A DNA stretch of 64,000 bases, from positions 1 to 64,000 of the forward strand of contig JAUXUK010000105.1 of assembly GCA_030680805.1 (NCBI GenBank), written 5' to 3'. The notes under the pieces are model-generated. The model was given only the letters and a program-made list of their open reading frames with translations, was not told the DNA's origin and did no database searches. Every line of letters starts with the position of its first letter. The first letter of the stretch is position 1. Of the stretch, positions 1-64,000 are shown one piece after another. The DNA is from Sulfuritalea sp. Lineage in GTDB: Bacteria; Pseudomonadota; Gammaproteobacteria; Burkholderiales; Rhodocyclaceae. The translations under genes and the position numbers were made by a program.

Positions 1-1
1 C

Positions 2-585
2 GACTACGACAAGGAAAAGCTGCAGGAGCGCGTGGCCAAACTAGCTGGGGGCGTGGCGCTGATCAAAGTGGGTGCCGCGACCGAAATGGAAATGAAGGAA
101 AGAAGGCCCGCGTCGAAGACGCGCTGCACGCCACGCGTGCCGCCGTTGAAGAAGGCATCGTGGCCGGCGGCGGCGTGGCTCTGCTGCGTTCCCGCGCTGC
201 GATCAAGCTGAAGGGTGACAACCACGAACAGGACGCCGGCATCAAGATCGTGCTGCGCGCCCTGGAGCAGCCGCTGCGCGAAATCGCCGCGAATGCCGGC
301 GACGAGCCGAGCGTGGTGATCAACAAGGTGCTCGAAGGCAAAGGCAACTTCGGTTACAACGCTGCTACCGGCGAGTACGGTGACATGGTGGCGATGGGCG
401 TGCTGGACCCGACCAAGGTGACGCGCACGGCATTGCAGAACGCCGCTTCCGTTGCCGGCCTGATGCTGACCACCGATTGCATGGTGGCCGAGCTGGTCGA
501 AGACAAGGCCTCCGGCGGTGGCATGGGCATGGGTGGCATGGGTGGTATGGGCGGTATGGGTGGCATGGGCGGTATGGATATGTAA
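2..585 (+). CDS. groEL: Chaperonin GroEL, C-terminal part, with an apparent frameshift
   Basis: This is the last ~195 codons of the 60-kDa chaperonin, the ATP-driven cytosolic folding ring that works with GroES. The 5' part is outside the window. Recognisable stretches are [17 protein letters not shown], the [13 protein letters not shown] segment and the C-terminal Gly-Gly-Met repeat ending in MDM. Reading starts in the frame of base 2, but near bases 98-106 the run that should encode E-K-K-A-R has lost one A (GGAAAGAAGG), so the rest, including [15 protein letters not shown], is in the next frame. Because groEL is normally essential and the protein on both sides is perfectly conserved, a base-calling error in an A run is the simplest explanation. 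A decayed second copy is the alternative. Confidence 0.93.
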
Positions 586-678
586 CAGGCGCAGCCTGTT
601 TCATATCAAGTGGAAGGAACAGGAGGAAACCCAGGTTTCCTCCCGTTACCCACCTTCCTACTGGGTTGCTGCCTCACG

Positions 679-713
679 AAACCCCCGACTCTGGAAACAG
701 GGTCGGGGGTTTT
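679..713 (+). terminator. Rho-independent terminator after groEL
   Basis: An A-flanked stem, CCCCCGACTCTG paired with CAGGGTCGGGGG around a GAAA loop, is followed by a T run. It lies about 95 bp after the groEL stop and has the standard form of an intrinsic terminator. Confidence 0.85.
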
Positions 714-721
714 GCGTTTCC

Positions 722-870
722 TGATTAGCAATGAACGTCAGCCATTCCAAAAGAAGCGCAATACCCTCGGTCCGTCATTCCGGCGAACGCCGGAATCCAG
801 GATGTTTTCGGTCGCCCGTTCTGGATTCCGGCGTTCGCCGGAATGACAAGCTGACGTTCGTTGCTAATCA
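722..870. repeat. Nested inverted-repeat element (MITE-like) with REP core
   Basis: The outer arms, about 20 bp (ATTAGCAATGAACGTCAGC at 724 and its inverse near 850-868, one mismatch), enclose an inner palindrome at 774-847 made of the common GTCATTCCGGCG/CGCCGGAATGAC repeat. No coding capacity is visible. The nested arms look like a small non-autonomous mobile element, but no target duplication was confirmed. Confidence 0.6.
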
Positions 871-891
871 AGTTGCGTTTTGTGCGGCTGG

Positions 892-915
892 AAAGTCGGC
901 GCTGGCGATACGGCG
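892..915 (-). repeat. Dispersed 24-bp repeat, copy 1 (intergenic)
   Basis: Reverse-complement copy of the sequence with core GCCAGCGCCGACTTT, followed on that strand's 5' side by CGCCGTATC. It lies about 45 bp from the GTCATTCC palindrome, the same association as the copy at 6708. Confidence 0.8.
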
Positions 916-1018
916 TGCGTGACGGCTGGTATTGCTGCGTTGCGCCAATCATCAATGCCCATCGCGGCACCGGACACGTTATCATTTCATCCGAATCCGT
1001 ATCACTAAGAGGATATCC

Positions 1019-1537
1019 ATGGCCGACGACGGCATCTATCGCAAGACCGAAAAGGGCCGCACCGAGATTGCGACCCGCGCCAACAAGCTTGGCCTGCGGG
1101 AGCGGACCATGCTCATCATGGTGGACGACAAAACCACCCGCAGCGGTCTGTTGGCCAGAAGCGCGCATCCAAGCACGGGCGATATCCTCGACGCCCTGCT
1201 GGCCCAGGAGTTCATCGAGGTCGATACGGGAACCGCGCCGGTCGTCACGGCAGCCGCCGCCGGAGCCGCGCCGGGATCTCCGGTTACTTCGGCCGCTCCG
1301 GCAGCCCCCTCGGTCGAGGTTTCGCTGATCTCGGCATCGCGCTTTGCCTGTCATTCGCTGGTCGATTATTTGGGGCCTGCGGCGGACGATTTGACGGCTC
1401 TGGTCGAGAAGAGCAACGGTGTGGCGGAACTCACTACCACGCTGGAAAAGTGTCGCCAGATCATTTCGAGCCTTGCCGGCAAGTCCAAGGGAGATGCTTT
1501 CTGGGCGGGCGTCAGCGCGCGCTTGCCCAAGGCCTGA
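1019..1537 (+). CDS. Conserved hypothetical protein, possible winged-helix fold
   Basis: A 172-residue soluble protein that I do not recognise with certainty. The start at ATG 1019 has a good ribosome binding site (AAGAGGA) 6 bases upstream. The first ~75 residues (KTEKGRTEIATRANKLGLRER, LIMVDDKTTRSGLLA) resemble the small winged-helix-like N-termini of betaproteobacterial regulators. A flexible Ala/Pro-rich linker follows (about residues 78-100), then a helical C-terminal domain with a conserved-looking EKCRQIISSLAGKSKGDAFW region. It lies directly upstream of a two-component pair on the same strand, 63 bp apart, and may belong with it. No membrane segment or signal peptide is visible. Confidence 0.7.
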   Translation: MADDGIYRKTEKGRTEIATRANKLGLRERTMLIMVDDKTTRSGLLARSAHPSTGDILDALLAQEFIEVDTGTAPVVTAAAAGAAPGSPVTSAAPAAPSVEVSLISASRFACHSLVDYLGPAADDLTALVEKSNGVAELTTTLEKCRQIISSLAGKSKGDAFWAGVSARLPKA

Positions 1538-1600
1538 TTTGTGGCAAGCTGGGCGGCTTGTTGAAAGTCGCGCCACCTCACCCATAGTCACGATGCCGCC

Positions 1601-2296
1601 ATGAGACTGCTGCTTGCGGAAGACGACCGCATCATTTCCCAGGGCTTGATCGCCGCCCTGCGCAAATCCGGCTACGCGGTGGATCATGTCAATAACGGCG
1701 CCGATGCCGACACGGCCATGCTCTCGCAACCTTACGACCTGCTGATTCTTGATCTGGGTTTGCCGCGACTGTCGGGCATCGATGTGCTCAAGCGTTTGCG
1801 CGCGCGCAAGAACACCACGCCGGTACTGGTACTGACGGCCCAGGACGGCGTCGAAGACCGGGTGCGCGGGCTCGATGCCGGCGCCGACGATTACCTGACC
1901 AAGCCTTTCGCCCTGCCGGAGCTGTTTGCCCGGGTGCGGGCGCTCACCCGGCGCGGCACCGGCAATCCGACGCGGATCGAGGTCGGCGCCTTGTCCTACG
2001 ACCAGTCCGAACGCATCGCCCGCCTCAACGGCGAACTGCTTGAACTGTCGGCGCGCGAACTGGCGCTGCTGGAAATCCTGCTGCTGCGCGCCGGGCGCCT
2101 GGTGGCCAAGGAACAACTGGTCGACCAGTTGTGCAGCTGGGGCGAGGAAGTCAGCAACAACGCCATCGAGGTCTATATCCATCGCTTGCGCAAGAAGCTC
2201 GAGCCCGGCGATGCCCGCATCGTGACGGTGCGCGGCCTCGGCTATTGCCTGGAGAAACCGTCCGACGCGGCGGCTTCCGCCGATGGCCGCGCCTGA
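1601..2296 (+). CDS. OmpR/PhoB-family response regulator (TctD/QseB-like)
   Basis: A DNA-binding response regulator of 231 residues. The receiver domain spans about residues 1-115, with acidic pocket E7-D8-D9, phospho-acceptor D51 in LLILDLGLP, T/A of VLTAQD and K of LTKPF. The winged-helix trans_reg domain runs from about 130 to 220 (ELSARELALLEILLLRAG, IEVYIHRLRKKLEPG, TVRGLGYCLE). The 3' end overlaps the sensor kinase by 14 bases, so the two are co-translated and almost certainly a cognate pair. Similarity is to the QseB/TctD branch, which often governs carboxylate uptake. The symporter genes ~330 bp downstream make that plausible, but this is inference. Confidence 0.92.
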   Translation: MRLLLAEDDRIISQGLIAALRKSGYAVDHVNNGADADTAMLSQPYDLLILDLGLPRLSGIDVLKRLRARKNTTPVLVLTAQDGVEDRVRGLDAGADDYLTKPFALPELFARVRALTRRGTGNPTRIEVGALSYDQSERIARLNGELLELSARELALLEILLLRAGRLVAKEQLVDQLCSWGEEVSNNAIEVYIHRLRKKLEPGDARIVTVRGLGYCLEKPSDAAASADGRA

Positions 2297-3746
2297 CTTA
2301 GACCAACCTCCGGCGCCGATCGCGCCGGGTCTGCGCGGGCCCAATCCCTTCCTCTACAGTGAATATCCCAATTCGCTGTTCGGCGAAATCCTTGACTGGA
2401 TGCTGGCGCCGCTCTTGCTGCTGTGGCCGATTTCGATTGCTGCCACCAACCACGTCGCCAGCTATATCGCCAACCAGCCCTACGACCAGGCGCTGGCGGA
2501 CAACGTCACCGCCATCGCGCGGCTGGTGAACATCGAGGGCGGCCGGGTGACGGTGACCCTGCCGGCAGCGGCGCGCAGCCTGCTGCGTGCCGACGATGTC
2601 GACACCACCTACTATCAGGTGATCGGCCCCAACAGCAGGCTGATCCACGGCGACCGCGAAATCCCCTGGCCGACGCTGCCGGCAGGCATCGAAGCGCGCA
2701 AGATCCTGTTTCGCGATGGCCGCATCGAAGCCGAGAACGTGCGCATTGCCTATACCTTCATTCCGGTCAGGAGCGGGCTGCCGCCGGTGATCGTGCAGGT
2801 GGCCGAAACCCTGCGCAAGCGCGAGCAGCTTTCGTCACAGATCATTTCCGGCGTGCTGCTGCCGCAATTTGCCATCATTCCGCTGGCGGTGGTCCTGGTC
2901 TATCTCGGCCTGACGCGCGGCATTGCACCCCTGCACCGCCTGCGCGAGCGGATCCGCCGCCGCCGCCCGACCGATCTGTCGCCGATCCCGGTGCATCGGG
3001 TGCCGGACGAGGTGCGGCCGCTGGTGGTGGCCTTCAACGAGATGATGGGGCGGCTGGAAGAGAATCTGCAGGCGCAGCAGCGCTTCATCGCCCAGGCCGC
3101 GCACCAGATGCGCACGCCGTTGACGGGGCTCAAGACCCAGACCGAACTCGCCCTTTCGGAAACCGATCCGGCGCAGATGCGCAATGCCCTGCTGCTGATC
3201 GCCGAAAGCACCGACCGCGCATCGCACATGATCAACCAGTTGCTGATCCTGGCGCGGGCCGAGGCCAGCCACGAAAAGCTGCACCGGGTGGAGCCGCTCG
3301 ACTTGGACGAACTGGCTCGCGGCGTCACCGGGGAATGGGTGGTGCGCGCGCTGGCCAAGCGGATCGACCTCGGCTTCGAGGAAAGCGGCCGCCCGCTGCT
3401 GATTAACGGCGTGCCGCTGTTGCTGCGCGAACTGCTGTCCAACCTGGTGGACAACGCGATCAAGTACACGGCACCCGGGGGCCACGTCACGGTGCGCACC
3501 CGCGCCGGCGCCCAGGCGGTGCTCGAGGTGGAAGACGACGGCATCGGCATTCCGGCAGAAGAGCGCGCCAGCATCTTCGAGCGCTTTTACCGCGTGCTGG
3601 GCACCGACGCCGAAGGCAGCGGCCTGGGCCTGGCGATTGCGGCCGAGATTGCCGAACTGCATCAGGCCAGGATAGATCTGCTGACGGGCAGCCAGGGGCG
3701 CGGCAGCCTGTTTCGCGTCAGCTTTGGTTACGGCCGCGACGCTTAA
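2283..3746 (+). CDS. Sensor histidine kinase, TctE/QseC-like
   Basis: Inner-membrane sensor kinase of 487 residues, partner of the overlapping upstream regulator. A first membrane segment at about residues 38-58 (WMLAPLLLLWPISIAA) and a second at about 195-215 bracket a periplasmic domain of ~135 residues. HAMP-like sequence follows, then the dimerisation/phosphoacceptor box with His at about residue 274 (QAAHQMRTPLTGLKTQ), and an ATPase domain with N box (LLSNLVDNAIKYT), G1 (VEDDGIGIP) and G2 (GSGLGLAIAAEIAELH). The periplasmic sequence and TctE-type features suggest sensing of a small organic acid, but the ligand cannot be read from sequence. The stop is followed by a gap of ~330 bp. Confidence 0.92.
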   Translation: MAAPDLDQPPAPIAPGLRGPNPFLYSEYPNSLFGEILDWMLAPLLLLWPISIAATNHVASYIANQPYDQALADNVTAIARLVNIEGGRVTVTLPAAARSLLRADDVDTTYYQVIGPNSRLIHGDREIPWPTLPAGIEARKILFRDGRIEAENVRIAYTFIPVRSGLPPVIVQVAETLRKREQLSSQIISGVLLPQFAIIPLAVVLVYLGLTRGIAPLHRLRERIRRRRPTDLSPIPVHRVPDEVRPLVVAFNEMMGRLEENLQAQQRFIAQAAHQMRTPLTGLKTQTELALSETDPAQMRNALLLIAESTDRASHMINQLLILARAEASHEKLHRVEPLDLDELARGVTGEWVVRALAKRIDLGFEESGRPLLINGVPLLLRELLSNLVDNAIKYTAPGGHVTVRTRAGAQAVLEVEDDGIGIPAEERASIFERFYRVLGTDAEGSGLGLAIAAEIAELHQARIDLLTGSQGRGSLFRVSFGYGRDA

Positions 3747-4072
3747 CGCCGGAAGGACTGACGTTAGCCTTCACTGAAACTTTGTTTTCCGCGCCACCGG
3801 GTGACCGAGGGCGGCAGGCAGGGGCAATCCAAACCCGCTGCGGGCGGTTTTCCCGTCGGGCTGTAAATTGGCATGCGGGCGGGCCTGTAAGCATCCTGTC
3901 AGGATTGCTGGCTGACAATGCCGGCATCTTGGGGCAATTGGCGCTGGTCTATGCCGTTCGTCGTACTGCTCCGGGGATACGGTCGGCGCATCACACAGGG
4001 GAATCCCGGGGGTGTGCCACAGGAACGGCGAACTGTTCCGGTTCGCCGCACAGCCAAAAGGAGGAGTGCTAA
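3747..4072. other. Leader/promoter region of the symporter operon
   Basis: No gene is visible. The region holds a weak GC-rich hairpin before T's near 3831-3852 (possible end of the two-component operon), a short perfect palindrome ATCCTG-T-CAGGAT at 3893-3905, and near the symporter start an 8-bp hairpin CGGCGAAC/GTTCGCCG at 4026-4048. The latter competes with an alternative GGAAC/GTTCC pairing at 4022-4039, just before the strong AAAGGAGGAG ribosome binding site. These could control the symporter, but no promoter is clear. Confidence 0.5.
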
Positions 4073-4336
4073 ATGCAACTCACTGAGAAGCACAAGCAGT
4101 ACTGGAACATCAACCTGAAGATAAGCAGCGCCTTGCTTGTCCTCTGGTTCGTGGTCACGTTCGTCATGGGCTGGTATGCCCGCGAACTCAACGAGATCAG
4201 CTTCATCGGTCCGTTGGGCTTCTACATGTCGGCACAGGGTTCCTTGATCATTTACGTTCTGATCATCGCCTATTACGCCTACTACATGAACAACCTGGAC
4301 AAGGAATACGGTGTCCACGAAGGGGAGCTTGACTAA
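4073..4336 (+). CDS. Sodium/solute symporter small subunit (DUF4212 family)
   Basis: An 87-residue inner-membrane protein with two hydrophobic segments (about residues 20-38 and 53-78). It matches the small partner subunit encoded next to VC_2705-type sodium/solute symporters, with typical features HKQYWNINLKI, LWFVVTFVMGWYA and the YYAYYMNNLDKEYG end. An excellent ribosome binding site (AAAGGAGGAG) sits 6 bases before the ATG. Its stop overlaps the start of the large subunit (TAATG), so the two are translated as a unit. The small subunit is thought to assist assembly or activity of the large one; its exact role is not established. Confidence 0.9.
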   Translation: MQLTEKHKQYWNINLKISSALLVLWFVVTFVMGWYARELNEISFIGPLGFYMSAQGSLIIYVLIIAYYAYYMNNLDKEYGVHEGELD

Positions 4337-6444
4337 TGGCCGCCGCACAAACCCAATCCCAATTTGCCGCCAACCTGAAGCGCTACTACAGCTTCTATAC
4401 CGGCGGCTTCGTAGCGTTCGTCATCCTGGTCGGCATCCTTGAACAAATGGGTGTGCCGAACAAGATCCTCGGCTACATCTTCCTGTTCGCCACCATCGCG
4501 CTGTATGCCGGCATCGGCTTCATGTCGAAGACGGCCGACGTCGGCGAGTACTACGTCGCCGGCCGGCGCGTGCCTGCGCTGTTCAACGGCATGGCGACCG
4601 GCGCCGACTGGATGTCGGCGGCCAGCTTCATCGGCATGGCCGGCACCCTGTACCTGTCGGGCTATGACGGCCTCGCCTTCGTGCTGGGCTGGACCGGCGG
4701 CTACTGCCTGGTGGCGATCCTGCTGGCGCCCTACCTGCGCAAGTTCGGTCAATTCACGATTCCGGACTTCCTCGGCGCGCGCTACGGCGGCCATCTGCCA
4801 CGGATGATCGGCGTGATTGCGGCCATCACCTGCTCCTTCACCTACGTGATTGCGCAGATCTACGGCGTCGGCATCATCACCTCGCGCTTCACCGGCCTTG
4901 AGTTCCAGGTCGGCGTGTTCGTCGGTCTGGCCGGCATCCTGGTCTGCTCCTTCCTCGGCGGCATGAAGGCGGTGACCTGGACCCAGGTGGCGCAGTACAT
5001 CATCCTGATCGTGGCCTACCTGATCCCGGTGGTCTGGCTGTCGGTGAAGCATACCGGCATCCCGATCCCGCAGATCTCAGCCTATACCTCGGCCCTGCCC
5101 AAGGTGACCGCGCTGGAAAAGGAGTTCAACGACAAGGCCACGCCCAAGGGCGCCAAGGAAGAGTCGGTGCGCGCCATATTCCGTGAGCGTTCAGCAGCGG
5201 CGACTGCCAAGCTGGCCGGTCTGGAGAAGGACGGCGCCGGTTTCCTCGCGGCGGAAAAGGCCAAGCTGGTCGACAAGGTGAATGCCCTCAAGGCCGAAGC
5301 CACGCCCGATGCGAAGGCGGTTGAAGCCGCGGAGAAGTCTCTCAAGGACTTCCCGGCTGACGCTGCGGCCGCCAAGAAGGCCTGGACGGCAGAGAAAGGT
5401 GTCGGCGCTCGCGCCGCACCGGTCAAGGCCCACGCCGAAGCCTTTGCCGTCGGTGGCAAGACGCCGGAAGAGATCGAGAAGAACCGCGGCATCGCGAAGA
5501 AGAACTTCCTCGCCCTGATCGCGTGCCTGATGATCGGAACCGCCGCCCTGCCGCACATCCTGATGCGCTACTACACCACCCCGTCGGTGCATGAGGCGCG
5601 CGTCTCGGTGTTCTGGGGCCTGTTCTTCATCTTCCTGCTTTACTTCACGGCACCGGCCCTGGCCATCCTGGCCAAGTTCGAGGTGTACAGCAACCTGGTG
5701 GGATCGAGCTTCTCCGCGCTTCCAGCCTGGGTCAGCAACTGGTCCACGGTGGACAAGACGCTGATGAACATTGCCGACATCAACAAGGACGGCATCGTGC
5801 AACTGGCGGAAATCGTCATCGGCGGCGACCTGATCGTGCTGGCAACCCCGGAAATCGCGGGCCTGCCCTACGTGATCTCGGGCCTCGTGGCAGCCGGCGG
5901 TCTGGCGGCGGCGCTGTCTACCGCTGACGGCCTCTTGCTGACCATCGCCAACGCGATGTCGCACGACCTCTATTACAAGATGATCGACCCGAACGCCTCG
6001 ACGGTTCGCCGTATCGCGGTGTCCAAGGGCCTGTTGCTCGTGGTGGCCTTGACGGCCGCTTACGTCACCAGCCTGAAGCCGGGCGACATCCTGTTCCTGG
6101 TCGGTGCGGCCTTCTCGCTGGCGGCCTCGGGCTTCTTCCCGGCGCTGGTGATGGGCGTGTTCTGGAAGCGTGCCAACTGGTTGGGTGCGGTGCTGGGCAT
6201 GAGCTTGGGTCTGGGCATCTGCGCCTATTACATGTACATGACCTATCCCTTCTTCGGCGTCAATGCACCGAAGTGGTGGGACATCAACCCGATCTCCGCC
6301 GGCACCTTCGGCATTCCCGCCGGCTTCCTGGGCATCATCATCGGCAGCCTGATTTCCCCGGCACCGAGCAAGGAAATCCAGGAACTGGTCGACCACGTTC
6401 GCTATCCGAGCCTGGAAGGCGACATCGAGACCAAGGGTACCTGA
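4336..6444 (+). CDS. Sodium/solute symporter large subunit (VC_2705-type SSS family)
   Basis: A 702-residue SSS-family transporter, probably importing a small carboxylate such as acetate or propionate with sodium (substrate inferred from family). Typical features are the VGEYYVAGRRVPALFNGMATGADWMSAASF segment in two parts and repeated hydrophobic helices. Two oddities stand out. A ~130-residue hydrophilic Ala/Lys/Glu-rich stretch (about residues 255-388) predicted to form coiled coil interrupts the helices. A canonical EF-hand loop, DINKDGIVQLAE, lies at about residues 481-492 in an extramembrane loop. An upstream two-component pair of the TctD/TctE type may regulate the gene. A terminator follows. 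Confidence 0.9.
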   Translation: MAAAQTQSQFAANLKRYYSFYTGGFVAFVILVGILEQMGVPNKILGYIFLFATIALYAGIGFMSKTADVGEYYVAGRRVPALFNGMATGADWMSAASFIGMAGTLYLSGYDGLAFVLGWTGGYCLVAILLAPYLRKFGQFTIPDFLGARYGGHLPRMIGVIAAITCSFTYVIAQIYGVGIITSRFTGLEFQVGVFVGLAGILVCSFLGGMKAVTWTQVAQYIILIVAYLIPVVWLSVKHTGIPIPQISAYTSALPKVTALEKEFNDKATPKGAKEESVRAIFRERSAAATAKLAGLEKDGAGFLAAEKAKLVDKVNALKAEATPDAKAVEAAEKSLKDFPADAAAAKKAWTAEKGVGARAAPVKAHAEAFAVGGKTPEEIEKNRGIAKKNFLALIACLMIGTAALPHILMRYYTTPSVHEARVSVFWGLFFIFLLYFTAPALAILAKFEVYSNLVGSSFSALPAWVSNWSTVDKTLMNIADINKDGIVQLAEIVIGGDLIVLATPEIAGLPYVISGLVAAGGLAAALSTADGLLLTIANAMSHDLYYKMIDPNASTVRRIAVSKGLLLVVALTAAYVTSLKPGDILFLVGAAFSLAASGFFPALVMGVFWKRANWLGAVLGMSLGLGICAYYMYMTYPFFGVNAPKWWDINPISAGTFGIPAGFLGIIIGSLISPAPSKEIQELVDHVRYPSLEGDIETKGT

Positions 6445-6496
6445 TAAGTCTTATGGAGGAGGAGGAGGGCTAGGGAGACACATCCCACCCTCGTTG

Positions 6497-6531
6497 AACC
6501 GGCCCCTGGGAAACCACGGGCCGGTTTTTTT
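6497..6531 (+). terminator. Rho-independent terminator of the symporter operon
   Basis: The stem AACCGGCCC pairs with GGGCCGGTT across a 12-base loop and is followed by seven T's, about 50 bp after the symporter stop. Confidence 0.9.
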
Positions 6532-6533
6532 AC

Positions 6534-6566
6534 GTCTCCGAGCGAAGGCGAGGAGACGGTATCCCC
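6534..6566. repeat. Short dispersed repeat with GTCTCC/GGAGAC stem
   Basis: GTCTCCG and GGAGAC pair, followed by GGTATCCCCT. The inverse of this arrangement, sharing the 15-mer GGAGACGGTATCCCC, lies inside the sigma-54 regulator gene near 33640-33669, so this is a dispersed element rather than a local hairpin. Confidence 0.55.
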
Positions 6567-6626
6567 TTGTGGGATATGTCTAGGCGTGGTGTCATTAAAA
6601 TTGTGCGGCACCGGCGATAAAGCTTC

Positions 6627-6686
6627 GTCGTCCCGGCAAACGCCGGGACCCAGCACCTCCTGGATTCCGGCGTTTGCCGGAATGAC
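6627..6686. repeat. REP palindrome, second copy
   Basis: GTCGTCCCGGCAAACGCCGG and its inverse CCGGCGTTTGCCGGAATGAC form a hairpin of the same family as the core at 774-847. Confidence 0.75.
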
Positions 6687-6707
6687 GCGCGAGTGTTGTG
6701 CCAGTCT

Positions 6708-6731
6708 CGCCGTATCGCCAGCGCCGACTTT
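6708..6731 (+). repeat. Dispersed 24-bp repeat, copy 2 (intergenic)
   Basis: CGCCGTATC followed by the core GCCAGCGCCGACTTT, 22 bp after the REP palindrome. Confidence 0.85.
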
Positions 6732-6756
6732 CGGAGTGGTTACGGCCAGCGGAAAA

Positions 6757-7347
6757 TCAGAAAGGAAGTTCGGGAATGAATTTCATCAGATCGGCGCGCT
6801 CGGTATCGCGCGCCAGCTTCCTCGCCCGCTTCGGTTCGAAGCCGACCAGGCGCTTGAGGATTTTTGTCACGTCATCGGGACGGTTGGCGTGATGGTAGGC
6901 CATGCCCAGCTGGTAGAAGCCCTCGCCGCTCATCGGTTGCAGCTCGACCACTTTTTCCAGTGCCGTCACGGCCTCGTCGTGCTGGCCCAGGCGCGCATGG
7001 GCCAGGCCCATGCCGTACCACGCCATGTCCTGCGCGGGCACCAGGCGCACCGCCTCGGTGAAGGCGGCAATCGCCTCCTTCGGTTTGCCGGCGTGTTCGC
7101 AGACGTAGCCAAGGTTGAACCAGTTGGCGCCGTCGTCCGGGGTCAAGGCCAGCGCGGCCTCGAACCACTTGATCGCGACCTCGTAATTCTTCCGCTTGGC
7201 GGCAATCGCCGCCAGGTGGCGTGCCGATTGCACGTCCTGCGGGTTGATGCGAAACGCCGTGAGGTAGGCCTCGAAGGCGCTATCTTCGCGCCCAAGGAAA
7301 TGAAACACCCAGCCGCGGGCATAATGCCGCCAGTGATCGTAATTCAT
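6757..7347 (-). CDS. Tetratricopeptide repeat protein
   Basis: A 196-residue helical-repeat protein. At least four TPR units are readable, e.g. NWFNLGYVCEHAGKPKEAIAAFTEAVRL, AWYGMGLAHARLGQHDEAVTALEKVVEL and GFYQLGMAYHHANRPDDVTK (given in parts). TPR arrays mediate protein-protein contact; the partner is unknown. The ATG at 7347 (MNYDHWRHYARGW) was chosen because the sequence before it is low-complexity and unlike the family; no strong ribosome binding site is visible. No signal peptide. The gene is divergent from the small membrane protein at 7388, with 40 bp between them. Confidence 0.85.
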   Translation of the reverse strand: MNYDHWRHYARGWVFHFLGREDSAFEAYLTAFRINPQDVQSARHLAAIAAKRKNYEVAIKWFEAALALTPDDGANWFNLGYVCEHAGKPKEAIAAFTEAVRLVPAQDMAWYGMGLAHARLGQHDEAVTALEKVVELQPMSGEGFYQLGMAYHHANRPDDVTKILKRLVGFEPKRARKLARDTERADLMKFIPELPF

Positions 7348-7387
7348 GAGATTGACCAAGCAAAAAAATCGGAGACCGGAACATACC

Positions 7388-7693
7388 ATGAACCACCCTG
7401 AACTACTCATCCTTGGCGTGCTGCGCGCGCTGGTCGAGGTCGCGGGACTATTCCTGCTCGGGCAAGGCCTGCTGGGCCTGCTGGCGGGACGCGGCCGCGA
7501 CAACAACACCATGTACAAGCTGTTCCTGATCATTACCGGGCCGGTATTGAGGATGGCGCGCATGCTGACGCCGCGGCTGATCATCGACAAGCACCTGCCT
7601 TACATCGCCTTTGCCGTGCTGTTCTGGATCTGGATTGCGCTGGCCTGGCTGAAGAAGCTCTACTGCGAGACCAACCTGCTGCAATGCTTCTGA
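7388..7693 (+). CDS. Small inner-membrane protein, unknown function
   Basis: A 101-residue protein with two membrane segments: about residues 5-32 (LLILGVLRALVEVAGLFLLGQGLLGLLAG) and about 70-88 (PYIAFAVLFWIWIALAWLKKL), separated by a basic loop with RMARMLTPRLI. The C-terminus carries two Cys. I do not recognise the family beyond conserved hypothetical membrane proteins of betaproteobacteria. It is divergent from the TPR gene and 45 bp upstream of the kinase gene on the same strand, so it may be co-transcribed with the latter. Confidence 0.7.
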   Translation: MNHPELLILGVLRALVEVAGLFLLGQGLLGLLAGRGRDNNTMYKLFLIITGPVLRMARMLTPRLIIDKHLPYIAFAVLFWIWIALAWLKKLYCETNLLQCF

Positions 7694-7737
7694 GTTAGCG
7701 CGGGACCGCGCCGAAATATTTCTTCACTGGCTGAATC

Positions 7738-9687
7738 GTGAACATCCATTTCGACCGCACCCGCCTCGCTCTGCTGCTGTTGCTGCTGGCCCTGCTTGGG
7801 GTCGGCGTGTGGGCCTATCGCGGCGTCGCGGATTCCCTGCGCGAGATACGCGCCACCGGCCTGCAGACGCTGCTCAACACCCAGGTCGGCACGCTGGAAC
7901 AGTGGATTTCCGAGCGGCGAAACGAGGCGGAACAGCTCGCTGTCGAACCGGCGCTGAACGCCGGCATCGTCAGGCTCGCCGCCGGATTCAAGGTCGATCG
8001 TGCCGGCATCATCGAGGCAATCCTGCAGAAGTCCGCCGCCATTGGCGTGACGGCCGCCCTGGTGATCGGGCCGCGCGGCAGGATTCTCGCGGCGAGCGAC
8101 CTGCAACGGGAGGGGCGCGAGGTAACGCCGGATTTCTTCACGCATATGGCGTCGGCGCTCAAGGGGCACGCGGTATTCGTGCGGCCCTTTGCCAGTCCGG
8201 GCGCCGCCGGCACGCGGGAGATCGGCCGCGCCTGGGTGGCCACGCCGGTGCGTGCCGCCGACGGCAGAATCGTTGCGGTGCTGGCCCTGGGCTCCCCGGT
8301 GGACAAGGGATTCTCGGGCCTGTTCGAGGCGGCCCGCCTCGGGCGCAGTGGCGAAGCCCTGGTTTTTGATGCTGCCGGCTGGCTGCTGTCACCCAGCCGG
8401 CATGCCGGGGAGTTGCAGCAGCGCGGCCTGCCGCTGCGCCTGGCGCAGCCGGAAGCGGATGCCGAGCGCCTGACCGTGCTGGCGAATCAGGCGCTGGCAA
8501 AGCTCGGCGAGGGGGGCGAAGGCGTAGTGCTCCAGCCCTACCCGAACTACCTCGGCCGCGATGCCATCGGCGCGTGGCGCTGGCTGCACGAATACGATAT
8601 CGGGGTGGCGGTCGAACTGGAGGCGGGCGAAGCCTATGCGCCGCTGACCTATTTGCAGATCGGTTTTGGCGTCGTCCTGCTGCTGATCTTTGCGGTGTGG
8701 CTGTCCGGCTTTCTGTCGCCGAATACCCTGGCCGGCCTGCTGCGGCGTGACGGTAGGGCACGCCAGTTGGGTCCCTACCGATTGCTGCGGCAGATCGGCG
8801 AGGGCGCCATCAGCAATGTGTATCTGGCGCAGCATCGCATGCTCAAGCGCGCGGCCGCGGTAAAAGTGCTCAAGGTGCAGACCACCTCGGATGAATGGAC
8901 CGCCCGCTTCCAGCGCGAAGTGCAGCTCACCAGCTCGCTCCACCACCCCAACACCATCGCCATCTACGATTACGGCACGGGCTCCGGCGGCGAATTCTGG
9001 TACGCCATGGAGTACCTGGAAGGCCTGTCGCTGGGCGACCTCGTCGAGCGCTACGGGCCGGTGCCGCCGGCGCGCAGCGCCTACATCCTGCGTCAGGCCT
9101 GCGCTTCGCTGTGGGAAGCGCATTCCTGCGACCTGGTGCATCGCGACATCAAGCCGCAGAACATCATGCTCTGCAAGATTCGCGGCGAGTGCGATTTCGT
9201 CAAGGTGCTGGATTTCGGCCTGGTCAAGCAGATCTCGGGCGACCAGACGCGCGACCTCACCCGCGCCATGCGCATCCTCGGTACGCCGCTGTACATGTCG
9301 CCCGAGCGCATCCGCAACCCCAGTGATGCGGACGGCCGTGCCGACATTTACGCGCTGGGCGCGGTCGGTTTTTTCCTGCTCACCGGCAAGCGATTGTTCG
9401 AGACGGAAACCGAGCACGACCTGACCTACCAGGTGCTGCACACCGTGCCCGGGCTCGCCTCGGAATGCTCCCCGTTCGAGGTGCCGGCGGAACTGGATGC
9501 GCTGATCGGCCGTTGCCTGGAAAAGGACCCGGCGGCGCGGCCGCAAAGCATCGCGGAAGTGGCCAGCATCCTCGACGGGGTGCTGGTGCATAAGCCATGG
9601 ACGCGCGCCCAGATCGACACCTGGTGGAAGAAAAACTGGGTAAGCGAGGACGACCCCGGGCGGCGCTATACGGCGCCGACAGCCTGA
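7738..9687 (+). CDS. Membrane Ser/Thr protein kinase with N-terminal periplasmic sensor
   Basis: A 649-residue Hanks-type kinase with a GTG start. One membrane helix at about residues 9-27, a periplasmic domain of ~270 residues (Cache-like by layout), and a second helix at about 303-325 precede the cytosolic kinase (about 340-625). The catalytic set is complete: Gly loop GEGAISNVY (~353), Lys in AAAVKVLK, HRD in VHRDIKPQNIML (Asp ~470), DFG in VLDFGLVKQ (~492) and the MSPERI motif. Topology is the reverse of PknB, where the kinase is N-terminal. Substrates are unknown. Activation by a periplasmic signal is inferred. No matching phosphatase is in the window. Confidence 0.9.
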   Translation: MNIHFDRTRLALLLLLLALLGVGVWAYRGVADSLREIRATGLQTLLNTQVGTLEQWISERRNEAEQLAVEPALNAGIVRLAAGFKVDRAGIIEAILQKSAAIGVTAALVIGPRGRILAASDLQREGREVTPDFFTHMASALKGHAVFVRPFASPGAAGTREIGRAWVATPVRAADGRIVAVLALGSPVDKGFSGLFEAARLGRSGEALVFDAAGWLLSPSRHAGELQQRGLPLRLAQPEADAERLTVLANQALAKLGEGGEGVVLQPYPNYLGRDAIGAWRWLHEYDIGVAVELEAGEAYAPLTYLQIGFGVVLLLIFAVWLSGFLSPNTLAGLLRRDGRARQLGPYRLLRQIGEGAISNVYLAQHRMLKRAAAVKVLKVQTTSDEWTARFQREVQLTSSLHHPNTIAIYDYGTGSGGEFWYAMEYLEGLSLGDLVERYGPVPPARSAYILRQACASLWEAHSCDLVHRDIKPQNIMLCKIRGECDFVKVLDFGLVKQISGDQTRDLTRAMRILGTPLYMSPERIRNPSDADGRADIYALGAVGFFLLTGKRLFETETEHDLTYQVLHTVPGLASECSPFEVPAELDALIGRCLEKDPAARPQSIAEVASILDGVLVHKPWTRAQIDTWWKKNWVSEDDPGRRYTAPTA

Positions 9688-9857
9688 ACGGGGATCCCGC
9701 GCAGGCGACCGCGCCGTCAGGACCGGGTCTGCGGTGAGCGGTCGACTGCGTCTGGATCAGACGGCTTCTTTCGGGCTCCGGACGTTTCAGCGCAAACTTC
9801 GAGGCGTCCGGGTACATTGACGGCGGCGGGCTGTGGCGTGGCGCACAACCAAGCCCT

Positions 9858-9886
9858 TTGACGCCGCAACACCGAGGCCCTATAAT
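9858..9886 (+). promoter_or_regulatory. Sigma-70 promoter of tRNA-Phe
   Basis: TTGACG, a 17-bp spacer and a perfect TATAAT, ending 13 bp before the mature tRNA 5' end. Confidence 0.85.
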
Positions 9887-9899
9887 TCGCAGCCTTTCC

Positions 9900-9975
9900 G
9901 GCTAGGTAGCTCAGTTGGTAGAGCAACGGATTGAAAATCCGTGTGTCGGCAGTTCGATTCTGCCCCTGGCCACCA
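9900..9975 (+). tRNA. tRNA-Phe (GAA)
   Basis: Full cloverleaf with encoded CCA. The acceptor GGCTAGG pairs with CCTGGCC (one G-U), the anticodon stem ACGGA/TCCGT encloses TTGAAAA (anticodon GAA), and the T arm GGCAG/CTGCC holds TTCGATT. Confidence 0.97.
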
Positions 9976-9984
9976 AAATCAGAG

Positions 9985-10014
9985 CGGGGGTTCTTCGGAA
10001 CCCCCGTTGTTGTT
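9985..10014 (+). terminator. Terminator after tRNA-Phe
   Basis: CGGGGGTT-CTTCGG-AACCCCCG followed by a T-rich tract, directly after the tRNA. Confidence 0.85.
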
Positions 10015-10065
10015 TGCACATTCGGTTTGCACATCTGGTTGCCAGCCCCCGATTGGAATCGCTGC

Positions 10066-10851
10066 GTGACATCCTCCCCTGACCATCAACGCCGTTTTGG
10101 CGGCATCGAGCGCCTGTACGGTGCCGGCGCGCTGCTGCGCGCGGCCGCGGCGCACGTGGTGGTGGTGGGCATCGGCGGCGTCGGCTCGTGGGCGGCCGAG
10201 GCGCTGGCGCGGTCAGGCATCGGGCACTTGACGCTGATCGATCTCGACCACGTGGCGGAATCCAACATCAATCGCCAGGTCCAGGCGCTGGACTCGACGC
10301 TGGGCGCCGCCAAGGTGACGGCGATGCGGGAGCGCATCGCGGCGATCAACCCGGCCTGCGTGGTCGATGCCGTGGAAGAATTCATCGACGAACGCAATCC
10401 GGCCACCCTGATCCCGCCCTGCGACGCGGTGATCGACGCCATCGACCATGTGCGTGCCAAGGCGGCGCTGATCGCGCATTGCCGCCGCGCCGGGATTCGT
10501 GTCGTGACCACCGGCGGCGCCGGCGGGCGCACCGATCCGACCCGGGTCGAAGTCATCGACCTGTCGCGCACCACGCAGGATGCGCTGGCCTCGAAAGTCC
10601 GCGCCCAGTTGCGCAAGGACTACGGGTTTGCGCGCGACCCGAAAAAGAAGTTCGGCGTCGACTGCGTCTATTCGCCGGAGCAGAGTCGCCGTCCCGCTGC
10701 CGCCGACTCCTGTGCGACGGGCGAACCGGACGCCGCCATTGAACTCGCGGCGGGCCTCAATTGCGCCGGTTACGGTTCCTCGGTGGCGGTCACGGCAAGT
10801 TTTGGTTTCGCCGCGGCGGCACGGGTTCTCGCCGGTATACTTCCCGCATGA
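10066..10851 (+). CDS. tcdA: tRNA threonylcarbamoyladenosine dehydratase
   Basis: A 261-residue E1-like ATP-dependent enzyme (CsdL/YgdL) that cyclises N6-threonylcarbamoyladenosine at tRNA position 37. Visible features are the N-terminal RRFGGIERLYG signature, the nucleotide-binding GIGGVGSWAAEALARSG, the DLDHVAESNINRQ loop and FGVDCVYSPE. The GTG at 10066 fits the family length and places the N-terminus just before RRFGG; no ATG is available in this frame after the tRNA. It is the first gene of an overlapping operon: its TGA overlaps the ATG of the pteridine reductase gene by 4 bases. Confidence 0.92.
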   Translation: MTSSPDHQRRFGGIERLYGAGALLRAAAAHVVVVGIGGVGSWAAEALARSGIGHLTLIDLDHVAESNINRQVQALDSTLGAAKVTAMRERIAAINPACVVDAVEEFIDERNPATLIPPCDAVIDAIDHVRAKAALIAHCRRAGIRVVTTGGAGGRTDPTRVEVIDLSRTTQDALASKVRAQLRKDYGFARDPKKKFGVDCVYSPEQSRRPAAADSCATGEPDAAIELAAGLNCAGYGSSVAVTASFGFAAAARVLAGILPA

Positions 10852-11600
10852 CGAATGCCCCGCAGGTTCCTGTCGTTCTGGTCACTGGCGCTGCCCGCCG
10901 CGTAGGTGCCGGGATCGCGCGCACCTTGCATGCGGCGGGGGCCTGCGTGGCGATTCACTACCGCTCGTCGGCGGCCGAGGCGGAGGCGCTGGCGACGGCG
11001 CTGAACCAGGTGCGGCCGGACTCGGCGGCTGCGTTCGCCGCCGACCTGCTGGACATGGCGGCGCTGCCTGAACTGGTGGAGTCGGTTGTGGCGCGCTTCG
11101 GCCGGCTCGATGCATTGGTGAACAACGCGTCTTCATTCTTCGCCACAAAAGTCGGCGCTGTCGACACGGCGGCATGGGACGACCTGATCGGCTCCAACCT
11201 CAAGGCGCCCCTGTTTCTGGCCCAGGCCGCGGCGCCCCACCTTGAGCGCAGCGGCGGCTGCATCGTGAACATCACCGACATCCACGCCGAGCGCCCGCTC
11301 AAGGGCTACCCGCTGTACTGCGCGGCGAAGGCCGGCCTGCTCGGGCTGACCCGCGCGCTGGCGCTGGAACTCGGGCCGCGAGTGCGGGTGAATGCGGTGG
11401 CGCCCGGCGCCATCGAATGGCCGCAAGGCGAGGGCGACTTTCCTCCCTCGGCGCGCACCTCCATCATCGATCACACGCTGCTGAAGCGCGTCGGTTCGCC
11501 GACCGACATCGCGCGCACGGTGAAGTTCCTGGTGTTCGATGCGCCCTATGTCACCGGTCAGGTGATCAACGTCGACGGCGGCAGGACGGCTCACCTGTGA
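10848..11600 (+). CDS. Pteridine reductase, SDR family
   Basis: A 250-residue short-chain dehydrogenase of the PTR1/FolM type, likely NADPH-dependent reduction of dihydropterins. Cofactor motif [12 protein letters not shown] (~residue 14), NNASS, catalytic Tyr and Lys in YCAAKAG, and the PTR-type [19 protein letters not shown] segment are present. Part of the substrate-side loop after NNASSFF reads [11 protein letters not shown]; its DNA at 11148-11171 is a copy of the dispersed 24-bp repeat. The gene sits between tcdA and ttcA with 4-base overlaps on both sides, an operon of tRNA/pterin metabolism. Confidence 0.88.
11148..11171 (-). repeat. Dispersed 24-bp repeat, copy 3 (inside pteridine reductase)
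   Basis: AAAGTCGGCGCTG then TCGACACGGCG: the inverse repeat with three differences from consensus, read in frame as KVGAVDTA. Confidence 0.6.
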
Positions 11601-12514
11601 ACGCACCATTGAACATAGCCCCGACCGCCAGACAGGCGCAGAAGGCCGCTTTCGAGGCGAACAAGCTCGCCAAGCGACTGCGCCGCGAAGTGGGCCAGGC
11701 GATCGCCGACTTCAACATGATCGAGGCCGGCGACAAGGTCATGGTCTGCCTTTCCGGCGGCAAGGATTCCTTCGCCCTGCTCGACATGCTGCTGTTCCTG
11801 CGCGAGCACGCGCCGATCGGGTTCGACATCGTCGCGGTCAATCTCGATCAGAAGCAGCCGGGCTTTCCGGCCGAGGTGCTGCCGGATTACCTGCGCTCGA
11901 TCGACGTGCCCTTCCACATCGAGAACGAGGACACCTATTCCATCGTCAAGCGCGTGATACCGGAAGGCAAGACGACGTGCTCGCTGTGCTCGCGATTGCG
12001 GCGCGGCGTGCTGTACCGCGTCGCCGGCGAACTCGGTGCGACCAAGATCGCGCTCGGCCACCATCGCGACGACATCCTGCAGACGCTGTTCCTCAACATG
12101 TTCTTCGCCGGCAAGCTGAAGTCGATGCCGCCCAAGCTGGTGTCGGACGATGGCCGCAACATCGTGATCCGTCCGCTCGCCTATTGCCGCGAGAGCGATC
12201 TTGAAGCCTGGGCCGCGGAGCGCGCCTTCCCGATCATTCCCTGCAACCTGTGCGGCTCGCAGCCCAACCTGCAGCGCCAGCAGGTCAAGCAGATGCTGCA
12301 GGACTGGGAGAAGCGTTTCCCCGGACGCATCGAGACCATGTTTCGCAGCCTGTGCAATGTCGTGCCTTCGCATCTGCTGGATGCCCGGCTGTTCGATTTT
12401 GCCGGGCTCGCGGCGACCGGCACGCCGGACGCAGAGGGCGACATCGCCTTCGACGCGCCCGAATTCACTGCTGATCTGGCGCACGCTGTAAATTTTTCGG
12501 TCAAGGAAAACTGA
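11597..12514 (+). CDS. ttcA: tRNA 2-thiocytidine(32) synthetase
   Basis: A 305-residue cytosolic enzyme that adds sulfur to cytidine 32 in certain tRNAs using ATP and an iron-sulfur cluster. PP-loop motif [15 protein letters not shown], paired Cys in [12 protein letters not shown] and further Cys in [14 protein letters not shown] are all present, as the TtcA family requires. The GTG start overlaps the preceding TGA (GTGA), and length matches the family. The stop overlaps the next start (TGATG). Confidence 0.95.
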
Positions 12515-13305
12515 TGGATGCGCGTCGCCTTCCTGCCCGCCACGGCGCACTCTGGCTGCTGGCCGGCTTTGCCTTGTTTCGTCGCCATCCACCGCTGATG
12601 ACCGCGATCACCTTCGGCTATCTGCTGACCGTGGTCGTGGTGAACCTGATCCCGAAAGTGGGCCCCTTCCTGCTGCCCTTGATCCTGCCTACCCTGACGG
12701 TCATGCTGGCCAATGGCTGCCGCGCGATTGAACGTGGCAAGAAATTCGACAACGACACCCTGATCGCCGGCATCCGCGAGCAGCGCATCGGGCTGATCCG
12801 CCTCGGCGGCCTGCATCTGGTCGGCTCCAGCCTGCTGGTGCTGTTCGGTTTTGCGCTGGGCGAACCGATCAACATCCGCGACGGCATCGACGAGGTCGAG
12901 GCCATGGAACTCGCGGGCGATCTCGCGGTGATTCTGCTGATGGCCTCGCCGCTGCTGATGGCCTTCTGGTTCGCGCCGCTGCTGACGGCCTGGGATGGTG
13001 TCAGCGCGGGCAAGTCGCTGTTCTTCAGCTTCATCGCCAGCTGGCGCAACTGGCGCGCGTTCACGATGTACGCGCTGGTGCTGGTGCTGGTGGGAGCGGT
13101 GCTGCCGGGCCTGATCCTGATCATTGCCGGACTGCTGTCACAGGCCTTGCTGAACATACTCTCGGTGGCGCTGCGCATGCTGCTGATCTTCGTGCTGGCG
13201 CCGACCATGGTGGCCAGCGTGTATCTGTCCTATCGCGACGTGTTTGCGGCGGTTGTGCCGGAGCCCGCCCCGCCCGATCAAGCGCCCGCACAGCCCGATG
13301 AGTGA
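12514..13305 (+). CDS. BPSS1780-type inner-membrane protein
   Basis: A 263-residue polytopic membrane protein with about six hydrophobic segments (e.g. MTAITFGYLLTVVVV, LIPKVGPFLLPLILPTLTVML, LLMASPLLMAFWFAPLLTAW). The pattern, with the conserved NGCRAIERGKK loop and a Pro/Ala-rich tail, matches the uncharacterised betaproteobacterial family named after BPSS1780. Function unknown. It overlaps ttcA by one base and nadD by eight, so it is translated within the operon. Confidence 0.8.
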   Translation: MDARRLPARHGALWLLAGFALFRRHPPLMTAITFGYLLTVVVVNLIPKVGPFLLPLILPTLTVMLANGCRAIERGKKFDNDTLIAGIREQRIGLIRLGGLHLVGSSLLVLFGFALGEPINIRDGIDEVEAMELAGDLAVILLMASPLLMAFWFAPLLTAWDGVSAGKSLFFSFIASWRNWRAFTMYALVLVLVGAVLPGLILIIAGLLSQALLNILSVALRMLLIFVLAPTMVASVYLSYRDVFAAVVPEPAPPDQAPAQPDE

Positions 13306-13981
13306 GCCCATGGCCGGAGCGCTGGGCCTGCTCGGCGGTACCTTCGATCCGTTGCACATCGCGCATCTGCGCCTCGCCCTCGAGGCGCGCGAGGCGCTGG
13401 GTCTGGCTGAAGTCTGCCTGATCCCCGCCGGCACCCCGCCCTTGCGCGCGGTGCCGCAGTGCGCCGCGGTTCATCGTCTGGCGATGGTGGAGAACGCTGT
13501 CGCCGGCATTCCCGGATTCAGCGTCGACACCGGAGAGGTACTGGCCGCGGCGGGCAACCCGACGCCGAGCTATACCGTGGCGACGCTCGAGCGCCAGCGC
13601 CGGCAGCACGGTGCGCAACGGCCGCTGGTGCTGTTGCTGGGCGCCGATGCCTTCGCCCGACTGGAGCAATGGCACCGCTGGCGCGAGCTGTTCGAGCTGG
13701 CGCACATCGCGGTGGCGACGCGTCCGGGGCATGAGATAAAACTCGGCGCTGGTGACGCGGCGCTTGATCGCGAATTTGCCGCACGCAAGGCTACCGCCGC
13801 CGATCTCGCCGGCGCGCCGGCCGGCCGCATCGTGCCTTTCGCCATCACTGCGCTGGAGATTTCCGCCAGCGCCATTCGCCGGCGTCTGGCGCAGGGCCTG
13901 AGCGTGCGCTATCTGGTTCCCGACGCTGTTCTCGACTATATTGAAACCCATCAGATCTACCGGACCCCGCATGGAATTTAG
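13298..13981 (+). CDS. nadD: Nicotinate-nucleotide adenylyltransferase
   Basis: A 227-residue enzyme that converts NaMN and ATP to deamido-NAD in NAD synthesis. Nucleotidyltransferase motif GLLGGTFDPLHIAHL at the N-terminus and the C-terminal ISASAIRRRLAQG (SxxxxR-type motif) are clear. Either ATG 13298 or ATG 13310 could be used; both give the family N-terminus. The order nadD-rsfS-rlmH-maf-rng is a standard proteobacterial arrangement. It overlaps rsfS by 11 bases. Confidence 0.95.
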   Translation: MSEPMAGALGLLGGTFDPLHIAHLRLALEAREALGLAEVCLIPAGTPPLRAVPQCAAVHRLAMVENAVAGIPGFSVDTGEVLAAAGNPTPSYTVATLERQRRQHGAQRPLVLLLGADAFARLEQWHRWRELFELAHIAVATRPGHEIKLGAGDAALDREFAARKATAADLAGAPAGRIVPFAITALEISASAIRRRLAQGLSVRYLVPDAVLDYIETHQIYRTPHGI

Positions 13982-14324
13982 ATCACTGCAAAAAATCGCT
14001 GTCGACGCCCTCGAAGACATCAAGGCCAAGGATATCGAGGTGCTCAACACCAGCAAGCTGTCCGCCCTGTTCGATCGGGTGATCATTGCCACCGGCGATT
14101 CCAACCGCCACGTCAAGAGCCTGGCGCGCAATGTCCATGACAAGGTCCGGTGCGCCGGCGGCCAGGTGATCGGCATCGAAGGCGAGGATAGCGGCGAGTG
14201 GGTGCTGGTCGACCTCGGCGACATCGTGGTGCATGTCATGCAGCCCGTGGTGCGCAGCTACTACAACCTCGAAGAACTGTGGAAGGTCGCGCCCAAACGC
14301 AGCAAGAAGGCTGTGGAAGAATGA
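13971..14324 (+). CDS. rsfS: Ribosomal silencing factor
   Basis: A 117-residue protein of the Iojap/RsfS family, which binds uL14 on the large ribosomal subunit and blocks subunit joining in starved cells. Recognisable sequence includes [52 protein letters not shown] and the C-terminal YYNLEELWK. The start lies inside the end of nadD. A palindromic repeat element follows immediately after the stop. Confidence 0.95.
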
Positions 14325-14338
14325 AACGGGTAATTCTT

Positions 14339-14424
14339 CACCGCAGAGGCGCAGAGGCGCAGAGAAAGGCAACAAGCGAAAGATTTTCTCTGCGAATCCT
14401 CCGCGCCTCTGCGCCTCTGCGGTA
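14339..14424. repeat. Inverted-repeat element A, copy 1 (between rsfS and rlmH)
   Basis: CACCGCAGAGGCGCAGAGG at one end and its inverse (GCGCCTCTGCGCCTCTGCGG) at the other enclose a variable middle with secondary pairing (AGAGAAAG/TTTTCTCT). Two further copies lie before mrdA and at the start of rlpA. Confidence 0.85.
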
Positions 14425-14439
14425 GATTTTGCTTCTTCC

Positions 14440-14910
14440 ATGAAATTGATCGTCGCGGCGGTTTCCGCGCGGCCACCGGAATGGGTGGTGGCCGGCTGGA
14501 CCGAATACGCGAAGCGGATGCCGCGCGAACTGCCGCTGGACCTGCTGGAGATCAAGCCCGAACCGCGCACCACCGGCAAGGCGCCGGAAGCCATGATGGC
14601 GCTGGAAGCCGCCCGCATCGACGCGCACCTGCCGGCCGGCTGTCGCCGCATCGCGCTGGATGAACGCGGCGAGGCGCCGACCACGCGGCAACTGGCCGAG
14701 CGTCTGGCAAAATGGATGGCCAGCGGTGATGACGTCGCCTTCATCATCGGCGGCCCCGACGGGCTGGATGCCCGGATCAAGAGCACTGCCCACGAAACCA
14801 TGCGCCTTTCCAGCCTGACGCTGCCCCATGCCCTGGTCCGGGTGATCCTCGCCGAGGCCCTGTACCGCGCCGCGAGCGTGCTCAAAGGCCACCCGTATCA
14901 TCGCGAATGA
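14440..14910 (+). CDS. rlmH: 23S rRNA (pseudouridine(1915)-N3)-methyltransferase
   Basis: A 156-residue SPOUT methyltransferase acting on 23S rRNA position 1915. [16 protein letters not shown] at the N-terminus, the SAM-binding [11 protein letters not shown] and the C-terminal [19 protein letters not shown] plus GHPYHRE are diagnostic. The ATG follows the end of repeat element A by 15 bp and has no good Shine-Dalgarno sequence, so the insertion probably separated the gene from its original translation signal or coupling with rsfS. Confidence 0.95.
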
Positions 14911-14911
14911 C

Positions 14912-15523
14912 ATGATCGACCCCCGCATCTACCTCGCTTCCAGAAGTCCGCGCCGCCGTGAGTTGCTGACGCAGATCGGCGTGCGCTTCGACTTGCTGCT
15001 GTTTCGCGCCGCGCCGCGCGAAGACGAAGAGGTCAGCGAAACCTGGCTGCCCGGCGAAACACCGGAAGCCTACGTGCAGCGCGTGGCGCGGGCCAAGGCG
15101 GTGTTCGGTGTCGGCCTGATCGCGAGCCGGGCAACCGTGGTGCGTCCGGTGCTGGCCGCCGACACCACGCTCGACCTTGACGGCGAGATCATCGGCAAGC
15201 CGACCGACGAAGCCGATGCGGCATCGATTCTGATGCGGCTTTCCGGCCGCAGCCATCGAGTGCTGACCGCCATCGCGATGGCGCGCGGCGAACGCGTTGA
15301 GCATCGCCTGTCGATCAGCGAGGTGCGGTTTCGCCGGCTGAGCAACGAAGAAATCCGCCGCTATGTCCAGAGTGGCGAGCCGATGGACAAGGCCGGCGCC
15401 TACGGCATCCAGGGCCGCGCCGCGATGTTCATCGAGCATATTGATGGTTCGCACTCCGGCATCGTCGGCCTGCCGCTTTGTGAAACGACGCTGCTATTGA
15501 GAGAATTCGGCTACCCGCTATGA
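14912..15523 (+). CDS. maf: Maf-like nucleotide pyrophosphatase
   Basis: A 203-residue Maf/YhdE-family enzyme that hydrolyses non-canonical or modified nucleoside triphosphates. The N-terminal YLASRSPRRRELLTQIG signature, LAADTTLDLDGEIIGKP and the C-terminal AGAYGIQGRAAMFIEHIDGSHSG region (in parts) match. It starts one base after rlmH stops and overlaps rng by 4 bases. Confidence 0.93.
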   Translation: MIDPRIYLASRSPRRRELLTQIGVRFDLLLFRAAPREDEEVSETWLPGETPEAYVQRVARAKAVFGVGLIASRATVVRPVLAADTTLDLDGEIIGKPTDEADAASILMRLSGRSHRVLTAIAMARGERVEHRLSISEVRFRRLSNEEIRRYVQSGEPMDKAGAYGIQGRAAMFIEHIDGSHSGIVGLPLCETTLLLREFGYPL

Positions 15524-16989
15524 CTGAACAGTTCCTGATCAACTTCACGCCGCAGGAAACCCGCGTTGCGTTGCTGCAGCAGGGCGTGGTGCAGGAATTG
15601 CACATCGAGCGCACCAACGGTCGCGGCATTGTCGGCAACGTCTATCTTGGCCGCGTGGTGCGGGTATTGCCTGGCATGCAATCGGCATTCATCGAAATCG
15701 GGCTGGAGCGCACCGCTTTTTTGCACGTGGCCGATATCTGGAGCGAACGGCCGGGCGGCAACGGCCATGGCAACCACGAAACGCGACCGATCGAACGGGT
15801 TCTGAGCGAGGGTCAATCGCTGACCGTGCAGGTGCAGAAGGACCCGATCGGCACCAAGGGCGCACGGCTGACCACGCAGATTTCGATTGCCGGACGCCTT
15901 CTGGTGCACCTGCCGCAAGATACCCACATCGGCATTTCACAGCGCATCGGCGAGGAGGCGGACCGTGAAAAACTGCGCGCCCGCATCCAGGCCCTGCTGC
16001 CCGCCGACCAGCCCGGTGGCTACATCCTGCGCACGGTGGCCGCCGATGCCGGCGACGAAGAGCTGGCGGCCGACATCGCCTATCTGCGCCGCATCTGGCG
16101 CGAAATCGAGAGCCGCAAGGTGGGCGCCCTGCCGCCGATGCTGCTGCACCACGACCTGACCCTGGCGCAACGCGTGCTGCGCGACCTGGTGACCAGCGAA
16201 ACCACCGGCGTCATCATCGACTCGCGGGAGAACTTCCAGAAGCTGCAAAGCTTTGCCCACGAGTACGTGCCGCAGGTCAGCGGTCGCCTCATGCACTACA
16301 CCGGCGAGCGGCCGCTGTTCGACCTGCATGGCGTCGAGGAGGAAATCCAGAAGGCGCTGGCGCGTCGCGTCGATCTCAAGTCCGGCGGCTACCTGATCTT
16401 CGACCAGACCGAGGCGATGACCACGGTGGATGTCAACACCGGCGGCTATGTCGGTTCGCGCAACTTCGACGACACCATTTTCAAGACCAACCTGGAAGCG
16501 GCGCAGACCATCGCTCGCCAGCTCCGGCTGCGCAACCTGGGCGGCATCATCATCGCCGACTTCATCGACATGGAAGATGAAGAACACAAGGCTGCCGTGC
16601 TTGCGGAATTCAACAAGGCGCTGGCCAAGGACCACACGCGCATTACCGTGTCGGGCTTTACCCAGCTCGGGCTGGTCGAGATGACGCGCAAGCGCACCCG
16701 CGAGAGCCTCGCCCACATCCTGTGCGAACCCTGCCCCACCTGCGGTGGCCGTGGCGAGGTGAAGACGGCGCAGACCGTGTGTTACGAGGTGCTGCGCGAA
16801 CTGCTGCGCGAGGCGCGCCAATTCACGGCGAAAGAGATGCGCGTGCTGGCTTCGCCTGCGGTGATCGATCTGTTTCTGGAAGAGGAATCGCAGGCACTGG
16901 CGATGCTTTCCGAATTCATCGGCCTGCCGATATCCCTCCACGCCGAGAGCGGCTACACCCAAGAGCAGTTCGACATCGTCCTGATGTAA
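15520..16989 (+). CDS. rng: Ribonuclease G
   Basis: A 489-residue endoribonuclease for 16S rRNA 5' maturation and mRNA turnover. An S1-type domain occupies about residues 35-125 (GNVYLGRVVRVLPGMQSAFI, FLHVADI). The catalytic domain includes MTTVDVNTGGYVG and IIADFIDM, with metal-binding Asp, and the zinc link is CEPCPTCGGRGEVK. Length matches RNase G rather than the longer RNase E. It is the last gene of the nadD-rng operon; tRNA-Gly follows 19 bp later. Confidence 0.96.
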   Translation: MTEQFLINFTPQETRVALLQQGVVQELHIERTNGRGIVGNVYLGRVVRVLPGMQSAFIEIGLERTAFLHVADIWSERPGGNGHGNHETRPIERVLSEGQSLTVQVQKDPIGTKGARLTTQISIAGRLLVHLPQDTHIGISQRIGEEADREKLRARIQALLPADQPGGYILRTVAADAGDEELAADIAYLRRIWREIESRKVGALPPMLLHHDLTLAQRVLRDLVTSETTGVIIDSRENFQKLQSFAHEYVPQVSGRLMHYTGERPLFDLHGVEEEIQKALARRVDLKSGGYLIFDQTEAMTTVDVNTGGYVGSRNFDDTIFKTNLEAAQTIARQLRLRNLGGIIIADFIDMEDEEHKAAVLAEFNKALAKDHTRITVSGFTQLGLVEMTRKRTRESLAHILCEPCPTCGGRGEVKTAQTVCYEVLRELLREARQFTAKEMRVLASPAVIDLFLEEESQALAMLSEFIGLPISLHAESGYTQEQFDIVLM

Positions 16990-16998
16990 CGCTAAAAT
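16969..16998 (+). promoter_or_regulatory. Possible promoter of tRNA-Gly
   Basis: TTCGAC, an 18-bp spacer and TAAAAT, ending 10 bp before the tRNA and overlapping the end of rng. The -35 box is weak; read-through from rng is an alternative. Confidence 0.35.
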
Positions 16999-17008
16999 CT
17001 TTTCCGAC

Positions 17009-17082
17009 GCGGGTGTCGTATAACGGCATTACCTGAGCTTCCCAAGCTCATGAAGAGGGTTCGACTCCCTTCACCCGCTCCA
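17009..17082 (+). tRNA. tRNA-Gly (CCC)
   Basis: Acceptor GCGGGTG pairs with CACCCGC, anticodon stem TGAGC/GCTCA encloses TTCCCAA (anticodon CCC), T arm GAGGG/CCCTT-type with TTCGACT, discriminator T and encoded CCA. Confidence 0.95.
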
Positions 17083-17091
17083 GTACAGACG

Positions 17092-17123
17092 AAAAAAATG
17101 CCGGCGCTTGCGCCGGTATTTTT
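17092..17123. terminator. Bidirectional terminator between tRNA-Gly and the FecR-domain gene
   Basis: TGCCGGCGC-TT-GCGCCGGTA with an A run before and five T's after, so it can serve both the tRNA on the plus strand and the convergent gene on the minus strand. Confidence 0.85.
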
Positions 17124-17139
17124 CATTCGGGCGCCGGAC

Positions 17140-18507
17140 TTACTGCTGGGTGGTTTCCGCCTTGATTGCGAGCCATTTTCCGGCGCGCAATTCGAGCACG
17201 TATTCCTCCAGCGATTCGAAGCGGTAGGGCTTGCCGGATTGGCGGCCCTGCTCGATCGCGACGGACCTCAGGCTGACGCGATTGCAGGCGGCGCCGGCGG
17301 CAGGATCGGCCAGCTTGCCTTCGGTCCACACGCGGCGCTGCTTGAAGTCCTTGAGGCCCTTCATGGCGGCCAGCGTGCTTTGCGCGAGCTCCTCCCGCGA
17401 GATATCGACGCCGGTCATCTTGCCTTCGTTGCCGCGCACCGTGGCTCGCACGGCTGCTTCGGGCGCAAACAGGGCAACAATCGCCGGCGCGTTGCGCCGC
17501 GCAATCGCGCCATCCAGTTGTTTCAGCCATGTCTTGGCAATCGCGGTGGCGTCGCAGCCTCCAATTGCGGCGGCGGCCGGCGGCGCAACGGGAGCGGGCG
17601 CCGGCGCCGGTGCTTTGGCGGGCGCGGCGGCAGGCGCAGCGACTGCAGGAGGCACGACGCTCGTCGCGGCTTGCGGTGCGGCGACCGGCGGCGCTTTGCG
17701 CCGCTGCTCCAGTTGCCGCTGGCTTTCCTGATCGGCTGTCTGCGAGTAGCGGTCGAGTTCGGCGTCGAATTCGCCGGGGACGTAGAAACTCGGTACCTTG
17801 TCGAGCAGGACCGGAAGCAGGATGGTCAGCAGGGCGCGCGCCCTGAAACCGTTGGCGGGTTCCTTGACCGGGGTGGGTGCGCGCACGAAACCGACCCGGC
17901 CGGCATCGATGTCGAGCGTGTTGTCGCCGACCTGCAGGGTCGTGCCGCCGCGGTTGACCTTGTCGTAGGTGCCTTCCTTGTTGGCCGTGGCCGCGGCCAG
18001 TTCGGCCGAAAGCACGTAGGGCTCGTGATCGGTGCCGCGAATGCCGATGGTGGCGGAGGGGGTGACGATGGTGTGCCCGGAGCGATTGGTGCGCGCAATC
18101 CAGCCGCTGATCACGCGCAGCGAACCGGTGAGCAGGCGCACGGTAAAGCTGTCGGTCGGCTTGTCCTCGGCGGCGAAACGCTCGGCGACGAACTCGGTGC
18201 TGGGGCGAACAGCGACCATTCCCGCATCGTCGGTCTTGAAAACGGCTTCGGCCAGGGCGGGGGCGCGTACCCGTTCGCCGACATAAACCACGTCGCCCTC
18301 GCGCAGCTTGCGTTCGCTGCCGCCACCGGATGCGGAAACGTCGCCGCGAATGCGCAGGACGGTGGCAAAGGGCTTGCCGCCGGCCTGGACCGCCGTCGGC
18401 TCGGCCGCCGACGCGAGGCCGGGCGAGCCGCTACCGGCGAGGAGACAGAACAGCCCCACGCTGATTCTGGCGAGACCCATGCTTGCGCGATTCAACGACC
18501 AATCCAT
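17140..18507 (-). CDS. FecR-domain periplasmic protein with C-terminal NTF2-like domain
   Basis: A 455-residue exported protein. The start ATG 18507 has AAAGG 6 bases upstream; a signal peptide follows (LARISVGLFCLLAGSGSPGLASA). About residues 45-190 form a FecR-type beta domain (LREGDVVYVGERVRAPALAEAVFKTDDAG in parts, HTIVTPSATIGIRGTDHE). A long Pro/Ala-rich linker (about 275-330) joins a C-terminal ~115-residue domain (WLKQLDGAIARRNAPAIVALF, KGLKDFKQRRVWTEGKL, GKWLAIKAE) with the layout of SnoaL/NTF2-like domains. FecR proteins usually transmit signals to ECF sigma factors, but no such gene is nearby, so the role is unknown. Confidence 0.82.
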   Translation of the reverse strand: MDWSLNRASMGLARISVGLFCLLAGSGSPGLASAAEPTAVQAGGKPFATVLRIRGDVSASGGGSERKLREGDVVYVGERVRAPALAEAVFKTDDAGMVAVRPSTEFVAERFAAEDKPTDSFTVRLLTGSLRVISGWIARTNRSGHTIVTPSATIGIRGTDHEPYVLSAELAAATANKEGTYDKVNRGGTTLQVGDNTLDIDAGRVGFVRAPTPVKEPANGFRARALLTILLPVLLDKVPSFYVPGEFDAELDRYSQTADQESQRQLEQRRKAPPVAAPQAATSVVPPAVAAPAAAPAKAPAPAPAPVAPPAAAAIGGCDATAIAKTWLKQLDGAIARRNAPAIVALFAPEAAVRATVRGNEGKMTGVDISREELAQSTLAAMKGLKDFKQRRVWTEGKLADPAAGAACNRVSLRSVAIEQGRQSGKPYRFESLEEYVLELRAGKWLAIKAETTQQ

Positions 18508-18640
18508 GTCTTGCCTTTGCATTCTCTGAAAAATTGAGGAGAAGTTCCCCCTGCTATTGAAGCACACTCACCGGCAATGGGCCAGAACCGGCTTCACGAA
18601 TGCCGGGACCTCGACCGCTGCGTGGTGCAATGAAGCGCGG

Positions 18641-19237
18641 CTAGGGCTCGCGCGGCCGTTGCCCAAACTGCGCCAGTTCTTCCGGCGTGTTGATGTTGCT
18701 GAACGCGTCCGCCTGATCGTCGAAGCCGACCTCGGCTACGTTCAGCGACGCGTGCCAAAGGCCCACCTTGCGTTCACCGGAATCGAGGAAGGCGGCGAGC
18801 TTCGGCAGCAGCTCGCGCCGCGCCAGACAGAATGCCCGGTGCATCTGTTTGCCGGTGCGCGGCACGGCGATATCGGCATCCTGTGCTTCCAGCGCATTAC
18901 GTAGCCGCGTGACGAGATCGGCCGGCAGGAAGGGCGAGTCGCAGGGTACGGTCACCAGCAGCGGATTCTGCGCATGCGACAGCGCCGCGTGCAATCCTGC
19001 CAGCGGGCCCGCAAAACCCTCAATCCTGTCGGGCAGCACGGGACAGCCGAACTCGCCGTAGCGCGCCAGGTTCTGGTTGGCGTTGATCAGCACCGTGCCC
19101 ACCTGGGGCGCCAGGCGCTCCAGTACCCACTGCACCAGCGGCCGGCCGCCGAGGTCCTGCAGGCCCTTGTCGATGCCGCCCATGCGCCGTCCGAGGCCGC
19201 CGGCGAGGACCACGCCGGCAATGTCCGCCTGCTTCAC
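18641..19237 (-). CDS. mobA: Molybdenum cofactor guanylyltransferase
   Basis: A 198-residue enzyme that transfers GMP to molybdopterin to make the guanine dinucleotide cofactor used by formate dehydrogenase-N. N-terminal nucleotide motif VVLAGGLGRRMGGIDKGLQ, LPDRIEGFAGPLAGL and VPCDSPFLP are diagnostic. GTG start overlapping the TGA of the zinc-ribbon gene (GTGA). It lies ~10 kb from fdnG, so the window supplies a cofactor step for its own major molybdoenzyme. Confidence 0.93.
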   Translation of the reverse strand: MKQADIAGVVLAGGLGRRMGGIDKGLQDLGGRPLVQWVLERLAPQVGTVLINANQNLARYGEFGCPVLPDRIEGFAGPLAGLHAALSHAQNPLLVTVPCDSPFLPADLVTRLRNALEAQDADIAVPRTGKQMHRAFCLARRELLPKLAAFLDSGERKVGLWHASLNVAEVGFDDQADAFSNINTPEELAQFGQRPREP

Positions 19238-19938
19238 GGCAGGGTTTCCCAAAGCATGGCGACGCCGTCGAGCAGCAGGTCGCCGATGTCGGCATTCAGC
19301 CCGCTGCCGCTGCCTCGTTGGCGCTGGCGCTGGCTGCGTTCGCGTTCGGAAAACAGGATGGCCTCGGCCAGCAGCGCCGGTTTCGGCACCGCCGCCTGCT
19401 TCAGCGCGACCCGCTGGTAGCCTGCCAGTGCCGCTTCGACCGCCTGCGGATCGAGTATCGCGATCGGTGCGCGGCAATGGCTGCAGGCACTTTCCTGGCG
19501 AATATCCACCGGCGACCCGCAACCCGTGCAGCGCACCACGCCGATGCGGGCACTGATTTCCTTGATCTCGACCGGCGTCAGCTGGCGCACGAAGCCTTTC
19601 TCGATCATGAACTGGGCAAAGGTGATGAAGCGACCGTGCTGGCCGCAACGCTGGTAGTTGAACAGCCCACTCTTGACCCGGTCCTGCGAATGGATCAGGC
19701 GTTCGTTGCAGCGCGGGCAATGCAAGGGGCTGGCCAGGGGCAGGCGCTGGTCGTCGCGGTGCTGGTGGATCAGTTTGAACAGCTCGATCACGCCGGCCGG
19801 CGCCAGGTGCAGGCTTTCATATTCGTCGAACCAGATGCCCTGGCAGCCGAAGCACAGGTCGAGGTCTACTTCGCCGGTGAGCTTGCGCGGAAAGCGATGC
19901 GTGCTCATCGGCGCGCGGCAGGAAGGGCAACTGCTCAT
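19234..19938 (-). CDS. Zinc-ribbon protein, betaproteobacterial conserved hypothetical
   Basis: A 234-residue soluble protein with at least four CxxC pairs: CPSCRAPM at the N-terminus, CFGCQGIWFDEYE (TFIIB-type zinc finger), CPRCNERL and CTGCGSPVD with CSHCRAP. The EVDLDLCFGCQGIWFDE segment is the hallmark of the zf-TFIIB family. A low-complexity Arg/Gln/Ser-rich tail precedes the end. ATG 19938 (MSSCPSC) puts the first zinc finger at the start as in relatives; ATG 19953 is an alternative. Function unknown. It is in an overlapping operon with mobA. Confidence 0.82.
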   Translation of the reverse strand: MSSCPSCRAPMSTHRFPRKLTGEVDLDLCFGCQGIWFDEYESLHLAPAGVIELFKLIHQHRDDQRLPLASPLHCPRCNERLIHSQDRVKSGLFNYQRCGQHGRFITFAQFMIEKGFVRQLTPVEIKEISARIGVVRCTGCGSPVDIRQESACSHCRAPIAILDPQAVEAALAGYQRVALKQAAVPKPALLAEAILFSERERSQRQRQRGSGSGLNADIGDLLLDGVAMLWETLP

Positions 19939-19958
19939 GTCGGATGCCGGCATTGGAT

Positions 19959-20345
19959 TCAGAAAACCAGCGTGGCCCATTCCGGATCGAGCGCGCGGGC
20001 AACGAAGGCGCTGGCGGCGACTTCGCCGCGGTATTCGGGAATCAGCTTTTCGTCGCTGGTCACCAGAGCGCCCATGGCCATCGCGCAGGCGCGAAAGCTG
20101 ACATCGAGATTCGCCGCCTGCCGCATCATGTGGTAAATCGACGTGTCGACACCCGGCCAGGGTCGCATCGAATCGGCGACCCCCGCCACCAGCAGGCGCA
20201 CCGCCGGGCCGGCGAAGTGGATTTCCACTTCGCAGTCGAAGGCCGCGGCGGCGGCGGCATGGACGAAGGGCGTGGCGCACAACTGAGGGCGCTCCGGCGT
20301 GGCCGACCAGAGCAGGATGGCGAGTTTTCGGCGATGCTCGCTCAT
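19959..20345 (-). CDS. DsrE-family protein
   Basis: A 128-residue single-domain DsrE/TusD-type protein. The Rossmann-like opening KLAILLWSATPERPQLCATPFVHA and the segment ANLDVSFRACAMAMGAL fit the family; Cys in SFRACAM occupies the position of the sulfur-carrying Cys of TusD/DsrE. That suggests sulfur transfer, though many DsrE-like proteins of this size are uncharacterised. It overlaps the lipoyl-domain gene upstream by 4 bases (ATGA) and is 21 bp before the zinc-ribbon gene. Confidence 0.8.
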   Translation of the reverse strand: MSEHRRKLAILLWSATPERPQLCATPFVHAAAAAAFDCEVEIHFAGPAVRLLVAGVADSMRPWPGVDTSIYHMMRQAANLDVSFRACAMAMGALVTSDEKLIPEYRGEVAASAFVARALDPEWATLVF

Positions 20346-20773
20346 TCAAACTCCGCGGTCGGTTCGACACGTCGAATGTGGGCGCGATACGCCGCCGCGT
20401 CGACCAGCCGGCCGCGCTCCGCCTCCCAGGCCAATGGGCGGCCGCGCACCATCCAGCCGGCCTCGTAGGGATCGCGATTGAGGATGGCGGGCCGTTCTTC
20501 GGCGGCTTCGTTGGCTTCCAGCAGCACGAAGGAAATCGGCGCGTGCACGGCGAGCACGGTCTTGGCGCATTCGACCGTGCCGAGGCCGCGCCCGAGCGCC
20601 ACCTCGGCGCCCTTCGGCTTGGCGGTGAAACCGATGATCCCGCCGGCGAGAAAGATGCCGAAGCTGCTGGCGCCGATCAGCACTTCATCACCCGCGGCGC
20701 GCACCCACATGTCATGCTCCGGATCGTAGAGCAGATCGTCGGGGATGCGGCCGTGATAGGGATTCCGCGCCAA
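20342..20773 (-). CDS. GcvH-like lipoyl-domain protein
   Basis: A 143-residue protein resembling glycine cleavage H protein, with a likely lipoyl-lysine in VECAKTVLAVHAPIS and the flanking PYEAGWMVRGRP typical of GcvH C-termini. A TTG start at 20773 is chosen because AAGGAAA lies ~6 bases upstream and the family N-terminus (DDLLYDPEHDMWVR) follows. No glycine cleavage genes are near. Pairing with a DsrE-like gene recalls lipoate-binding proteins of the sulfur-oxidising heterodisulfide-reductase-like pathway, but the rest of that pathway is absent here, so a sulfur role is only a hypothesis. lipA and lipB lie ~35 kb away. Confidence 0.8.
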   Translation of the reverse strand: MARNPYHGRIPDDLLYDPEHDMWVRAAGDEVLIGASSFGIFLAGGIIGFTAKPKGAEVALGRGLGTVECAKTVLAVHAPISFVLLEANEAAEERPAILNRDPYEAGWMVRGRPLAWEAERGRLVDAAAYRAHIRRVEPTAEFE

Positions 20774-20802
20774 ACCGGTTTCCTTTTTACGAAATGACGG
20801 CG

Positions 20803-21339
20803 TTACCGAATGACGCCGCAGGCCACGCGCTTGCCCGAGTTGCCGGCAGGCTGCGACTTGTAGTCGTCGGGATCGGCATGGATCACCACGCTGCGCTTGA
20901 GAATTCCCGCCGGGCCTTCGGTCAGCGACAGCATGTCCAGTTCGGCGGAGAGCCTGGCCTTGCCATAGCTGTCGGCGACCAGGTTGGGCATGTCGCCGGC
21001 ATGGCGATCGGCGCCGCCGTGATGTCCGTGCGACTTCCCGGTCGGATTGAAGTGTCCCTTGGCGCTGCTGGCATCCGGCGCGCTGCAATCGCCGGCTTCA
21101 TGCACGTGGAAGCCATGCTCGCCCGGCGTCAGGCCGGCAACATTGGCTTCGACGCGCAGCTTCTGGCCGACGGCCTGGAAGCTGACCGTGCCGGTGACGG
21201 TGCTGCCCGAGCGGGGTTCGAGCGTGGCCGAGGCTTTTGGCCCAGATGCATCCATGCTGGCGCAGGCAGCAAGCAGGCCGATCGCAGAAACGATGCAGCC
21301 GATACGTGCCGTGGTGTGAATCGTGTTGTCAGTATTCAT
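20803..21339 (-). CDS. sodC: Periplasmic Cu,Zn superoxide dismutase (lipoprotein)
   Basis: A 178-residue exported enzyme dismutating superoxide. The N-terminal signal ends in a lipobox (GLLAACAS). Copper/zinc ligands are readable in HGFHVHEAGDCS, AKGHFNP, the HGHHGGADRHAGDMPNL region and SVVIHADPDDY. ATG 21339 follows AAGGAGAGAG. It begins 22 bp beyond the 3' end of selC, in the same direction, so it could be reached by transcripts from selC. Confidence 0.93.
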   Translation of the reverse strand: MNTDNTIHTTARIGCIVSAIGLLAACASMDASGPKASATLEPRSGSTVTGTVSFQAVGQKLRVEANVAGLTPGEHGFHVHEAGDCSAPDASSAKGHFNPTGKSHGHHGGADRHAGDMPNLVADSYGKARLSAELDMLSLTEGPAGILKRSVVIHADPDDYKSQPAGNSGKRVACGVIR

Positions 21340-21361
21340 CAGGCTCTCTCCTTGGGTTGGT

Positions 21362-21457
21362 TGGCGGAAGAGAGCGGGAGTCGAACCCACCAGAGACCGC
21401 ATGGCGACCTCTGCCGGTTTTGAAGACCGGCCGCCCCACCGGGGAACGTTCTCTTCC
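21362..21457 (-). tRNA. selC: tRNA-Sec (anticodon TCA), selC
   Basis: A 96-base tRNA with the selenocysteine-specific build: an 8-bp acceptor stem (GGAAGAGA with TCTCTTCC), discriminator G, encoded CCA, long variable arm (AGAGGTCGCCATGCGGTCTCT region) and anticodon loop CTTCAAA, giving anticodon TCA that reads UGA. It lies 12 bp downstream of selB on the same strand, making selA-selB-selC one compact cluster. Confidence 0.97.
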
Positions 21458-21469
21458 TTTGTATACTTT

Positions 21470-23407
21470 TTATTGGTTCAGCCATGCGTGGGTCGAACTG
21501 CTGCTGCGTACTACATGCTCGTCACGCACGCGGCGAGTGTAGCCGATGCGATCAAAGAATTCGAGGATGTGGATCGCTACCTTGCGCCCGCCGCCGATGC
21601 GGTCGCGCAGGTCGGCGGCACGCGCCGCGCCGTTCGCTGCGGTGAGTTCGGCGACGAAGGCGGCGAGTTGCGAGACGGCATCGGCCGTGAAGTAGTGGTC
21701 GTGCGCCACCGGATAGAGTTCGCCGGCGCGCGCCACGCGGCGGAACAGCTGGCGCACGACGTCTTCGGCGGTGCCCGAGTCGCGGGCGATATCCCTCACG
21801 CGCGGGGGGCCGAAGGGCTGGGCGGCGAGCAGCGGCTTCAGTACGGCGAACAGGTCGCGGTCCCCCGCTGCAAGGCTGGCCTCATGCTCGGGCAGATGCA
21901 GCCAGGCGCGTGCGGCGGCAAGGCGGCCGGCGCCGAGCAACTCGGCGACTAGGGCATCGAACGCGGCACGCGCCAGGGTCGGCAGCGTCAAGCGGCGCAA
22001 GCGCTCGCGCTCGACCCCGACCATGTCCGGTGCACGCTGGTGCTCGGTGGCCAGTGCTGCGAGCAGCCTTTCGCTTAGCGCCTGCCATCCCGCTGCGGCA
22101 AAGCCGATCTGTTCCTCGCCGCTGCGCACGACGCGCAGGTTCTCGGTTTGCCACAGCGTCGCGGCTGCTTCGTCGGCCAGATTCCAGTTGGCGGCAAACC
22201 GTCCCAGATCGATGCCGGCGGCGGACTGTTCCGCGAGCAGGCGCAGGCTCGTCGCCGGGTCATCGTCGCGCAGCGCATTCAGCAGCGCCAGCCGCTGCGG
22301 GCTGCGCTTGTGCCGCGAAGGGGGAAAGCAGTCGAGCACACGGCCGCCGCCGATGCTGCGTTGCGCCGAGGCATCGCGCAGCACGAAGCGGTCACCGCGC
22401 ACCGCGAGGGTTTCGCGATCCAGCAGGATTTCCGCCAGCGCGCGGGTGCCGGGCGCGAGCAGATCGCCTTCCAGCAAGGCGACGCGGCCGGTGATGTCGG
22501 CGGCGCCCAGATGGACATGCACCGGCGTCCAGTGCTTCAGCGCCGGCTGCGTCGCGGGAACGTGGATCTCGGCCTGGAAGCGCAAGAGTGGCAAATGCGG
22601 TGGCCGCGCCGCGGCGGGGTCGACCAGCCACATGCCGCGCTCGATGTCCTTCTTTTCAAAATCGCCGGTCAGCGCCAGCGCGCAGCGGTCGCCGGCCTGC
22701 CCGTGTTCGGCTGGCCGGTCCTGCACATGCAGGCTTTTCACCCGCGCCTTGAGTCCATCGCGGCCTGCGGGCGCAATGATCGCCGTGTCGCCAGCGCCGA
22801 CTTTTCCCGAGAAGGCGGTGCCGGTAACGACGGTGCCGATGCCCGAGAGCGTGAAGCAGCGGTCGATGGCGAGTCGGAAACGGCCGTTGGTGTCGCGCGC
22901 CCGATGCGCGGCAGCAACCGCGTCGAGATGCGCGCGCAGGGCTGCCACGCCTTCGCCGGTCGTTGCCGACAGCGCAAATACCGGGCTGTCTTCGAGGCGC
23001 GTCCCGGCCAGCAATGCTGCGATCTCGCCACGCGCTTCGACGACACGCGCCGCATCGACCGCATCGCATTTGGTCAGCGCCACCGCGCCGTGGTCGAGGC
23101 CGAGCAAACCCAGTAGTTCGAGATGTTCGCGCGTCTGCGGCATCGGCCCGTCGTCGGCGGCGATCACCAGCAGCACAAAGTCGATGCCGGTGGCGCCGGC
23201 CAGCATGTTGTGGATCAGTTTTTCATGGCCCGGTACGTCGATGAAGCCGAGCACCGAACCGTCGGCCTGCGGCGCGTAGGCATAGCCGAGGTCGAGCGTG
23301 ATGCCGCGCGCCTTCTCTTCCGGCAGGCGGTCGGCATCCACGCCGGTGAGCGCCTTCACCAGCGTGGTTTTGCCGTGGTCGATGTGACCCGCGGTGCCGA
23401 TGATCAT
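21470..23407 (-). CDS. selB: Selenocysteine-specific elongation factor SelB
   Basis: A 645-residue GTPase that carries Sec-tRNA to UGA codons by binding the SECIS hairpin in the mRNA. G1 [14 protein letters not shown]3 DVPGHE and G4 LTKCD are at the N-terminus; the C-terminal ~270 residues hold the four winged-helix units that bind SECIS RNA (e.g. [40 protein letters not shown]). The stretch [11 protein letters not shown] in domain 2 is encoded by a near-perfect copy of the dispersed 24-bp repeat (22781-22805). It overlaps selA by 4 bases. Confidence 0.97.
22781..22805 (+). repeat. Dispersed 24-bp repeat, copy 4 (inside selB)
   Basis: CGCCGTGTC followed by GCCAGCGCCGACTTTT, one mismatch from copy 2, read on the minus strand as KVGAGDTA. 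Confidence 0.85.
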
Positions 23408-24801
23408 GCGCGAATGTCCAGTACCGCCAGCGACGCGGCGAACTCGCCTTCTTCCTGCGGCTGAAGGCAGCGCAAGTCGAGCAGCAGCGCGCCGTCTTCG
23501 ATGCGGCCGATGACGGGTTTCGGTAGTGCGCGCAAGGCCGCCTCGATGCGGTTCAGCACGCCGCTCTTGCGGCCCTGCGGACGGATCGCGAAGCCGGCCG
23601 ACGGCAGGCGATTCACCGGCAGCGAACCGGAGCCGATCTGCGATTTCAGCGCAACGATTTCCGCGGTTACCGGAAGTGCAGCTAGCGTCGTACGCAACGC
23701 CGGCAGCAGGCGCGCGGCCTGCGCCGCGATGTCCGTTTCGGGCCGCGTCAATTGGCGCACGGCGGTGACGCGCAGGTGCAGGCGGTCGGGATCGCGGTAG
23801 AGCGCCAGCACCGCCTCGAGCGCTGCCAACGTCAGTTTGCCGACGCGCAGGGCGCGCTTCAGCGGGTTCTTCTTGATCTTTGCAATGAGGTCCTTGCGGC
23901 CCACCAGCAGGCCGGCCTGCGGCCCGCCCAACAGCTTGTCGCCGGAGAATGTGACGAGGTCGGCGCCGGCGGCTATGGCTTCGCGGGGCGTCGGCTCGTG
24001 CGGCAGACCGTAGGCGGCGAGGTCGACGAGCGTGCCGCTGCCCAGGTCAATGACGAAGGGCAGATCGTGCTGGTGCGCCAGCGCCGCGAGTTCGGCTTCC
24101 GGTACCGCATGGGTGAAGCCGTGGATGGCGTAGTTGCTGGCATGCACCTTCATCAGCATCGCCGTGCGCGGGTTGATGCTCTCGGCGAAATCCTTGAGGT
24201 GGGTGCGGTTGGTGGTGCCGACTTCGACCAGTTTCGCTCCGGCGCGACTCATGATGTCGGGCACGCGAAAGGCACCGCCGATTTCGATCAGTTCGCCGCG
24301 CGAGACGATCACCTGCTTCTTCTGCGCCAGCGTGTTGAGCAGCAGGAACACGGCGGCGGCGTTGTTGTTCACCACGGTGGCGGCTTCGGCGCCGGTCAGT
24401 TCGCAGAGCAGTTCATCGACCACGTTGTCGCGATCGCCGCGACCGCCGGATTCGATGTCGTACTCCAGTGCGCAAGGGCTGCGTGCAGCGGCAACCAGCG
24501 CCTGCACCGCTTCCTCGGGCAGCGGCGCGCGGCCGAGGTTGGTGTGCAGCACGGTGCCGGTGAGGTTGAACACCGGGCGCAGCTTCGGCCGCATTTTCGC
24601 CGTAACGCCAGCGCCGACTTTTTCCAGCAGCGCGGATTCATTCGGCAAGGTGCCGCCGTCCTTGACAGCGGTACGCGTTGCAGCGAGAACGTCGCGAATG
24701 GTGTCGGCGACCACGGCGCGACCGTGAACGTCGGACAGGGAGGCGAGCGCCGCAGAAGACAGCAGGCGGTCGACGGAAGGAAGCTGGGAAAGTGGGTTCA
24801 T
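23404..24801 (-). CDS. selA: L-seryl-tRNA(Sec) selenium transferase
   Basis: A 465-residue PLP enzyme that converts Ser-tRNA(Sec) to Sec-tRNA(Sec) with selenophosphate. LTGTVLHTNLGRAPLPEEA, VVNNNAAAV and the PLP-lysine motif TFSGDKLLGGPQAG are diagnostic. N-terminal residues around LLEKVGAGVTAKM are encoded by a copy of the dispersed 24-bp repeat (24598-24621). The gene is divergent from the HPP gene with ~105 bp between them. No selD was found in the window. Confidence 0.97.
   Translation of the reverse strand: MNPLSQLPSVDRLLSSAALASLSDVHGRAVVADTIRDVLAATRTAVKDGGTLPNESALLEKVGAGVTAKMRPKLRPVFNLTGTVLHTNLGRAPLPEEAVQALVAAARSPCALEYDIESGGRGDRDNVVDELLCELTGAEAATVVNNNAAAVFLLLNTLAQKKQVIVSRGELIEIGGAFRVPDIMSRAGAKLVEVGTTNRTHLKDFAESINPRTAMLMKVHASNYAIHGFTHAVPEAELAALAHQHDLPFVIDLGSGTLVDLAAYGLPHEPTPREAIAAGADLVTFSGDKLLGGPQAGLLVGRKDLIAKIKKNPLKRALRVGKLTLAALEAVLALYRDPDRLHLRVTAVRQLTRPETDIAAQAARLLPALRTTLAALPVTAEIVALKSQIGSGSLPVNRLPSAGFAIRPQGRKSGVLNRIEAALRALPKPVIGRIEDGALLLDLRCLQPQEEGEFAASLAVLDIRA
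24598..24621 (+). repeat. Dispersed 24-bp repeat, copy 5 (inside selA)
   Basis: CGCCGTAAC followed by GCCAGCGCCGACTTT, read on the minus strand as KVGAGVTA. Confidence 0.85.
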
Positions 24802-24907
24802 GATTTCACCCGGACCGGGCAGAAACGAGATGGCGTTATTCTATTGGCTTCACCCGCGCTTTGCACGTCGAAAGTCGACCTTGCGCGGGTCTAAAGGGGA
24901 GCGAGCA

Positions 24908-25666
24908 ATGACCATGAGCAATCCGGCGACGCAATCGCCGTGGCAGCAGATGCTGGGTATTGAATTCAGCCCGGTGAGCCATCGCGAACGGTGGGTATCG
25001 GCGCTGGGCGGCTTTGTCGGCTTGCTCGTGATCTATTTCGTCAGCCATGCCGTGGGCGGCCCGCCGTCGGCGCCGCTGCTGATCTTTTCGATCGGCGCCT
25101 CGACCATCCTGGTGTTCGCAGTGCCGCACGGGGCGCTCTCCCAGCCCTGGCCGGTGTTCGGCGGGCATCTGGTTGCGGCGCTGATCGGCGTCGCCTGCGC
25201 CCGGCTGGTGCCGAACGCTGCACTCGCCGCGGCGCTGGCAGTGGGCCTGACCATTGTCGCGATGCATTACCTGCGCTGCATCCATCCGCCCGGCGGGGCA
25301 ACGGCCCTGGTGGCCGTGCTCGGCGGCCCTTCGGTGCAGGCGCTGGGCTTCGGTTTCGTGCTGGCGCCGGTGCTGCTCAATGTGCTGTTGTTGCTGGCGG
25401 CGGGGGTCGCCTTCAATGCGTTCTTTCCCTGGCGCCGCTACCCCGCTTTCCTCGCCCGCCAACCCGCTGTGCCGGAAGCCGCCGTCGGCTATGCGGCGAT
25501 TTCGCACGGGGACTTCGTCTTTGCCCTGACGCAGATGGATTCCTTCATCGATGTTTCCGAAGACGACCTGCTGCGCATCTACGGCCTGGCGACCGGAAGG
25601 CACCGCGAGATGGAAGAGCAGGCGGCCGCAGCCGCCCGCACCGTCAACTCTTCTGCGCCGCCTTGA
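24908..25666 (+). CDS. HPP-family inner-membrane protein
   Basis: A 252-residue membrane protein of the HPP family, named for the motif seen here as IHPPGGATAL. About five hydrophobic helices occupy residues ~35-175, followed by a soluble C-terminal tail of ~75 residues. Plant and cyanobacterial relatives are implicated in nitrite transport, but most bacterial members are uncharacterised. ATG 24908 follows AAAGGGGAGCGA. It is divergent from selA, and its last 23 bases overlap the convergent end of the thioredoxin-like gene. Confidence 0.85.
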   Translation: MTMSNPATQSPWQQMLGIEFSPVSHRERWVSALGGFVGLLVIYFVSHAVGGPPSAPLLIFSIGASTILVFAVPHGALSQPWPVFGGHLVAALIGVACARLVPNAALAAALAVGLTIVAMHYLRCIHPPGGATALVAVLGGPSVQALGFGFVLAPVLLNVLLLLAAGVAFNAFFPWRRYPAFLARQPAVPEAAVGYAAISHGDFVFALTQMDSFIDVSEDDLLRIYGLATGRHREMEEQAAAAARTVNSSAPP

Positions 25667-26135
25667 AGGCGGGGAAGTCCATCTTGCGGTAGTGCTTGCC
25701 GGAGACGAAGCGGTCAAGCAGCAAGGCGTCTTCCGGGCTCCTGAAGCCGCCGCGAACGCGGGCGACTTCCTTGCCCTGTGCATCGAGGAAGACCAGCACC
25801 GGATGGATGCCGCTGCTGTTGTGGCGGGCGATCACGGCGTGCTTGGGATCCTTTGCGGCAAGCTCACTGAAATCGACATGGGTGCTGACATAGTTCTTTG
25901 CGTACTGGCGGCTGACGTCGGGCTGGCTGAGCACACTCACGGTGTAGCGGCAGGCCCCTCAGTGCTGGTAGTCGCCGAAGTAGAGCATCACGTGGCGCTC
26001 CGGCGTCTTGGCGATCTGGACCAGCGCTGCCTTGTCGTCGGCGGCCAGGGTCAGCACGCCGTCGAGCCGGTCGGCGGCATGCGCCGGCAGGCTCAGCGCG
26101 GCGGCGATGGCAAACAGGGAAAGCAGGTGTCTCAT
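25644..26135 (-). CDS. Putative selenoprotein: periplasmic thioredoxin-like protein with U-G-A-C motif
   Basis: A 163-residue protein if the in-frame TGA at 25959-25961 is read as selenocysteine (residue 59). A Sec-type signal peptide (MRHLLSLFAIAAALSLPAHA) and a thioredoxin fold of the SoxW-like type follow: RHVMLYFGDYQH, then U-G-A-C, RYTVSVLSQPDVSRQYA, a cis-Pro region GIHPVLVFLDAQGKEVARVRGG, and a C-terminal helix. Sec falls exactly where the first Cys of CxxC belongs, and the reading frame is conserved-looking on both sides. ATG 26135 has GAGGAG upstream. A SECIS-like hairpin follows the TGA at the standard distance. Neighbours are selA/selB/selC on one side and fdhE-fdn on the other. 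Likely a periplasmic thiol/disulfide oxidoreductase. The alternative is a nonsense-mutated gene. Confidence 0.82.
25920..25958 (-). promoter_or_regulatory. Candidate SECIS element of the thioredoxin-like gene
   Basis: Directly after the TGA, ten bases precede the hairpin GCTACACCGTGAGTGTGC (25931-25948): a GC pair, a bulged U, the ACAC/GTGT stem and loop CGTGA. A lower stem is possible (GGGC with GCCC, CTG with CAG). The E. coli fdhF SECIS likewise has ~11 bases, a bulged U and a small loop containing GU. No folding program was run. Confidence 0.65.
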
Positions 26136-26206
26136 CGGGGTCTCCTCGGGTTGTCTGTTGCAGTCGGACATATTCGCAGACAGTGTAAAGCGGGAATTGG
26201 TTCCGC

Positions 26207-26232
26207 GGCGCGATGACCGGGGTCACCGCGCC
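26207..26232. repeat. 12-bp hairpin downstream of fdhE
   Basis: GGCGCGATGACC and GGTCACCGCGCC pair across two bases (one G-U pair in the transcript), 37 bp after the fdhE stop. There is no T run, so termination is uncertain; it may separate fdhE from the thioredoxin-like gene. Confidence 0.5.
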
Positions 26233-26268
26233 GCCGGCGCCAGCGCTCTGCGTCCAGACACGGAACTC

Positions 26269-27192
26269 TCAGCCTCCCGGCACCAGCAGCAGGTTCGGCC
26301 CGCTGCGGGCATAACCCGCTTCGTCAACCAGAATATCCAGCGCCAGCGTGGCGAGATCGTCGGCCACCGGGTCAACGGTATCCTTTTCGGAATAGACGAT
26401 CTTGAGATAGCTCTTGCACGACTCGCAGGTCTCGGCGCGCACGGCGCCGGCGGTCTTGATGTCGTCGCTTTCGAGATGGCGATAGCTGATGCCTTCGTTG
26501 GCGTCGCAGGCGCTGCATTTGACGCGCACCAGGTTCCATTCGGTATTGCACAAGGCGCAGTGGAGATAGCGCAGGTTGCTGGTCTCGCCGGCGCCGCGGA
26601 CGATACTGGCGACCGGCAGAAAGCCGCAGCAGGGGCAGACGCCGGGGACGTCGAGCGAGACGACGTCGCGGTCGCCGAGGCGCGCCGCGCCGGCCGTCCA
26701 CAGCACCTGCAGGGCAGCGGCGACGTAGGGCAACAGGGCCGCGTCTTCGCCATACAGTTCGGTGTGCAGCACGCGCTCGGCCAGCGCCTCGATGCGTTCG
26801 GCATCCATGCCCGCGAGGCGGGCCAGGTCATTGCGGGCCGGTTCGGGCGCGGCAGGGGAGACGGCGGCGATGATTTGCAGCAGGCTCTGGCGCCAGGCCG
26901 GATCGCGCGGCCAGGACTGGGCCGGCAGCGGCGGCATGCGATGCTCGCGGGCGCGGGCCAGTTCGGCCGCATCGGGCAGCGCCAGCGCCGGCAGCGATTG
27001 CAGCGCCTCATGCTGGGCGCGGGTGATGGCAGCGAGAAAACGCAGCCAGTCGGCCAGGGTGTGGCCTTCGGCGAGTTGCTCGAAGCGCTGCGCACGGGTG
27101 GCGAAGATCGTCTTTGCGTCGGGGGCGATGACGTGCGGCGGCTCGCTGCTCGACTTGATCGGGATGATGGGGGTTTGTGCTGTGGCGCTCAT
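26269..27192 (-). CDS. fdhE: Formate dehydrogenase accessory protein FdhE
   Basis: A 307-residue cytosolic, rubredoxin-like iron protein needed for assembly of respiratory formate dehydrogenases. The C-terminal half carries the paired Cys motifs of the family: CPCCGF, CALCNTEW, CSACDANEG and CESCKSYLKI. ATG 27192 is preferred, although no strong ribosome binding site is visible; an upstream in-frame TTG is possible. It lies just after the terminator of the fdnGHI operon in the same direction, so it has either its own promoter or read-through. Confidence 0.95.
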   Translation of the reverse strand: MSATAQTPIIPIKSSSEPPHVIAPDAKTIFATRAQRFEQLAEGHTLADWLRFLAAITRAQHEALQSLPALALPDAAELARAREHRMPPLPAQSWPRDPAWRQSLLQIIAAVSPAAPEPARNDLARLAGMDAERIEALAERVLHTELYGEDAALLPYVAAALQVLWTAGAARLGDRDVVSLDVPGVCPCCGFLPVASIVRGAGETSNLRYLHCALCNTEWNLVRVKCSACDANEGISYRHLESDDIKTAGAVRAETCESCKSYLKIVYSEKDTVDPVADDLATLALDILVDEAGYARSGPNLLLVPGG

Positions 27193-27217
27193 TGTTTTCG
27201 GACAATCCGTGGGAGAC

Positions 27218-27246
27218 AAAAAACCCGCGGGCCGAAGCCCGCGGGT
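27218..27246 (-). terminator. Terminator between fdnI and fdhE
   Basis: On the minus strand the stem CCCGCGGGC/GCCCGCGGG with a 4-base loop ends in six T's. It would end the fdnGHI transcript before fdhE. Confidence 0.85.
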
Positions 27247-27291
27247 GTTGGGTTGGCGGAAAGGCAGGCGCTGCGACTTACGACTTGCCGC

Positions 27292-27912
27292 CTATTTGCC
27301 CATAACCTGACGATACCACGCCCGGTGATGCTGTTTGGCCCAGGCGCGGGTGACCGTGCCGTACACCATGGCGCGCACCGTACCCCTGACCCAGAGTGCG
27401 GCATAGACGTGCACAAAGATCATGGCGATCATGAAGGCGGCCACCGCGGAATGCACCACGGCACCGAGGCGCACCACATCCACCGGCAGGTTGAAGTAGG
27501 TACGCCACAGGAAAATGCCGGAGACGAACAGCAGCAGCATGCACAAGGCCATGGCCCAGAACATCGCCTTCTGGCCGCCGTTGTACTTGCCCTGTTCCGG
27601 CATGTTGTGGTCGTTCCCGCTCATCATCTCGCCCGCCCGCGACAGCCATTCCTTGTCTGCCGGCGTCATGACGTTGAGCGCCTTGAAGCGGAAGAACATC
27701 ACGACGAAGGCCAGCGCCATGATCACGCCAAGGAAGGGATGCAGGATGCGCGCCCAGACCCCGCCGCCGAACAGTTGCACCAGCGGATAGAACGCCGGGT
27801 GGAAAAAGGCCAGTCCCGAGAGCGCGAGCAGGATGAAGCTGATGCCCACCGCCCAGTGATTGGCCCGCTCGTGCGCATCGTAGCGTTGCAGGTCTTTCGG
27901 ATTGCGGATCAT
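27292..27912 (-). CDS. fdnI: Formate dehydrogenase-N cytochrome b556 subunit (gamma)
   Basis: A 206-residue inner-membrane di-heme cytochrome b that passes electrons from the periplasmic FdnGH to quinone. Four membrane helices are readable, with His ligands in ERANHWAVGISFILLALSG, ILHPFLGVIMALAF, VVHSAVAAFMIAMIFVHVYAALW. The end KQHHRAWYRQVMGK is typical. It is the last gene of the fdn operon, 190 bp after fdnH, the gap containing two strong hairpins. Confidence 0.95.
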   Translation of the reverse strand: MIRNPKDLQRYDAHERANHWAVGISFILLALSGLAFFHPAFYPLVQLFGGGVWARILHPFLGVIMALAFVVMFFRFKALNVMTPADKEWLSRAGEMMSGNDHNMPEQGKYNGGQKAMFWAMALCMLLLFVSGIFLWRTYFNLPVDVVRLGAVVHSAVAAFMIAMIFVHVYAALWVRGTVRAMVYGTVTRAWAKQHHRAWYRQVMGK

Positions 27913-28020
27913 GATGATGCCTCCGATGGGCCGCCCCGAGGGGGCAGCAAGTCAACAAAATGGAAGCCGCAACGCGGCTGAACCGACGTCACCCCTTTCC
28001 ATGGGGCGTAGGCAGGGTTT

Positions 28021-28073
28021 CGCGGAGCACTGCTCCGCGCTGCCGTAGCCGGCTGGCTGTGCAAAGCCAGCCG
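28021..28073. repeat. Paired hairpins between fdnH and fdnI
   Basis: Two perfect 9-bp hairpins: CGCGGAGCA-C-TGCTCCGCG (28021-28039) and CGGCTGGCT/AGCCAGCCG (28050-28073, loop of 6). Neither has a T run. They may protect or attenuate the operon mRNA. Confidence 0.6.
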
Positions 28074-28102
28074 TGGGACAGGGGCCGGGGGAAAGGTCGT
28101 AT

Positions 28103-28987
28103 TCATCTATCCTCCTTTTCCATCTCGTCTTCCAGTTCCTTGGATATCTCGTTCGGACCCTTCATCACGTAGTGGAACAGGCTGCCCAGTGCGACGGCAG
28201 CCATCGCCACGCTCGCCAGCGGCTTGGCGAAGCCCTTCCACAGCGACACCAGCGGACTGATGCTGGGATCCTTGGGCAGGCCCTTGTACAGCTCCGGCCG
28301 GTCGGCATGGTGCAGCACGTACATGACATGCGTGCCGCCTACGCCGGCCGGATCGTAGAGCCCCGCCTTGTCGTAGCCGCGCGACTTGAGGTCGACGACG
28401 CGCTTGGCGGCGTAATCCGTCATCTGCTCTTTCGAGCCGAACTGGATCGCGCCGGTCGGGCAGGCCTTGGCGCAGGCGGGAGCCTGGCCGACGGCGACGC
28501 GGTCGGAACACAGCGAGCACTTGTAGGCCTTGTTGTCCGCCTCGGAAATGCGCGGCACGTTGAAGGGACAGCCGGTGATGCAGTAGCCGCAGCCGATGCA
28601 GTTTTCCTGGTGGAAATCGACGATGCCGTTGGCGTACTGGATGATGGCGCCGGGCGCCGGGCAGGCCTTGAGGCAGCCTGGATCGGCGCAATGCATGCAG
28701 CCGTCCTTGCGGATCAGCCACTCCAGCTTGCCTTTCTCTTCCACTTCGGCGAAGCGCATCACGGTCCACGATTTGGCCGTCAGGTCCACGGGGTTGTCAT
28801 AGATCCCGGAGCAGCTGCCGACTTCGTCGCGGATGTCGTTCCATTCCATGCAGGCGGCCTGGCAGGCCTTGCAGCCGATGCAGGTGGACACGTCGATCAG
28901 CTTGGCCACGGCCGTGGTCTGCCGAATGCCCGGTGCCGGGGTGGTCGTCGCCGAGCGGCGGGCGATATCTAGCGATTGCAATGCCAT
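28103..28987 (-). CDS. fdnH: Formate dehydrogenase-N iron-sulfur subunit (beta)
   Basis: A 294-residue electron-transfer subunit anchored by one C-terminal membrane helix ([19 protein letters not shown]). Four [4Fe-4S] ligand groups are present: [37 protein letters not shown] and CSLCSDR...CAKACP. A very strong ribosome binding site (AGGAGG) precedes ATG 28987. It links Mo-containing FdnG to cytochrome FdnI. Confidence 0.96.
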
Positions 28988-29076
28988 GTCATGCCTCCTG
29001 AAGGGCCGTCCCGAAGGAGGCATCGCCCCCTTGGGGGGCAGCGAACAGAGTGAGCGTGGGGGTCATCATCGTCTCC

Positions 29077-32000
29077 TTAGATCTTCTCGATGTTGACCAG
29101 GAACGCCTTGAATTCCGGCGTCTGGCAATTGGCGTCGCCGACGAACGGCGTCAGCGTGTTGGTGATGAAGCCCGGCTTGGTGACCCCCTTGAAACCGAAG
29201 TGGATCGGGATGCCCACGGTATGCACTTTCTTGCCGTCGACATCCAGGGTCGGAATGCGCTTGGTGACGACGGCCACCGCCTTGATGAAGCCGCGGTTGC
29301 TGCGCACCTTGACCCGGTCGCCGTTGGCAATGCCCTTTTCCCTGGCCAATATCTCGCTGATCTCGACGAACTGTTCCGGCTGCAGCACGGCGTTGATCTT
29401 CGCGTGCTTGGTCCAGTAGTGGAAGTGCTCGACCAGGCGGTAGGTGGTGCAGACGTAGGGGAAGTCCTTGGCCTTGCCGAAGGTTTCCATGTCACCCTTG
29501 TACACCCGCGCCGCCGGATTGCTGATGGCTTTCGGGTTGTTGGGGTGGAACGGATTCCTGTCCAGCGGGGTCTCGAAGGGCTCGTAGTGCTCGGGGAAGG
29601 GACCTTCGGCCATGGCCGGCGCGAACAGCCGCGCCACGCCTTCCGGCGTCATGATGAAGGGCATCACCCCTTCTTCCGGCGCCGCGTCGGGCCGCATGTC
29701 GGGCACGTCGTTGCCGCCCCAGGCCGTGCCGGTCCAGCGGATCACCGCGCGTTTCGGATCCCACGGCTTGCCGGCCATGTCGCACGAGGCGCGGTTGTAG
29801 ATGATGCGCCGGTTGGCCGGCCAGGCGAAACCCCAGTTCAGCGTCTGCCCCAATCCCGAAGGATCGGAGTTGTCGCGCCGTGCCGTGAGGTTGCCCGCCT
29901 GCGACCAGCTTCCGCCGTAGATCCAGTTGCCGCACTGGGTGGAACCGTCGTCGCGCAACTGGGCGAAGCCGGCGATCTGCTCACCCGGCTTGACCAGCAC
30001 CTTGGTCTTGTCCTTCGGATCGAGCACCTCGCCCAGGGCCTTGCCGGAGATTTCCATGAGGAGCTCTTCCGGCGCGGGCTTGGCGGGGATGCGGTAGGGC
30101 CAGGTCAGGTTGAGTATCGGCTCGGGCAGCTTGCCGCCGTCCTTGGCATACATCGCCTTGAGCTTGAGGAAGATCGACGCCATGATTTCGATGTCGCCCT
30201 TCGACTCGCCCGGACCATCGGCCGCCTTCCAGTGCCACTGGATGACGCGTCCCGAGCTGGTGAAGCTGCCGGACTCTTCGGCGAAGAGGTTGGCCGGCAG
30301 GCGGAACACTTCGGTCTGGATCTTGGTCGGATCGACCTCGTTGAACTCGCCGTGCGGCTTCCAGAACTCGGAGGTGTCGGTCGCCAATGGGTCCATGATG
30401 ACCAGGAACTTGAGCTTGGCCAGCGCGTCGCCGACCTTCTTCTTGTTCGCCACCGAGGCCAGCGGATTGAAGCCCTGGCAGAAGAAGCCGTTCATCTTGC
30501 CCTGATGCATGCGCTCGAACATCGCCAGGGTGTCGTAGGCGCCATCCTTCTTCGGCAACCAGTCGTAGCCGAAGTCGTTCTTGTCGGTCGCCGCCGCCCC
30601 GTACCAGGCCTTTTGCAGACTGGTGAACCACTTCGGGAAGTTCTGCGGGAAGTTCATCTGGTTCGGCCGCAGTGCCTTGGGCGTGCGCTTTTCCAGATAA
30701 GTCTTGCGATCGACGTCCTGGTCGGTCGGCGCCGACAGGTAGCCGGGCAGCACTTCCGAGTAGAGACACATGTCGGTGATGCCCTGCACATTGGCGTGGC
30801 CGCGCAGCGCGTTGATGCCGCCGCCCGCCATGCCCATGTTGCCCAGCAGCAGCTGGATCAAGGCCATGGTGCGGATGTTCTGCGAGCCGACCGAATGTTC
30901 CGTCCAGCCCAGCGCATAACAGATCGTCATGGTCTTGTCGGGCGCCGCGGTCTCCGCCATCATTTCGCAGATCTTGAGGAAGGCGTCCTGCGGCGTGCCG
31001 GTGGTCTTGCTCACCAGTTCCGGCGTGTAGCGGCTGTAGTGCTTCTTCATCAACTGGAAGACGCAGTTCGGGCTTTCCAGGGTCGGGTCGATCATCGCAA
31101 ACCCGTCCTTGCCCATCTGGTATTTCCAGGTGTCCTTGCCGTAACTGCGCTTCTCGGCGTTGTAGCCGGAGAACAGGCCGTCATCGAACGCGAAACCCTC
31201 GTCGATCAGGAAGGCGGCATTGGTGTAGTTCTTGACGTACTCGTGATGGATCTTGTCTTTCGACAGCAGGTAGTTGATGACGCCGCCAAGGAAGGCGATG
31301 TCGCTACCGGCGCGAATCGGCGCGTAGAAATCTGAAACGGCGGCGGACCGCGTGTAGCGCGGATCGACCACGATCAGCTTGGCCTTGCGATCCTTCTTCG
31401 CTTCGATGACCCATTTAAAACCGCAGGGATGCGCTTCGGCGGCATTGCCGCCCATGACGATCACCAGGTCTGAATTCTTCAGATCGACCCAATGATTGGT
31501 CATTGCACCACGCCCAAATGTCGGACCCAGACTGGATACCGTGGGGGCGTGTCAAATACGTGCTTGCGTGTCTAGTGCGACGATACCGAGGCTGCGAAGG
31601 GTTTTTACCGTGATATAGCCGGACTCGTTGTTGGCGGCCGATGAAGCGAGGAAACCGGTGGTGTTCCAGCGATTCACCGTGACGCCGTCGGCGTTCTTCT
31701 CGATGAGGTTGGCGTCGCGGTCCTTCTTCATGTGGGTGGTGATGCGGGTGATCGCCTCGTCCCACGAAATGCGCTTCCACTCGTTGCTGCCGGCTTCGCG
31801 CACTTCCGGGAACTTGATCCGGTTGGTGCTCTTGACCATGTCGAGCAGGCCGGCGCCCTTGGCGCACAGCGTGCCGCGATTCACGGGATTATCCGGATCG
31901 CCCTCGATGTGGATGATGTCCGCCTTCGAATTCTTGGACTTGTCGCCCGTGGTGTAGATCAGGACCCCGCAGCTCACCGAGCAGTAGGGACACATGTTGC

Positions 32001-32139
32001 GGGTTTCCGTGGCGCGGGCGAGCTTGTAGCTGCGCACCTCCGCCAGGGCCGATGTGGGTGAGAATCCCATCAGTGCGATGGAAGACCCGCTCAGACCGGC
32101 GCCGCAGACCTTGAAGAACTGTCGCCGTGTGACTTGCAT
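29077..32139 (-). CDS. fdnG: Formate dehydrogenase-N catalytic subunit, selenocysteine-containing (alpha)
   Basis: A 1020-residue periplasmic molybdopterin enzyme oxidising formate for respiration, read through the in-frame TGA at 31552-31554. A Tat signal (VTRRQFFKVCGAG) and a [4Fe-4S] motif (CPYCSVSCGV) start the protein. Sec is residue 196 in TQARI-U-HAPTVSSLGPTFGRG, the same position and context as E. coli FdnG (Sec196). The sequence stays in frame on both sides and ends KAFLVNIEKI as in relatives. ATG 32139 follows AAGGAGGAG. Expression fits a sigma-54 promoter at 32180-32195. Conventional calling would split this gene at the TGA. Confidence 0.97.
31509..31551 (-). promoter_or_regulatory. 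SECIS element of fdnG
   Basis: Immediately after the TGA, CACGCCC pairs perfectly with GGGCGTG across ~29 bases that contain the CCAGTCTGG apical region with the G-U loop bases expected for SelB binding. Position and shape agree with E. coli fdnG. Confidence 0.88.
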
Positions 32140-32179
32140 TTTTTGACTCCTCCTTTTTTGTATACCAAGGGACAATCAA

Positions 32180-32195
32180 TGCAATTTATGCGCCA
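32180..32195 (-). promoter_or_regulatory. Sigma-54 (-24/-12) promoter of fdnGHI
   Basis: TGGCGCATAAATTGCA matches the consensus TGGCAC-N5-TTGC with one difference and exact GG-to-GC spacing. Transcription would start ~12 bases on, leaving a ~30-base leader before fdnG. Confidence 0.85.
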
Positions 32196-32246
32196 ATTCA
32201 ATGCGGCGAGTAAGGACAAGTACTTACCGCGCCGCAGCAATCCGGA

Positions 32247-32294
32247 TGGGACAAAATGTCCAAACCGGATTGGGGCAGATGGGACATTTTGTCG
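32247..32294. promoter_or_regulatory. Tandem operator sites between fdnG and the sigma-54 regulator
   Basis: Two inverted repeats, GGGACAAAATGTCC and GGGACATTTTGTCG, have centres 33 bp apart (about three helical turns) and lie ~50-110 bp upstream of the -24 box. They are good candidates for enhancer sites bound by the neighbouring regulator; they may also autoregulate it. Confidence 0.65.
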
Positions 32295-32373
32295 TTGGCG
32301 TCGATGCTCATTGCCAAGCCCTTCCGAATTGACGATCATTGCGGCCATAAGAGCATTTCAACAAGGGGGAGAC

Positions 32374-33831
32374 GTGAGTTCCGTTCCTGCGGTCGCGACC
32401 GTCGAGCTTTTGCCATGGCAGCATCAGTCGGTGCTGGTGGTCGATGACGAGCCGGGCATGGTGAGTTTTTTGCACCGCTCGCTGGCCCTGCGCTGCGGCT
32501 GGGTGGCGACCGCCGGCAGCGTCGAAGAGGCGGCGGAACTGCTCAGCCGTCGCCACTTCGATCTGATCGTACTCGACATCGCGCTGCCCGGACGCTCGGG
32601 GGTCGAGTGGCTGCATGACCTTCGCGCTCAAGGTTTCGCCGGCGACGTGGTGCTGATGACTGCCTATGCGGATCTCGAAACCGCGATTGATGCCTTGCGT
32701 GCCGGCGCCTCGGATTTTCTGCTGAAGCCCTTCTCGGTAGCGCAGATGCTGAACGCGATCAAGCGCTGCTTCGAACGATCTTCGCTGCGTCGCGAGAACT
32801 TCGTGCTGCGTCGCGAACTGGATCAGCGTGACGACAGCGTCGAGGGCATGGTCGGCAAGTCGGCCGTGATCCGCGACGTCTGCGCGCGCATCAAGCGCAT
32901 CGCGCCGACGCCCTCGACGGTGCTGATCCACGGCGAATCCGGCACCGGCAAGGAACTCGCCGCGCGTGCGCTGCACCGCATGAGCCTGCGCGCCGAAGGC
33001 CCCTTCGTGCCGATCAACTGCGCCGCGATCGCCGAAGATCTGATCGAATCCGAATTGTTCGGCCATGTCAAAGGCGCGTTCACCGGCGCCGCCGCGGGCC
33101 GCGAGGGCCTGTTCTATTACGCCAGCGGTGGCACGCTGTTTCTCGACGAAATCTCGGAACTGCCCTTGCCGCTGCAGGCCAAATTGCTGCGCGTGCTGGA
33201 AGAACGCAAAGTGCGGCCGGTGGGGTCGGAGCAGGAAGTGCCGGTGGACGTGCGCGTGGTCGCCGCCACCAACCGCAATCTGGCCGAAGAGATTGCCGCC
33301 GGCCGTTTCCGCCGCGACCTTTACTACCGGCTGCAGGTGGTCGAAGTCGTCCTGCCGCCGTTGCGCGAGCGGATCGAAGACCTGCCCGACCTGGTCGACT
33401 ATTTCATCGGCCAGCTGGCCGCGCGCCTGGGCGTGGCCGAGCTGGCGCACGACGAAGCCGCGCTGGCGCGTCTGGCGCGCTACAGCTGGCCGGGCAACGT
33501 GCGCGAACTGAAGAACCTGATCGAGCGCTCGCTGATCCTCGGCTACTACGCGGATGATTTCGCGCCGAATGAAGAAGCCGCCGTTACCTGCCCGCGAAGC
33601 GGCATCCCAGGTACGCAAAGCGACGCAGCGCCGTCCGCAGGGGATACCGTCTCCGGCTGTGCCGGAGACATAACTTTTGAACCAAGCGGCGAGGAGTCGC
33701 TGGCAACCATCGAGCGCCGCCACATTCTTGGCGTGCTGGATGTCTGCAAAGGCAACAAGTCGGAGGCGGCAAGAAAGCTCGGCGTCTCGCGCAAGACGCT
33801 GGAGCGCAAGTGCTCCGCGTGGGGGGTCTAG
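32374..33831 (+). CDS. Sigma-54-dependent NtrC/DctD-type response regulator
   Basis: A 485-residue transcription activator, GTG start with AGGGGGAG upstream. The receiver domain has phospho-acceptor D68 ([10 protein letters not shown]). The AAA+ domain has Walker A GESGTGKE (~187), the sigma-54 contact loop GAFTGA (~234) and Walker [11 protein letters not shown] Fis-type helix-turn-helix ends the protein ([19 protein letters not shown]). Between them, residues ~405-432 ([26 protein letters not shown]) are encoded by dispersed repeat DNA. It is divergent from fdnG, whose sigma-54 promoter and operator sites lie between, so it very probably activates fdnGHI with its overlapping kinase partner. 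Confidence 0.93.
33586..33669. repeat. Dispersed repeat DNA in the linker of the sigma-54 regulator
   Basis: The first part (CCCGCGAAGCGG, CCCAGG-ACGCA) recurs in rlpA near 52786, there reading PRSGNPGTQS. The second part (GGGGATACCGTCTCC with hairpin GTCTCCGGC/GCCGGAGAC) recurs inverted at 6534-6566. Confidence 0.65.
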
Positions 33832-35894
33832 GAATTTTCACCGGTATCGCCGCGCGCTTTCGCGGTTCGCTGCGCTTCAAGCTGCTGGCGCTGGCGCTCG
33901 GCCCCTTGCTGGTGGCCGTGCCGATCCTGATCGGCATCCTCGCCGGTTGGGGCGCGGTGTATTACGACCGCCTGCTGATCACCAAGGTGCAGAGCGATCT
34001 CGCCGTGGCCCATGGCTATTTCGACCAGGTCAGGGAGGGCGTCGGCCGCCGTGTCGAAACCCTGGCCGGTTCCGAGCGGCTTGCCCGCGCGCTGCGCGAG
34101 CGGCCGGGGGCCGTGGCCCTGGGCGAGCTGCTGCGCGAGATGCAGCAGCAGTTGAAGATCGATTTCCTGATCCTGCTCGACAGCAACGGACGGGTGCGCG
34201 CCGCCACGGGCGGCCCGGCCATCGGCAGCAGCTATTCCGAGTGGGAAGTCGTGCGTCGCGCGCTCTCCGGTCACGCCGAGACGGAGGTGGATATCCTCGA
34301 TGCCGTCCAGCTGGCGGTGATTGATCCGGCGCTGGCTGAAAAGGCACGCACGCCCCTGATTGCCACGCGCAACGCACAAACCACCCAGCGCAACGAGGAA
34401 ACCCGCGGCATGGTGATGCACGCTGCAGCGCCGATCGTCTCTGCCGCACGCGAGGGCGGCGCCAGCGTGGGCGTGCTGGTCGGCGGCCTGCTGCTCAACA
34501 AGAACCTCGAGTTTGTCGATCGCATCAACGACATCGTTTACCCGGAAGGCGCGCTGCCGCTGGGCAGCGTCGGCACTGCGACCCTGTTCCTCGATGACGT
34601 GAGGATTGCCACCAACGTCCGCCTTTTCGAGAACGTGCGTGCCATCGGCACCCGGGTTTCAGCCGAGGTGCGGCATACCGTGCTTGATCTGGGCCGTACC
34701 TGGCTTGATCGCGCTTTTGTGGTGAATGACTGGTATGTCTCGGCCTATGAACCTGTCATCGACAGTCGCGGCCAGCGGGTCGGCATGCTCTACGTCGGCT
34801 TCCTCGAGGGGCCCTTCCAGCACGCGCGGCAACTGGCACTGGCGGCGGTGGCCCTGTTGTTCGTGCTGACCGTGGCCGTCGCGGCATTTGTTTCCCTGCG
34901 TTTGGCACGGCATGTTTCGCAGCCGGTGGAGCGCATGCACGGCACCATGAGCGCGATTGAATCCGGGCAGACCGAGGCGCGCGTGGGCACCCATTTGCCG
35001 GACCTGGCCGGCGCGGACGAACTGGCTGAACTGGCCGCCCACTTCGATCGCCTGCTCGACCGCCTGGAGACGCAGACGGACGCCTTGCAACGCTGGGGCA
35101 GCGAACTCGACAGCAAGGTGGCCGAGCGCACGCAGGAACTCGCCACGGCCAACCAGACGCTGCGCTCGGCGCAGCAGCGGCTGGTCATGTCGGAGAAGCT
35201 CGCCGCGATCGGCCAGCTCGCCGCCGGCGTGGCGCATGAAATCAACAATCCGGTGGCGGTGATCCAGGGCAATCTCGATGTGTTGCGCGAAACCCTGGGC
35301 GATGCGGCCGAACCGGCGATGCCCGAGATCCGCCTGATCCAGGACCAGGTGTTCCGCATCCGCCTGATCGTCACCAAACTGCTGCAGTTCGCGCGGCCGG
35401 CCGAGTACGCCGGCTATCTGGAGCCCGTGGCGCTCGATCAGGTGGTGCAGGACAGCCTGGTACTGGTGGCCCACCAGATGAGGAAGACCAATGTCGCCGT
35501 GACGCAGGAAATGCGCGCGACGCGGCCCGTGTCGGTGAACCGCAACGAACTGCAGCAGGTGCTGATCAATCTGATGGTGAACGCCCTGCAGGCCATGCCC
35601 GAGGGCGGCACGCTGCGGCTGGTCAGCGGCGACCGCGAAGAAGGCGGTGTCCCGGGCGGCTTTGTCGCCGTCGGCGACAGCGGCCCCGGCATCACGCCGG
35701 AAGACCGCGAGCGGCTGTTCGATCCCTTTTTTACCACCAAGACCAGCGACGGTACCGGCCTTGGCCTGTGGGTCAGCCTCGGCCTGGTGCAGCGTTATGC
35801 GGGCAGGATCGAGGCAGCCTGCCCGCCCGCTGGCGGCTCGGTGTTTACCGTGTGGCTGCCCAACGAGACGTCAGTCGAGGTGACCGCGGCCTGA
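33810..35894 (+). CDS. Sensor histidine kinase with periplasmic double-Cache-like domain
   Basis: A 694-residue membrane kinase, partner of the sigma-54 regulator, which it overlaps by 22 bases (GTG start at 33810; GTG 33819 also possible). Helix 1 at about residues 24-50, a ~290-residue periplasmic sensor, helix 2 at about 343-366 (LALAAVALLFVLTVAVAAFV), HAMP, a coiled coil, the H box GVAHEINNPVAVIQGNL, N box LINLMVNALQAMP, G1 VGDSGPGI and G2 GTGLGLWVSLGLV. NtrB/DctB-type. The ligand is unknown; formate or a related signal is a guess from context. Confidence 0.92.
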   Translation: MLRVGGLGIFTGIAARFRGSLRFKLLALALGPLLVAVPILIGILAGWGAVYYDRLLITKVQSDLAVAHGYFDQVREGVGRRVETLAGSERLARALRERPGAVALGELLREMQQQLKIDFLILLDSNGRVRAATGGPAIGSSYSEWEVVRRALSGHAETEVDILDAVQLAVIDPALAEKARTPLIATRNAQTTQRNEETRGMVMHAAAPIVSAAREGGASVGVLVGGLLLNKNLEFVDRINDIVYPEGALPLGSVGTATLFLDDVRIATNVRLFENVRAIGTRVSAEVRHTVLDLGRTWLDRAFVVNDWYVSAYEPVIDSRGQRVGMLYVGFLEGPFQHARQLALAAVALLFVLTVAVAAFVSLRLARHVSQPVERMHGTMSAIESGQTEARVGTHLPDLAGADELAELAAHFDRLLDRLETQTDALQRWGSELDSKVAERTQELATANQTLRSAQQRLVMSEKLAAIGQLAAGVAHEINNPVAVIQGNLDVLRETLGDAAEPAMPEIRLIQDQVFRIRLIVTKLLQFARPAEYAGYLEPVALDQVVQDSLVLVAHQMRKTNVAVTQEMRATRPVSVNRNELQQVLINLMVNALQAMPEGGTLRLVSGDREEGGVPGGFVAVGDSGPGITPEDRERLFDPFFTTKTSDGTGLGLWVSLGLVQRYAGRIEAACPPAGGSVFTVWLPNETSVEVTAA

Positions 35895-35903
35895 AGCAGC
35901 TGA

Positions 35904-36584
35904 TCAGCCGCCGGCGGGCGCGAAGCGCTTCTCGATTTCCGCTACCGGAATATAGCCGCCGACTCGCTCGCCACCGGCGAAAAAGATTGCCGGCGTGCCA
36001 TTGATGCGCAGTTTTCGACCGAGTTGCGCGGACTTTTCGAGGCCGCTCATGTCGCACTTGGCGGGGATGGCGGGCAAAGCCTTGCCGGCCGTCATCCAGT
36101 CGATCCACGCCTTGGCCTTGTCCGGCGCGCACCAGATCGCCTTGGATTTTTCGTAGGAGTCGTCACCCAGTACCGGATAGAGGAAGGTGTACACGGTCAC
36201 GTCCTTCAGCGTCAGGACGTCTTTCGCCAGTTTCTTGCAGTAGCCGCAGTTCGGGTCTTCGAAGGTCACCATGACGTTCTTTCCGCTGCCGCGCACCTGT
36301 TTCACCGCCAGTTCGAGGGGCAGGGAATTGAACTGGCGCTCCGCAGTCAGGTTCTTGCCGGTCTTCATTTCCAGCAGGTTGCCGAAGATCAGGTAGGCGC
36401 CCTTGTCGTCGGCGTAAAAGATCTGGCCGTCGACCGTAACCTCCCAGATGCCTGTCATCGGCGCCCTGGCGATCTTTTCGACCTTGCCCAGCTTGGCCTC
36501 GACGGCTTTCTTCACATCGGCCTCGTCGGCAAAAGCGGCGAGGGACACACAAGCCAGGGTGGCGGCAAGCAGGGGTAGTTTCAT
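35904..36584 (-). CDS. dsbC: Thiol:disulfide interchange protein DsbC
   Basis: A 226-residue periplasmic disulfide isomerase. Signal peptide MKLPLLAATLACVSLAAFA, N-terminal dimerisation domain (IARAPMTGIWEVTVDGQIFYADDKGAYLI in parts), and a thioredoxin-fold domain with active site DPNCGYCKKLAKD and cis-Pro INGTPAIFF. Its normal CxxC contrasts with the U-G-A-C of the gene at 25644. Convergent with the kinase gene, 9 bp apart. Confidence 0.95.
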   Translation of the reverse strand: MKLPLLAATLACVSLAAFADEADVKKAVEAKLGKVEKIARAPMTGIWEVTVDGQIFYADDKGAYLIFGNLLEMKTGKNLTAERQFNSLPLELAVKQVRGSGKNVMVTFEDPNCGYCKKLAKDVLTLKDVTVYTFLYPVLGDDSYEKSKAIWCAPDKAKAWIDWMTAGKALPAIPAKCDMSGLEKSAQLGRKLRINGTPAIFFAGGERVGGYIPVAEIEKRFAPAGG

Positions 36585-36617
36585 GAGATCTCCAGGGAAA
36601 ATCAGGACGCCAGCGAT

Positions 36618-37778
36618 TCAGGATGCTAGCGCATAGCGAACCAGCAAGTTCTTTACGACCGGCAAAGTGTTGGTGAGGTTCAATCCAAAATTTCGCAAAC
36701 GCAGCAATGAGCCTGCGGCAGGGCCAAAAAGGTCGTGCAGGCTATCAGTCACTGTCTGCAAAGTCACTACTTCTTCCTTGCGCGCGCGCTCGTAGCTGCG
36801 CAGCAGTGCCAGATCGCCGCAGTCTACGTGACCCGGTTTGTCGCACAGCACGGCGGCCAGAACCTGCGCATCCCGAAAACCGAGGTTGATGCCATGACCG
36901 GAAAGCGGATGGATGGTATGCGCCGCATCGCCGATCAATGCAAGTCGCGGCGCTACCGTTTTCGGCGCGCGCATCAGGCGCAGCGGAAAGCCCGCCGCCG
37001 CGGTAATCAATTCCAGCGCACCCAGTCGCTGGTTGCCAGCCTCGGCAACCAGGGCGCACAGCGCGGCCGGGTCCAGCGCCAGCAACTCGCGCCCGCGGTC
37101 TTCCGGGGCGGACCACACCATCGAGATTCGATTGCCGGGAAGCGGCAGCCAGGCCAGCACCCCATCCTGGCGGAACCACTGGAAAGCCGTGCCGCGATGG
37201 GGCAGTTCGGTGGCGAAGTTGGCCACTACGCCCAACTGGTCGTAGGGGTCGAAGCGCACCTCGATACCCGCCGCCGAGCGGGTCCAGGACTCGGCGCCAT
37301 CGGCCGCAACGATCAGTCGCGCGACGAGCGTACGGCCGTCGTCGAGCGTCAAGCGGGCTGCATCGGGTTCCAATGACAGCGCTTGCGGGCGCGCCGGGCA
37401 CAGCAGGGTCAGATTGCCCTGGCGCTTTACCGTCTCCCACAACTCCCGCTGCATCAGCGAGGATTCCAGTATCCAGGCCAGTTCGGACACGCCGCTGCCA
37501 TAGGCCGTGAAGTCCAGCCGGCCACCGGCATCGCCATGGATTTCCATGGTCCGCACCGCTTCCATGCGCGCCGCATCCATGTGGTTCCAGGTGCCCAAGG
37601 CATCGAGAAAGCGCGCGTTGGCCGGGCTGATCGCATAGACGCGCGAATCCCATCCTTCGGAGAAGCCCGGCGTCTTGCCCTCGACCAACGCCACCGACAA
37701 GGCCGAGCGGCGCAAAGCCGCCGCCAGCGCCAAGCCGGCCAAGCCACCCCCTACAATCGCGACATCAACGTCCATCAT
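36618..37778 (-). CDS. UbiH/UbiF/VisC/COQ6-family FAD monooxygenase
   Basis: A 386-residue flavoprotein hydroxylase, probably of ubiquinone biosynthesis. FAD motif DVAIVGGGLAGLALAAALRRS at the N-terminus, the middle DG motif (VAADGAES) and GDAAHTIHPLSGHGINLGFRD define the family. Which ring position it hydroxylates cannot be told from sequence alone. Start at the first of two consecutive ATG codons (37778 or 37775). It lies ~30 bp downstream of dsbC's start on the same strand and ~70 bp from tRNA-Met, divergent. Confidence 0.88.
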   Translation of the reverse strand: MMDVDVAIVGGGLAGLALAAALRRSALSVALVEGKTPGFSEGWDSRVYAISPANARFLDALGTWNHMDAARMEAVRTMEIHGDAGGRLDFTAYGSGVSELAWILESSLMQRELWETVKRQGNLTLLCPARPQALSLEPDAARLTLDDGRTLVARLIVAADGAESWTRSAAGIEVRFDPYDQLGVVANFATELPHRGTAFQWFRQDGVLAWLPLPGNRISMVWSAPEDRGRELLALDPAALCALVAEAGNQRLGALELITAAAGFPLRLMRAPKTVAPRLALIGDAAHTIHPLSGHGINLGFRDAQVLAAVLCDKPGHVDCGDLALLRSYERARKEEVVTLQTVTDSLHDLFGPAAGSLLRLRNFGLNLTNTLPVVKNLLVRYALAS

Positions 37779-37798
37779 GCAATTGTCGCTTACAGGGG

Positions 37799-37834
37799 CT
37801 TGCCTTGACAAGGCAAGCGTGCGGCGGGGATAAT
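37799..37834 (+). promoter_or_regulatory. Promoter of tRNA-Met with a palindrome over the -35 box
   Basis: TTGACA (37805-37810), an 18-bp spacer and GATAAT (37829-37834), 13 bp before the tRNA. A perfect 8-bp inverted repeat, CTTGCCTT-GAC-AAGGCAAG (37799-37817), covers the -35 box and resembles an operator. Confidence 0.75.
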
Positions 37835-37847
37835 TCGGCCCCTCTGC

Positions 37848-37924
37848 GGTGATGTAGCTCAGTCGGTTAGAGCATCGGATTCATAATCCGGGGGTCGGTG
37901 GTTCAAGTCCACTCATCACCACCA
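37848..37924 (+). tRNA. tRNA-Met (CAT), elongator type
   Basis: Acceptor GGTGATG pairs with CATCACC, anticodon loop TTCATAA, T arm with TTCAAGT, discriminator A and encoded CCA. A paired first acceptor base pair excludes the initiator tRNA. tRNA-Ile2 with modified CAT cannot be fully excluded. Confidence 0.93.
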
Positions 37925-37933
37925 GTCATACAG

Positions 37934-37960
37934 CGGCCTCCAGCGATGGAGGCCGTTTTT
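37934..37960 (+). terminator. Terminator after tRNA-Met
   Basis: CGGCCTCC-AGCGAT-GGAGGCCG followed by five T's. Confidence 0.92.
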
Positions 37961-38171
37961 CTTTTCCATCTCGCGGGACTCTGGCGGGACCGTCCCTATC
38001 GGCAACCCGCAATAGCCCTTGGTCGACATTGATGCCGCCCATCTAACCGGTGGGGGGCGATCCGGCGTAGTGGCGGGCCTGTCGGCGGACTGAAATGGGC
38101 TCGCAGAACTTTGACCCATGCTGGTAATCTAGCGCCTGCCCCTTGTTCACCCATGACCACAGATTCCCATC

Positions 38172-39176
38172 ATGACCCCGAGCCAGATCGTCAAATTTCT
38201 TGACCAGCACGTCATCGGCCAGGATGAAGCCAAGCGCCAGCTGGCCGTCGCCGTCTACACCCATTACAAGAAGATTGAGCTCGCCGCGCCCGACAGGGTG
38301 GAAATCGTCAAGAGCAACGTCCTCCTCGTCGGCCCGACCGGCACCGGCAAGACGTTGCTGTGCGAGACGCTTTCCCGGGTGCTCGAGGTCCCCTTCGTCA
38401 CGGCAAATGCCACCTCGCTGGCGCAGAGCGAATACGTCAATGAAGAAATCGAGGCGATCCTGCAGCGGCTTATCGACAAGGCCGAGGGCGATATCGGGCG
38501 CGCCCAGCGCGGCATCGTATTCATCGACGAAATCGACAAGCTGAAAGCCATCAGCAGCCAGAGCGGGCAGGGTCGCGGTACTTCCGGCGAAGGTGTCCAG
38601 CACGCGTTGTTGAAGATCATGGAGGGCGTGCCGGTCAAGATCAAGGACTCGCACTACATCGACACCACGCAGGTTCTTTTCATCTGCGGCGGCGCGTTCG
38701 TCGGACTCGAAGACATTCTCGCCAAGACCCGTTCCTTTGGCTTCATTTCCACGTCGGAGGACGACAACCAGAAGCTGCTCGATCGCCTCAACGCACGCGT
38801 CAAGCCGACCGACCTGTTCGAGTACGGGCTGATCCAGGAATTCGCCGGTCGCCTGCCGATCGTCGCGTCCTTGAAGCCGCTCTCGCGCGAGATGATGGTC
38901 AGGATCATGACCGAGCCAACCAACTCGATCTATAGTCAGTACTGCCAGATTCTGCAAAACAACGGGGTGGAACTGATCATCGAACCGCTGGTGTTCGAGC
39001 AGATTGCCGACCTCGCGATGGAATACCGGGTCGGTGCGCGCAGTCTGCGCGGAATTTTCGAGGAAATGCTGACGCCGGTAATCTACCTGGTGCCCGACCA
39101 CCCCGAGGTGCGGCAGGTCAAAATCGCGTCCCTGTTCGAAAACGCCCGATTCATCGGAACCCGTTCACCCGGCTAG
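38172..39176 (+). CDS. ClpX-like AAA+ ATPase lacking the zinc-binding domain
   Basis: A 334-residue AAA+ protein clearly related to ClpX (~420 residues) from QIVKFLDQHVIGQDEAKRQL onward, without the N-terminal Cys4 zinc domain. Walker A GPTGTGKT, Walker B IVFIDEIDK and sensor-2 GARSLRGIFEE are intact, so it should hydrolyse ATP. The pore-1 loop GYVG of ClpX is replaced by EYVN (SLAQSEYVNEEIEAIL), and the ClpP-docking IGF loop is shortened (KTRSFGFISTSEDD). It is therefore probably not the canonical protease unfoldase but a paralogue with changed substrate handling. No clpP or tig is adjacent. No clear ribosome binding site. Confidence 0.85.
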   Translation: MTPSQIVKFLDQHVIGQDEAKRQLAVAVYTHYKKIELAAPDRVEIVKSNVLLVGPTGTGKTLLCETLSRVLEVPFVTANATSLAQSEYVNEEIEAILQRLIDKAEGDIGRAQRGIVFIDEIDKLKAISSQSGQGRGTSGEGVQHALLKIMEGVPVKIKDSHYIDTTQVLFICGGAFVGLEDILAKTRSFGFISTSEDDNQKLLDRLNARVKPTDLFEYGLIQEFAGRLPIVASLKPLSREMMVRIMTEPTNSIYSQYCQILQNNGVELIIEPLVFEQIADLAMEYRVGARSLRGIFEEMLTPVIYLVPDHPEVRQVKIASLFENARFIGTRSPG

Positions 39177-39526
39177 GCGTCGCGTTGCTGGCGGCGACGG
39201 TCGAGCCACCAGGCAAGCACCGGCAGGGCGACGAAGGAACCGGGTAGCACCATCACGAAAAGATAGGGGGAAAGATGCGCCAGCGCCCGCACCTGATCCC
39301 GCAGGCTGGCTCGTTCGGCCGCCGTCCAGCGCTCGCCATTGCGGGATTTCATCAGAAGCGGCATGAGGCCGCGCAACTGCACCATTTTGCCGAGCAACTG
39401 CTTGCGTTCGCGGTCCTGCGCTGCCAGAATTTTCTGTATCAGGCTGGGCGAAAAGCGAACACCTGTTGCGGCGGAGACTTGCAGATCGGCTTGCTTGATG
39501 TCGCCGCGCGGTCTGAAACGAACCAT
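39173..39526 (-). CDS. Small LETM1-like membrane protein
   Basis: A 117-residue protein with one hydrophobic segment near the C-terminus (LSPYLFVMVLPGSFVALPVLAWWLD) preceded by charged helices. The pattern of basic helix, LSPYLFVMVLPG and LPVLAWWLD resembles the membrane region of LETM1-domain proteins; this is a weak similarity judged by eye. It ends the minus-strand operon with the YqjK/YqjE/YqjD-like genes (7-bp gap) and overlaps the convergent end of the clpX-like gene by 4 bases. Confidence 0.6.
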   Translation of the reverse strand: MVRFRPRGDIKQADLQVSAATGVRFSPSLIQKILAAQDRERKQLLGKMVQLRGLMPLLMKSRNGERWTAAERASLRDQVRALAHLSPYLFVMVLPGSFVALPVLAWWLDRRRQQRDA

Positions 39527-39533
39527 TGCAGGA

Positions 39534-39833
39534 TCAGGCCGGCAGTCGGCGCTCCAGGAGATCGCTCAACTTGCGCCACGCCTGCCAGCCAAAAAAGGCA
39601 CGACGCGCCCAGCGCCACACGCGTTTTGGCCGGGCCACGACCAGGGCGACAGCCGCCCCCATGACGACTTGCGGATGGCGGCGCAACCAATGGGCGGCGT
39701 CAACAGCCAAGTCGGCTCCCGTGAAGGCGGGAGCCAGTCCTGCCGCGTAACGGCCAAAGTCGGCGCGCAAAGCGTCGCTGGCGATCTGAAGCCGCTGCTT
39801 CTTGAGCGCAAGTTCAAGCGTGGTGGGATTCAC
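39534..39833 (-). CDS. YqjK-like protein
   Basis: A 99-residue protein, GTG start overlapping the preceding stop (GTGA). It opens VNPTTLELALKKQRLQIASDALR, a pattern seen in YqjK-type proteins, then a hydrophobic stretch (HPQVVMGAAVALVVA) and a basic C-terminus (PKRVWRWARRAFFGW). Position after a YqjE-like gene supports the name; biochemical function is unknown. Confidence 0.72.
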   Translation of the reverse strand: MNPTTLELALKKQRLQIASDALRADFGRYAAGLAPAFTGADLAVDAAHWLRRHPQVVMGAAVALVVARPKRVWRWARRAFFGWQAWRKLSDLLERRLPA

Positions 39834-40243
39834 TGCGACTTCGCGGCTGCTTCGGGCGCCAAAGCGTCGCGATCCTTGCGAAGCTCGGCAAGGCTCGCGG
39901 AAAACAGGTTGGACCCGGAGCGCGCCAGGCTCATCGCCAGCATGAGGCTGGCGATACCGGCCCCGATGAACAGCGCGGAAAACACGCCGAGCGCCAGCAG
40001 CCGGTTGCTGTCCCACAGCAGCACGGTGAGAAAGACGGCAAGAAAGACCAGCCCCGCAGAGAGGCACAAAAAGGCAGCTCCCCCATAGGCGACCAGGGAA
40101 AGCAATCGCACCCGCTCCTCGGCCAATTCGACGCCGAGGAGTTCGAGGCGATTGTGAATCAGGGTGACGCCGGTGCCGAGTAAACCCTTCGCCGAAGCGA
40201 ACAACCCGTGCTGCGCAGACACCTTGGCGGCCCCTTCGCCCAT
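39830..40243 (-). CDS. YqjE-like (phage holin family) membrane protein
   Basis: A 137-residue protein with an amphipathic N-terminal helix (LFASAKGLLGTGVTLIHNRLELLGVELAEE in parts) and two membrane helices (AAFLCLSAGLVFLAVFLTVLL, LLALGVFSALFIGAGIASLML). This is the Phage_holin_3_6/YqjE pattern. It lies 8 bp after the yqjD-like gene, forming a yqjD-yqjE-yqjK set as in enterobacteria. The homologues are linked to membrane association of ribosomes in stationary phase, known mainly for YqjD. Confidence 0.85.
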   Translation of the reverse strand: MGEGAAKVSAQHGLFASAKGLLGTGVTLIHNRLELLGVELAEERVRLLSLVAYGGAAFLCLSAGLVFLAVFLTVLLWDSNRLLALGVFSALFIGAGIASLMLAMSLARSGSNLFSASLAELRKDRDALAPEAAAKSQ

Positions 40244-40251
40244 TGCCAGGC

Positions 40252-40563
40252 TCAGCGACGGCCGATCAGCAGGCCGACGATGAAGCCGAATCCGGCGGCT
40301 ACGCCGACCGAACGCCAGGGATTGTCATGCACGTAGTCGTCGGCGACGCGGCCGACCTGCTTGGCTTTGTCCACCACGGCAGCCTCGGCTTCGGCCAGCT
40401 TGATCTTGGCGGCCGAAAGGCGATCCTGAGTCCTGGCGCGGATATCGGCGATCTTGTCACCCGCCTGTCCGGCGGTGACGCGCAGCAGTTCTTCGGTATC
40501 GGCGATTACCAGTCTTACGTCGGCAATCAGTTTGTCCTTGGTGACATCGGTCATATCGCTCAT
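40252..40563 (-). CDS. YqjD/ElaB-family (DUF883) protein
   Basis: A 103-residue tail-anchored protein: a long charged helix (residues ~1-75, with ADTEELLRVTAGQAGDKIADIR), then VHDNPWRSVGVAAGFGFIVGLLIGRR, the family's C-terminal glycine-rich membrane anchor. E. coli YqjD binds ribosomes at the inner membrane. First gene of the four-gene operon running down to 39173. Confidence 0.92.
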   Translation of the reverse strand: MSDMTDVTKDKLIADVRLVIADTEELLRVTAGQAGDKIADIRARTQDRLSAAKIKLAEAEAAVVDKAKQVGRVADDYVHDNPWRSVGVAAGFGFIVGLLIGRR

Positions 40564-40633
40564 GCTTATCTCCTAAATTGAATAACTACAGACTAAGGCT
40601 ACCGATTTTGTCGTTGCGCCGCAATGATCTATG

Positions 40634-41443
40634 TCATACGGAAGCGAACTCGTAATCCACCGTCAGCGGCGCATGATCGGAGAAGCGCTGCTCCCTGTAA
40701 ACAGCCACTCGGCGCGCTGCTGCCGCCAATCCCGGGGTGGCGACCTGGTAGTCGATGCGCCAGCCCACGTTTTTGGCCCATGCCTGGCCCCGGTTGGACC
40801 ACCAAGTGTAAGCCTCGCCGGTTGCCTCAGGCAAGAGCCGGCGATGCACGTCCACCCAGCCCAGGTCGGCGAATACGGCAGACAGCCAGGCGCGCTCTTC
40901 GGGCAGGAAGCCGGAGTTCTTCTGGTTGGATTTCCAGTTCTTGAGGTCGATCGGCTGGTGCGCGATGTTCCAGTCGCCGCACAGCAGGATCTCGCGGCCA
41001 TCCCTTCGGGCCTCATTTGCCAGACGTTCAAGCTGTGGCCGGAACTGTTCGAGGAAGCGAAACTTGGCCTGTTGCCGCTCGTCTGAGCTGGAACCCGACG
41101 GCAGGTAGAGGGAGACCACCGACAGCTTGCCGAAATCGGCTTGCAGGTAGCGGCCCTCGGCATCGAACTCGGGGTTGCCAAAGCCTTCGACAATTCGGTC
41201 AGGTGCCCGCCGGGCATAGATGCCGACACCGCTGTAGCCCTTCTTTTCCGCGGCATGGAAGCAGCCGCTGAACCCGGCCGGCGAGCGCAATGCGGGCGTC
41301 AAGTCCGGCAATTGGGCCTTGAGTTCCTGGACGCAGACGATGTCGACCTGCTGCGTCGCCAGCCAGTCGAAAAACCCCTTGCTGGCGGCGGAACGGATAC
41401 CATTCAGATTCAGACTGAGTATTCGGAGCTTGTGCCTGAGCAT
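40634..41443 (-). CDS. xth: Exodeoxyribonuclease III family endonuclease
   Basis: A 269-residue AP endonuclease/exonuclease of the ExoIII type for base-excision repair. [24 protein letters not shown] (catalytic Glu), [24 protein letters not shown] and the C-terminal [13 protein letters not shown] are the family motifs. It is divergent from pyrE with only a few bases between starts. Confidence 0.93.
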
Positions 41444-41457
41444 GTAGAATGCCTTTG

Positions 41458-42138
41458 ATGAATGCGAACGTCGCCCTTACTGCCGCCAGCGCCATCACCA
41501 GCGAACTGAGCCGCGAGTTTATCGCCTTCGCCTGCGAGCAGGGCGTGCTGCGCTTCGGGGAATTCAAGACCAAGGCGGGGCGGTTGAGTCCCTACTTTTT
41601 CAATGCCGGCTTGTTCAACGACGGCGCCTCGTTGTCGCGTCTGAGCGAATTCTACGCACGCCGCATTCTGGCGGCCGGGGTCGGCTTCGACGTGCTGTTC
41701 GGGCCGGCCTACAAGGGCATTCCGCTGGCAGCCGGCGCGGCAATGGCGCTGGCGGGCCTGGGCCGCAATGTTCCGTATGCCTACAATCGCAAGGAAGCCA
41801 AGGATCACGGCGAGGGCGGCACCCTGGTCGGCGCGCCGCTCCAGGGACGCGTGCTGATCATCGACGACGTGATCTCCGCGGGCACCTCGGTGCGTGAATC
41901 GGTCGAACTGATTCGCGCCGCCGGTGCGACTCCCGCGGCGGTGCTCATCGCGCTCGATCGCCAGGAGCGGGGCCAGGGAGAGCTGTCGGCAGTGCAGGAG
42001 GTTGAAAAGAGCTTCGGCATTCCCGTGATCAGTGTTGCCAGCCTGACCGACTTGATCGATTATCTTTCCGGCCATCCGGAACTTGAAAACAAGCTTGCCG
42101 CCGTGCGCGAATACCGCGTTCGTTACGGCGTCGACTGA
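41458..42138 (+). CDS. pyrE: Orotate phosphoribosyltransferase
   Basis: A 226-residue enzyme of pyrimidine synthesis joining orotate and [56 protein letters not shown] and the PRPP motif [16 protein letters not shown] are present. ATG 41458 is preferred; ATG 41449 (three codons earlier) is possible. The xth-pyrE divergent arrangement is common in proteobacteria. Confidence 0.96.
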
Positions 42139-42169
42139 TGCCCATGAAACCTTTTCGGGGAGATAACCC

Positions 42170-42904
42170 ATGCGCCTGATTTCCGCCCTCTTGTTTGCTT
42201 CTTCCACCTTGCTTGCCCTCGATGCCGCGGCCCAGATACGCATCTATTGTTGCGATGACGCAGAGGGGCGCAAGGTATGTGGCGACTTTCTGCCCCCCGC
42301 TTGCCAGGGCCGGGCCTATGAAGAGCGCGACAATCGCGGTTTTGTCTCGAAGACAGTTGAAGCTCCGCTGACCGAGGCGCAGCAGGCGCGGCGCGATGCG
42401 GAGAAGGCCAAGAAGGAAGAAGCGCTGAAGAAGGCCGGTGAGGAACGTCGGCGTACGCTGGCCTTGCTGTCGACCTACTCCAGTGAAAAGGACATCAACT
42501 TCGCCCGGGATCGTTCTTTGGCGGAAATTGAAAAGAACAGGAAAGAGTCGCAGCAGCGGCTCGACGAGGCCAACAAGAAGAAGCTGGCGCTTGACGCCGA
42601 CAAGGAGTTTTACAAGGGCAAGGCCATCCCTGAGCAGGTCAAGGCGCAGATCCGCGACAACGAGAAAGAGCTCAAGGCGCAACAGGCCGCTGTCGATGCC
42701 AGGCTCAAGGAGATGGAAGAAGTCCGCGCTCGTTTCGCCGAGGAGAAGAGGCGTTATCTGGAACTGACCGGCAAGAAGTCGACTGAAGCGGCTCCTGCGC
42801 CAGCGTCGTCGGCTCCGGTACCTGCAGCTGCTCCGGCGCCCGCCGCCGCCGCACCAGCGGCTGCACCGGCCTCGGCCCCCGCCAAACCCGGCGAGAAGAA
42901 GTAG
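42170..42904 (+). CDS. Exported coiled-coil protein, DUF4124-like N-terminus
   Basis: A 244-residue protein: signal peptide (ISALLFASSTLLALDAAAQ), a short Cys-containing segment (IRIYCCDDAEGRKVCGDFLPPACQGR), a long charged helical region (about residues 65-200) of coiled-coil character, and an Ala/Pro-rich tail. The N-terminal part resembles DUF4124 proteins. Function unknown; the region points to a periplasmic structural role. 31 bp after pyrE, convergent with gatB. Confidence 0.72.
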   Translation: MRLISALLFASSTLLALDAAAQIRIYCCDDAEGRKVCGDFLPPACQGRAYEERDNRGFVSKTVEAPLTEAQQARRDAEKAKKEEALKKAGEERRRTLALLSTYSSEKDINFARDRSLAEIEKNRKESQQRLDEANKKKLALDADKEFYKGKAIPEQVKAQIRDNEKELKAQQAAVDARLKEMEEVRARFAEEKRRYLELTGKKSTEAAPAPASSAPVPAAAPAPAAAAPAAAPASAPAKPGEKK

Positions 42905-42915
42905 TCAGGAAGTAA

Positions 42916-44391
42916 TCAGCCGCCGAGTTTCTTCTTCAGCAGGTCGGTGACCTGCTGCGGATTGGCTTTGCCTTTGGTGGCCTTCATGGCTTGGCCGACC
43001 AGCGCGTTGAAAGCCTTTTCCTTGCCGGCGCGGTATTCCTCGACCGATTTCAGGTTGGCGGCGAGTACTTCGTCGACCAGTGCCTCGATGGCGCCGGTAT
43101 CGGTGATCTGCTTCAGCCCTTGCTTGTCGATGATCTCGTCGGCCGCATTTGGCTTGCCTCCGCCCTCACCGTTCCAGAGCGCTTCGAAAACTTTCTTGGC
43201 GATGTTGTTCGAGATCGTGTTGTCGGCGATTCGTTTTATCAGACCGGCCAGTTGCATTGCCGTGATCGGCGATGCTTCGACCGGCAGGTCGTTCTTGTTC
43301 AGCCGCGCGGCGAGTTCGCCCATGATCCAGTTGGCGGCTACCTTGGCATTCGCGGACCCCGCTTCGGCGACGGCAGCAACAAAGAAATCAGCCATCGCCC
43401 GCGATGCGGTCAGGCCCGCCGCGTCGTAGGCGGATAGCCCGTAGTCGGCCTGGAAGCGCGCCTGCATCGCTTGCGGCAACTCCGGCAGCCCCGATTTCAC
43501 CTGCGCAATCCAGTCCGCCGTGATTTCCAGCGGCAACAGATCGGGATCGGGGAAGTAGCGGTAATCGTGCGCGTCCTCCTTGCTGCGCATGGAGCGCGTT
43601 TCGCCGCTGTCGGGATCGAACAGCACGGTGGCCTGTCGGATGGCGCGGCCTTCCTCGATTTCATTGATCTGCCACTGCACCTCGAAGTCGATCGCCTGCT
43701 GCATGAAGCGGAAGGAATTGAGGTTCTTGATCTCGCGCCGGGTGCCGAATTCCTTCTGCCCCATCGGGCGCACCGAAACGTTGGCGTCGCAGCGGAACGA
43801 ACCCTCCTGCATGTTGCCGTCGCAGATGCCGATCCATTGCACCAGCGCATGCAGCGCCTTGGCGTAGGCCACCGCCTCGGCCGACGAGCGCATCTCCGGC
43901 TCGGTAACGATTTCCAGCAGCGGCGTGCCGGCGCGATTCAGGTCGATGCCGGTCCTGCCGTGGAAATCTTCGTGCAACGACTTGCCAGCATCTTCTTCGA
44001 GATGCGCACGCGTCAGATGCACGAACTTTTCCGTTGCGGTCTCTCCTGCGCCGGTTCTAATGTTCAGGCCGCCGCCCAGAACCACGGGAATCTCGAACTG
44101 GCTGATCTGGTAGCCCTTGGGCAGGTCGGGGTAGAAGTAATTTTTGCGGGCGAAGATCGAGCGCGGTGCAATTTGCGCGCCGACGGCGAGGCCGAACTTG
44201 ATGGCGCAGACGACGGCTTCGCGGTTGAGCACCGGCAGCACGCCGGGCAGCGCGATATCCACTGCGCTGGCCTGCACGTTGGGCTCGGCGCCGAAGGCGA
44301 TGCTGCTGCCGGAAAATATCTTCGACTTGGTCTGCAACTGGGCGTGGGTTTCCAGCCCGATCACCACTTCCCACTGGGTTCCCCGTGTCAT
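42916..44391 (-). CDS. gatB: Aspartyl/glutamyl-tRNA amidotransferase subunit B
   Basis: A 491-residue subunit of GatCAB, which converts Glu-tRNA(Gln) and/or Asp-tRNA(Asn) to the amidated forms. [21 protein letters not shown] (in parts), [45 protein letters not shown] and the YqeY-like C-terminal tail are clear. ATG 44391 overlaps the gatA stop by 4 bases. Confidence 0.97.
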
Positions 44392-45866
44392 TTCACGCCC
44401 TCCGGCATCCGTGTGTGCCAGTCGGTGGCCTTCTGGTACTGGTGCGCGACATTGAGCATCTTCGCTTCGCCGAACCAGTTGCCGATGATCTGCAATCCCA
44501 CCGGCATGTTGTTCGCGCCGAAGCCGCAGGGCAGCGACATGCCCGGCAGGCCGGCGAGGTTGGTGGAGATGGTGTAGATGTCCGACAGGTACATCTGCAC
44601 CGGGTCGGCGCTCTTGGCGCCGAAGGCGAAGGCGACCGAAGGCGAAGTCGGGCCCATGATCACGTCGCATTGCCTGAAGGCCTCGACGAAGTCGGCGGCG
44701 ATCAGGCGGCGGATCTTCTGCGCCTTGAGGTAATAGGCGTCGTAGTAGCCGTGCGACAGCACATAGGTGCCGATCAGGATGCGCCGCTTTACCTCGGCGC
44801 CGAAGCCCTGCGCCCGGCTACGCGAGTACATTTCCGTCAGGTCGTCGTACTCCGGGGCACGATAGCCGTAGCGCACGCCGTCGAAGCGCGACAGGTTGGA
44901 ACTGGCCTCGGCCGGGGCGATCACGTAATAAGCCGGCACCGACAGGCCGGAGTTGGGCAGTTGCACGTCCACCGTGACGGCGCCCAGCTTGCGGTACTCG
45001 GCCAGCGCAGCCTCAACGGCAGCACGCACGTCGGCATCCATGCCTTCGCCGAAGAACTCCTGCGGCAGGCCGATTTTCAGGCCGGCCAGCGGTTGCTCCA
45101 GATCGCGACCGTAATCCTCGGCGGGGCGTTCCAGCGACGTGGAATCTCGCACATCGAAACCGGCCATGGCGTTCAGCAGCAGCGCGCAGTCTTCCGCGCT
45201 CTTGGCCATCGGTCCGCCCTGATCGAGGCTGGAGGCAAAGGCGACCATGCCGTAGCGCGAGACCACGCCGTAGGTCGGCTTGAGGCCGGTGAGCCCGCAC
45301 AAGGCCGCTGGCTGGCGGATCGAGCCGCCGGTGTCGGTGCCGGTGGCCGCCGGCGTCAGGCGCGCCGCGATGGCCGCCGCGGAACCGCCCGAAGAACCGC
45401 CGGGGACGCGGGAAACATCCCAGGGATTTTTCACCGGGCCGAAGAACGAGGACTCGTTCGACGAGCCCATGGCGAATTCGTCCATGTTCAGCTTGCCCAG
45501 CGTCACCATGCCGGCGGCGGCGAGCTTCTCGACCACCTTGGCGTCATAGGGCGAGACGAAGTTGGCCAGCATCTGCGAGCCGCAGCTGGTGCGCCAGCCC
45601 TGGGTGCAGAAGATGTCCTTGTGCCCGAGCGGGATGCCGCACAAGGCGGAAATCGCCGCGTCGCCAGCGCCGACTTTTCGTACTTCATCGGCAGTTCGGG
45701 CCTGCGCCAGCGTTTTTTCGCGATCCGTGGTGATAAAGGCATTGAGCGCGGGATTGAACTTCTCGATGCGGTCGAGAAACAGGCCGGCCAGCTCAACGGC
45801 GGAAACCTTCTTCGCCGCCAGCGCGGCCGACAGCTCGCGCAGCGATGAATTGATCATTGCGCTCAT
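44388..45866 (-). CDS. gatA: Aspartyl/glutamyl-tRNA amidotransferase subunit A
   Basis: A 492-residue amidase that releases ammonia from glutamine for GatB. Catalytic Lys in [10 protein letters not shown], cis-Ser and Ser nucleophile in [10 protein letters not shown] and [12 protein letters not shown] are intact. Residues just before the amidase core read [17 protein letters not shown]; the KVGAGDA part is encoded by the dispersed 24-bp repeat (45654-45678), and this linker seems a few residues longer than usual. Overlaps gatC by 4 bases. Confidence 0.97.
45654..45678 (+). repeat. Dispersed 24-bp repeat, copy 6 (inside gatA)
   Basis: CGCCGCGTC followed by GCCAGCGCCGACTTTT, read on the minus strand as KVGAGDAA. 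Confidence 0.85.
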
Positions 45867-46150
45867 TCCACCACCCGGGGCACGAGGTAGAGTCCGGCCT
45901 CGGTTTCCGGCGCCACTGCCTGGAACTCGGCGCGGCGATCGGTTTCGGTGACGACATCCGGGCGCAGCCGCTGGACCACGTCGACCGCGTGCGCCATCGG
46001 CTCAATCCCCGCGGTATCAACCGCTTGCAGTTGTTCGAGAAAGCCCAGAATGCCGTTCAGCTGGTCGCGCGTGGTTTCGCGCTCCGTGGCGGAAAGTTCA
46101 ATGCGGGACAAAAGGGCGATGCGGGCGACGTCTTCCAGGTTCAGGGACAT
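45863..46150 (-). CDS. gatC: Aspartyl/glutamyl-tRNA amidotransferase subunit C
   Basis: A 95-residue stabilising subunit that wraps GatA and Gat[20 protein letters not shown], the [19 protein letters not shown] core and PDVVTET are typical. First gene of gatCAB, divergent from mreB across 141 bp. Confidence 0.95.
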
Positions 46151-46207
46151 GATGACAAGTGGGGGCAAGTGATGTTGGACCCGGGTGAAAGAGGGCCTGA
46201 TCGGTGC

Positions 46208-47335
<1,128 letters not shown>

Positions 47336-47428
47336 GTCCCGCCCCGTGTAGCTTGCAAGCTGGCCCCGTGATGGTTGAACGCGGGGCTTCATCGGGTCCC
47401 ATCTTTTTTCGAGGGCATACCTGCCTTG

Positions 47429-48355
47429 ATGTCTGTCGTTGGCCACGCTCCGCCCCCTTTCTTCAAGCGGGGTCCGGCGCCGCTTGTGCGGCTGGCCTTC
47501 TTCGTCTCGCTTTCGCTGATCCTGCTGGTCGCCGATCTGCGCTTCCATACCCTGGAATGGGCACGCCTGGCGGTGGCCACGGTGGCCTGGCCATTGCAGC
47601 GCATCACCTGGATGCCGATCGACGCCGCGGGGGATGCCGGCAGTTATCTGACGCGGCAATCCACTATCCTGAAAGAGAACGAAGAACTGCGTCGACGCCA
47701 GCTGGGCACCGCCAATCTGCTGCTGCGCCAGCAGCATCTGGAGCAGGAGAACAAGCGGCTGCGCGCGCTGCTCGACATGCGTGCGCGGCTGCCGGTGGAA
47801 GGACGCATCGCCGAGATTCTCTATGCCGCGCGGGATCCGTTTTCGCGCCGGGTGATCATCGACAAAGGTATCCAGCATGGCATCAGCGCCGGTCAGGCGG
47901 TGGTCGACGACATCGGCATCATCGGCCAGGTGGCCCGCGTGTTCCCGCTGACTTCGGAAGTCCTGCTGCTGACCGACAAGGATCAGGCGATCCCGGTCGA
48001 GGTGCAGCGCAACGGTTTGCGCGCCGTGTTGGCCGGTGCCGGCGCGGGCATGATGGAGCTGCGCTTCCTGGCCGCGAACGCCGAAGTGCAGGTTGGCGAC
48101 ATCCTGGTGACCTCGGGACTCGACGGTGTCTATCTGCCGGGCTTGCCGGTGGCCAAAGTGGTCAAGATCGACCGCGATAGTTCCTATTCCTTTGCCCGCA
48201 TCACCTGTGCGCCATTGGCCGGGGTCGAGCGCCATGGCCTGGCCCTGGTGCTGGGCGATCGAACTGCCTTGCCGCCGCAGCCGGATGACGCGCCGACCGG
48301 CGCCGACCAGCCCAGCCGCGGCAAGCGGGTCAAGAAGAAAGAAAAGGCGCGATGA
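47429..48355 (+). CDS. mreC: Rod-shape determining protein MreC
   Basis: A 308-residue periplasmic scaffold anchored by one N-terminal helix (LVRLAFFVSLSLILLVAD). A coiled coil at about residues 68-105 (KENEELRRRQLGTANLLLRQQ) precedes two beta domains (VEGRIAEILYAARDPFSRRVIIDKG in parts, VTSGLDGVYLPGLPVAKV). C-terminus is basic. The ATG at 47429 gives the family N-terminus; no good ribosome binding site is seen. Confidence 0.95.
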   Translation: MSVVGHAPPPFFKRGPAPLVRLAFFVSLSLILLVADLRFHTLEWARLAVATVAWPLQRITWMPIDAAGDAGSYLTRQSTILKENEELRRRQLGTANLLLRQQHLEQENKRLRALLDMRARLPVEGRIAEILYAARDPFSRRVIIDKGIQHGISAGQAVVDDIGIIGQVARVFPLTSEVLLLTDKDQAIPVEVQRNGLRAVLAGAGAGMMELRFLAANAEVQVGDILVTSGLDGVYLPGLPVAKVVKIDRDSSYSFARITCAPLAGVERHGLALVLGDRTALPPQPDDAPTGADQPSRGKRVKKKEKAR

Positions 48356-48876
48356 CCCAACCCACCCATTCCTCGCGCCGCATCCTGCTGCCGGTCAAGA
48401 ACTGGTTCATCGTGATGACGCTGTTCGCGGCCTTGCTGCTGAACCTGATTCCCTTCGGCCGGCTGCCGGGAATTCCGGACTGGGTGGCGCTGGTGCTGGC
48501 GTTCTGGTGCGTGCATCAGCCCCTGAAAGTCGGCATGGCGGCCGGGTTCGTGCTTGGCCTGGCGATGGACGTGGCCGATGCCAGCGTGATGGGGCAGCAT
48601 GCACTGGCCTACGTGCTGCTGGCTTTTGCCGCCGCCGGCCTGTCGCGACGCGTGCTGTGGTTCCCGCTGTCACATCAGGCCTTGCACGTGCTGCCGCTGT
48701 TTCTTGGCATGCAGCTGGTGATGATGCTGGTGCGCATGATCACCGGCGCCGAGTTTCCCGGCCTGCTGTGGTTTCTGTCCAGCTTCACGGCGGCGCTGCT
48801 CTGGCATCCGGTGACCTACCTGCTGCTGATCCCGCAGTTCCGCTCCGAAGACAAAGACGTGCATCGGCCGATATGA
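48352..48876 (+). CDS. mreD: Rod-shape determining protein MreD
   Basis: A 174-residue inner-membrane protein with five or six hydrophobic segments. Overlaps mreC by 4 bases. PDWVALVLAFWCVHQPLKVGM and FVLGLAMDVADASVMGQHALAY match the family. Confidence 0.94.
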   Translation: MTQPTHSSRRILLPVKNWFIVMTLFAALLLNLIPFGRLPGIPDWVALVLAFWCVHQPLKVGMAAGFVLGLAMDVADASVMGQHALAYVLLAFAAAGLSRRVLWFPLSHQALHVLPLFLGMQLVMMLVRMITGAEFPGLLWFLSSFTAALLWHPVTYLLLIPQFRSEDKDVHRPI

Positions 48877-48899
48877 GCAGGTTTGGAGGCAGAATCTTT

Positions 48900-49016
48900 C
48901 ACCGCAGAGGCGCAGAGGCGCAGAGAATGCGCAGAGAAAAGCGGAAATCGGAGACCAAGCATCTCTTGCTTTTGGGGCTCTCCGCGTTTCCTCTGCGCCT
49001 CTGCGCCTCTGCGGTA
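48900..49016. repeat. Inverted-repeat element A, copy 2 (between mreD and mrdA)
   Basis: CACCGCAGAGGCGCAGAGG and its inverse at the far end, with inner pairing (GCGCAGAGAAAAGCGGAA against TTCCTCTGCG). It fills most of the mreD-mrdA gap. Confidence 0.88.
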
Positions 49017-49055
49017 AAGCCTTTTCCACTTCCCCCCATACCGGCGTAGACCCGG

Positions 49056-50948
49056 ATGGAATTCAAGAACCCCCAGGAAGAACTCGAACGCTTCCGCCAG
49101 CGGCTGGCCGTGGCGGGCGGCTTCGTGCTGGTCTGCTTCGCCCTGCTGTTCATTCGCTTCGTCTGGCTGCAAATCGTGCAGCACGACTACTACCAGACCC
49201 GCGCCGAAGACAACCGCATTTCGCTGGTGCCGATCGTGCCCAACCGCGGCTTGATCGTCGACCGCAATGGCGTGGTGCTGGCGCGCAACTACTCGGCCTA
49301 TACCCTTGAGATCACGCCCTCGCGCGTCGGCGACCTGGAGAAGACCATCGACGGCCTGGCGACGATCATCGAAATCGAAGCCAAGGATCGCCGCCGCTTC
49401 AAGAAGCTGATGGACGAGAGCAAAAGCTTCGAGACGCTGCCGATCCGCACCCGTCTCTCCGACAAGGAGGTCGCGAAATTCATCGCCCACCGCTACCGCT
49501 TTCCCGGCGTCGAGATCAAGGCGCGCCTGTTCCGCCAGTATCCGAATGGCGCTTTCGCCTCGCACATCCTCGGTTACATCGGCCGCATTACCGATCGCGA
49601 CCTGGAAAAGGTCGAAGACCGCGAGGCGGATGCCAACTACCGCGGCACAGACCATTTCGGCAAAGCCGGGCTGGAGTTGCATTACGAATTCGAACTGCAT
49701 GGCACTTCGGGTTTCGAGAAAGTCGAGGTCGACGCCGGCGGCCGCGCCGTGCGCACGCTGGCGCATACGCCGCCGCTGGCCGGCAATCAGTTGACGCTGA
49801 CCATCGACGCCGAACTGCAGCGCATCGCCGAGCAGGCGTTCGGCGATCGCAAGGGCGCCCTGGTCGCCATCGAACCGGCGAGCGGCGGGATTCTGGCGCT
49901 GGTGGCGATGCCGAACTACGATCCCAACCAGTTCGTCGATGGCATCGATACGCAGAGCTGGAAAGAACTGAACGAGTCGCCGGACAAGCCGATGATCAAC
50001 CGCGCCATCAATGCCGCCTACCCGCCGGGTTCGACCTTCAAGCCCTTCATGGCCATGGCCGCGCTGACACTGGGCAAGCGCACACCGGAGCAGGCCATCA
50101 ACGATGCCGGCGGTTTCAACTTCGGCGGCCACTTCTTCCGCGACGACAAGAAGGGCGGCCACGGCAGGGTGGACATGTACAAGTCCATCGTGCAGTCCTG
50201 CAATACCTACTACTACATCCTTGCCAACGACCTCGGCATCGACAACATCTCCGGCTTCATGGGCCAGCTGGGGCTGGGCCGCCGCAGCGGCGTGGACCTG
50301 CCGGGCGAGGCCGAGGGCGTGCTGCCCTCGCAGGCCTGGAAGAAGAAGCGTTTCAGGAAGCCCGAGCAGCAGAAATGGTATGCCGGCGAGACCATTTCGA
50401 TCGGCATCGGCCAGGGCTACAACGCCTATACCCCGATGCAGATGGCGTTGGCCACGGCCACGCTGGCCAACAACGGCGTGGTGTTCCGGCCGCACCTGGT
50501 GAAGTATGTCACCGACACGCGCAGCGGCGAGAAGCGTCCGATAGAGACGCAGCCGGCGGCGACCCTGCCCTGGAAGCAGGAGCACATCGATTTCGTGCGC
50601 GGGGCGATGGCCGGCGTAATCAAGGAAGGCACCGGCGCCCGCGCATTTGCCGGTGCCGGCTATACCGCCGGCGGCAAGACCGGCACGGCACAGACCTTCT
50701 CGCTGCGCGGTAGCGACGTCAAGACCGGCCACCTGCAGGAGAAGCTGCGCGACCACAGCTGGTTCATCGCCTACGCGCCGGCCGACGCGCCGGTGATCGC
50801 GATGGCCATCCTGGTGGAAAACGGCGGCTTCGGCGCCCAGGCGGCGGCACCGATCGCGCGCCTGGTGCTCGACTACTACCTGCTCGGCAAGCGGCCCAAT
50901 GCGCCGGCGCCGGTTGACGAAGCCGCCATCGAGGGAGACGCCGAATGA
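49056..50948 (+). CDS. mrdA: Penicillin-binding protein 2 (elongasome transpeptidase)
   Basis: A 630-residue inner-membrane DD-transpeptidase for rod elongation. One N-terminal helix (AGGFVLVCFALLFIRFVWL), pedestal domain, then the catalytic motifs STFK (in YPPGSTFKPFMAM), SCN (VQSCNTYYY) and KTGT (GGKTGTAQ). It overlaps rodA by 4 bases. Confidence 0.97.
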   Translation: MEFKNPQEELERFRQRLAVAGGFVLVCFALLFIRFVWLQIVQHDYYQTRAEDNRISLVPIVPNRGLIVDRNGVVLARNYSAYTLEITPSRVGDLEKTIDGLATIIEIEAKDRRRFKKLMDESKSFETLPIRTRLSDKEVAKFIAHRYRFPGVEIKARLFRQYPNGAFASHILGYIGRITDRDLEKVEDREADANYRGTDHFGKAGLELHYEFELHGTSGFEKVEVDAGGRAVRTLAHTPPLAGNQLTLTIDAELQRIAEQAFGDRKGALVAIEPASGGILALVAMPNYDPNQFVDGIDTQSWKELNESPDKPMINRAINAAYPPGSTFKPFMAMAALTLGKRTPEQAINDAGGFNFGGHFFRDDKKGGHGRVDMYKSIVQSCNTYYYILANDLGIDNISGFMGQLGLGRRSGVDLPGEAEGVLPSQAWKKKRFRKPEQQKWYAGETISIGIGQGYNAYTPMQMALATATLANNGVVFRPHLVKYVTDTRSGEKRPIETQPAATLPWKQEHIDFVRGAMAGVIKEGTGARAFAGAGYTAGGKTGTAQTFSLRGSDVKTGHLQEKLRDHSWFIAYAPADAPVIAMAILVENGGFGAQAAAPIARLVLDYYLLGKRPNAPAPVDEAAIEGDAE

Positions 50949-52036
50949 TGCTGCTGCGGGAATGGTGGCGGCGACTGGTCGGTCCCATCGATCCGACTCT
51001 CATGCTGATCGTCGGTCTGCTGCTGGCGACTGCGACAGGCCTGATGGCCAGCGCTTCGCCGGAGCGGGTAGGAAGCCAGCTGATGCATATCGGCATCGCG
51101 CTGGCGGTCATGCGCGTCGCGGCGCAGGTGCCGCCCCAGCAGCTGCTGCGCCTCGCCGTCCCGCTCTATCTGGTCGGAATCCTGCTGCTGATCGGCGTCG
51201 CGCTGTTTGGCGACATTACCAAGGGCGCCCGACGCTGGCTCGATCTCGGCGTGATTCGCGTGCAACCCTCGGAATTGATGAAGATCGCCGTGCCGCTGCT
51301 GCTCGCCTGGTTCTTCCAGAAACACGAAGCCCTGCTGCGGCCGCGACATTACGTCGCCGCGGCGCTGCTGCTGCTGCTGCCGGTCGCCCTGATCGCACGC
51401 CAACCCGATTTGGGAACCTCGATTCTGGTCTTCGCCGCGGGCTTCTACGTGATCTTCTTCGCCGGGCTGCCATGGAAAGTCATGATCGGCATGGCGGTCT
51501 CGGCGCTGGCCGCCGCGCCGGTGGCATGGACCCTGCTGCACGAGTACCAGCGGCAACGCATCCTGATGCTGCTCGATCCGGAAAAGGATCCGCTGGGCAA
51601 GGGCTTCCACATCATCCAGTCCACCATCGCCATCGGTTCCGGCGGCATCTTCGGCAAGGGCTGGCGGGGCGGAACCCAGGCCCAGCTGGAGTTCATCCCC
51701 GAGCGCCATACCGATTTCATCTTCGCCGTGTTCTCCGAGGAATTCGGCCTCTTCGGCAACCTGCTGCTGCTGGTGCTCTACGCACTGCTGATCAGCCGCG
51801 GCCTGATGATCGCCGCCAATGCCGCGACGCTGTTCTCGCGCCTGCTGGCCGGCGCGATCACCCTGATTTTCTTCACCTATGCCTTCGTCAACAGGGGCAT
51901 GGTTTCCGGCATCCTGCCCGTGGTCGGCGTGCCGCTGCCGCTGGTCAGCTATGGCGGCACGGCGTTGGTGACGCTGCTCGTCGGCATCGGAATATTGATG
52001 TCCATCCACGGCAACCGCATGCTGGTGCAGAAGTGA
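50945..52036 (+). CDS. mrdB: Rod-shape determining glycosyltransferase RodA
   Basis: A 363-residue SEDS-family peptidoglycan polymerase with ten membrane helices. Catalytic-region sequences GARRWLDLGVIRVQPSELMKIA, RQPDLGTS, FIPERHTDFIFAVFSEEFG and the VVGVPLPLVSYGGTAL motif are present. Its stop overlaps the putative GTG start of rlpA. Confidence 0.97.
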   Translation: MMLLREWWRRLVGPIDPTLMLIVGLLLATATGLMASASPERVGSQLMHIGIALAVMRVAAQVPPQQLLRLAVPLYLVGILLLIGVALFGDITKGARRWLDLGVIRVQPSELMKIAVPLLLAWFFQKHEALLRPRHYVAAALLLLLPVALIARQPDLGTSILVFAAGFYVIFFAGLPWKVMIGMAVSALAAAPVAWTLLHEYQRQRILMLLDPEKDPLGKGFHIIQSTIAIGSGGIFGKGWRGGTQAQLEFIPERHTDFIFAVFSEEFGLFGNLLLLVLYALLISRGLMIAANAATLFSRLLAGAITLIFFTYAFVNRGMVSGILPVVGVPLPLVSYGGTALVTLLVGIGILMSIHGNRMLVQK

Positions 52037-53133
52037 TTCAAAATCTTCCACCGCAGAGGCGCAGAGGCGCAGAGAAAACGCGGAGGAAATCAAAGGCAAT
52101 TGTTTCGATCTTCTCGCCTTGCTTTTCCTCTGCGCCTCTGCGCCGCTGCGGTAAGGTTTTTTCGGTTCTGGCTTCTACGCTCATCCTCGCCGCCTGCGGC
52201 ACGCAGGCGCCGCGCCCGGTCGAAGGTCGCGGCGAAGCGCCACCAACCGCCGTATCACCAGCGCCGACTTTTCGCAGCGATGGCAAGAAGCCCGTGCCGC
52301 CGGCAAAGTTCGGCGGCGGCTACAAGGACGACGGTCCTGGCGACGGTCCGGCCATCGATCCGGACACGATTCCCGATGCGGTGCCCAGGCCCGAGCCCTT
52401 GCACCGCTTTGCCAACAATCCCTATTCCGTTTTCGGCCGCCACTATGTGCCGCAGCGCGAATTCAAGCCCTACAAGGCGCGCGGTATCGGATCCTGGTAC
52501 GGGCGCCGCTATCACGGGCAGAAGACCTCCAGCGGCGAGATTTACGACATGTATGCGATGACCGCGGCGCACCCCGTCCTGCCCATCCCGTCCTACGTCC
52601 GCGTTACCAACCCGGCCAACGGCAAATCGGTGGTGGTGCGGATCAACGATCGCGGGCCGTTTCACGCCGGACGCGAAATCGACCTTTCCTGGACGGCGGC
52701 TTACAAGCTCGGCTACATCGGTCAGGGCAGCACGCTGGTCGAGGTCGAAAGCGTCCTGCCCGGGCACGCGCTCGCCGCTGCCGTCCCGCGAAGCGGAAAC
52801 CCAGGCACGCAGAGCGAGCCAGCGCCGACTGTTACCGAGGATCCGATCGCGGCGCTGGCCGCGGCCGAACCCGAACCGTCGCTGCCGCAGGTGCAGGACG
52901 GGCGAGGACATTTCCTCCAGCTGGGCGCCTTTGGCAATCGCGACAACGCCGAGGCTTTGCGCATGCGGCTGGCGCGTGAACTGGGAGAACTGTCGGGTAA
53001 GCTGGTGGTGCAGGCCAACGGTGGCCTGTTCCGCGTCCAGCTCGGGCCGTGGCCCGACGCTGCCGCCGCACAACTGGCGGGCGGGCGTCTGCGCGAGAGC
53101 TTCGGTATGGCGCCAGTGGTCGTGCAGCGCTAG
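52033..53133 (+). CDS. rlpA: Septal/rare lipoprotein A (RlpA), N-terminus built on repeat DNA
   Basis: A lipoprotein lytic transglycosylase. The double-psi beta barrel is at about residues 155-245 (GIGSWYGRRYHGQKTSSGE, VRINDRGPFHAGREIDLS) and a C-terminal SPOR domain (~290-366) begins FLQLGAFGNRDNAEALR. The lipobox LILAACGTQ is intact. The only in-frame start with operon coupling is GTG 52033, overlapping the rodA stop (GTGA). That places repeat element A inside the signal-peptide region, giving a long basic n-region of ~45 residues. Two further repeat pieces lie in linkers (SPAPTFRSD, PRSGNPGTQS). The true start is uncertain. Confidence 0.88.
   Translation: MIQNLPPQRRRGAEKTRRKSKAIVSIFSPCFSSAPLRRCGKVFSVLASTLILAACGTQAPRPVEGRGEAPPTAVSPAPTFRSDGKKPVPPAKFGGGYKDDGPGDGPAIDPDTIPDAVPRPEPLHRFANNPYSVFGRHYVPQREFKPYKARGIGSWYGRRYHGQKTSSGEIYDMYAMTAAHPVLPIPSYVRVTNPANGKSVVVRINDRGPFHAGREIDLSWTAAYKLGYIGQGSTLVEVESVLPGHALAAAVPRSGNPGTQSEPAPTVTEDPIAALAAAEPEPSLPQVQDGRGHFLQLGAFGNRDNAEALRMRLARELGELSGKLVVQANGGLFRVQLGPWPDAAAAQLAGGRLRESFGMAPVVVQR
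52049..52153. repeat. Inverted-repeat element A, copy 3 (5' end of rlpA)
   Basis: CACCGCAGAGGCGCAGAGG with inverse end CCTCTGCGCCGCTGCGG. It is read through in frame into rlpA. Confidence 0.85.
52248..52271 (+). repeat. Dispersed 24-bp repeat, copy 7 (inside rlpA)
   Basis: CGCCGTATCA then CCAGCGCCGACTTT, one mismatch from copy 2, read here on the plus strand as SPAPTF in the linker after the lipobox. Confidence 0.85.
52786..52838. repeat. Dispersed PRSGxPGTQS-coding repeat in rlpA
   Basis: CCCGCGAAGCGG and CCCAGGCACGCAGAGCGA share most bases with 33590-33635 in the sigma-54 regulator; followed by CCAGCGCCGACTG, a partial 24-bp repeat core. It lies in the linker between the barrel and the SPOR domain. 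Confidence 0.7.
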
Positions 53134-53151
53134 AGCCGGGATTCGGCCGAC

Positions 53152-53157
53152 TATAAT
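53152..53157 (+). promoter_or_regulatory. Possible -10 box of dacA
   Basis: A perfect TATAAT 28 bp before the dacA start, but no good -35 box at the right distance. Confidence 0.3.
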
Positions 53158-53185
53158 CCGCGTCTTTGCCTGTCCCGAATTACCG

Positions 53186-54316
53186 ATGCGATTTCTTGCC
53201 CTGATTCTGGCGTTGCTGCCCTACGCCGCGAGCCTCGCGCAGCCGGTTCCGGCTCCGACTCTGACCGCTCGTTCCTGGATTCTGATGGACTACGCCACGG
53301 GCCAGGTGCTCGCTTCCCAGGAAGCCGACACGCGGCTGGAACCGGCCTCCCTGACCAAGGTCATGACCACCTACCTGGTGGCCGATGCGCTGGCGCAGAA
53401 GACGCTCACCCTGCAACAGCCCGTGACGGTGTCCGAACGCGCCTGGCGCACCCAGGGTTCGCGCAGCTTCGTCCCGGTGAACAAGGGCGTCAGCGTCGAC
53501 GAGCTGTTCAAGGGCATGGTGATCCAGTCCGGCAACGATGCCTCGGTAGCCTTGGCGGAGGCGATCGGCGGTACGGAGGATGCCTTCGCCGCCATGATGA
53601 ACCGCACGGCGCAGCGCATGGGCCTCAAGGACACGAATTTTCTCAACGCCAGCGGCTACTTTGAAGGCCCGGCGCCGACCCACTATTCGACGGCGCGCGA
53701 TCTCGCCAAAATGGCCGCCGCGCTGATTCGCGACCATCCGGAAACCCATGCCCTGCACGCGACCAAGGAATACACCTACAACGGCATCCGCCAGCACAAT
53801 CGCAACCGCCTGCTGTGGGCCGACCCCACGGTAGATGGACTCAAAACCGGGCATTCGAGTGCCGCCGGCTTCTGCCTCATCGCTACCGCCAAGCGCGGCC
53901 CGCGGCGGCTGATTTCGGTGGTGCTCGGCACCGCGTCGGAAGAAGCCCGCGCCCGCGATTCGCTGAACCTGCTCAACTGGGGCTTTACCGGCTTCGACGC
54001 GGTGAAGCTCTACGACAAGGGGCAGGCGATTTCCCAGCTCAAGGTGTTCAAGGGCGCGCAGAACATGGTCAAGGCCGGCTTCGCCGAAGACTTCGTGGTC
54101 TCGGTGCCGCGCGGTTCGGCCGACAAGCTCTCGGTGCAACTGGTCAGCCAGCAGCCTTTGATCGCGCCGGTGGCGGCGGGCGCCGTGATCGGTACGCTGA
54201 AGCTGGCGGTGGCCGGCCAGGCCTGGGGCGAATATCCCGTGGTGGCGCAGGAGGCCGTTCCCGTGGCCGGTTTGCTGGGCCGCCTGTGGGACGACATCCG
54301 GCTGTTCTTCCAATGA
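53186..54316 (+). CDS. dacA: D-alanyl-D-alanine carboxypeptidase (PBP5/6 type)
   Basis: A 376-residue periplasmic enzyme trimming peptidoglycan stem peptides. Signal peptide MRFLALILALLPYAASLAQ, catalytic SLTK (EPASLTKVMTTY), SGN (IQSGNDASVALAEA) and KTG (VDGLKTGHSSAAG). C-terminal beta domain and an amphipathic anchor (GRLWDDIRLFFQ). Overlaps dat by 4 bases. Confidence 0.96.
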   Translation: MRFLALILALLPYAASLAQPVPAPTLTARSWILMDYATGQVLASQEADTRLEPASLTKVMTTYLVADALAQKTLTLQQPVTVSERAWRTQGSRSFVPVNKGVSVDELFKGMVIQSGNDASVALAEAIGGTEDAFAAMMNRTAQRMGLKDTNFLNASGYFEGPAPTHYSTARDLAKMAAALIRDHPETHALHATKEYTYNGIRQHNRNRLLWADPTVDGLKTGHSSAAGFCLIATAKRGPRRLISVVLGTASEEARARDSLNLLNWGFTGFDAVKLYDKGQAISQLKVFKGAQNMVKAGFAEDFVVSVPRGSADKLSVQLVSQQPLIAPVAAGAVIGTLKLAVAGQAWGEYPVVAQEAVPVAGLLGRLWDDIRLFFQ

Positions 54317-55176
54317 CGGCGCGGGTCTTTCTCAACGGGCAGTGGCTGGCGCCGCAAGACGCCCATGTCTCGGTCATGGACCGCGGCTTCCTGTTCGGCG
54401 ACGGCGTGTATGAAGTGATCCCGGTCTATTCGCGGCAGCCCTTCCGCCTTGAACAGCATCTGGGACGCCTGCAGAAAAGCCTCGACGGCATCCAGTTGGC
54501 CAATCCCTATTCGCTGGACGAGTGGATCGGATTCGTCACGCAACTGGCGGGCGAGGCCGAGTGGGAAGACCAGTCGCTCTACATCCAGGTCACGCGCGGG
54601 CCGATGGCGGTGCGCAACCATGCTTTCCCGAAGGACGTGACGCCGACCGCGCTGCTGCTGGCCGAAGCCATGAGCACGCCACCCGCGAGTCAGCGCGAAC
54701 AGGGCATCGCCGCCGTGTCCGCCGCCGACATCCGCTGGCTGCGCTGTGACTTGAAGACCACCTCGCTCTTGGCCAATTGCCTGTTGCGCCAGTTGGCGGT
54801 GTCGGCGGGTTGCGTCGAAACCGTGCTGTTTCGCGACGGTTTTCTCACCGAGGGTTCCGCCTCATCGATCTTCGTCGTCAAGAACGGTGTGCTGCTGGCG
54901 CCGATCAAGAACCACCTGATGCTGCCCGGCATCACCTACGACGTCGTGCTGGAACTGGCGGCGCAGCATGGCCTGCCGCATGAAGTGCGCGACGTCACCG
55001 AAGCGGAAACGCGCGACGCCGACGAGCTGTGGATGTGTTCATCGACCAAGGAAGTGCTGCCCATCGTCACGCTCGATGGCCGCGCAGTCGGTGACGGCAC
55101 GCCGGGTCCGGCTTTCGCGCGGATGTACGACTGGTACCAGGAGTTCAAGGCGAAGGTGATGCGGGCGACAGCATGA
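54313..55176 (+). CDS. dat: D-amino acid aminotransferase (class IV)
   Basis: A 287-residue PLP aminotransferase, fold type IV, probably interconverting D-Ala and D-Glu for the cell wall. VMDRGFLFGDGVYEVIPVY, the PLP-Lys region CDLKTTSLLANCLLRQ, EGSASSIFVVKNG and ELWMCSSTKEVLPIV match. The position between dacA and ybeD is common in betaproteobacteria and fits a D-amino acid role; a branched-chain substrate is less likely. Confidence 0.9.
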   Translation: MTARVFLNGQWLAPQDAHVSVMDRGFLFGDGVYEVIPVYSRQPFRLEQHLGRLQKSLDGIQLANPYSLDEWIGFVTQLAGEAEWEDQSLYIQVTRGPMAVRNHAFPKDVTPTALLLAEAMSTPPASQREQGIAAVSAADIRWLRCDLKTTSLLANCLLRQLAVSAGCVETVLFRDGFLTEGSASSIFVVKNGVLLAPIKNHLMLPGITYDVVLELAAQHGLPHEVRDVTEAETRDADELWMCSSTKEVLPIVTLDGRAVGDGTPGPAFARMYDWYQEFKAKVMRATA

Positions 55177-55436
55177 CACGCCCGACCTTGCTCGAGTTTC
55201 CCTGCGACTTTCCGCTAAAGATCATGGGGGCGGCCGATGAGGGATTTGCCCAGGCCATCGTCGAGGTGGTACTGAAACACGCACCGGAATTCGATCCCGC
55301 GTCGGTTGAAATGCGACCTTCCAAAGCCGGCAATTATCTGTCGCTGACCTGCACGGTGCGCGCCACCTCGCAGGCACAGCTCGACACGCTGTACCGTGAA
55401 TTGACCAGCCATCCCGCGGTCAAAGTCGTATTGTGA
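55173..55436 (+). CDS. ybeD: YbeD-family (DUF493) protein
   Basis: An 87-residue ferredoxin-fold-like regulator-type protein. [16 protein letters not shown] and [25 protein letters not shown] (in parts) are typical. Lies between dat and lipB with 4-base overlaps on both sides, as ybeD does before lipB in E. coli. Function not established. Confidence 0.93.
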
Positions 55437-56041
55437 TCGCAAGAAGGCTGGGCCGCGTCGACTACGCAGCGACCTTCGCCGCGATGCAGGCGTTCACTGC
55501 GGCGCGTGACGCCGAGACGCCCGACGAACTCTGGCTCTGCGAACATCCGTCCGTATTCACCCAGGGCCTGTCGGGCAAGCCCGAGCACCTGCTCAGGGAC
55601 ATCGGTATCCCCGTGGTGCAGATCGATCGCGGCGGCCAGATCACTTATCACGGTCCCGGCCAGGTCGTGGCCTACCTGCTGCTCGATCTGCGGCGGCGCG
55701 AGCTGACGGTGCGCGGGCTGGTGGATCGCATCGAGCAGGCGGTGATCGAGCTGCTGGCGGGCTACGGTATTGCGGCGGCGCGTCTGGCCGGCGCTCCCGG
55801 CGTCTATGTCGGCAAGGCCAAGATTGCCGCCCTCGGCCTGCGCATCAAGCATGGCTGCAGCTATCACGGCGTTTCGCTCAACGTCGACATGGATCTCGCG
55901 CCCTACGATGCCATCAACCCTTGCGGCTACGAGGGAATGGCGGTGACGCAACTGCGCGATCTGACGGGCGAATGCGATACAGTGAAGGTGGGCGAAGCTC
56001 TCGCCGAACATCTGGTCCGGCAACTGGATAGAAAGACATGA
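55433..56041 (+). CDS. lipB: Octanoyl-[acyl carrier protein]:protein octanoyltransferase
   Basis: A 202-residue enzyme that moves octanoate from ACP to lipoyl domains. [33 protein letters not shown], the catalytic Lys in [13 protein letters not shown] and Cys in INPCGYEG are present. GTG start overlapping the ybeD stop. Its targets could include the GcvH-like protein at 20342. Confidence 0.97.
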
Positions 56042-56973
56042 CGACGAAGCAAAAAGGCGAAGCAAAAACGGCCCGCATCCCAATCAAGATCGTGCCGGCG
56101 ACGACCGTGCTGAAAAAGCCCGACTGGATCCGCGTCAAGGCCGGCAGCAGCGCCGGCCGTTTCGGCGAGATCAAGCAGATCCTGCGCGAACACCATCTGC
56201 ATACCGTGTGCGAGGAAGCCACCTGCCCCAACATCGGCGAATGCTTCGGCAACGGCACGGCGACCTTCATGATCCTTGGCGACCTGTGCACCCGGCGCTG
56301 CCCCTTCTGTGATGTCGGTCATGGCAAGCCCCTGCCGCCGGATGCCGAGGAACCCGAAAAGCTCGCCCGCAGCATCGCCGCGATGAAGCTGAAATACGTG
56401 GTGATCACCAGCGTCGATCGCGACGATCTGCGCGACGGGGGGGCGCAGCACTTCGCAGACTGCATCGCGAAAGTGCGCGAGCTGTCGCCGGGCACCAAGA
56501 TCGAAGTGCTGGTGCCGGATTTTCGCGGCCGCCTCGAGATCGCCCTCGACATCCTCGCCCGGAGCCCGCCGGACGTGCTCAACCACAACATGGAAACCGT
56601 GCCGCGCCTGTACAAGCAGGCGCGCCCCGGCGCCGACTACGAAAACTCCTTGCAGTTACTCAAGGCCTTCAAGGCGCGCGTGCCCCTTGTTCCGACCAAG
56701 TCGGGCCTGATGGTGGGCCTGGGCGAAACCGACGAGGAAATCCTTGAGACGCTGCGCGACCTGCGTGCCCACGACGTCGAAATGCTCACCATCGGCCAGT
56801 ATCTGGCGCCCTCCGGCCACCACCTGCCGGTGCTGCGCTATGCGCATCCCGACGTGTTCGCCATGTACGCCCGTGAGGCCACCGCGATGGGCTTCACCCA
56901 TGCCGCCTCGGCGCCGCTGGTCCGCTCCAGCTACCATGCCGACCTGCAGGCTCATGGCGCCGGTGTAGGCTGA
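56038..56973 (+). CDS. lipA: Lipoyl synthase
   Basis: A 311-residue radical-SAM enzyme inserting two sulfurs into octanoyl groups. Auxiliary cluster ligands [12 protein letters not shown], radical-SAM [11 protein letters not shown] and the C-terminal Ser in VRSSYHAD (third cluster ligand). Overlaps lipB by 4 bases; its last 22 bases overlap the convergent ceramidase-like gene. Confidence 0.97.
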
Positions 56974-57779
56974 TCGTGACCTGAAAAAGTCGGCGCTGGC
57001 GGACATGCATCGGTGCAAGCCTTGAGTCGGGCACGCACCCGACAGACCAGCCGTCCCACGATCAGAGCCGCCGCGCCGGTGGCGAGCAGGTGCTTGAGCG
57101 TATGCCCGCTGACGGCGCCCAGTGTGGCGGCGATTTCATGGTCGCCCAGTTCGGCGAACTTGGCGACCACGTAGATTGCCAGGGCGGCGCCGAAGGCCAG
57201 GCGGTCGGCGACAGGCATCCTGTAAATCCATTGCCAGAGCGGGATCAGCAGGATGGGCAGGCCCTGCAGCAGCAGGTAGGGGCGCAGGTCGCCGGCGCCG
57301 GCAAGGTCGGTGAAAACCCACCAGGCGACGCTGGCGACAGCCAGCAGCGCCAGCAGGCCGGCCATGCCGCCGCTGTCGCGCTTGCGCACGTCACCCAACA
57401 CGCCGGCAAGCAGGCCGGCGCAGGCCAGGGCGATCGGCAGCCGGTCCCAGACCAGGCGCGCATTGTCCGGCGCAAGGTGATACCAGGTCGAGCCCAGCGC
57501 GGTGAGGAACAGTCCGGCCAGAAACAGGCGATATCCGGCCCAGCCATGGCACAGCTCGGGATGCTCGCGCTTCGGCGCCAGCCGTATCCAGCCCCAGAAT
57601 GCCGCCAGGGCGAAGCCGAGGTTGGAGCTCACGTCGCAGAAATGCGGCACGCCCCAGATCAGCGACTGGTCGGCGAAGTCGTGGTAGCCAGCGGGCTGGT
57701 GGATCGGGCCGTGGAACAGGGCGGCGGCGGCGAGCAGCAGTGTCACGGCTGACGGCAGGTAATGCGGAAAGGACTTCAT
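56952..57779 (-). CDS. Alkaline ceramidase-like (CREST superfamily) membrane protein
   Basis: A 275-residue protein with about seven membrane helices. The metal-site signature of the ceramidase/CREST group is visible: [41 protein letters not shown] and [11 protein letters not shown] hydrolase acting on membrane lipids is likely; the substrate is unknown. ATG 57779 follows GGAGAACGCC. The C-terminal tail ([17 protein letters not shown]) is encoded partly by a dispersed repeat copy, which seems to have shifted the stop into the end of lipA. Confidence 0.82.
56985..57004 (-). repeat. Dispersed 24-bp repeat, copy 8 (3' end of ceramidase-like gene)
   Basis: AAAAGTCGGCGCTGGCGGAC, the inverse core without the CGCCGTAT flank, read on the minus strand as PPAPTF. 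Confidence 0.75.
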
Positions 57780-58005
57780 GGCGTTCTCCGGAGCAAAGGG
57801 TGAAGCCAGAATGCAGCCATGCCGCGGCCAGGCAAAGCCATACTGTCGAAGCTGCCGCAGCCGCCACCGGGAGTATCGGTTGGCGCTACTCCGTTCTGTC
57901 GCTACCGGGCGGCGGCAAATGACTATACTCCGCCGGTCAATGCCGCTGCTGACGGCAGGCGAACCAGATGCAATAATGGACGGAAACCAAACGGAGGAGA
58001 CCGCA

Positions 58006-59679
58006 ATGGAAAAGCCCTGGATCAAGAACTACCCCGCCGGCGTACCGGCCGAAATCGATGTCAACCAGTACGAAACCGTGGCGGCAATGCTCGAGGAATC
58101 GATGAAGAAATACGCCGAGCGCACAGCCTTCATCTGCATGGGCAAGTCGATCACCTACGGCGAACTCGATGCCGCCTCGCGCAAGCTCGGCGCCTGGCTG
58201 CAATCGCGCGGCATCGAGCCGGGTGGCCGGGTGGCGCTGATGATGCCCAACATCATGCAGTACCCGGTCTGCGTCGCCGCCGTCCTGCGCGCCGGCTACG
58301 TGGTGGTGAACGTCAATCCGCTGTACACGCCGCGCGAACTCGAGCACCAGCTCAAGGACAGCGGCGCCCAGGCCATCATCATCATCGAGAACTTCGCCAC
58401 CACGCTGGAAAAGGTGATTGCCAACACGCCGGTCAAGCATGTCGTGGTCGCCGCGATGGGCGACCTGCTGGGCGGTCTCAAGGGCACGCTGGTGAACTTC
58501 GTCGTGCGCAAGGTCAAGAAGATGGTGCCCGCGTTTTCGCTGCCTGGTTCCTTCCACTTCAACGACGTGGTGGCGCAGGGCGCTGGCATGACGCTGAAAA
58601 GCGTGCCGCGCACGCGCGAGGACGTCGCCTTCCTGCAATACACCGGCGGCACCACCGGCGTGTCGAAGGGCGCCACCCTGCTCAATCGCAATCTGGTGGC
58701 CAACATGCTGCAGGTAGAGGAATGGCTGCAGCCGGCGATCAACACGCGGACCGCCAACGTGCAGCTCAACTTCGTCTGCTGCCTGCCGCTGTACCACATC
58801 TTCGCCCTGACGGTGTGCAACATGATCGGCACGCGCATCGGCGCCTGCAACCTGCTGATCCCCAACCCGCGCGACATCCCGGGCTTCGTCAAGGAGTTGT
58901 CGACCTTCAAGTTCCACATCTTCCCCTGCCTCAACACCCTGTTCAACGCCCTGGCCAACAACCCGGAGTTTGCCAAGCTCGACTTTTCCAGCCTCAAGAT
59001 CAGCCTCGGCGGCGGCATGGCGACGCAGAAGGCGGTGGCCGACAAATGGACCGCGATCACCGGCAGCAGCATCGTCGAGGGCTACGGCCTGTCCGAGACC
59101 TCGCCGGTGGCGACCTGCAACCTGGCCACCCTCAAGGGCTTTACCGGCACCATCGGCCTGCCCATGCCCTCCACCGAGATCGCCATCCGCGACGATGACG
59201 GCAAGGACGTGGCGCTGGGCGAATCCGGCGAGATCTGCATCCGCGGCCCGCAGGTGATGGCCGGCTACTGGCAGCGCCCGGACGAGACGGCCAACGTGAT
59301 GAGCGCGGACGGCTACTTCAAGTCGGGCGACGTCGGCATCATGGACGAGAGCGGCTATACGCGCATCGTCGACCGCAAGAAGGACATGGTGCTGGTCTCC
59401 GGTTTCAACGTCTATCCGAGCGAGATCGAAGAAGTCGCCATGTCATGTCCGGGCGTCATGGAGGCGGCGGTGATCGGCGTACCCGATGAGCACTCGGGCG
59501 AGGTGCCGAAGATATTCATCGTCAAGAAGGATCCGAACCTGACCGAGCAGGCCGTGCAGGATTTCCTCAAGGAACACCTCACCGGGTACAAGCGGCCGAA
59601 GTACATCGAGTTCCGCGCCGATTTGCCGAAGACGCCGGTAGGCAAGATCCTGCGCCGCGAACTTCGCCCCAAGGCCTGA
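58006..59679 (+). CDS. fadD: Long-chain fatty acid-CoA ligase
   Basis: A 557-residue AMP-forming acyl-CoA synthetase for uptake and activation of fatty acids. P-loop-like YTGGTTGVSKGATL, GYGLSETSPVATCNL, GYFKSGDVGIMDESGY, DRKKDMVLVSGFNVYPSEIEE and the C-terminal Lys in PVGKILRRELR. A strong ribosome binding site (CGGAGGAGA) sits before ATG 58006, which fits the family N-terminus better than upstream starts. Confidence 0.95.
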   Translation: MEKPWIKNYPAGVPAEIDVNQYETVAAMLEESMKKYAERTAFICMGKSITYGELDAASRKLGAWLQSRGIEPGGRVALMMPNIMQYPVCVAAVLRAGYVVVNVNPLYTPRELEHQLKDSGAQAIIIIENFATTLEKVIANTPVKHVVVAAMGDLLGGLKGTLVNFVVRKVKKMVPAFSLPGSFHFNDVVAQGAGMTLKSVPRTREDVAFLQYTGGTTGVSKGATLLNRNLVANMLQVEEWLQPAINTRTANVQLNFVCCLPLYHIFALTVCNMIGTRIGACNLLIPNPRDIPGFVKELSTFKFHIFPCLNTLFNALANNPEFAKLDFSSLKISLGGGMATQKAVADKWTAITGSSIVEGYGLSETSPVATCNLATLKGFTGTIGLPMPSTEIAIRDDDGKDVALGESGEICIRGPQVMAGYWQRPDETANVMSADGYFKSGDVGIMDESGYTRIVDRKKDMVLVSGFNVYPSEIEEVAMSCPGVMEAAVIGVPDEHSGEVPKIFIVKKDPNLTEQAVQDFLKEHLTGYKRPKYIEFRADLPKTPVGKILRRELRPKA

Positions 59680-59680
59680 C

Positions 59681-60361
59681 ATGCGCTTTGTCGTCGCTTT
59701 GCTGGCCGGACTGTTTCTGGCCGGTGTTGCTCACGCGCTGTCCCTGGCCGATATTTCGGGCAGGGACGCCAGCGGCGGCCTCAAGGAAGCGCTGACCCAG
59801 GGTGCCGGCAAGGCCGTCGAGGTGCTTGGAAAGCAGGATGGCTTCCTCGGCAATCCGAAAGTGAAGATACCGTTGCCGGAAAGCGTGCAGAAGGTCGAGG
59901 GCCTGATGCGCGGGCTCGGCATGGGCAAACAGGCCGATGAACTGCTCACTGCCATGAATCGGGCGGCCGAGGCGGCCGTGCCGCAGGCCAAGGTCCTGCT
60001 GGTGAATTCGATCAAACAGATGTCGGTGGAAGACGCCAAGGGAATCCTGTCCGGCGGCGAAGATGCCGCGACCCAGTATTTTCGTCGCACCACCTCCGGC
60101 CCGCTGGCGGAGAAGTTCAAGCCCGTGGTCCGCACTGCCATGGCCCGCGTCAAACTGGCGGAAAAGTATGATCAGTTCGCCGGCAAGGCGGCCAAATTCG
60201 GTCTGGTGCGCGAGCAGGATGCGCACTTGGAGAATTACGTTACGCAAAAGGCGCTGGATGGGCTTTACCTGATGATCGCCGAGGAAGAAAAGGCGATCCG
60301 CAAGAACCCCGCAGAGGCCGTCGGCAAGTTGGCGAAGAAGGTGTTCGGCGCACTGAACTGA
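59681..60361 (+). CDS. DUF4197 exported protein
   Basis: A 226-residue protein with signal peptide (VVALLAGLFLAGVAHA) and the DUF4197 pattern: GGLKEALTQGAGKAVEVLGKQDGFL (in parts), IPLPESVQKVEG, EDAATQYFRRTTS and the C-terminal DGLYLMIAEEEKAIRKNP. Function unknown. It starts one base after fadD, so is likely co-transcribed. Confidence 0.88.
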   Translation: MRFVVALLAGLFLAGVAHALSLADISGRDASGGLKEALTQGAGKAVEVLGKQDGFLGNPKVKIPLPESVQKVEGLMRGLGMGKQADELLTAMNRAAEAAVPQAKVLLVNSIKQMSVEDAKGILSGGEDAATQYFRRTTSGPLAEKFKPVVRTAMARVKLAEKYDQFAGKAAKFGLVREQDAHLENYVTQKALDGLYLMIAEEEKAIRKNPAEAVGKLAKKVFGALN

Positions 60362-60373
60362 GTGGAATTGAAA

Positions 60374-60598
60374 ATGAAAATAGACTTGCGCACCATCTAC
60401 CGCTTTCAGCCAATCGAGTATTCAGGCGCCCTGCCCAGTGGCGGCGACGTGTATTACGAATGCGAATGCGGCGACATCGTCAGCTCCGTCAGTTTCATCA
60501 AGGCGGCCTGCCAGTGCGGCAACGTGGCGGGGGGGCAGGGGAGCGTCACGATTCAATCACCCGAGAAGGTGAAACCGCTGCGCGGCAAGCTGCGCTGA
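60374..60598 (+). CDS. Small Cys-rich protein, unknown function
   Basis: A 74-residue protein with Cys in YECECGDIVSSVSF and AACQCGNVAGG, i.e. two CxCG units that could bind a metal. ATG 60374 preferred; a GTG 12 bases upstream is possible. I do not recognise the family. 12 bp after the DUF4197 gene. Confidence 0.6.
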   Translation: MKIDLRTIYRFQPIEYSGALPSGGDVYYECECGDIVSSVSFIKAACQCGNVAGGQGSVTIQSPEKVKPLRGKLR

Positions 60599-60604
60599 CC
60601 CTAA

Positions 60605-60628
60605 AAACTCGGCGCTGGCGGTACGGCG
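60605..60628 (-). repeat. Dispersed 24-bp repeat, copy 9 (intergenic)
   Basis: AAACTCGGCGCTGGCGGTA followed by CGGCG, the inverse repeat with two differences, between the small Cys-rich gene and rep. Confidence 0.75.
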
Positions 60629-60653
60629 ATCCGGCGTCGCGGTAAATTCTTCC

Positions 60654-62633
60654 ATGGTTAAACTCAACGCGGCTCAACTCGAGGCTGTGCGCCACCTCGA
60701 CGGCCCGCTGCTGGTGCTGGCCGGCGCCGGCTCGGGCAAGACGCGCGTCATCACGCACAAGATCGCCTGGCTGGTGGATGACTACGGCATCGCGCCCTCG
60801 CATATCGCCGCCATCACCTTCACCAACAAGGCGGCGAAGGAGATGAAAGAGCGCGTCGGCAAGCTGATCGGCGGTCGCGCCGAAGGCCTGATCGTGAGCA
60901 CCTTCCATGCCCTCGGCGTGCGTATCCTGCGCCAGGAAGCCGCTGCAGTGGGTCTCAAACCGGGCTTTTCGATTCTTGACGCCGCGGACACCACGGCGCT
61001 ATTTCAGGAGCTCGCCGGCAGCGTCGACAAGGGCCGGCTGCGCGCCCTGCAATCACGCGTTTCGCTGTGGAAGAACCTGCTCGTCGATCCGGAGGCTGCG
61101 CAGCAGGATGCGGCGGACGAGATCGAGGCCACCGCCGCGAAACTCTACGCGGATTACGAACGCACCCTGCGCGCCTACCAGGCGGTGGATTTCGACGACC
61201 TGATCCGCCTCCCGGTCAAGCTCTTCACCGGGCATGAGACTGTCGCGCAGCGCTGGCGTAGCCGCATCTGGCACCTGCTGGTGGATGAGTACCAGGACAC
61301 CAATCGCGGCCAGTACCGCCTGGTGCAGCTTCTGACGCAGGGGCGCGATTCCTTCACCGCAGTCGGTGACGATGACCAGTCGATCTATGCCTGGCGCGGT
61401 GCCGACAGCGAAAACCTGCGGCTGCTGAAGGACGACTATCCGGCGCTGAAAGTGGTCAAGCTGGAACAGAACTACCGCTCCACCGCGCGCATCCTGAACG
61501 CCGCCAACACGCTGATCGCCAACAACCCCAAGCTGTTCGAAAAGAAGCTGTGGTCGGAACACGGGCAGGGCGATGCGATCCATATTCAAACCTGTCGCGA
61601 CGGCGACCACGAAGCGGAATGGGTCGGCTCGCGCCTGTCCGCCCATCGCTTCGAGCGGCGCACCAAGTTTTCCGATTACGCCATCCTCTATCGCGGCAAT
61701 CATCAGGCACGCGCCATCGAGCAGCAGTTGCGCGCGCAGCGCATCCCCTACGTGATCTCGGGCGGGCAATCCTTCTTCGACCGCGCCGAAATCAAGGACA
61801 TCACCTGCTATCTGCGTCTGCTGGCCAACCAGGACGACGATCCGGCCTTCATCCGCGCCGTGACCACGCCCAAGCGCGGCATCGGCGGCACCACGCTGGA
61901 GGGGCTCGGCCGCGCGGCCGGACGCAGCCACCAGAGCCTGTTCGCCGGCATTTACGCTCCCGGTCTGGATGCCGATCTCAACACCAAGCAGCGCACGGCC
62001 TTGCGCGAATTCGGTGACTTCATCAATCGCATCGAAGCCCGCGCCGCCAGGGAGTCGGCCGGCCAGGTGCTGAATGACCTGATCAAGGCCATCGGTTACG
62101 AGAGCTGGCTGTTCGAATCGCTGGACGTGCGCGAGGCGGAAGGCAAATGGGCCAATGTCTGCGACTTCGTCGAGTGGCTGGGAAGGAAGGGCGAGGAGGA
62201 AGGCAAGACCCTGCTCGAACTGGCCCAATCCGTGGCGCTGCTGTCGATGCTGGACAAGAACGACGACGAGCAGGATGCCGTGCAGCTCGCCACCCTGCAT
62301 GCGGCGAAGGGCCTGGAGTTTCGCCACGTCTTCCTGGTCGGCGTCGAGGAAGGCCTGCTGCCGCACCGCGACTCGCTCGATCCGGCGAAGCTGGAAGAGG
62401 AGCGCCGGCTGATGTACGTCGGCATCACCCGGGCGCAAGCCAGCCTGACGGTGACCTGGTGCGAGCGGCGCAAACAGGGCCGGGAATGGATGCCGCGCGA
62501 GCCGTCGCGTTTCATCGTTGAAATGGGTGAGGCGGCACAGAAGGCCTCGGAGCAACGAAACACCGTGCCCGATGCCGGCACTGCCCGCGCCAAGGCCGCT
62601 CAATTGCGGGCGATGCTTTCCGGCAAGGCATGA
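60654..62633 (+). CDS. rep: ATP-dependent DNA helicase Rep
   Basis: A 659-residue superfamily 1 (UvrD/Rep) 3'-5' helicase. Walker A LAGAGSGKTRVI, AITFTNKAAKEMKERV, motif II LLVDEYQDTN, motif III GDDDQSIYAWRGA, motif IV LEQNYRST and motif V LATLHAAKGLEF. Length and DEYQDTN context favour Rep over UvrD. Helps replication restart. Confidence 0.95.
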   Translation: MVKLNAAQLEAVRHLDGPLLVLAGAGSGKTRVITHKIAWLVDDYGIAPSHIAAITFTNKAAKEMKERVGKLIGGRAEGLIVSTFHALGVRILRQEAAAVGLKPGFSILDAADTTALFQELAGSVDKGRLRALQSRVSLWKNLLVDPEAAQQDAADEIEATAAKLYADYERTLRAYQAVDFDDLIRLPVKLFTGHETVAQRWRSRIWHLLVDEYQDTNRGQYRLVQLLTQGRDSFTAVGDDDQSIYAWRGADSENLRLLKDDYPALKVVKLEQNYRSTARILNAANTLIANNPKLFEKKLWSEHGQGDAIHIQTCRDGDHEAEWVGSRLSAHRFERRTKFSDYAILYRGNHQARAIEQQLRAQRIPYVISGGQSFFDRAEIKDITCYLRLLANQDDDPAFIRAVTTPKRGIGGTTLEGLGRAAGRSHQSLFAGIYAPGLDADLNTKQRTALREFGDFINRIEARAARESAGQVLNDLIKAIGYESWLFESLDVREAEGKWANVCDFVEWLGRKGEEEGKTLLELAQSVALLSMLDKNDDEQDAVQLATLHAAKGLEFRHVFLVGVEEGLLPHRDSLDPAKLEEERRLMYVGITRAQASLTVTWCERRKQGREWMPREPSRFIVEMGEAAQKASEQRNTVPDAGTARAKAAQLRAMLSGKA

Positions 62634-62636
62634 AGC

Positions 62637-62661
62637 AAAAGGGACCGCAAGCGGTCCCTTT
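62637..62661. terminator. Bidirectional terminator between rep and cytochrome c5
   Basis: AAAA-GGGACCGC-AA-GCGGTCCC-TTT serves both convergent genes. Confidence 0.88.
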
Positions 62662-62691
62662 CCGGTTTGGCGCAGGCTTTGCGGTCGAGGA

Positions 62692-63129
62692 TTACTTCGC
62701 CGCAGCTTCCTTGAGACTGCCGCCGGACTTGTTCGCCAAATAGACGATGGCGCGCGCCAGTTCGGTATCGCTGGCATCCGAGCCGCCTTTGGGCGGCATG
62801 GCATTCTTGCCGACGATGGCGGACTTCAACAAGCCATCGAGCCCCAGCGCCAGACGCGGCGCCCAGGCACCCTTGTCGCCCAGCTTGGGCGCGTTGGCCA
62901 CGCCGGCGTCATGGCAGGCCGCACAGGCGCCCTTGTAGATCTGCTCGCCGCTGCGCGCGCCGGCTGCGGCGCCGACGGAGGCGGCAGCCATCTCGACGCG
63001 GGCCACCGGCGCAATGCGGCTGTTGGCGGCTTCATCGTCGCCCTTGGGCCGGCCTCCCATGGCAAGTGCGGCCACGGATGCGGTGAGCGCTGCCACGGCG
63101 GCGAGAGTGCGGATATTCAAAGGGAACAT
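62692..63129 (-). CDS. Cytochrome c5-type periplasmic cytochrome
   Basis: A 145-residue mono-heme c-type cytochrome. N-terminal signal (TLAAVAALTASVAALA), heme site CAACHDAGVANAPKLGD and Met ligand in NAMPPKGGSDASD, the c5 family pattern. It should carry electrons in the periplasm. ATG 63129 is preferred; an ATG 8 codons upstream is possible. Confidence 0.9.
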   Translation of the reverse strand: MFPLNIRTLAAVAALTASVAALAMGGRPKGDDEAANSRIAPVARVEMAAASVGAAAGARSGEQIYKGACAACHDAGVANAPKLGDKGAWAPRLALGLDGLLKSAIVGKNAMPPKGGSDASDTELARAIVYLANKSGGSLKEAAAK

Positions 63130-63192
63130 GGACGCGCTTTCAAAAACAGTCATGCGAAGTGTCGAATTATAGTGGATTCGCCCATCCCGCAA

Positions 63193-63220
63193 TGGACGCC
63201 GGCACCTGAACGCGCTATCC
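63193..63220 (+). promoter_or_regulatory. Possible promoter of tRNA-Arg
   Basis: TGGACG, a 16-bp spacer and TATCCT, 13 bp before the tRNA. Confidence 0.45.
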
Positions 63221-63233
63221 TTCGCCCCCTCGC

Positions 63234-63309
63234 GCGCTCGTAGCTCAATGGATAGAGTACTGGCCTCCGAAGCCAGGGGTTGTGGGTTCGATCCCCGCCG
63301 AGCGCGCCA
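63234..63309 (+). tRNA. tRNA-Arg (CCG)
   Basis: Acceptor GCGCTCG pairs with CGAGCGC, anticodon stem CTGGC/GCCAG encloses CTCCGAA (anticodon CCG), T arm with TTCGATC, discriminator G and encoded CCA. Confidence 0.95.
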
Positions 63310-63321
63310 ATTTCTTCCTCC

Positions 63322-64000
63322 CTATTCCCGAATCGCCTGGAATCTTGCCAGGGTGCGCGCCCGCGCCGCAGCGTGGTCGACCACCGGCGTCGGATAGTCG
63401 TGGCCGATGCGAACGTCGGCGGCGGCTTGCTCCGCGGCGCTCATCCGCCACGGGGCGTGGAGGAACTTTCGCGGTATCCGCGAAAGTTCCGGCACATAGC
63501 GGCGGATGAAGTTTCCCTCCGCGTCGAACTTCTCCGATTGCGTGACGGGGTTGAAAATGCGGAACCAGGGTTGCGCATCGCAGCCGGTGGAGGCCGCCCA
63601 TTGCCAGCCGCCATTGTTGGCGGCGAGATCGAAGTCGAGCAGTTTCTCGGCGAACCATGCCTCGCCCTGCCGCCAGTCCAGCCCGAGATCCTTGGTCAGA
63701 AATGAAGCTGTGACCATGCGCAGGCGGTTGTGCATCCAGCCGGTGGTGGCCAGCTGGCGCATCGCGGCATCGACCAGCGGATAGCCGGTGCGGCCGGCGC
63801 ACCAGGCGTTGAAAAGATCGGGCGCCGTGTCCCAGCGCAGAGCGTCGAAGGCCGGCTTGAAGCACTGCGTGGCGACGCGCGGGTGGTGCCAGAGGATGGC
63901 GTGGTAGAAGTCGCGCCAGATCAGTTCGGAAAGCCAGGTCGCCGCGCCGCGACCGGACTGGGCCTGGGCATGGGCGGCAAGCTGGCGGATCGAAATGGTG
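63322..64000 (-). CDS. phrB: Deoxyribodipyrimidine photolyase, C-terminal part
   Basis: The C-terminal ~225 residues of a photolyase (blue-light repair of cyclobutane pyrimidine dimers); the N-terminal antenna domain lies beyond the window edge. FAD-domain sequences [56 protein letters not shown] (in parts), [29 protein letters not shown] (in parts) and the YVPEL region are diagnostic. Ends TAG at 63322, 12 bp from tRNA-Arg, convergent. Confidence 0.96.

Follow-up and report, generated by a model that had tools for sequence, protein, structure and literature searches.

A very probable selenoprotein with a predicted thioredoxin fold encoded beside selA and selB in Sulfuritalea-like bacteria

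Introduction

When a single TGA interrupts an otherwise continuous thioredoxin-like gene, does it end the protein or is it read as selenocysteine (Sec)? This question is raised by a locus in Sulfuritalea sp., on contig JAUXUK010000105.1. The stretch analyzed, called the window here, comprises 64,000 nucleotides (positions 1 to 64,000 of the forward strand). An earlier note, made from the letters alone, had pointed to a minus-strand gene of this kind and had proposed that it encodes a new or under-recognized selenoprotein. We refer to the gene and its product as U-Trx. The proposal was examined by comparison with homologues, RNA folding, structure prediction and a survey of the surrounding genes.

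Results and Discussion

The interrupted reading frame

The U-Trx frame runs from 26135 to 25644 on the minus strand, with a gaggag sequence ahead of its ATG. It contains a single interruption, a TGA at 25959-25961, and its terminator is also a TGA. The read-through product would have a hydrophobic leader, the stretch HVMLYFGDYQH-U-GAC-RYTVSVL, a P112-VLVFLD stretch and then the C-terminal part. In a motif of the C-x-x-C type (U-G-A-C), the interrupting TGA stands where the first Cys would be. Thus, the frame, the TGA as codon 59, the motif, the downstream continuation to a normal stop and the N-terminal leader (judged by eye) are all present as first described. Standard annotation would split or truncate this gene.

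U-Trx lies between fdhE and selA, with fdnGHI and fdhE upstream and selA, selB and tRNA-Sec downstream. The Sec machinery that had been reported nearby was confirmed, with selA, selB and tRNA-Sec within 5 kb of U-Trx and an fdnG with a SECIS_3 element upstream. The features of the window are as follows.

25644..26135, minus: U-Trx, very probable selenoprotein gene, 163 codons with Sec as codon 59, plus the TGA stop (frame reading and homologues)
26073..26135, minus: probable signal peptide, residues 1-21 (leader recognized by eye from its hydrophobicity)
25959..25961, minus: in-frame TGA, read as Sec codon 59, U-G-A-C motif (same alignment column in 30/30 distinct loci)
25931..25948, minus: SECIS-like hairpin core, positions 14-31 counting the TGA as 1-3; bulged U16 is 25946 and loop G22-U23 is 25940-25939 (folding and conservation)
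26269..27219, minus: fdhE (ORF and family match)
29077..32175, minus: fdnG-type formate dehydrogenase, Sec208 counted in the longest frame (SECIS_3 element at 77.5 bits)
24800..25666, plus: HPP-family membrane protein (PF04982), convergent, with a 23-base overlap with the 3' end of U-Trx
23404..24801, minus: selA (ORF; homologue downstream in 23/30 loci within the fetched flank)
21470..23407, minus: selB (483.6 bits to TIGR00475)
21366..21457, minus: tRNA-Sec (selC), anticodon tca (69.6 bits)

Conservation of the TGA and coding constraint

The assembly to which the window belongs is only 86% complete, with 5.5% contamination, and the RNA fold after the TGA is unremarkable by energy alone. Both facts would suit a pseudogene or a sequencing error, with the TGA acting as a genuine stop in a damaged Cys-type thioredoxin. 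Homologues were searched for in a sample of 395 genomes of the window's family, and 81 genomes gave matches at 0.001. Close homologues were present in 26 of the 395: the window's own and 25 others at 52-69% identity and at least 155 bits. Every one of the 26 has an internal TGA at the identical codon, and none has Cys there. In the remaining 55 genomes, no match exceeded 47.1 bits. In one weak family match (G274), a TGA was considered as a Sec codon and rejected, since it is the ordinary stop of that gene. At one locus (L017), the match runs, besides the internal TGA, into its own TAG stop.

Thirty distinct loci were compared in detail, made up of the 26 family loci and four (L031, L032, L033 and L036) from a second collection of eight. 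Left out of the set were two loci on the same contigs as L004 and L006 (L034 and L035) and two distant Cys proteins (L037 and L038). The 30 loci were picked by protein similarity, not by the presence of a TGA. The TGA falls in a single alignment column in 30/30 loci, including one from a single-contig genome of the window's genus (G069). Uncorrected pN/pS over all pairs of the 30 loci was 0.43 upstream of the TGA and 0.43 downstream. Third codon positions were the most variable on both sides, and pS in the hairpin core described below was zero. The conserved in-frame UGA with coding sequence on both sides that marks bacterial selenoproteins is therefore found here. Because 30 loci share the TGA column and the pattern of selection is seen on both sides of it, chance or error is very unlikely, and with no Cys version among the 26 close homologues we consider a broken or misread gene very improbable. 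An alternative genetic code was also rejected, since TGA is the gene's own terminator in most homologues.

From these sequence comparisons, U-Trx is almost certainly a selenoprotein in which the UGA at codon 59 is decoded as Sec. This adds a well-supported selenoprotein family in Sulfuritalea-like bacteria.

A SECIS-like hairpin follows the TGA

In the window, a hairpin starts ten bases past the TGA and, folded alone, forms a stem with a bulged U at position 16 and a loop CGUGA. Bases 13-32 are invariant across the 30 loci save loop base 25, which is A in 27, G in two and C in one. Codons +4 to +9 (CGC TAC ACC GTG nGT GTG) show zero synonymous variation, in 6/6 columns compared to 3/63 other well-conserved degenerate columns (Fisher p=7e-7, with the six codons chosen after viewing the alignment, for holding the hairpin). 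The Ser codon within the hairpin is AGT in 27/27 cases; elsewhere in these genes AGT accounts for 29/197 Ser codons. Since the Cys homologues that were examined do not have the RYTVSVL peptide, its conservation in U-Trx may reflect a demand of the RNA and not of the protein.

The earlier description of this hairpin held for its start ten bases after the TGA, its bulged U and its GU loop, all of which are conserved, but the folding energy is unremarkable. In the window, it did not improve on dinucleotide shuffles at any of three lengths (z 0.09 to 0.99), so the fold by itself proves nothing and its support comes from comparison. Compared to synonymous shuffles, hairpin energies were modestly low (mean z -1.19 over the 30 loci), with one locus, L019, worse than its mean. 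Lower-stem pairing received modest support from a flank chimera test, in which 147 of 5000 shuffles were equally good. Covariation in the upper stem is uninformative because the upper stem is invariant. The six core pairs all occur in the minimum-energy fold of only 19/30 loci.

The bacterial SECIS model has a loop of 3-9 nt, a G in the first two loop positions, a spacing of 16-37 nt and an energy of -7.5 or lower (PMC13188914). We coded this rule ourselves, allowing bulges, and applied it to the minimum-energy folds. The folds of 28/30 loci, including the window, agreed with it, and those of L010 and L019 did not. Some of the 28 passing loci use another pairing, because the full core pairs in only 19/30 folds.

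The E. coli fdhF SECIS has a bulged U17 and a loop G23-U24 (PMC8659212). Like it, the U-Trx element has a bulged U with an apical GU six and seven bases beyond it. Unlike it, the U-Trx element (U16, G22 and U23) lies wholly one base closer to the UGA. With its upper hairpin nearly frozen across the clade, the element provides a natural test of SelB recognition at this one-base offset from fdhF. The conservation is consistent with a mechanism in which the UGA at codon 59 would be decoded by SelB, carrying Sec-tRNA-Sec and bound to the hairpin at positions 14-31.

Another reading of the conserved block is that two proteins are made, the first stopping at the TGA and the second restarting at a conserved GTG (25938-25940), which opens a 98-aa ORF in the ORF list. 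The GTG codons at +7 and +9 are indeed invariant in 30/30 loci. However, conservation starts three codons ahead of the GTG and spans third positions on both its sides, and inspection by eye shows no ribosome site at a usual distance. A restart would also split the thioredoxin active site, leaving codon 59 and Cys62 before it and Pro112 after it. We regard such a restart as very improbable, and Sec decoding of the UGA remains the preferred reading.

Sec machinery in genomes with and without U-Trx

Among the family genomes, SelB was found in 26/26 carriers of U-Trx, as was SelD. A tRNA-Sec of at least 60 bits was present in 24/26 carriers and 95/369 non-carriers (Fisher p=1e-11, uncorrected for relatedness). 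The cut-off was put at 60 bits because almost every genome (393 of 395 at 0.001) gives some weaker tRNA-Sec match. The two carriers in which tRNA-Sec was not found, G339 and G378, are assemblies of 320 and 600 contigs that are 85% and 81% complete, and both have SelB. The sel genes that are looked for in the genome of a bacterial selenoprotein were thus found, with selB, selD and tRNA-Sec detected genome-wide and selA in the flanks of 23/30 loci.

Within the window's genus, 4 of 23 genomes are without U-Trx. Neither selB nor a tRNA-Sec of at least 60 bits was found in G181, G282 and G328, and three genomes of the genus retain selD without U-Trx. Since there is no close homologue with Cys, the gene seems to have been lost in such genomes, not converted to a Cys form.

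Another genome of the genus without U-Trx, G242, has two tRNA-Sec (72.5 and 71.1 bits), two selB (481 and 359 bits) and a Sec-FdnG. At its locus (L045), fdhE, HPP, selA and selB are still together, and only the selenoprotein gene is missing from the block. SelD itself has one internal TGA in G126, G231, G260, G331, G362, G114 and G650, and in those genomes of the window's genus that were searched SelD is free of an internal TGA.

Relation to known protein families

Among Pfam models, Thioredoxin_2 (PF13098) matched the window protein best, at 24.7 bits, under the gathering cut-off of 27. In sequence set A2, 11/22 members match Thioredoxin_2 at E 0.01 or better (best 4e-6). The best NCBIfam matches of the window protein were TsoB (NF045694; 25.5 bits, cut-off 805) and DsbH (NF043050; 21.3 bits, cut-off 190), and no NCBIfam model reached its cut-off for any protein scanned. 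The window protein therefore reaches the cut-off of no Pfam or NCBIfam family model, in agreement with the suggestion that the family is under-recognized. The label "SoxW-like" given to it in the earlier note stays tentative: no SoxW-named model was among the Pfam and NCBIfam matches, and the nearest profiles were Thioredoxin_2, TsoB and DsbH, all below their cut-offs.

The earlier note had also asked what homologues carry at residue 59. Close homologues all have TGA there and none has Cys; distant homologues have a C-x-x-C motif at this site. As is looked for in a selenoprotein family, Cys stands at the Sec position, here in distant homologues only, namely in L049 (FCPPC) and in a CPFC family. 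The L049 protein (G765) matched at E=1.2e-18 over the first 145 residues. Profile comparison with the CPFC Cys family of Gammaproteobacteria (17 sequences) gave E=2e-25 over 164 columns. In this periplasmic CPFC-type thioredoxin family (for example L071 and L089), U59 aligns with the first Cys and C62 with the second. The families differ in that U-Trx is only about 25-33% identical to the CPFC type and has UGAC for CPFC, and the CPFC type is one residue longer after the motif.

The CPFC-type homologues L056, L071 and L089 adjoin outer membrane efflux (OEP) genes, and L089 also adjoins a gene for an AhpC-TSA/redoxin-type protein. These neighbors hint at a metal or efflux connection of the Cys-type family.

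Samples of larger groups were searched with set A2, in a way that would miss weaker Sec members. At the level of the order (399 genomes at 1e-15), 14 genomes matched, and an internal TGA was found only in the window's own and in G650. A sample of the class at 1e-10 gave matches in 70/369 genomes, with an internal TGA in the window's own only. In a sample of the phylum at 1e-14, 2/329 genomes matched, the window's own and one without a TGA. A plasmid search gave no U-Trx match.

G650 belongs to another family and has a TGA at the Sec site (UAGC; profile match E=9.7e-17), and its genome has tRNA-Sec, SelB and SelD. Its hairpin has a bulged U16 and a loop GUCA, with an energy weakly better than that of synonymous shuffles (z -0.56 to -1.38). 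With a loop that begins 15 bases past the UGA, the hairpin narrowly misses the 16-37 nt spacing of the SECIS rule (PMC13188914). Because of this loop start and the non-significant fold, the G650 homologue is treated as a candidate Sec member only. In a 74-row tree, a branch with support 95/98 has the Sec proteins on one side; the G650 branch is very long (4.3) and its placement is unsure.

Many thioredoxin-fold selenoproteins with UxxC are listed in the portion available of a 2026 review (PMC13188914), including a PF13098 UxxC thiol:disulfide interchange protein, WP_011366075.1. This is the nearest entry there, since it shares UxxC with U-Trx and Thioredoxin_2 is the best Pfam match of U-Trx. 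It differs in that U-Trx is below the Pfam cut-off, a comparison with WP_011366075.1 that was made by description and not by sequence. The DsbD C-terminal domain and DsbH are among the best fold matches of U-Trx, and TsoB and DsbH are its best NCBIfam profiles. Unlike these proteins, U-Trx is far below the NCBIfam cut-offs and is without a fused membrane or rhodanese part. Our literature search found no paper on the U-Trx family, nor on thioredoxin-like selenoproteins or selenocysteine in Sulfuritalea. U-Trx is filed as a new family within the known UxxC thioredoxin-fold selenoproteins, although the WP_011366075.1 family may belong to the same Sec lineage.

Predicted structure and proposed chemistry

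An AlphaFold model built with nine sequences reached medium confidence (mean pLDDT 67, pTM 0.62), with the other four models at 40-51; an earlier seven-sequence model was poor (pLDDT 42). Long stretches below 50 pLDDT are confined to residues 1-31. In the model, U59 lies ahead of a helix (60-69) and Pro112 ahead of a strand (113-117). With an E cut-off of 0.001, a fold search of the PDB gave 17 matches (TM by query 0.42-0.54), and 16 of these bear the name of a thioredoxin, DsbD, DsbH or disulfide protein. A thioredoxin-fold protein of H. pylori ranked first (E 3e-5), and C-terminal domains of DsbD were prominent (7e-5 to 3e-4). A PDB profile search of U-Trx gave nothing below E 0.038. The marks of a thioredoxin fold, that is, a fold match, a redox residue at a helix start and a proline before a strand, were thus all found on the predicted model. 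Together with the conserved TGA and the alignment to the Cys family, this medium-confidence thioredoxin-like model supports the original identification of a UxxC thioredoxin-fold selenoprotein.

The leader peptide probably exports the product. In the predicted fold, Sec59 would sit at the N-terminus of the first active-site helix, with Cys62 as the resolving residue and Pro112 as the cis-Pro. Most likely, U-Trx would act as a periplasmic thiol:disulfide reductase or exchange protein, in which the Sec selenolate attacks a disulfide or a similar oxidized group. Cys62 would then resolve the intermediate, and a DsbD-like partner or a low-molecular thiol may re-reduce the protein. On homology and the predicted fold, a role in thiol:disulfide exchange is likely. 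The joint reading, Sec decoding together with exchange chemistry, is also probable. Any specific substrate that might be named for U-Trx would be doubtful.

Gene neighborhood and the link to formate dehydrogenase

The position of U-Trx in the window, between fdhE and selA and below fdnGHI, had led to the idea of a tie to formate respiration. A selenoprotein specialized for this purpose would keep the periplasmic Sec formate dehydrogenase reduced or would repair it. The fdhE gene is upstream in 15/30 loci within the fetched flanks and farther off in L042 and L047, where longer stretches were available, and an FdnG match at 1e-60 was found in 18/26 carriers. However, no FdnG match at 1e-60 was found in the other 8/26 (G386, G394, G305, G378, G369, G008, G231 and G126), and none of the 53 molybdopterin-oxidoreductase matches in these eight has an internal TGA. 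Five of the eight genomes are at least 90% complete. Also, G242 has Sec-FdnG and selB and is without U-Trx. Since 8/26 carriers are without such an FdnG match and 0/53 matches have an internal TGA, U-Trx is seemingly independent of Sec formate dehydrogenase, and a specialized formate role is unlikely. The proposed tie is thus weakened, with selA-selB being the steadier neighbor.

In G205 and G317, the fdnG matches contain two internal stop codons (both TGA, or a TGA plus a TAG), which may come from match overrun or damaged copies.

The linkage to the sel genes is the basis of another proposal, that U-Trx serves selenium metabolism, for example by processing oxidized selenium species in the periplasm to supply SelD/SelA. 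The distance to selB on the same contig is at most 10.3 kb in 24/26 carriers and at most 4.2 kb in 21. SelA is downstream on the same strand in 23/30 loci within the fetched flanks, and in L007, L023 and L026 the U-Trx and selA matches are only about 50-65 bases apart on the same strand. On the other hand, the linkage may also mirror shared history, U-Trx and selB are on different contigs in G008 and G331, and selD is kept without U-Trx in the three same-genus genomes mentioned above. A dedicated selenium role is therefore held only tentatively and is on balance doubtful. Because the selA-selB linkage is steadier than the formate dehydrogenase linkage, a part in selenium or general periplasmic redox upkeep appears more likely than one in formate respiration.

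A convergent HPP membrane gene lies between U-Trx and selA in 17 of the 23 loci with selA downstream.

The eight genomes with U-Trx and no detected Sec formate dehydrogenase bear on what sustains the Sec trait. Among them, SelD is a TGA form in G126 and G231 and not in the other six. One conceivable, though speculative, account is that U-Trx is a Sec-obligate periplasmic thioredoxin-fold protein, with no Cys form seen in the clade and partnering SelA/SelB selenium metabolism, which in some species would be the selenoprotein that retains the Sec machinery after loss of the Sec formate dehydrogenase. G008 may be an example. This genome is 96% complete and has tRNA-Sec, SelB and U-Trx; no Sec formate dehydrogenase was found in it, and its SelD is without a TGA. 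In this genome, the selenoprotein maintaining the Sec system may be U-Trx.
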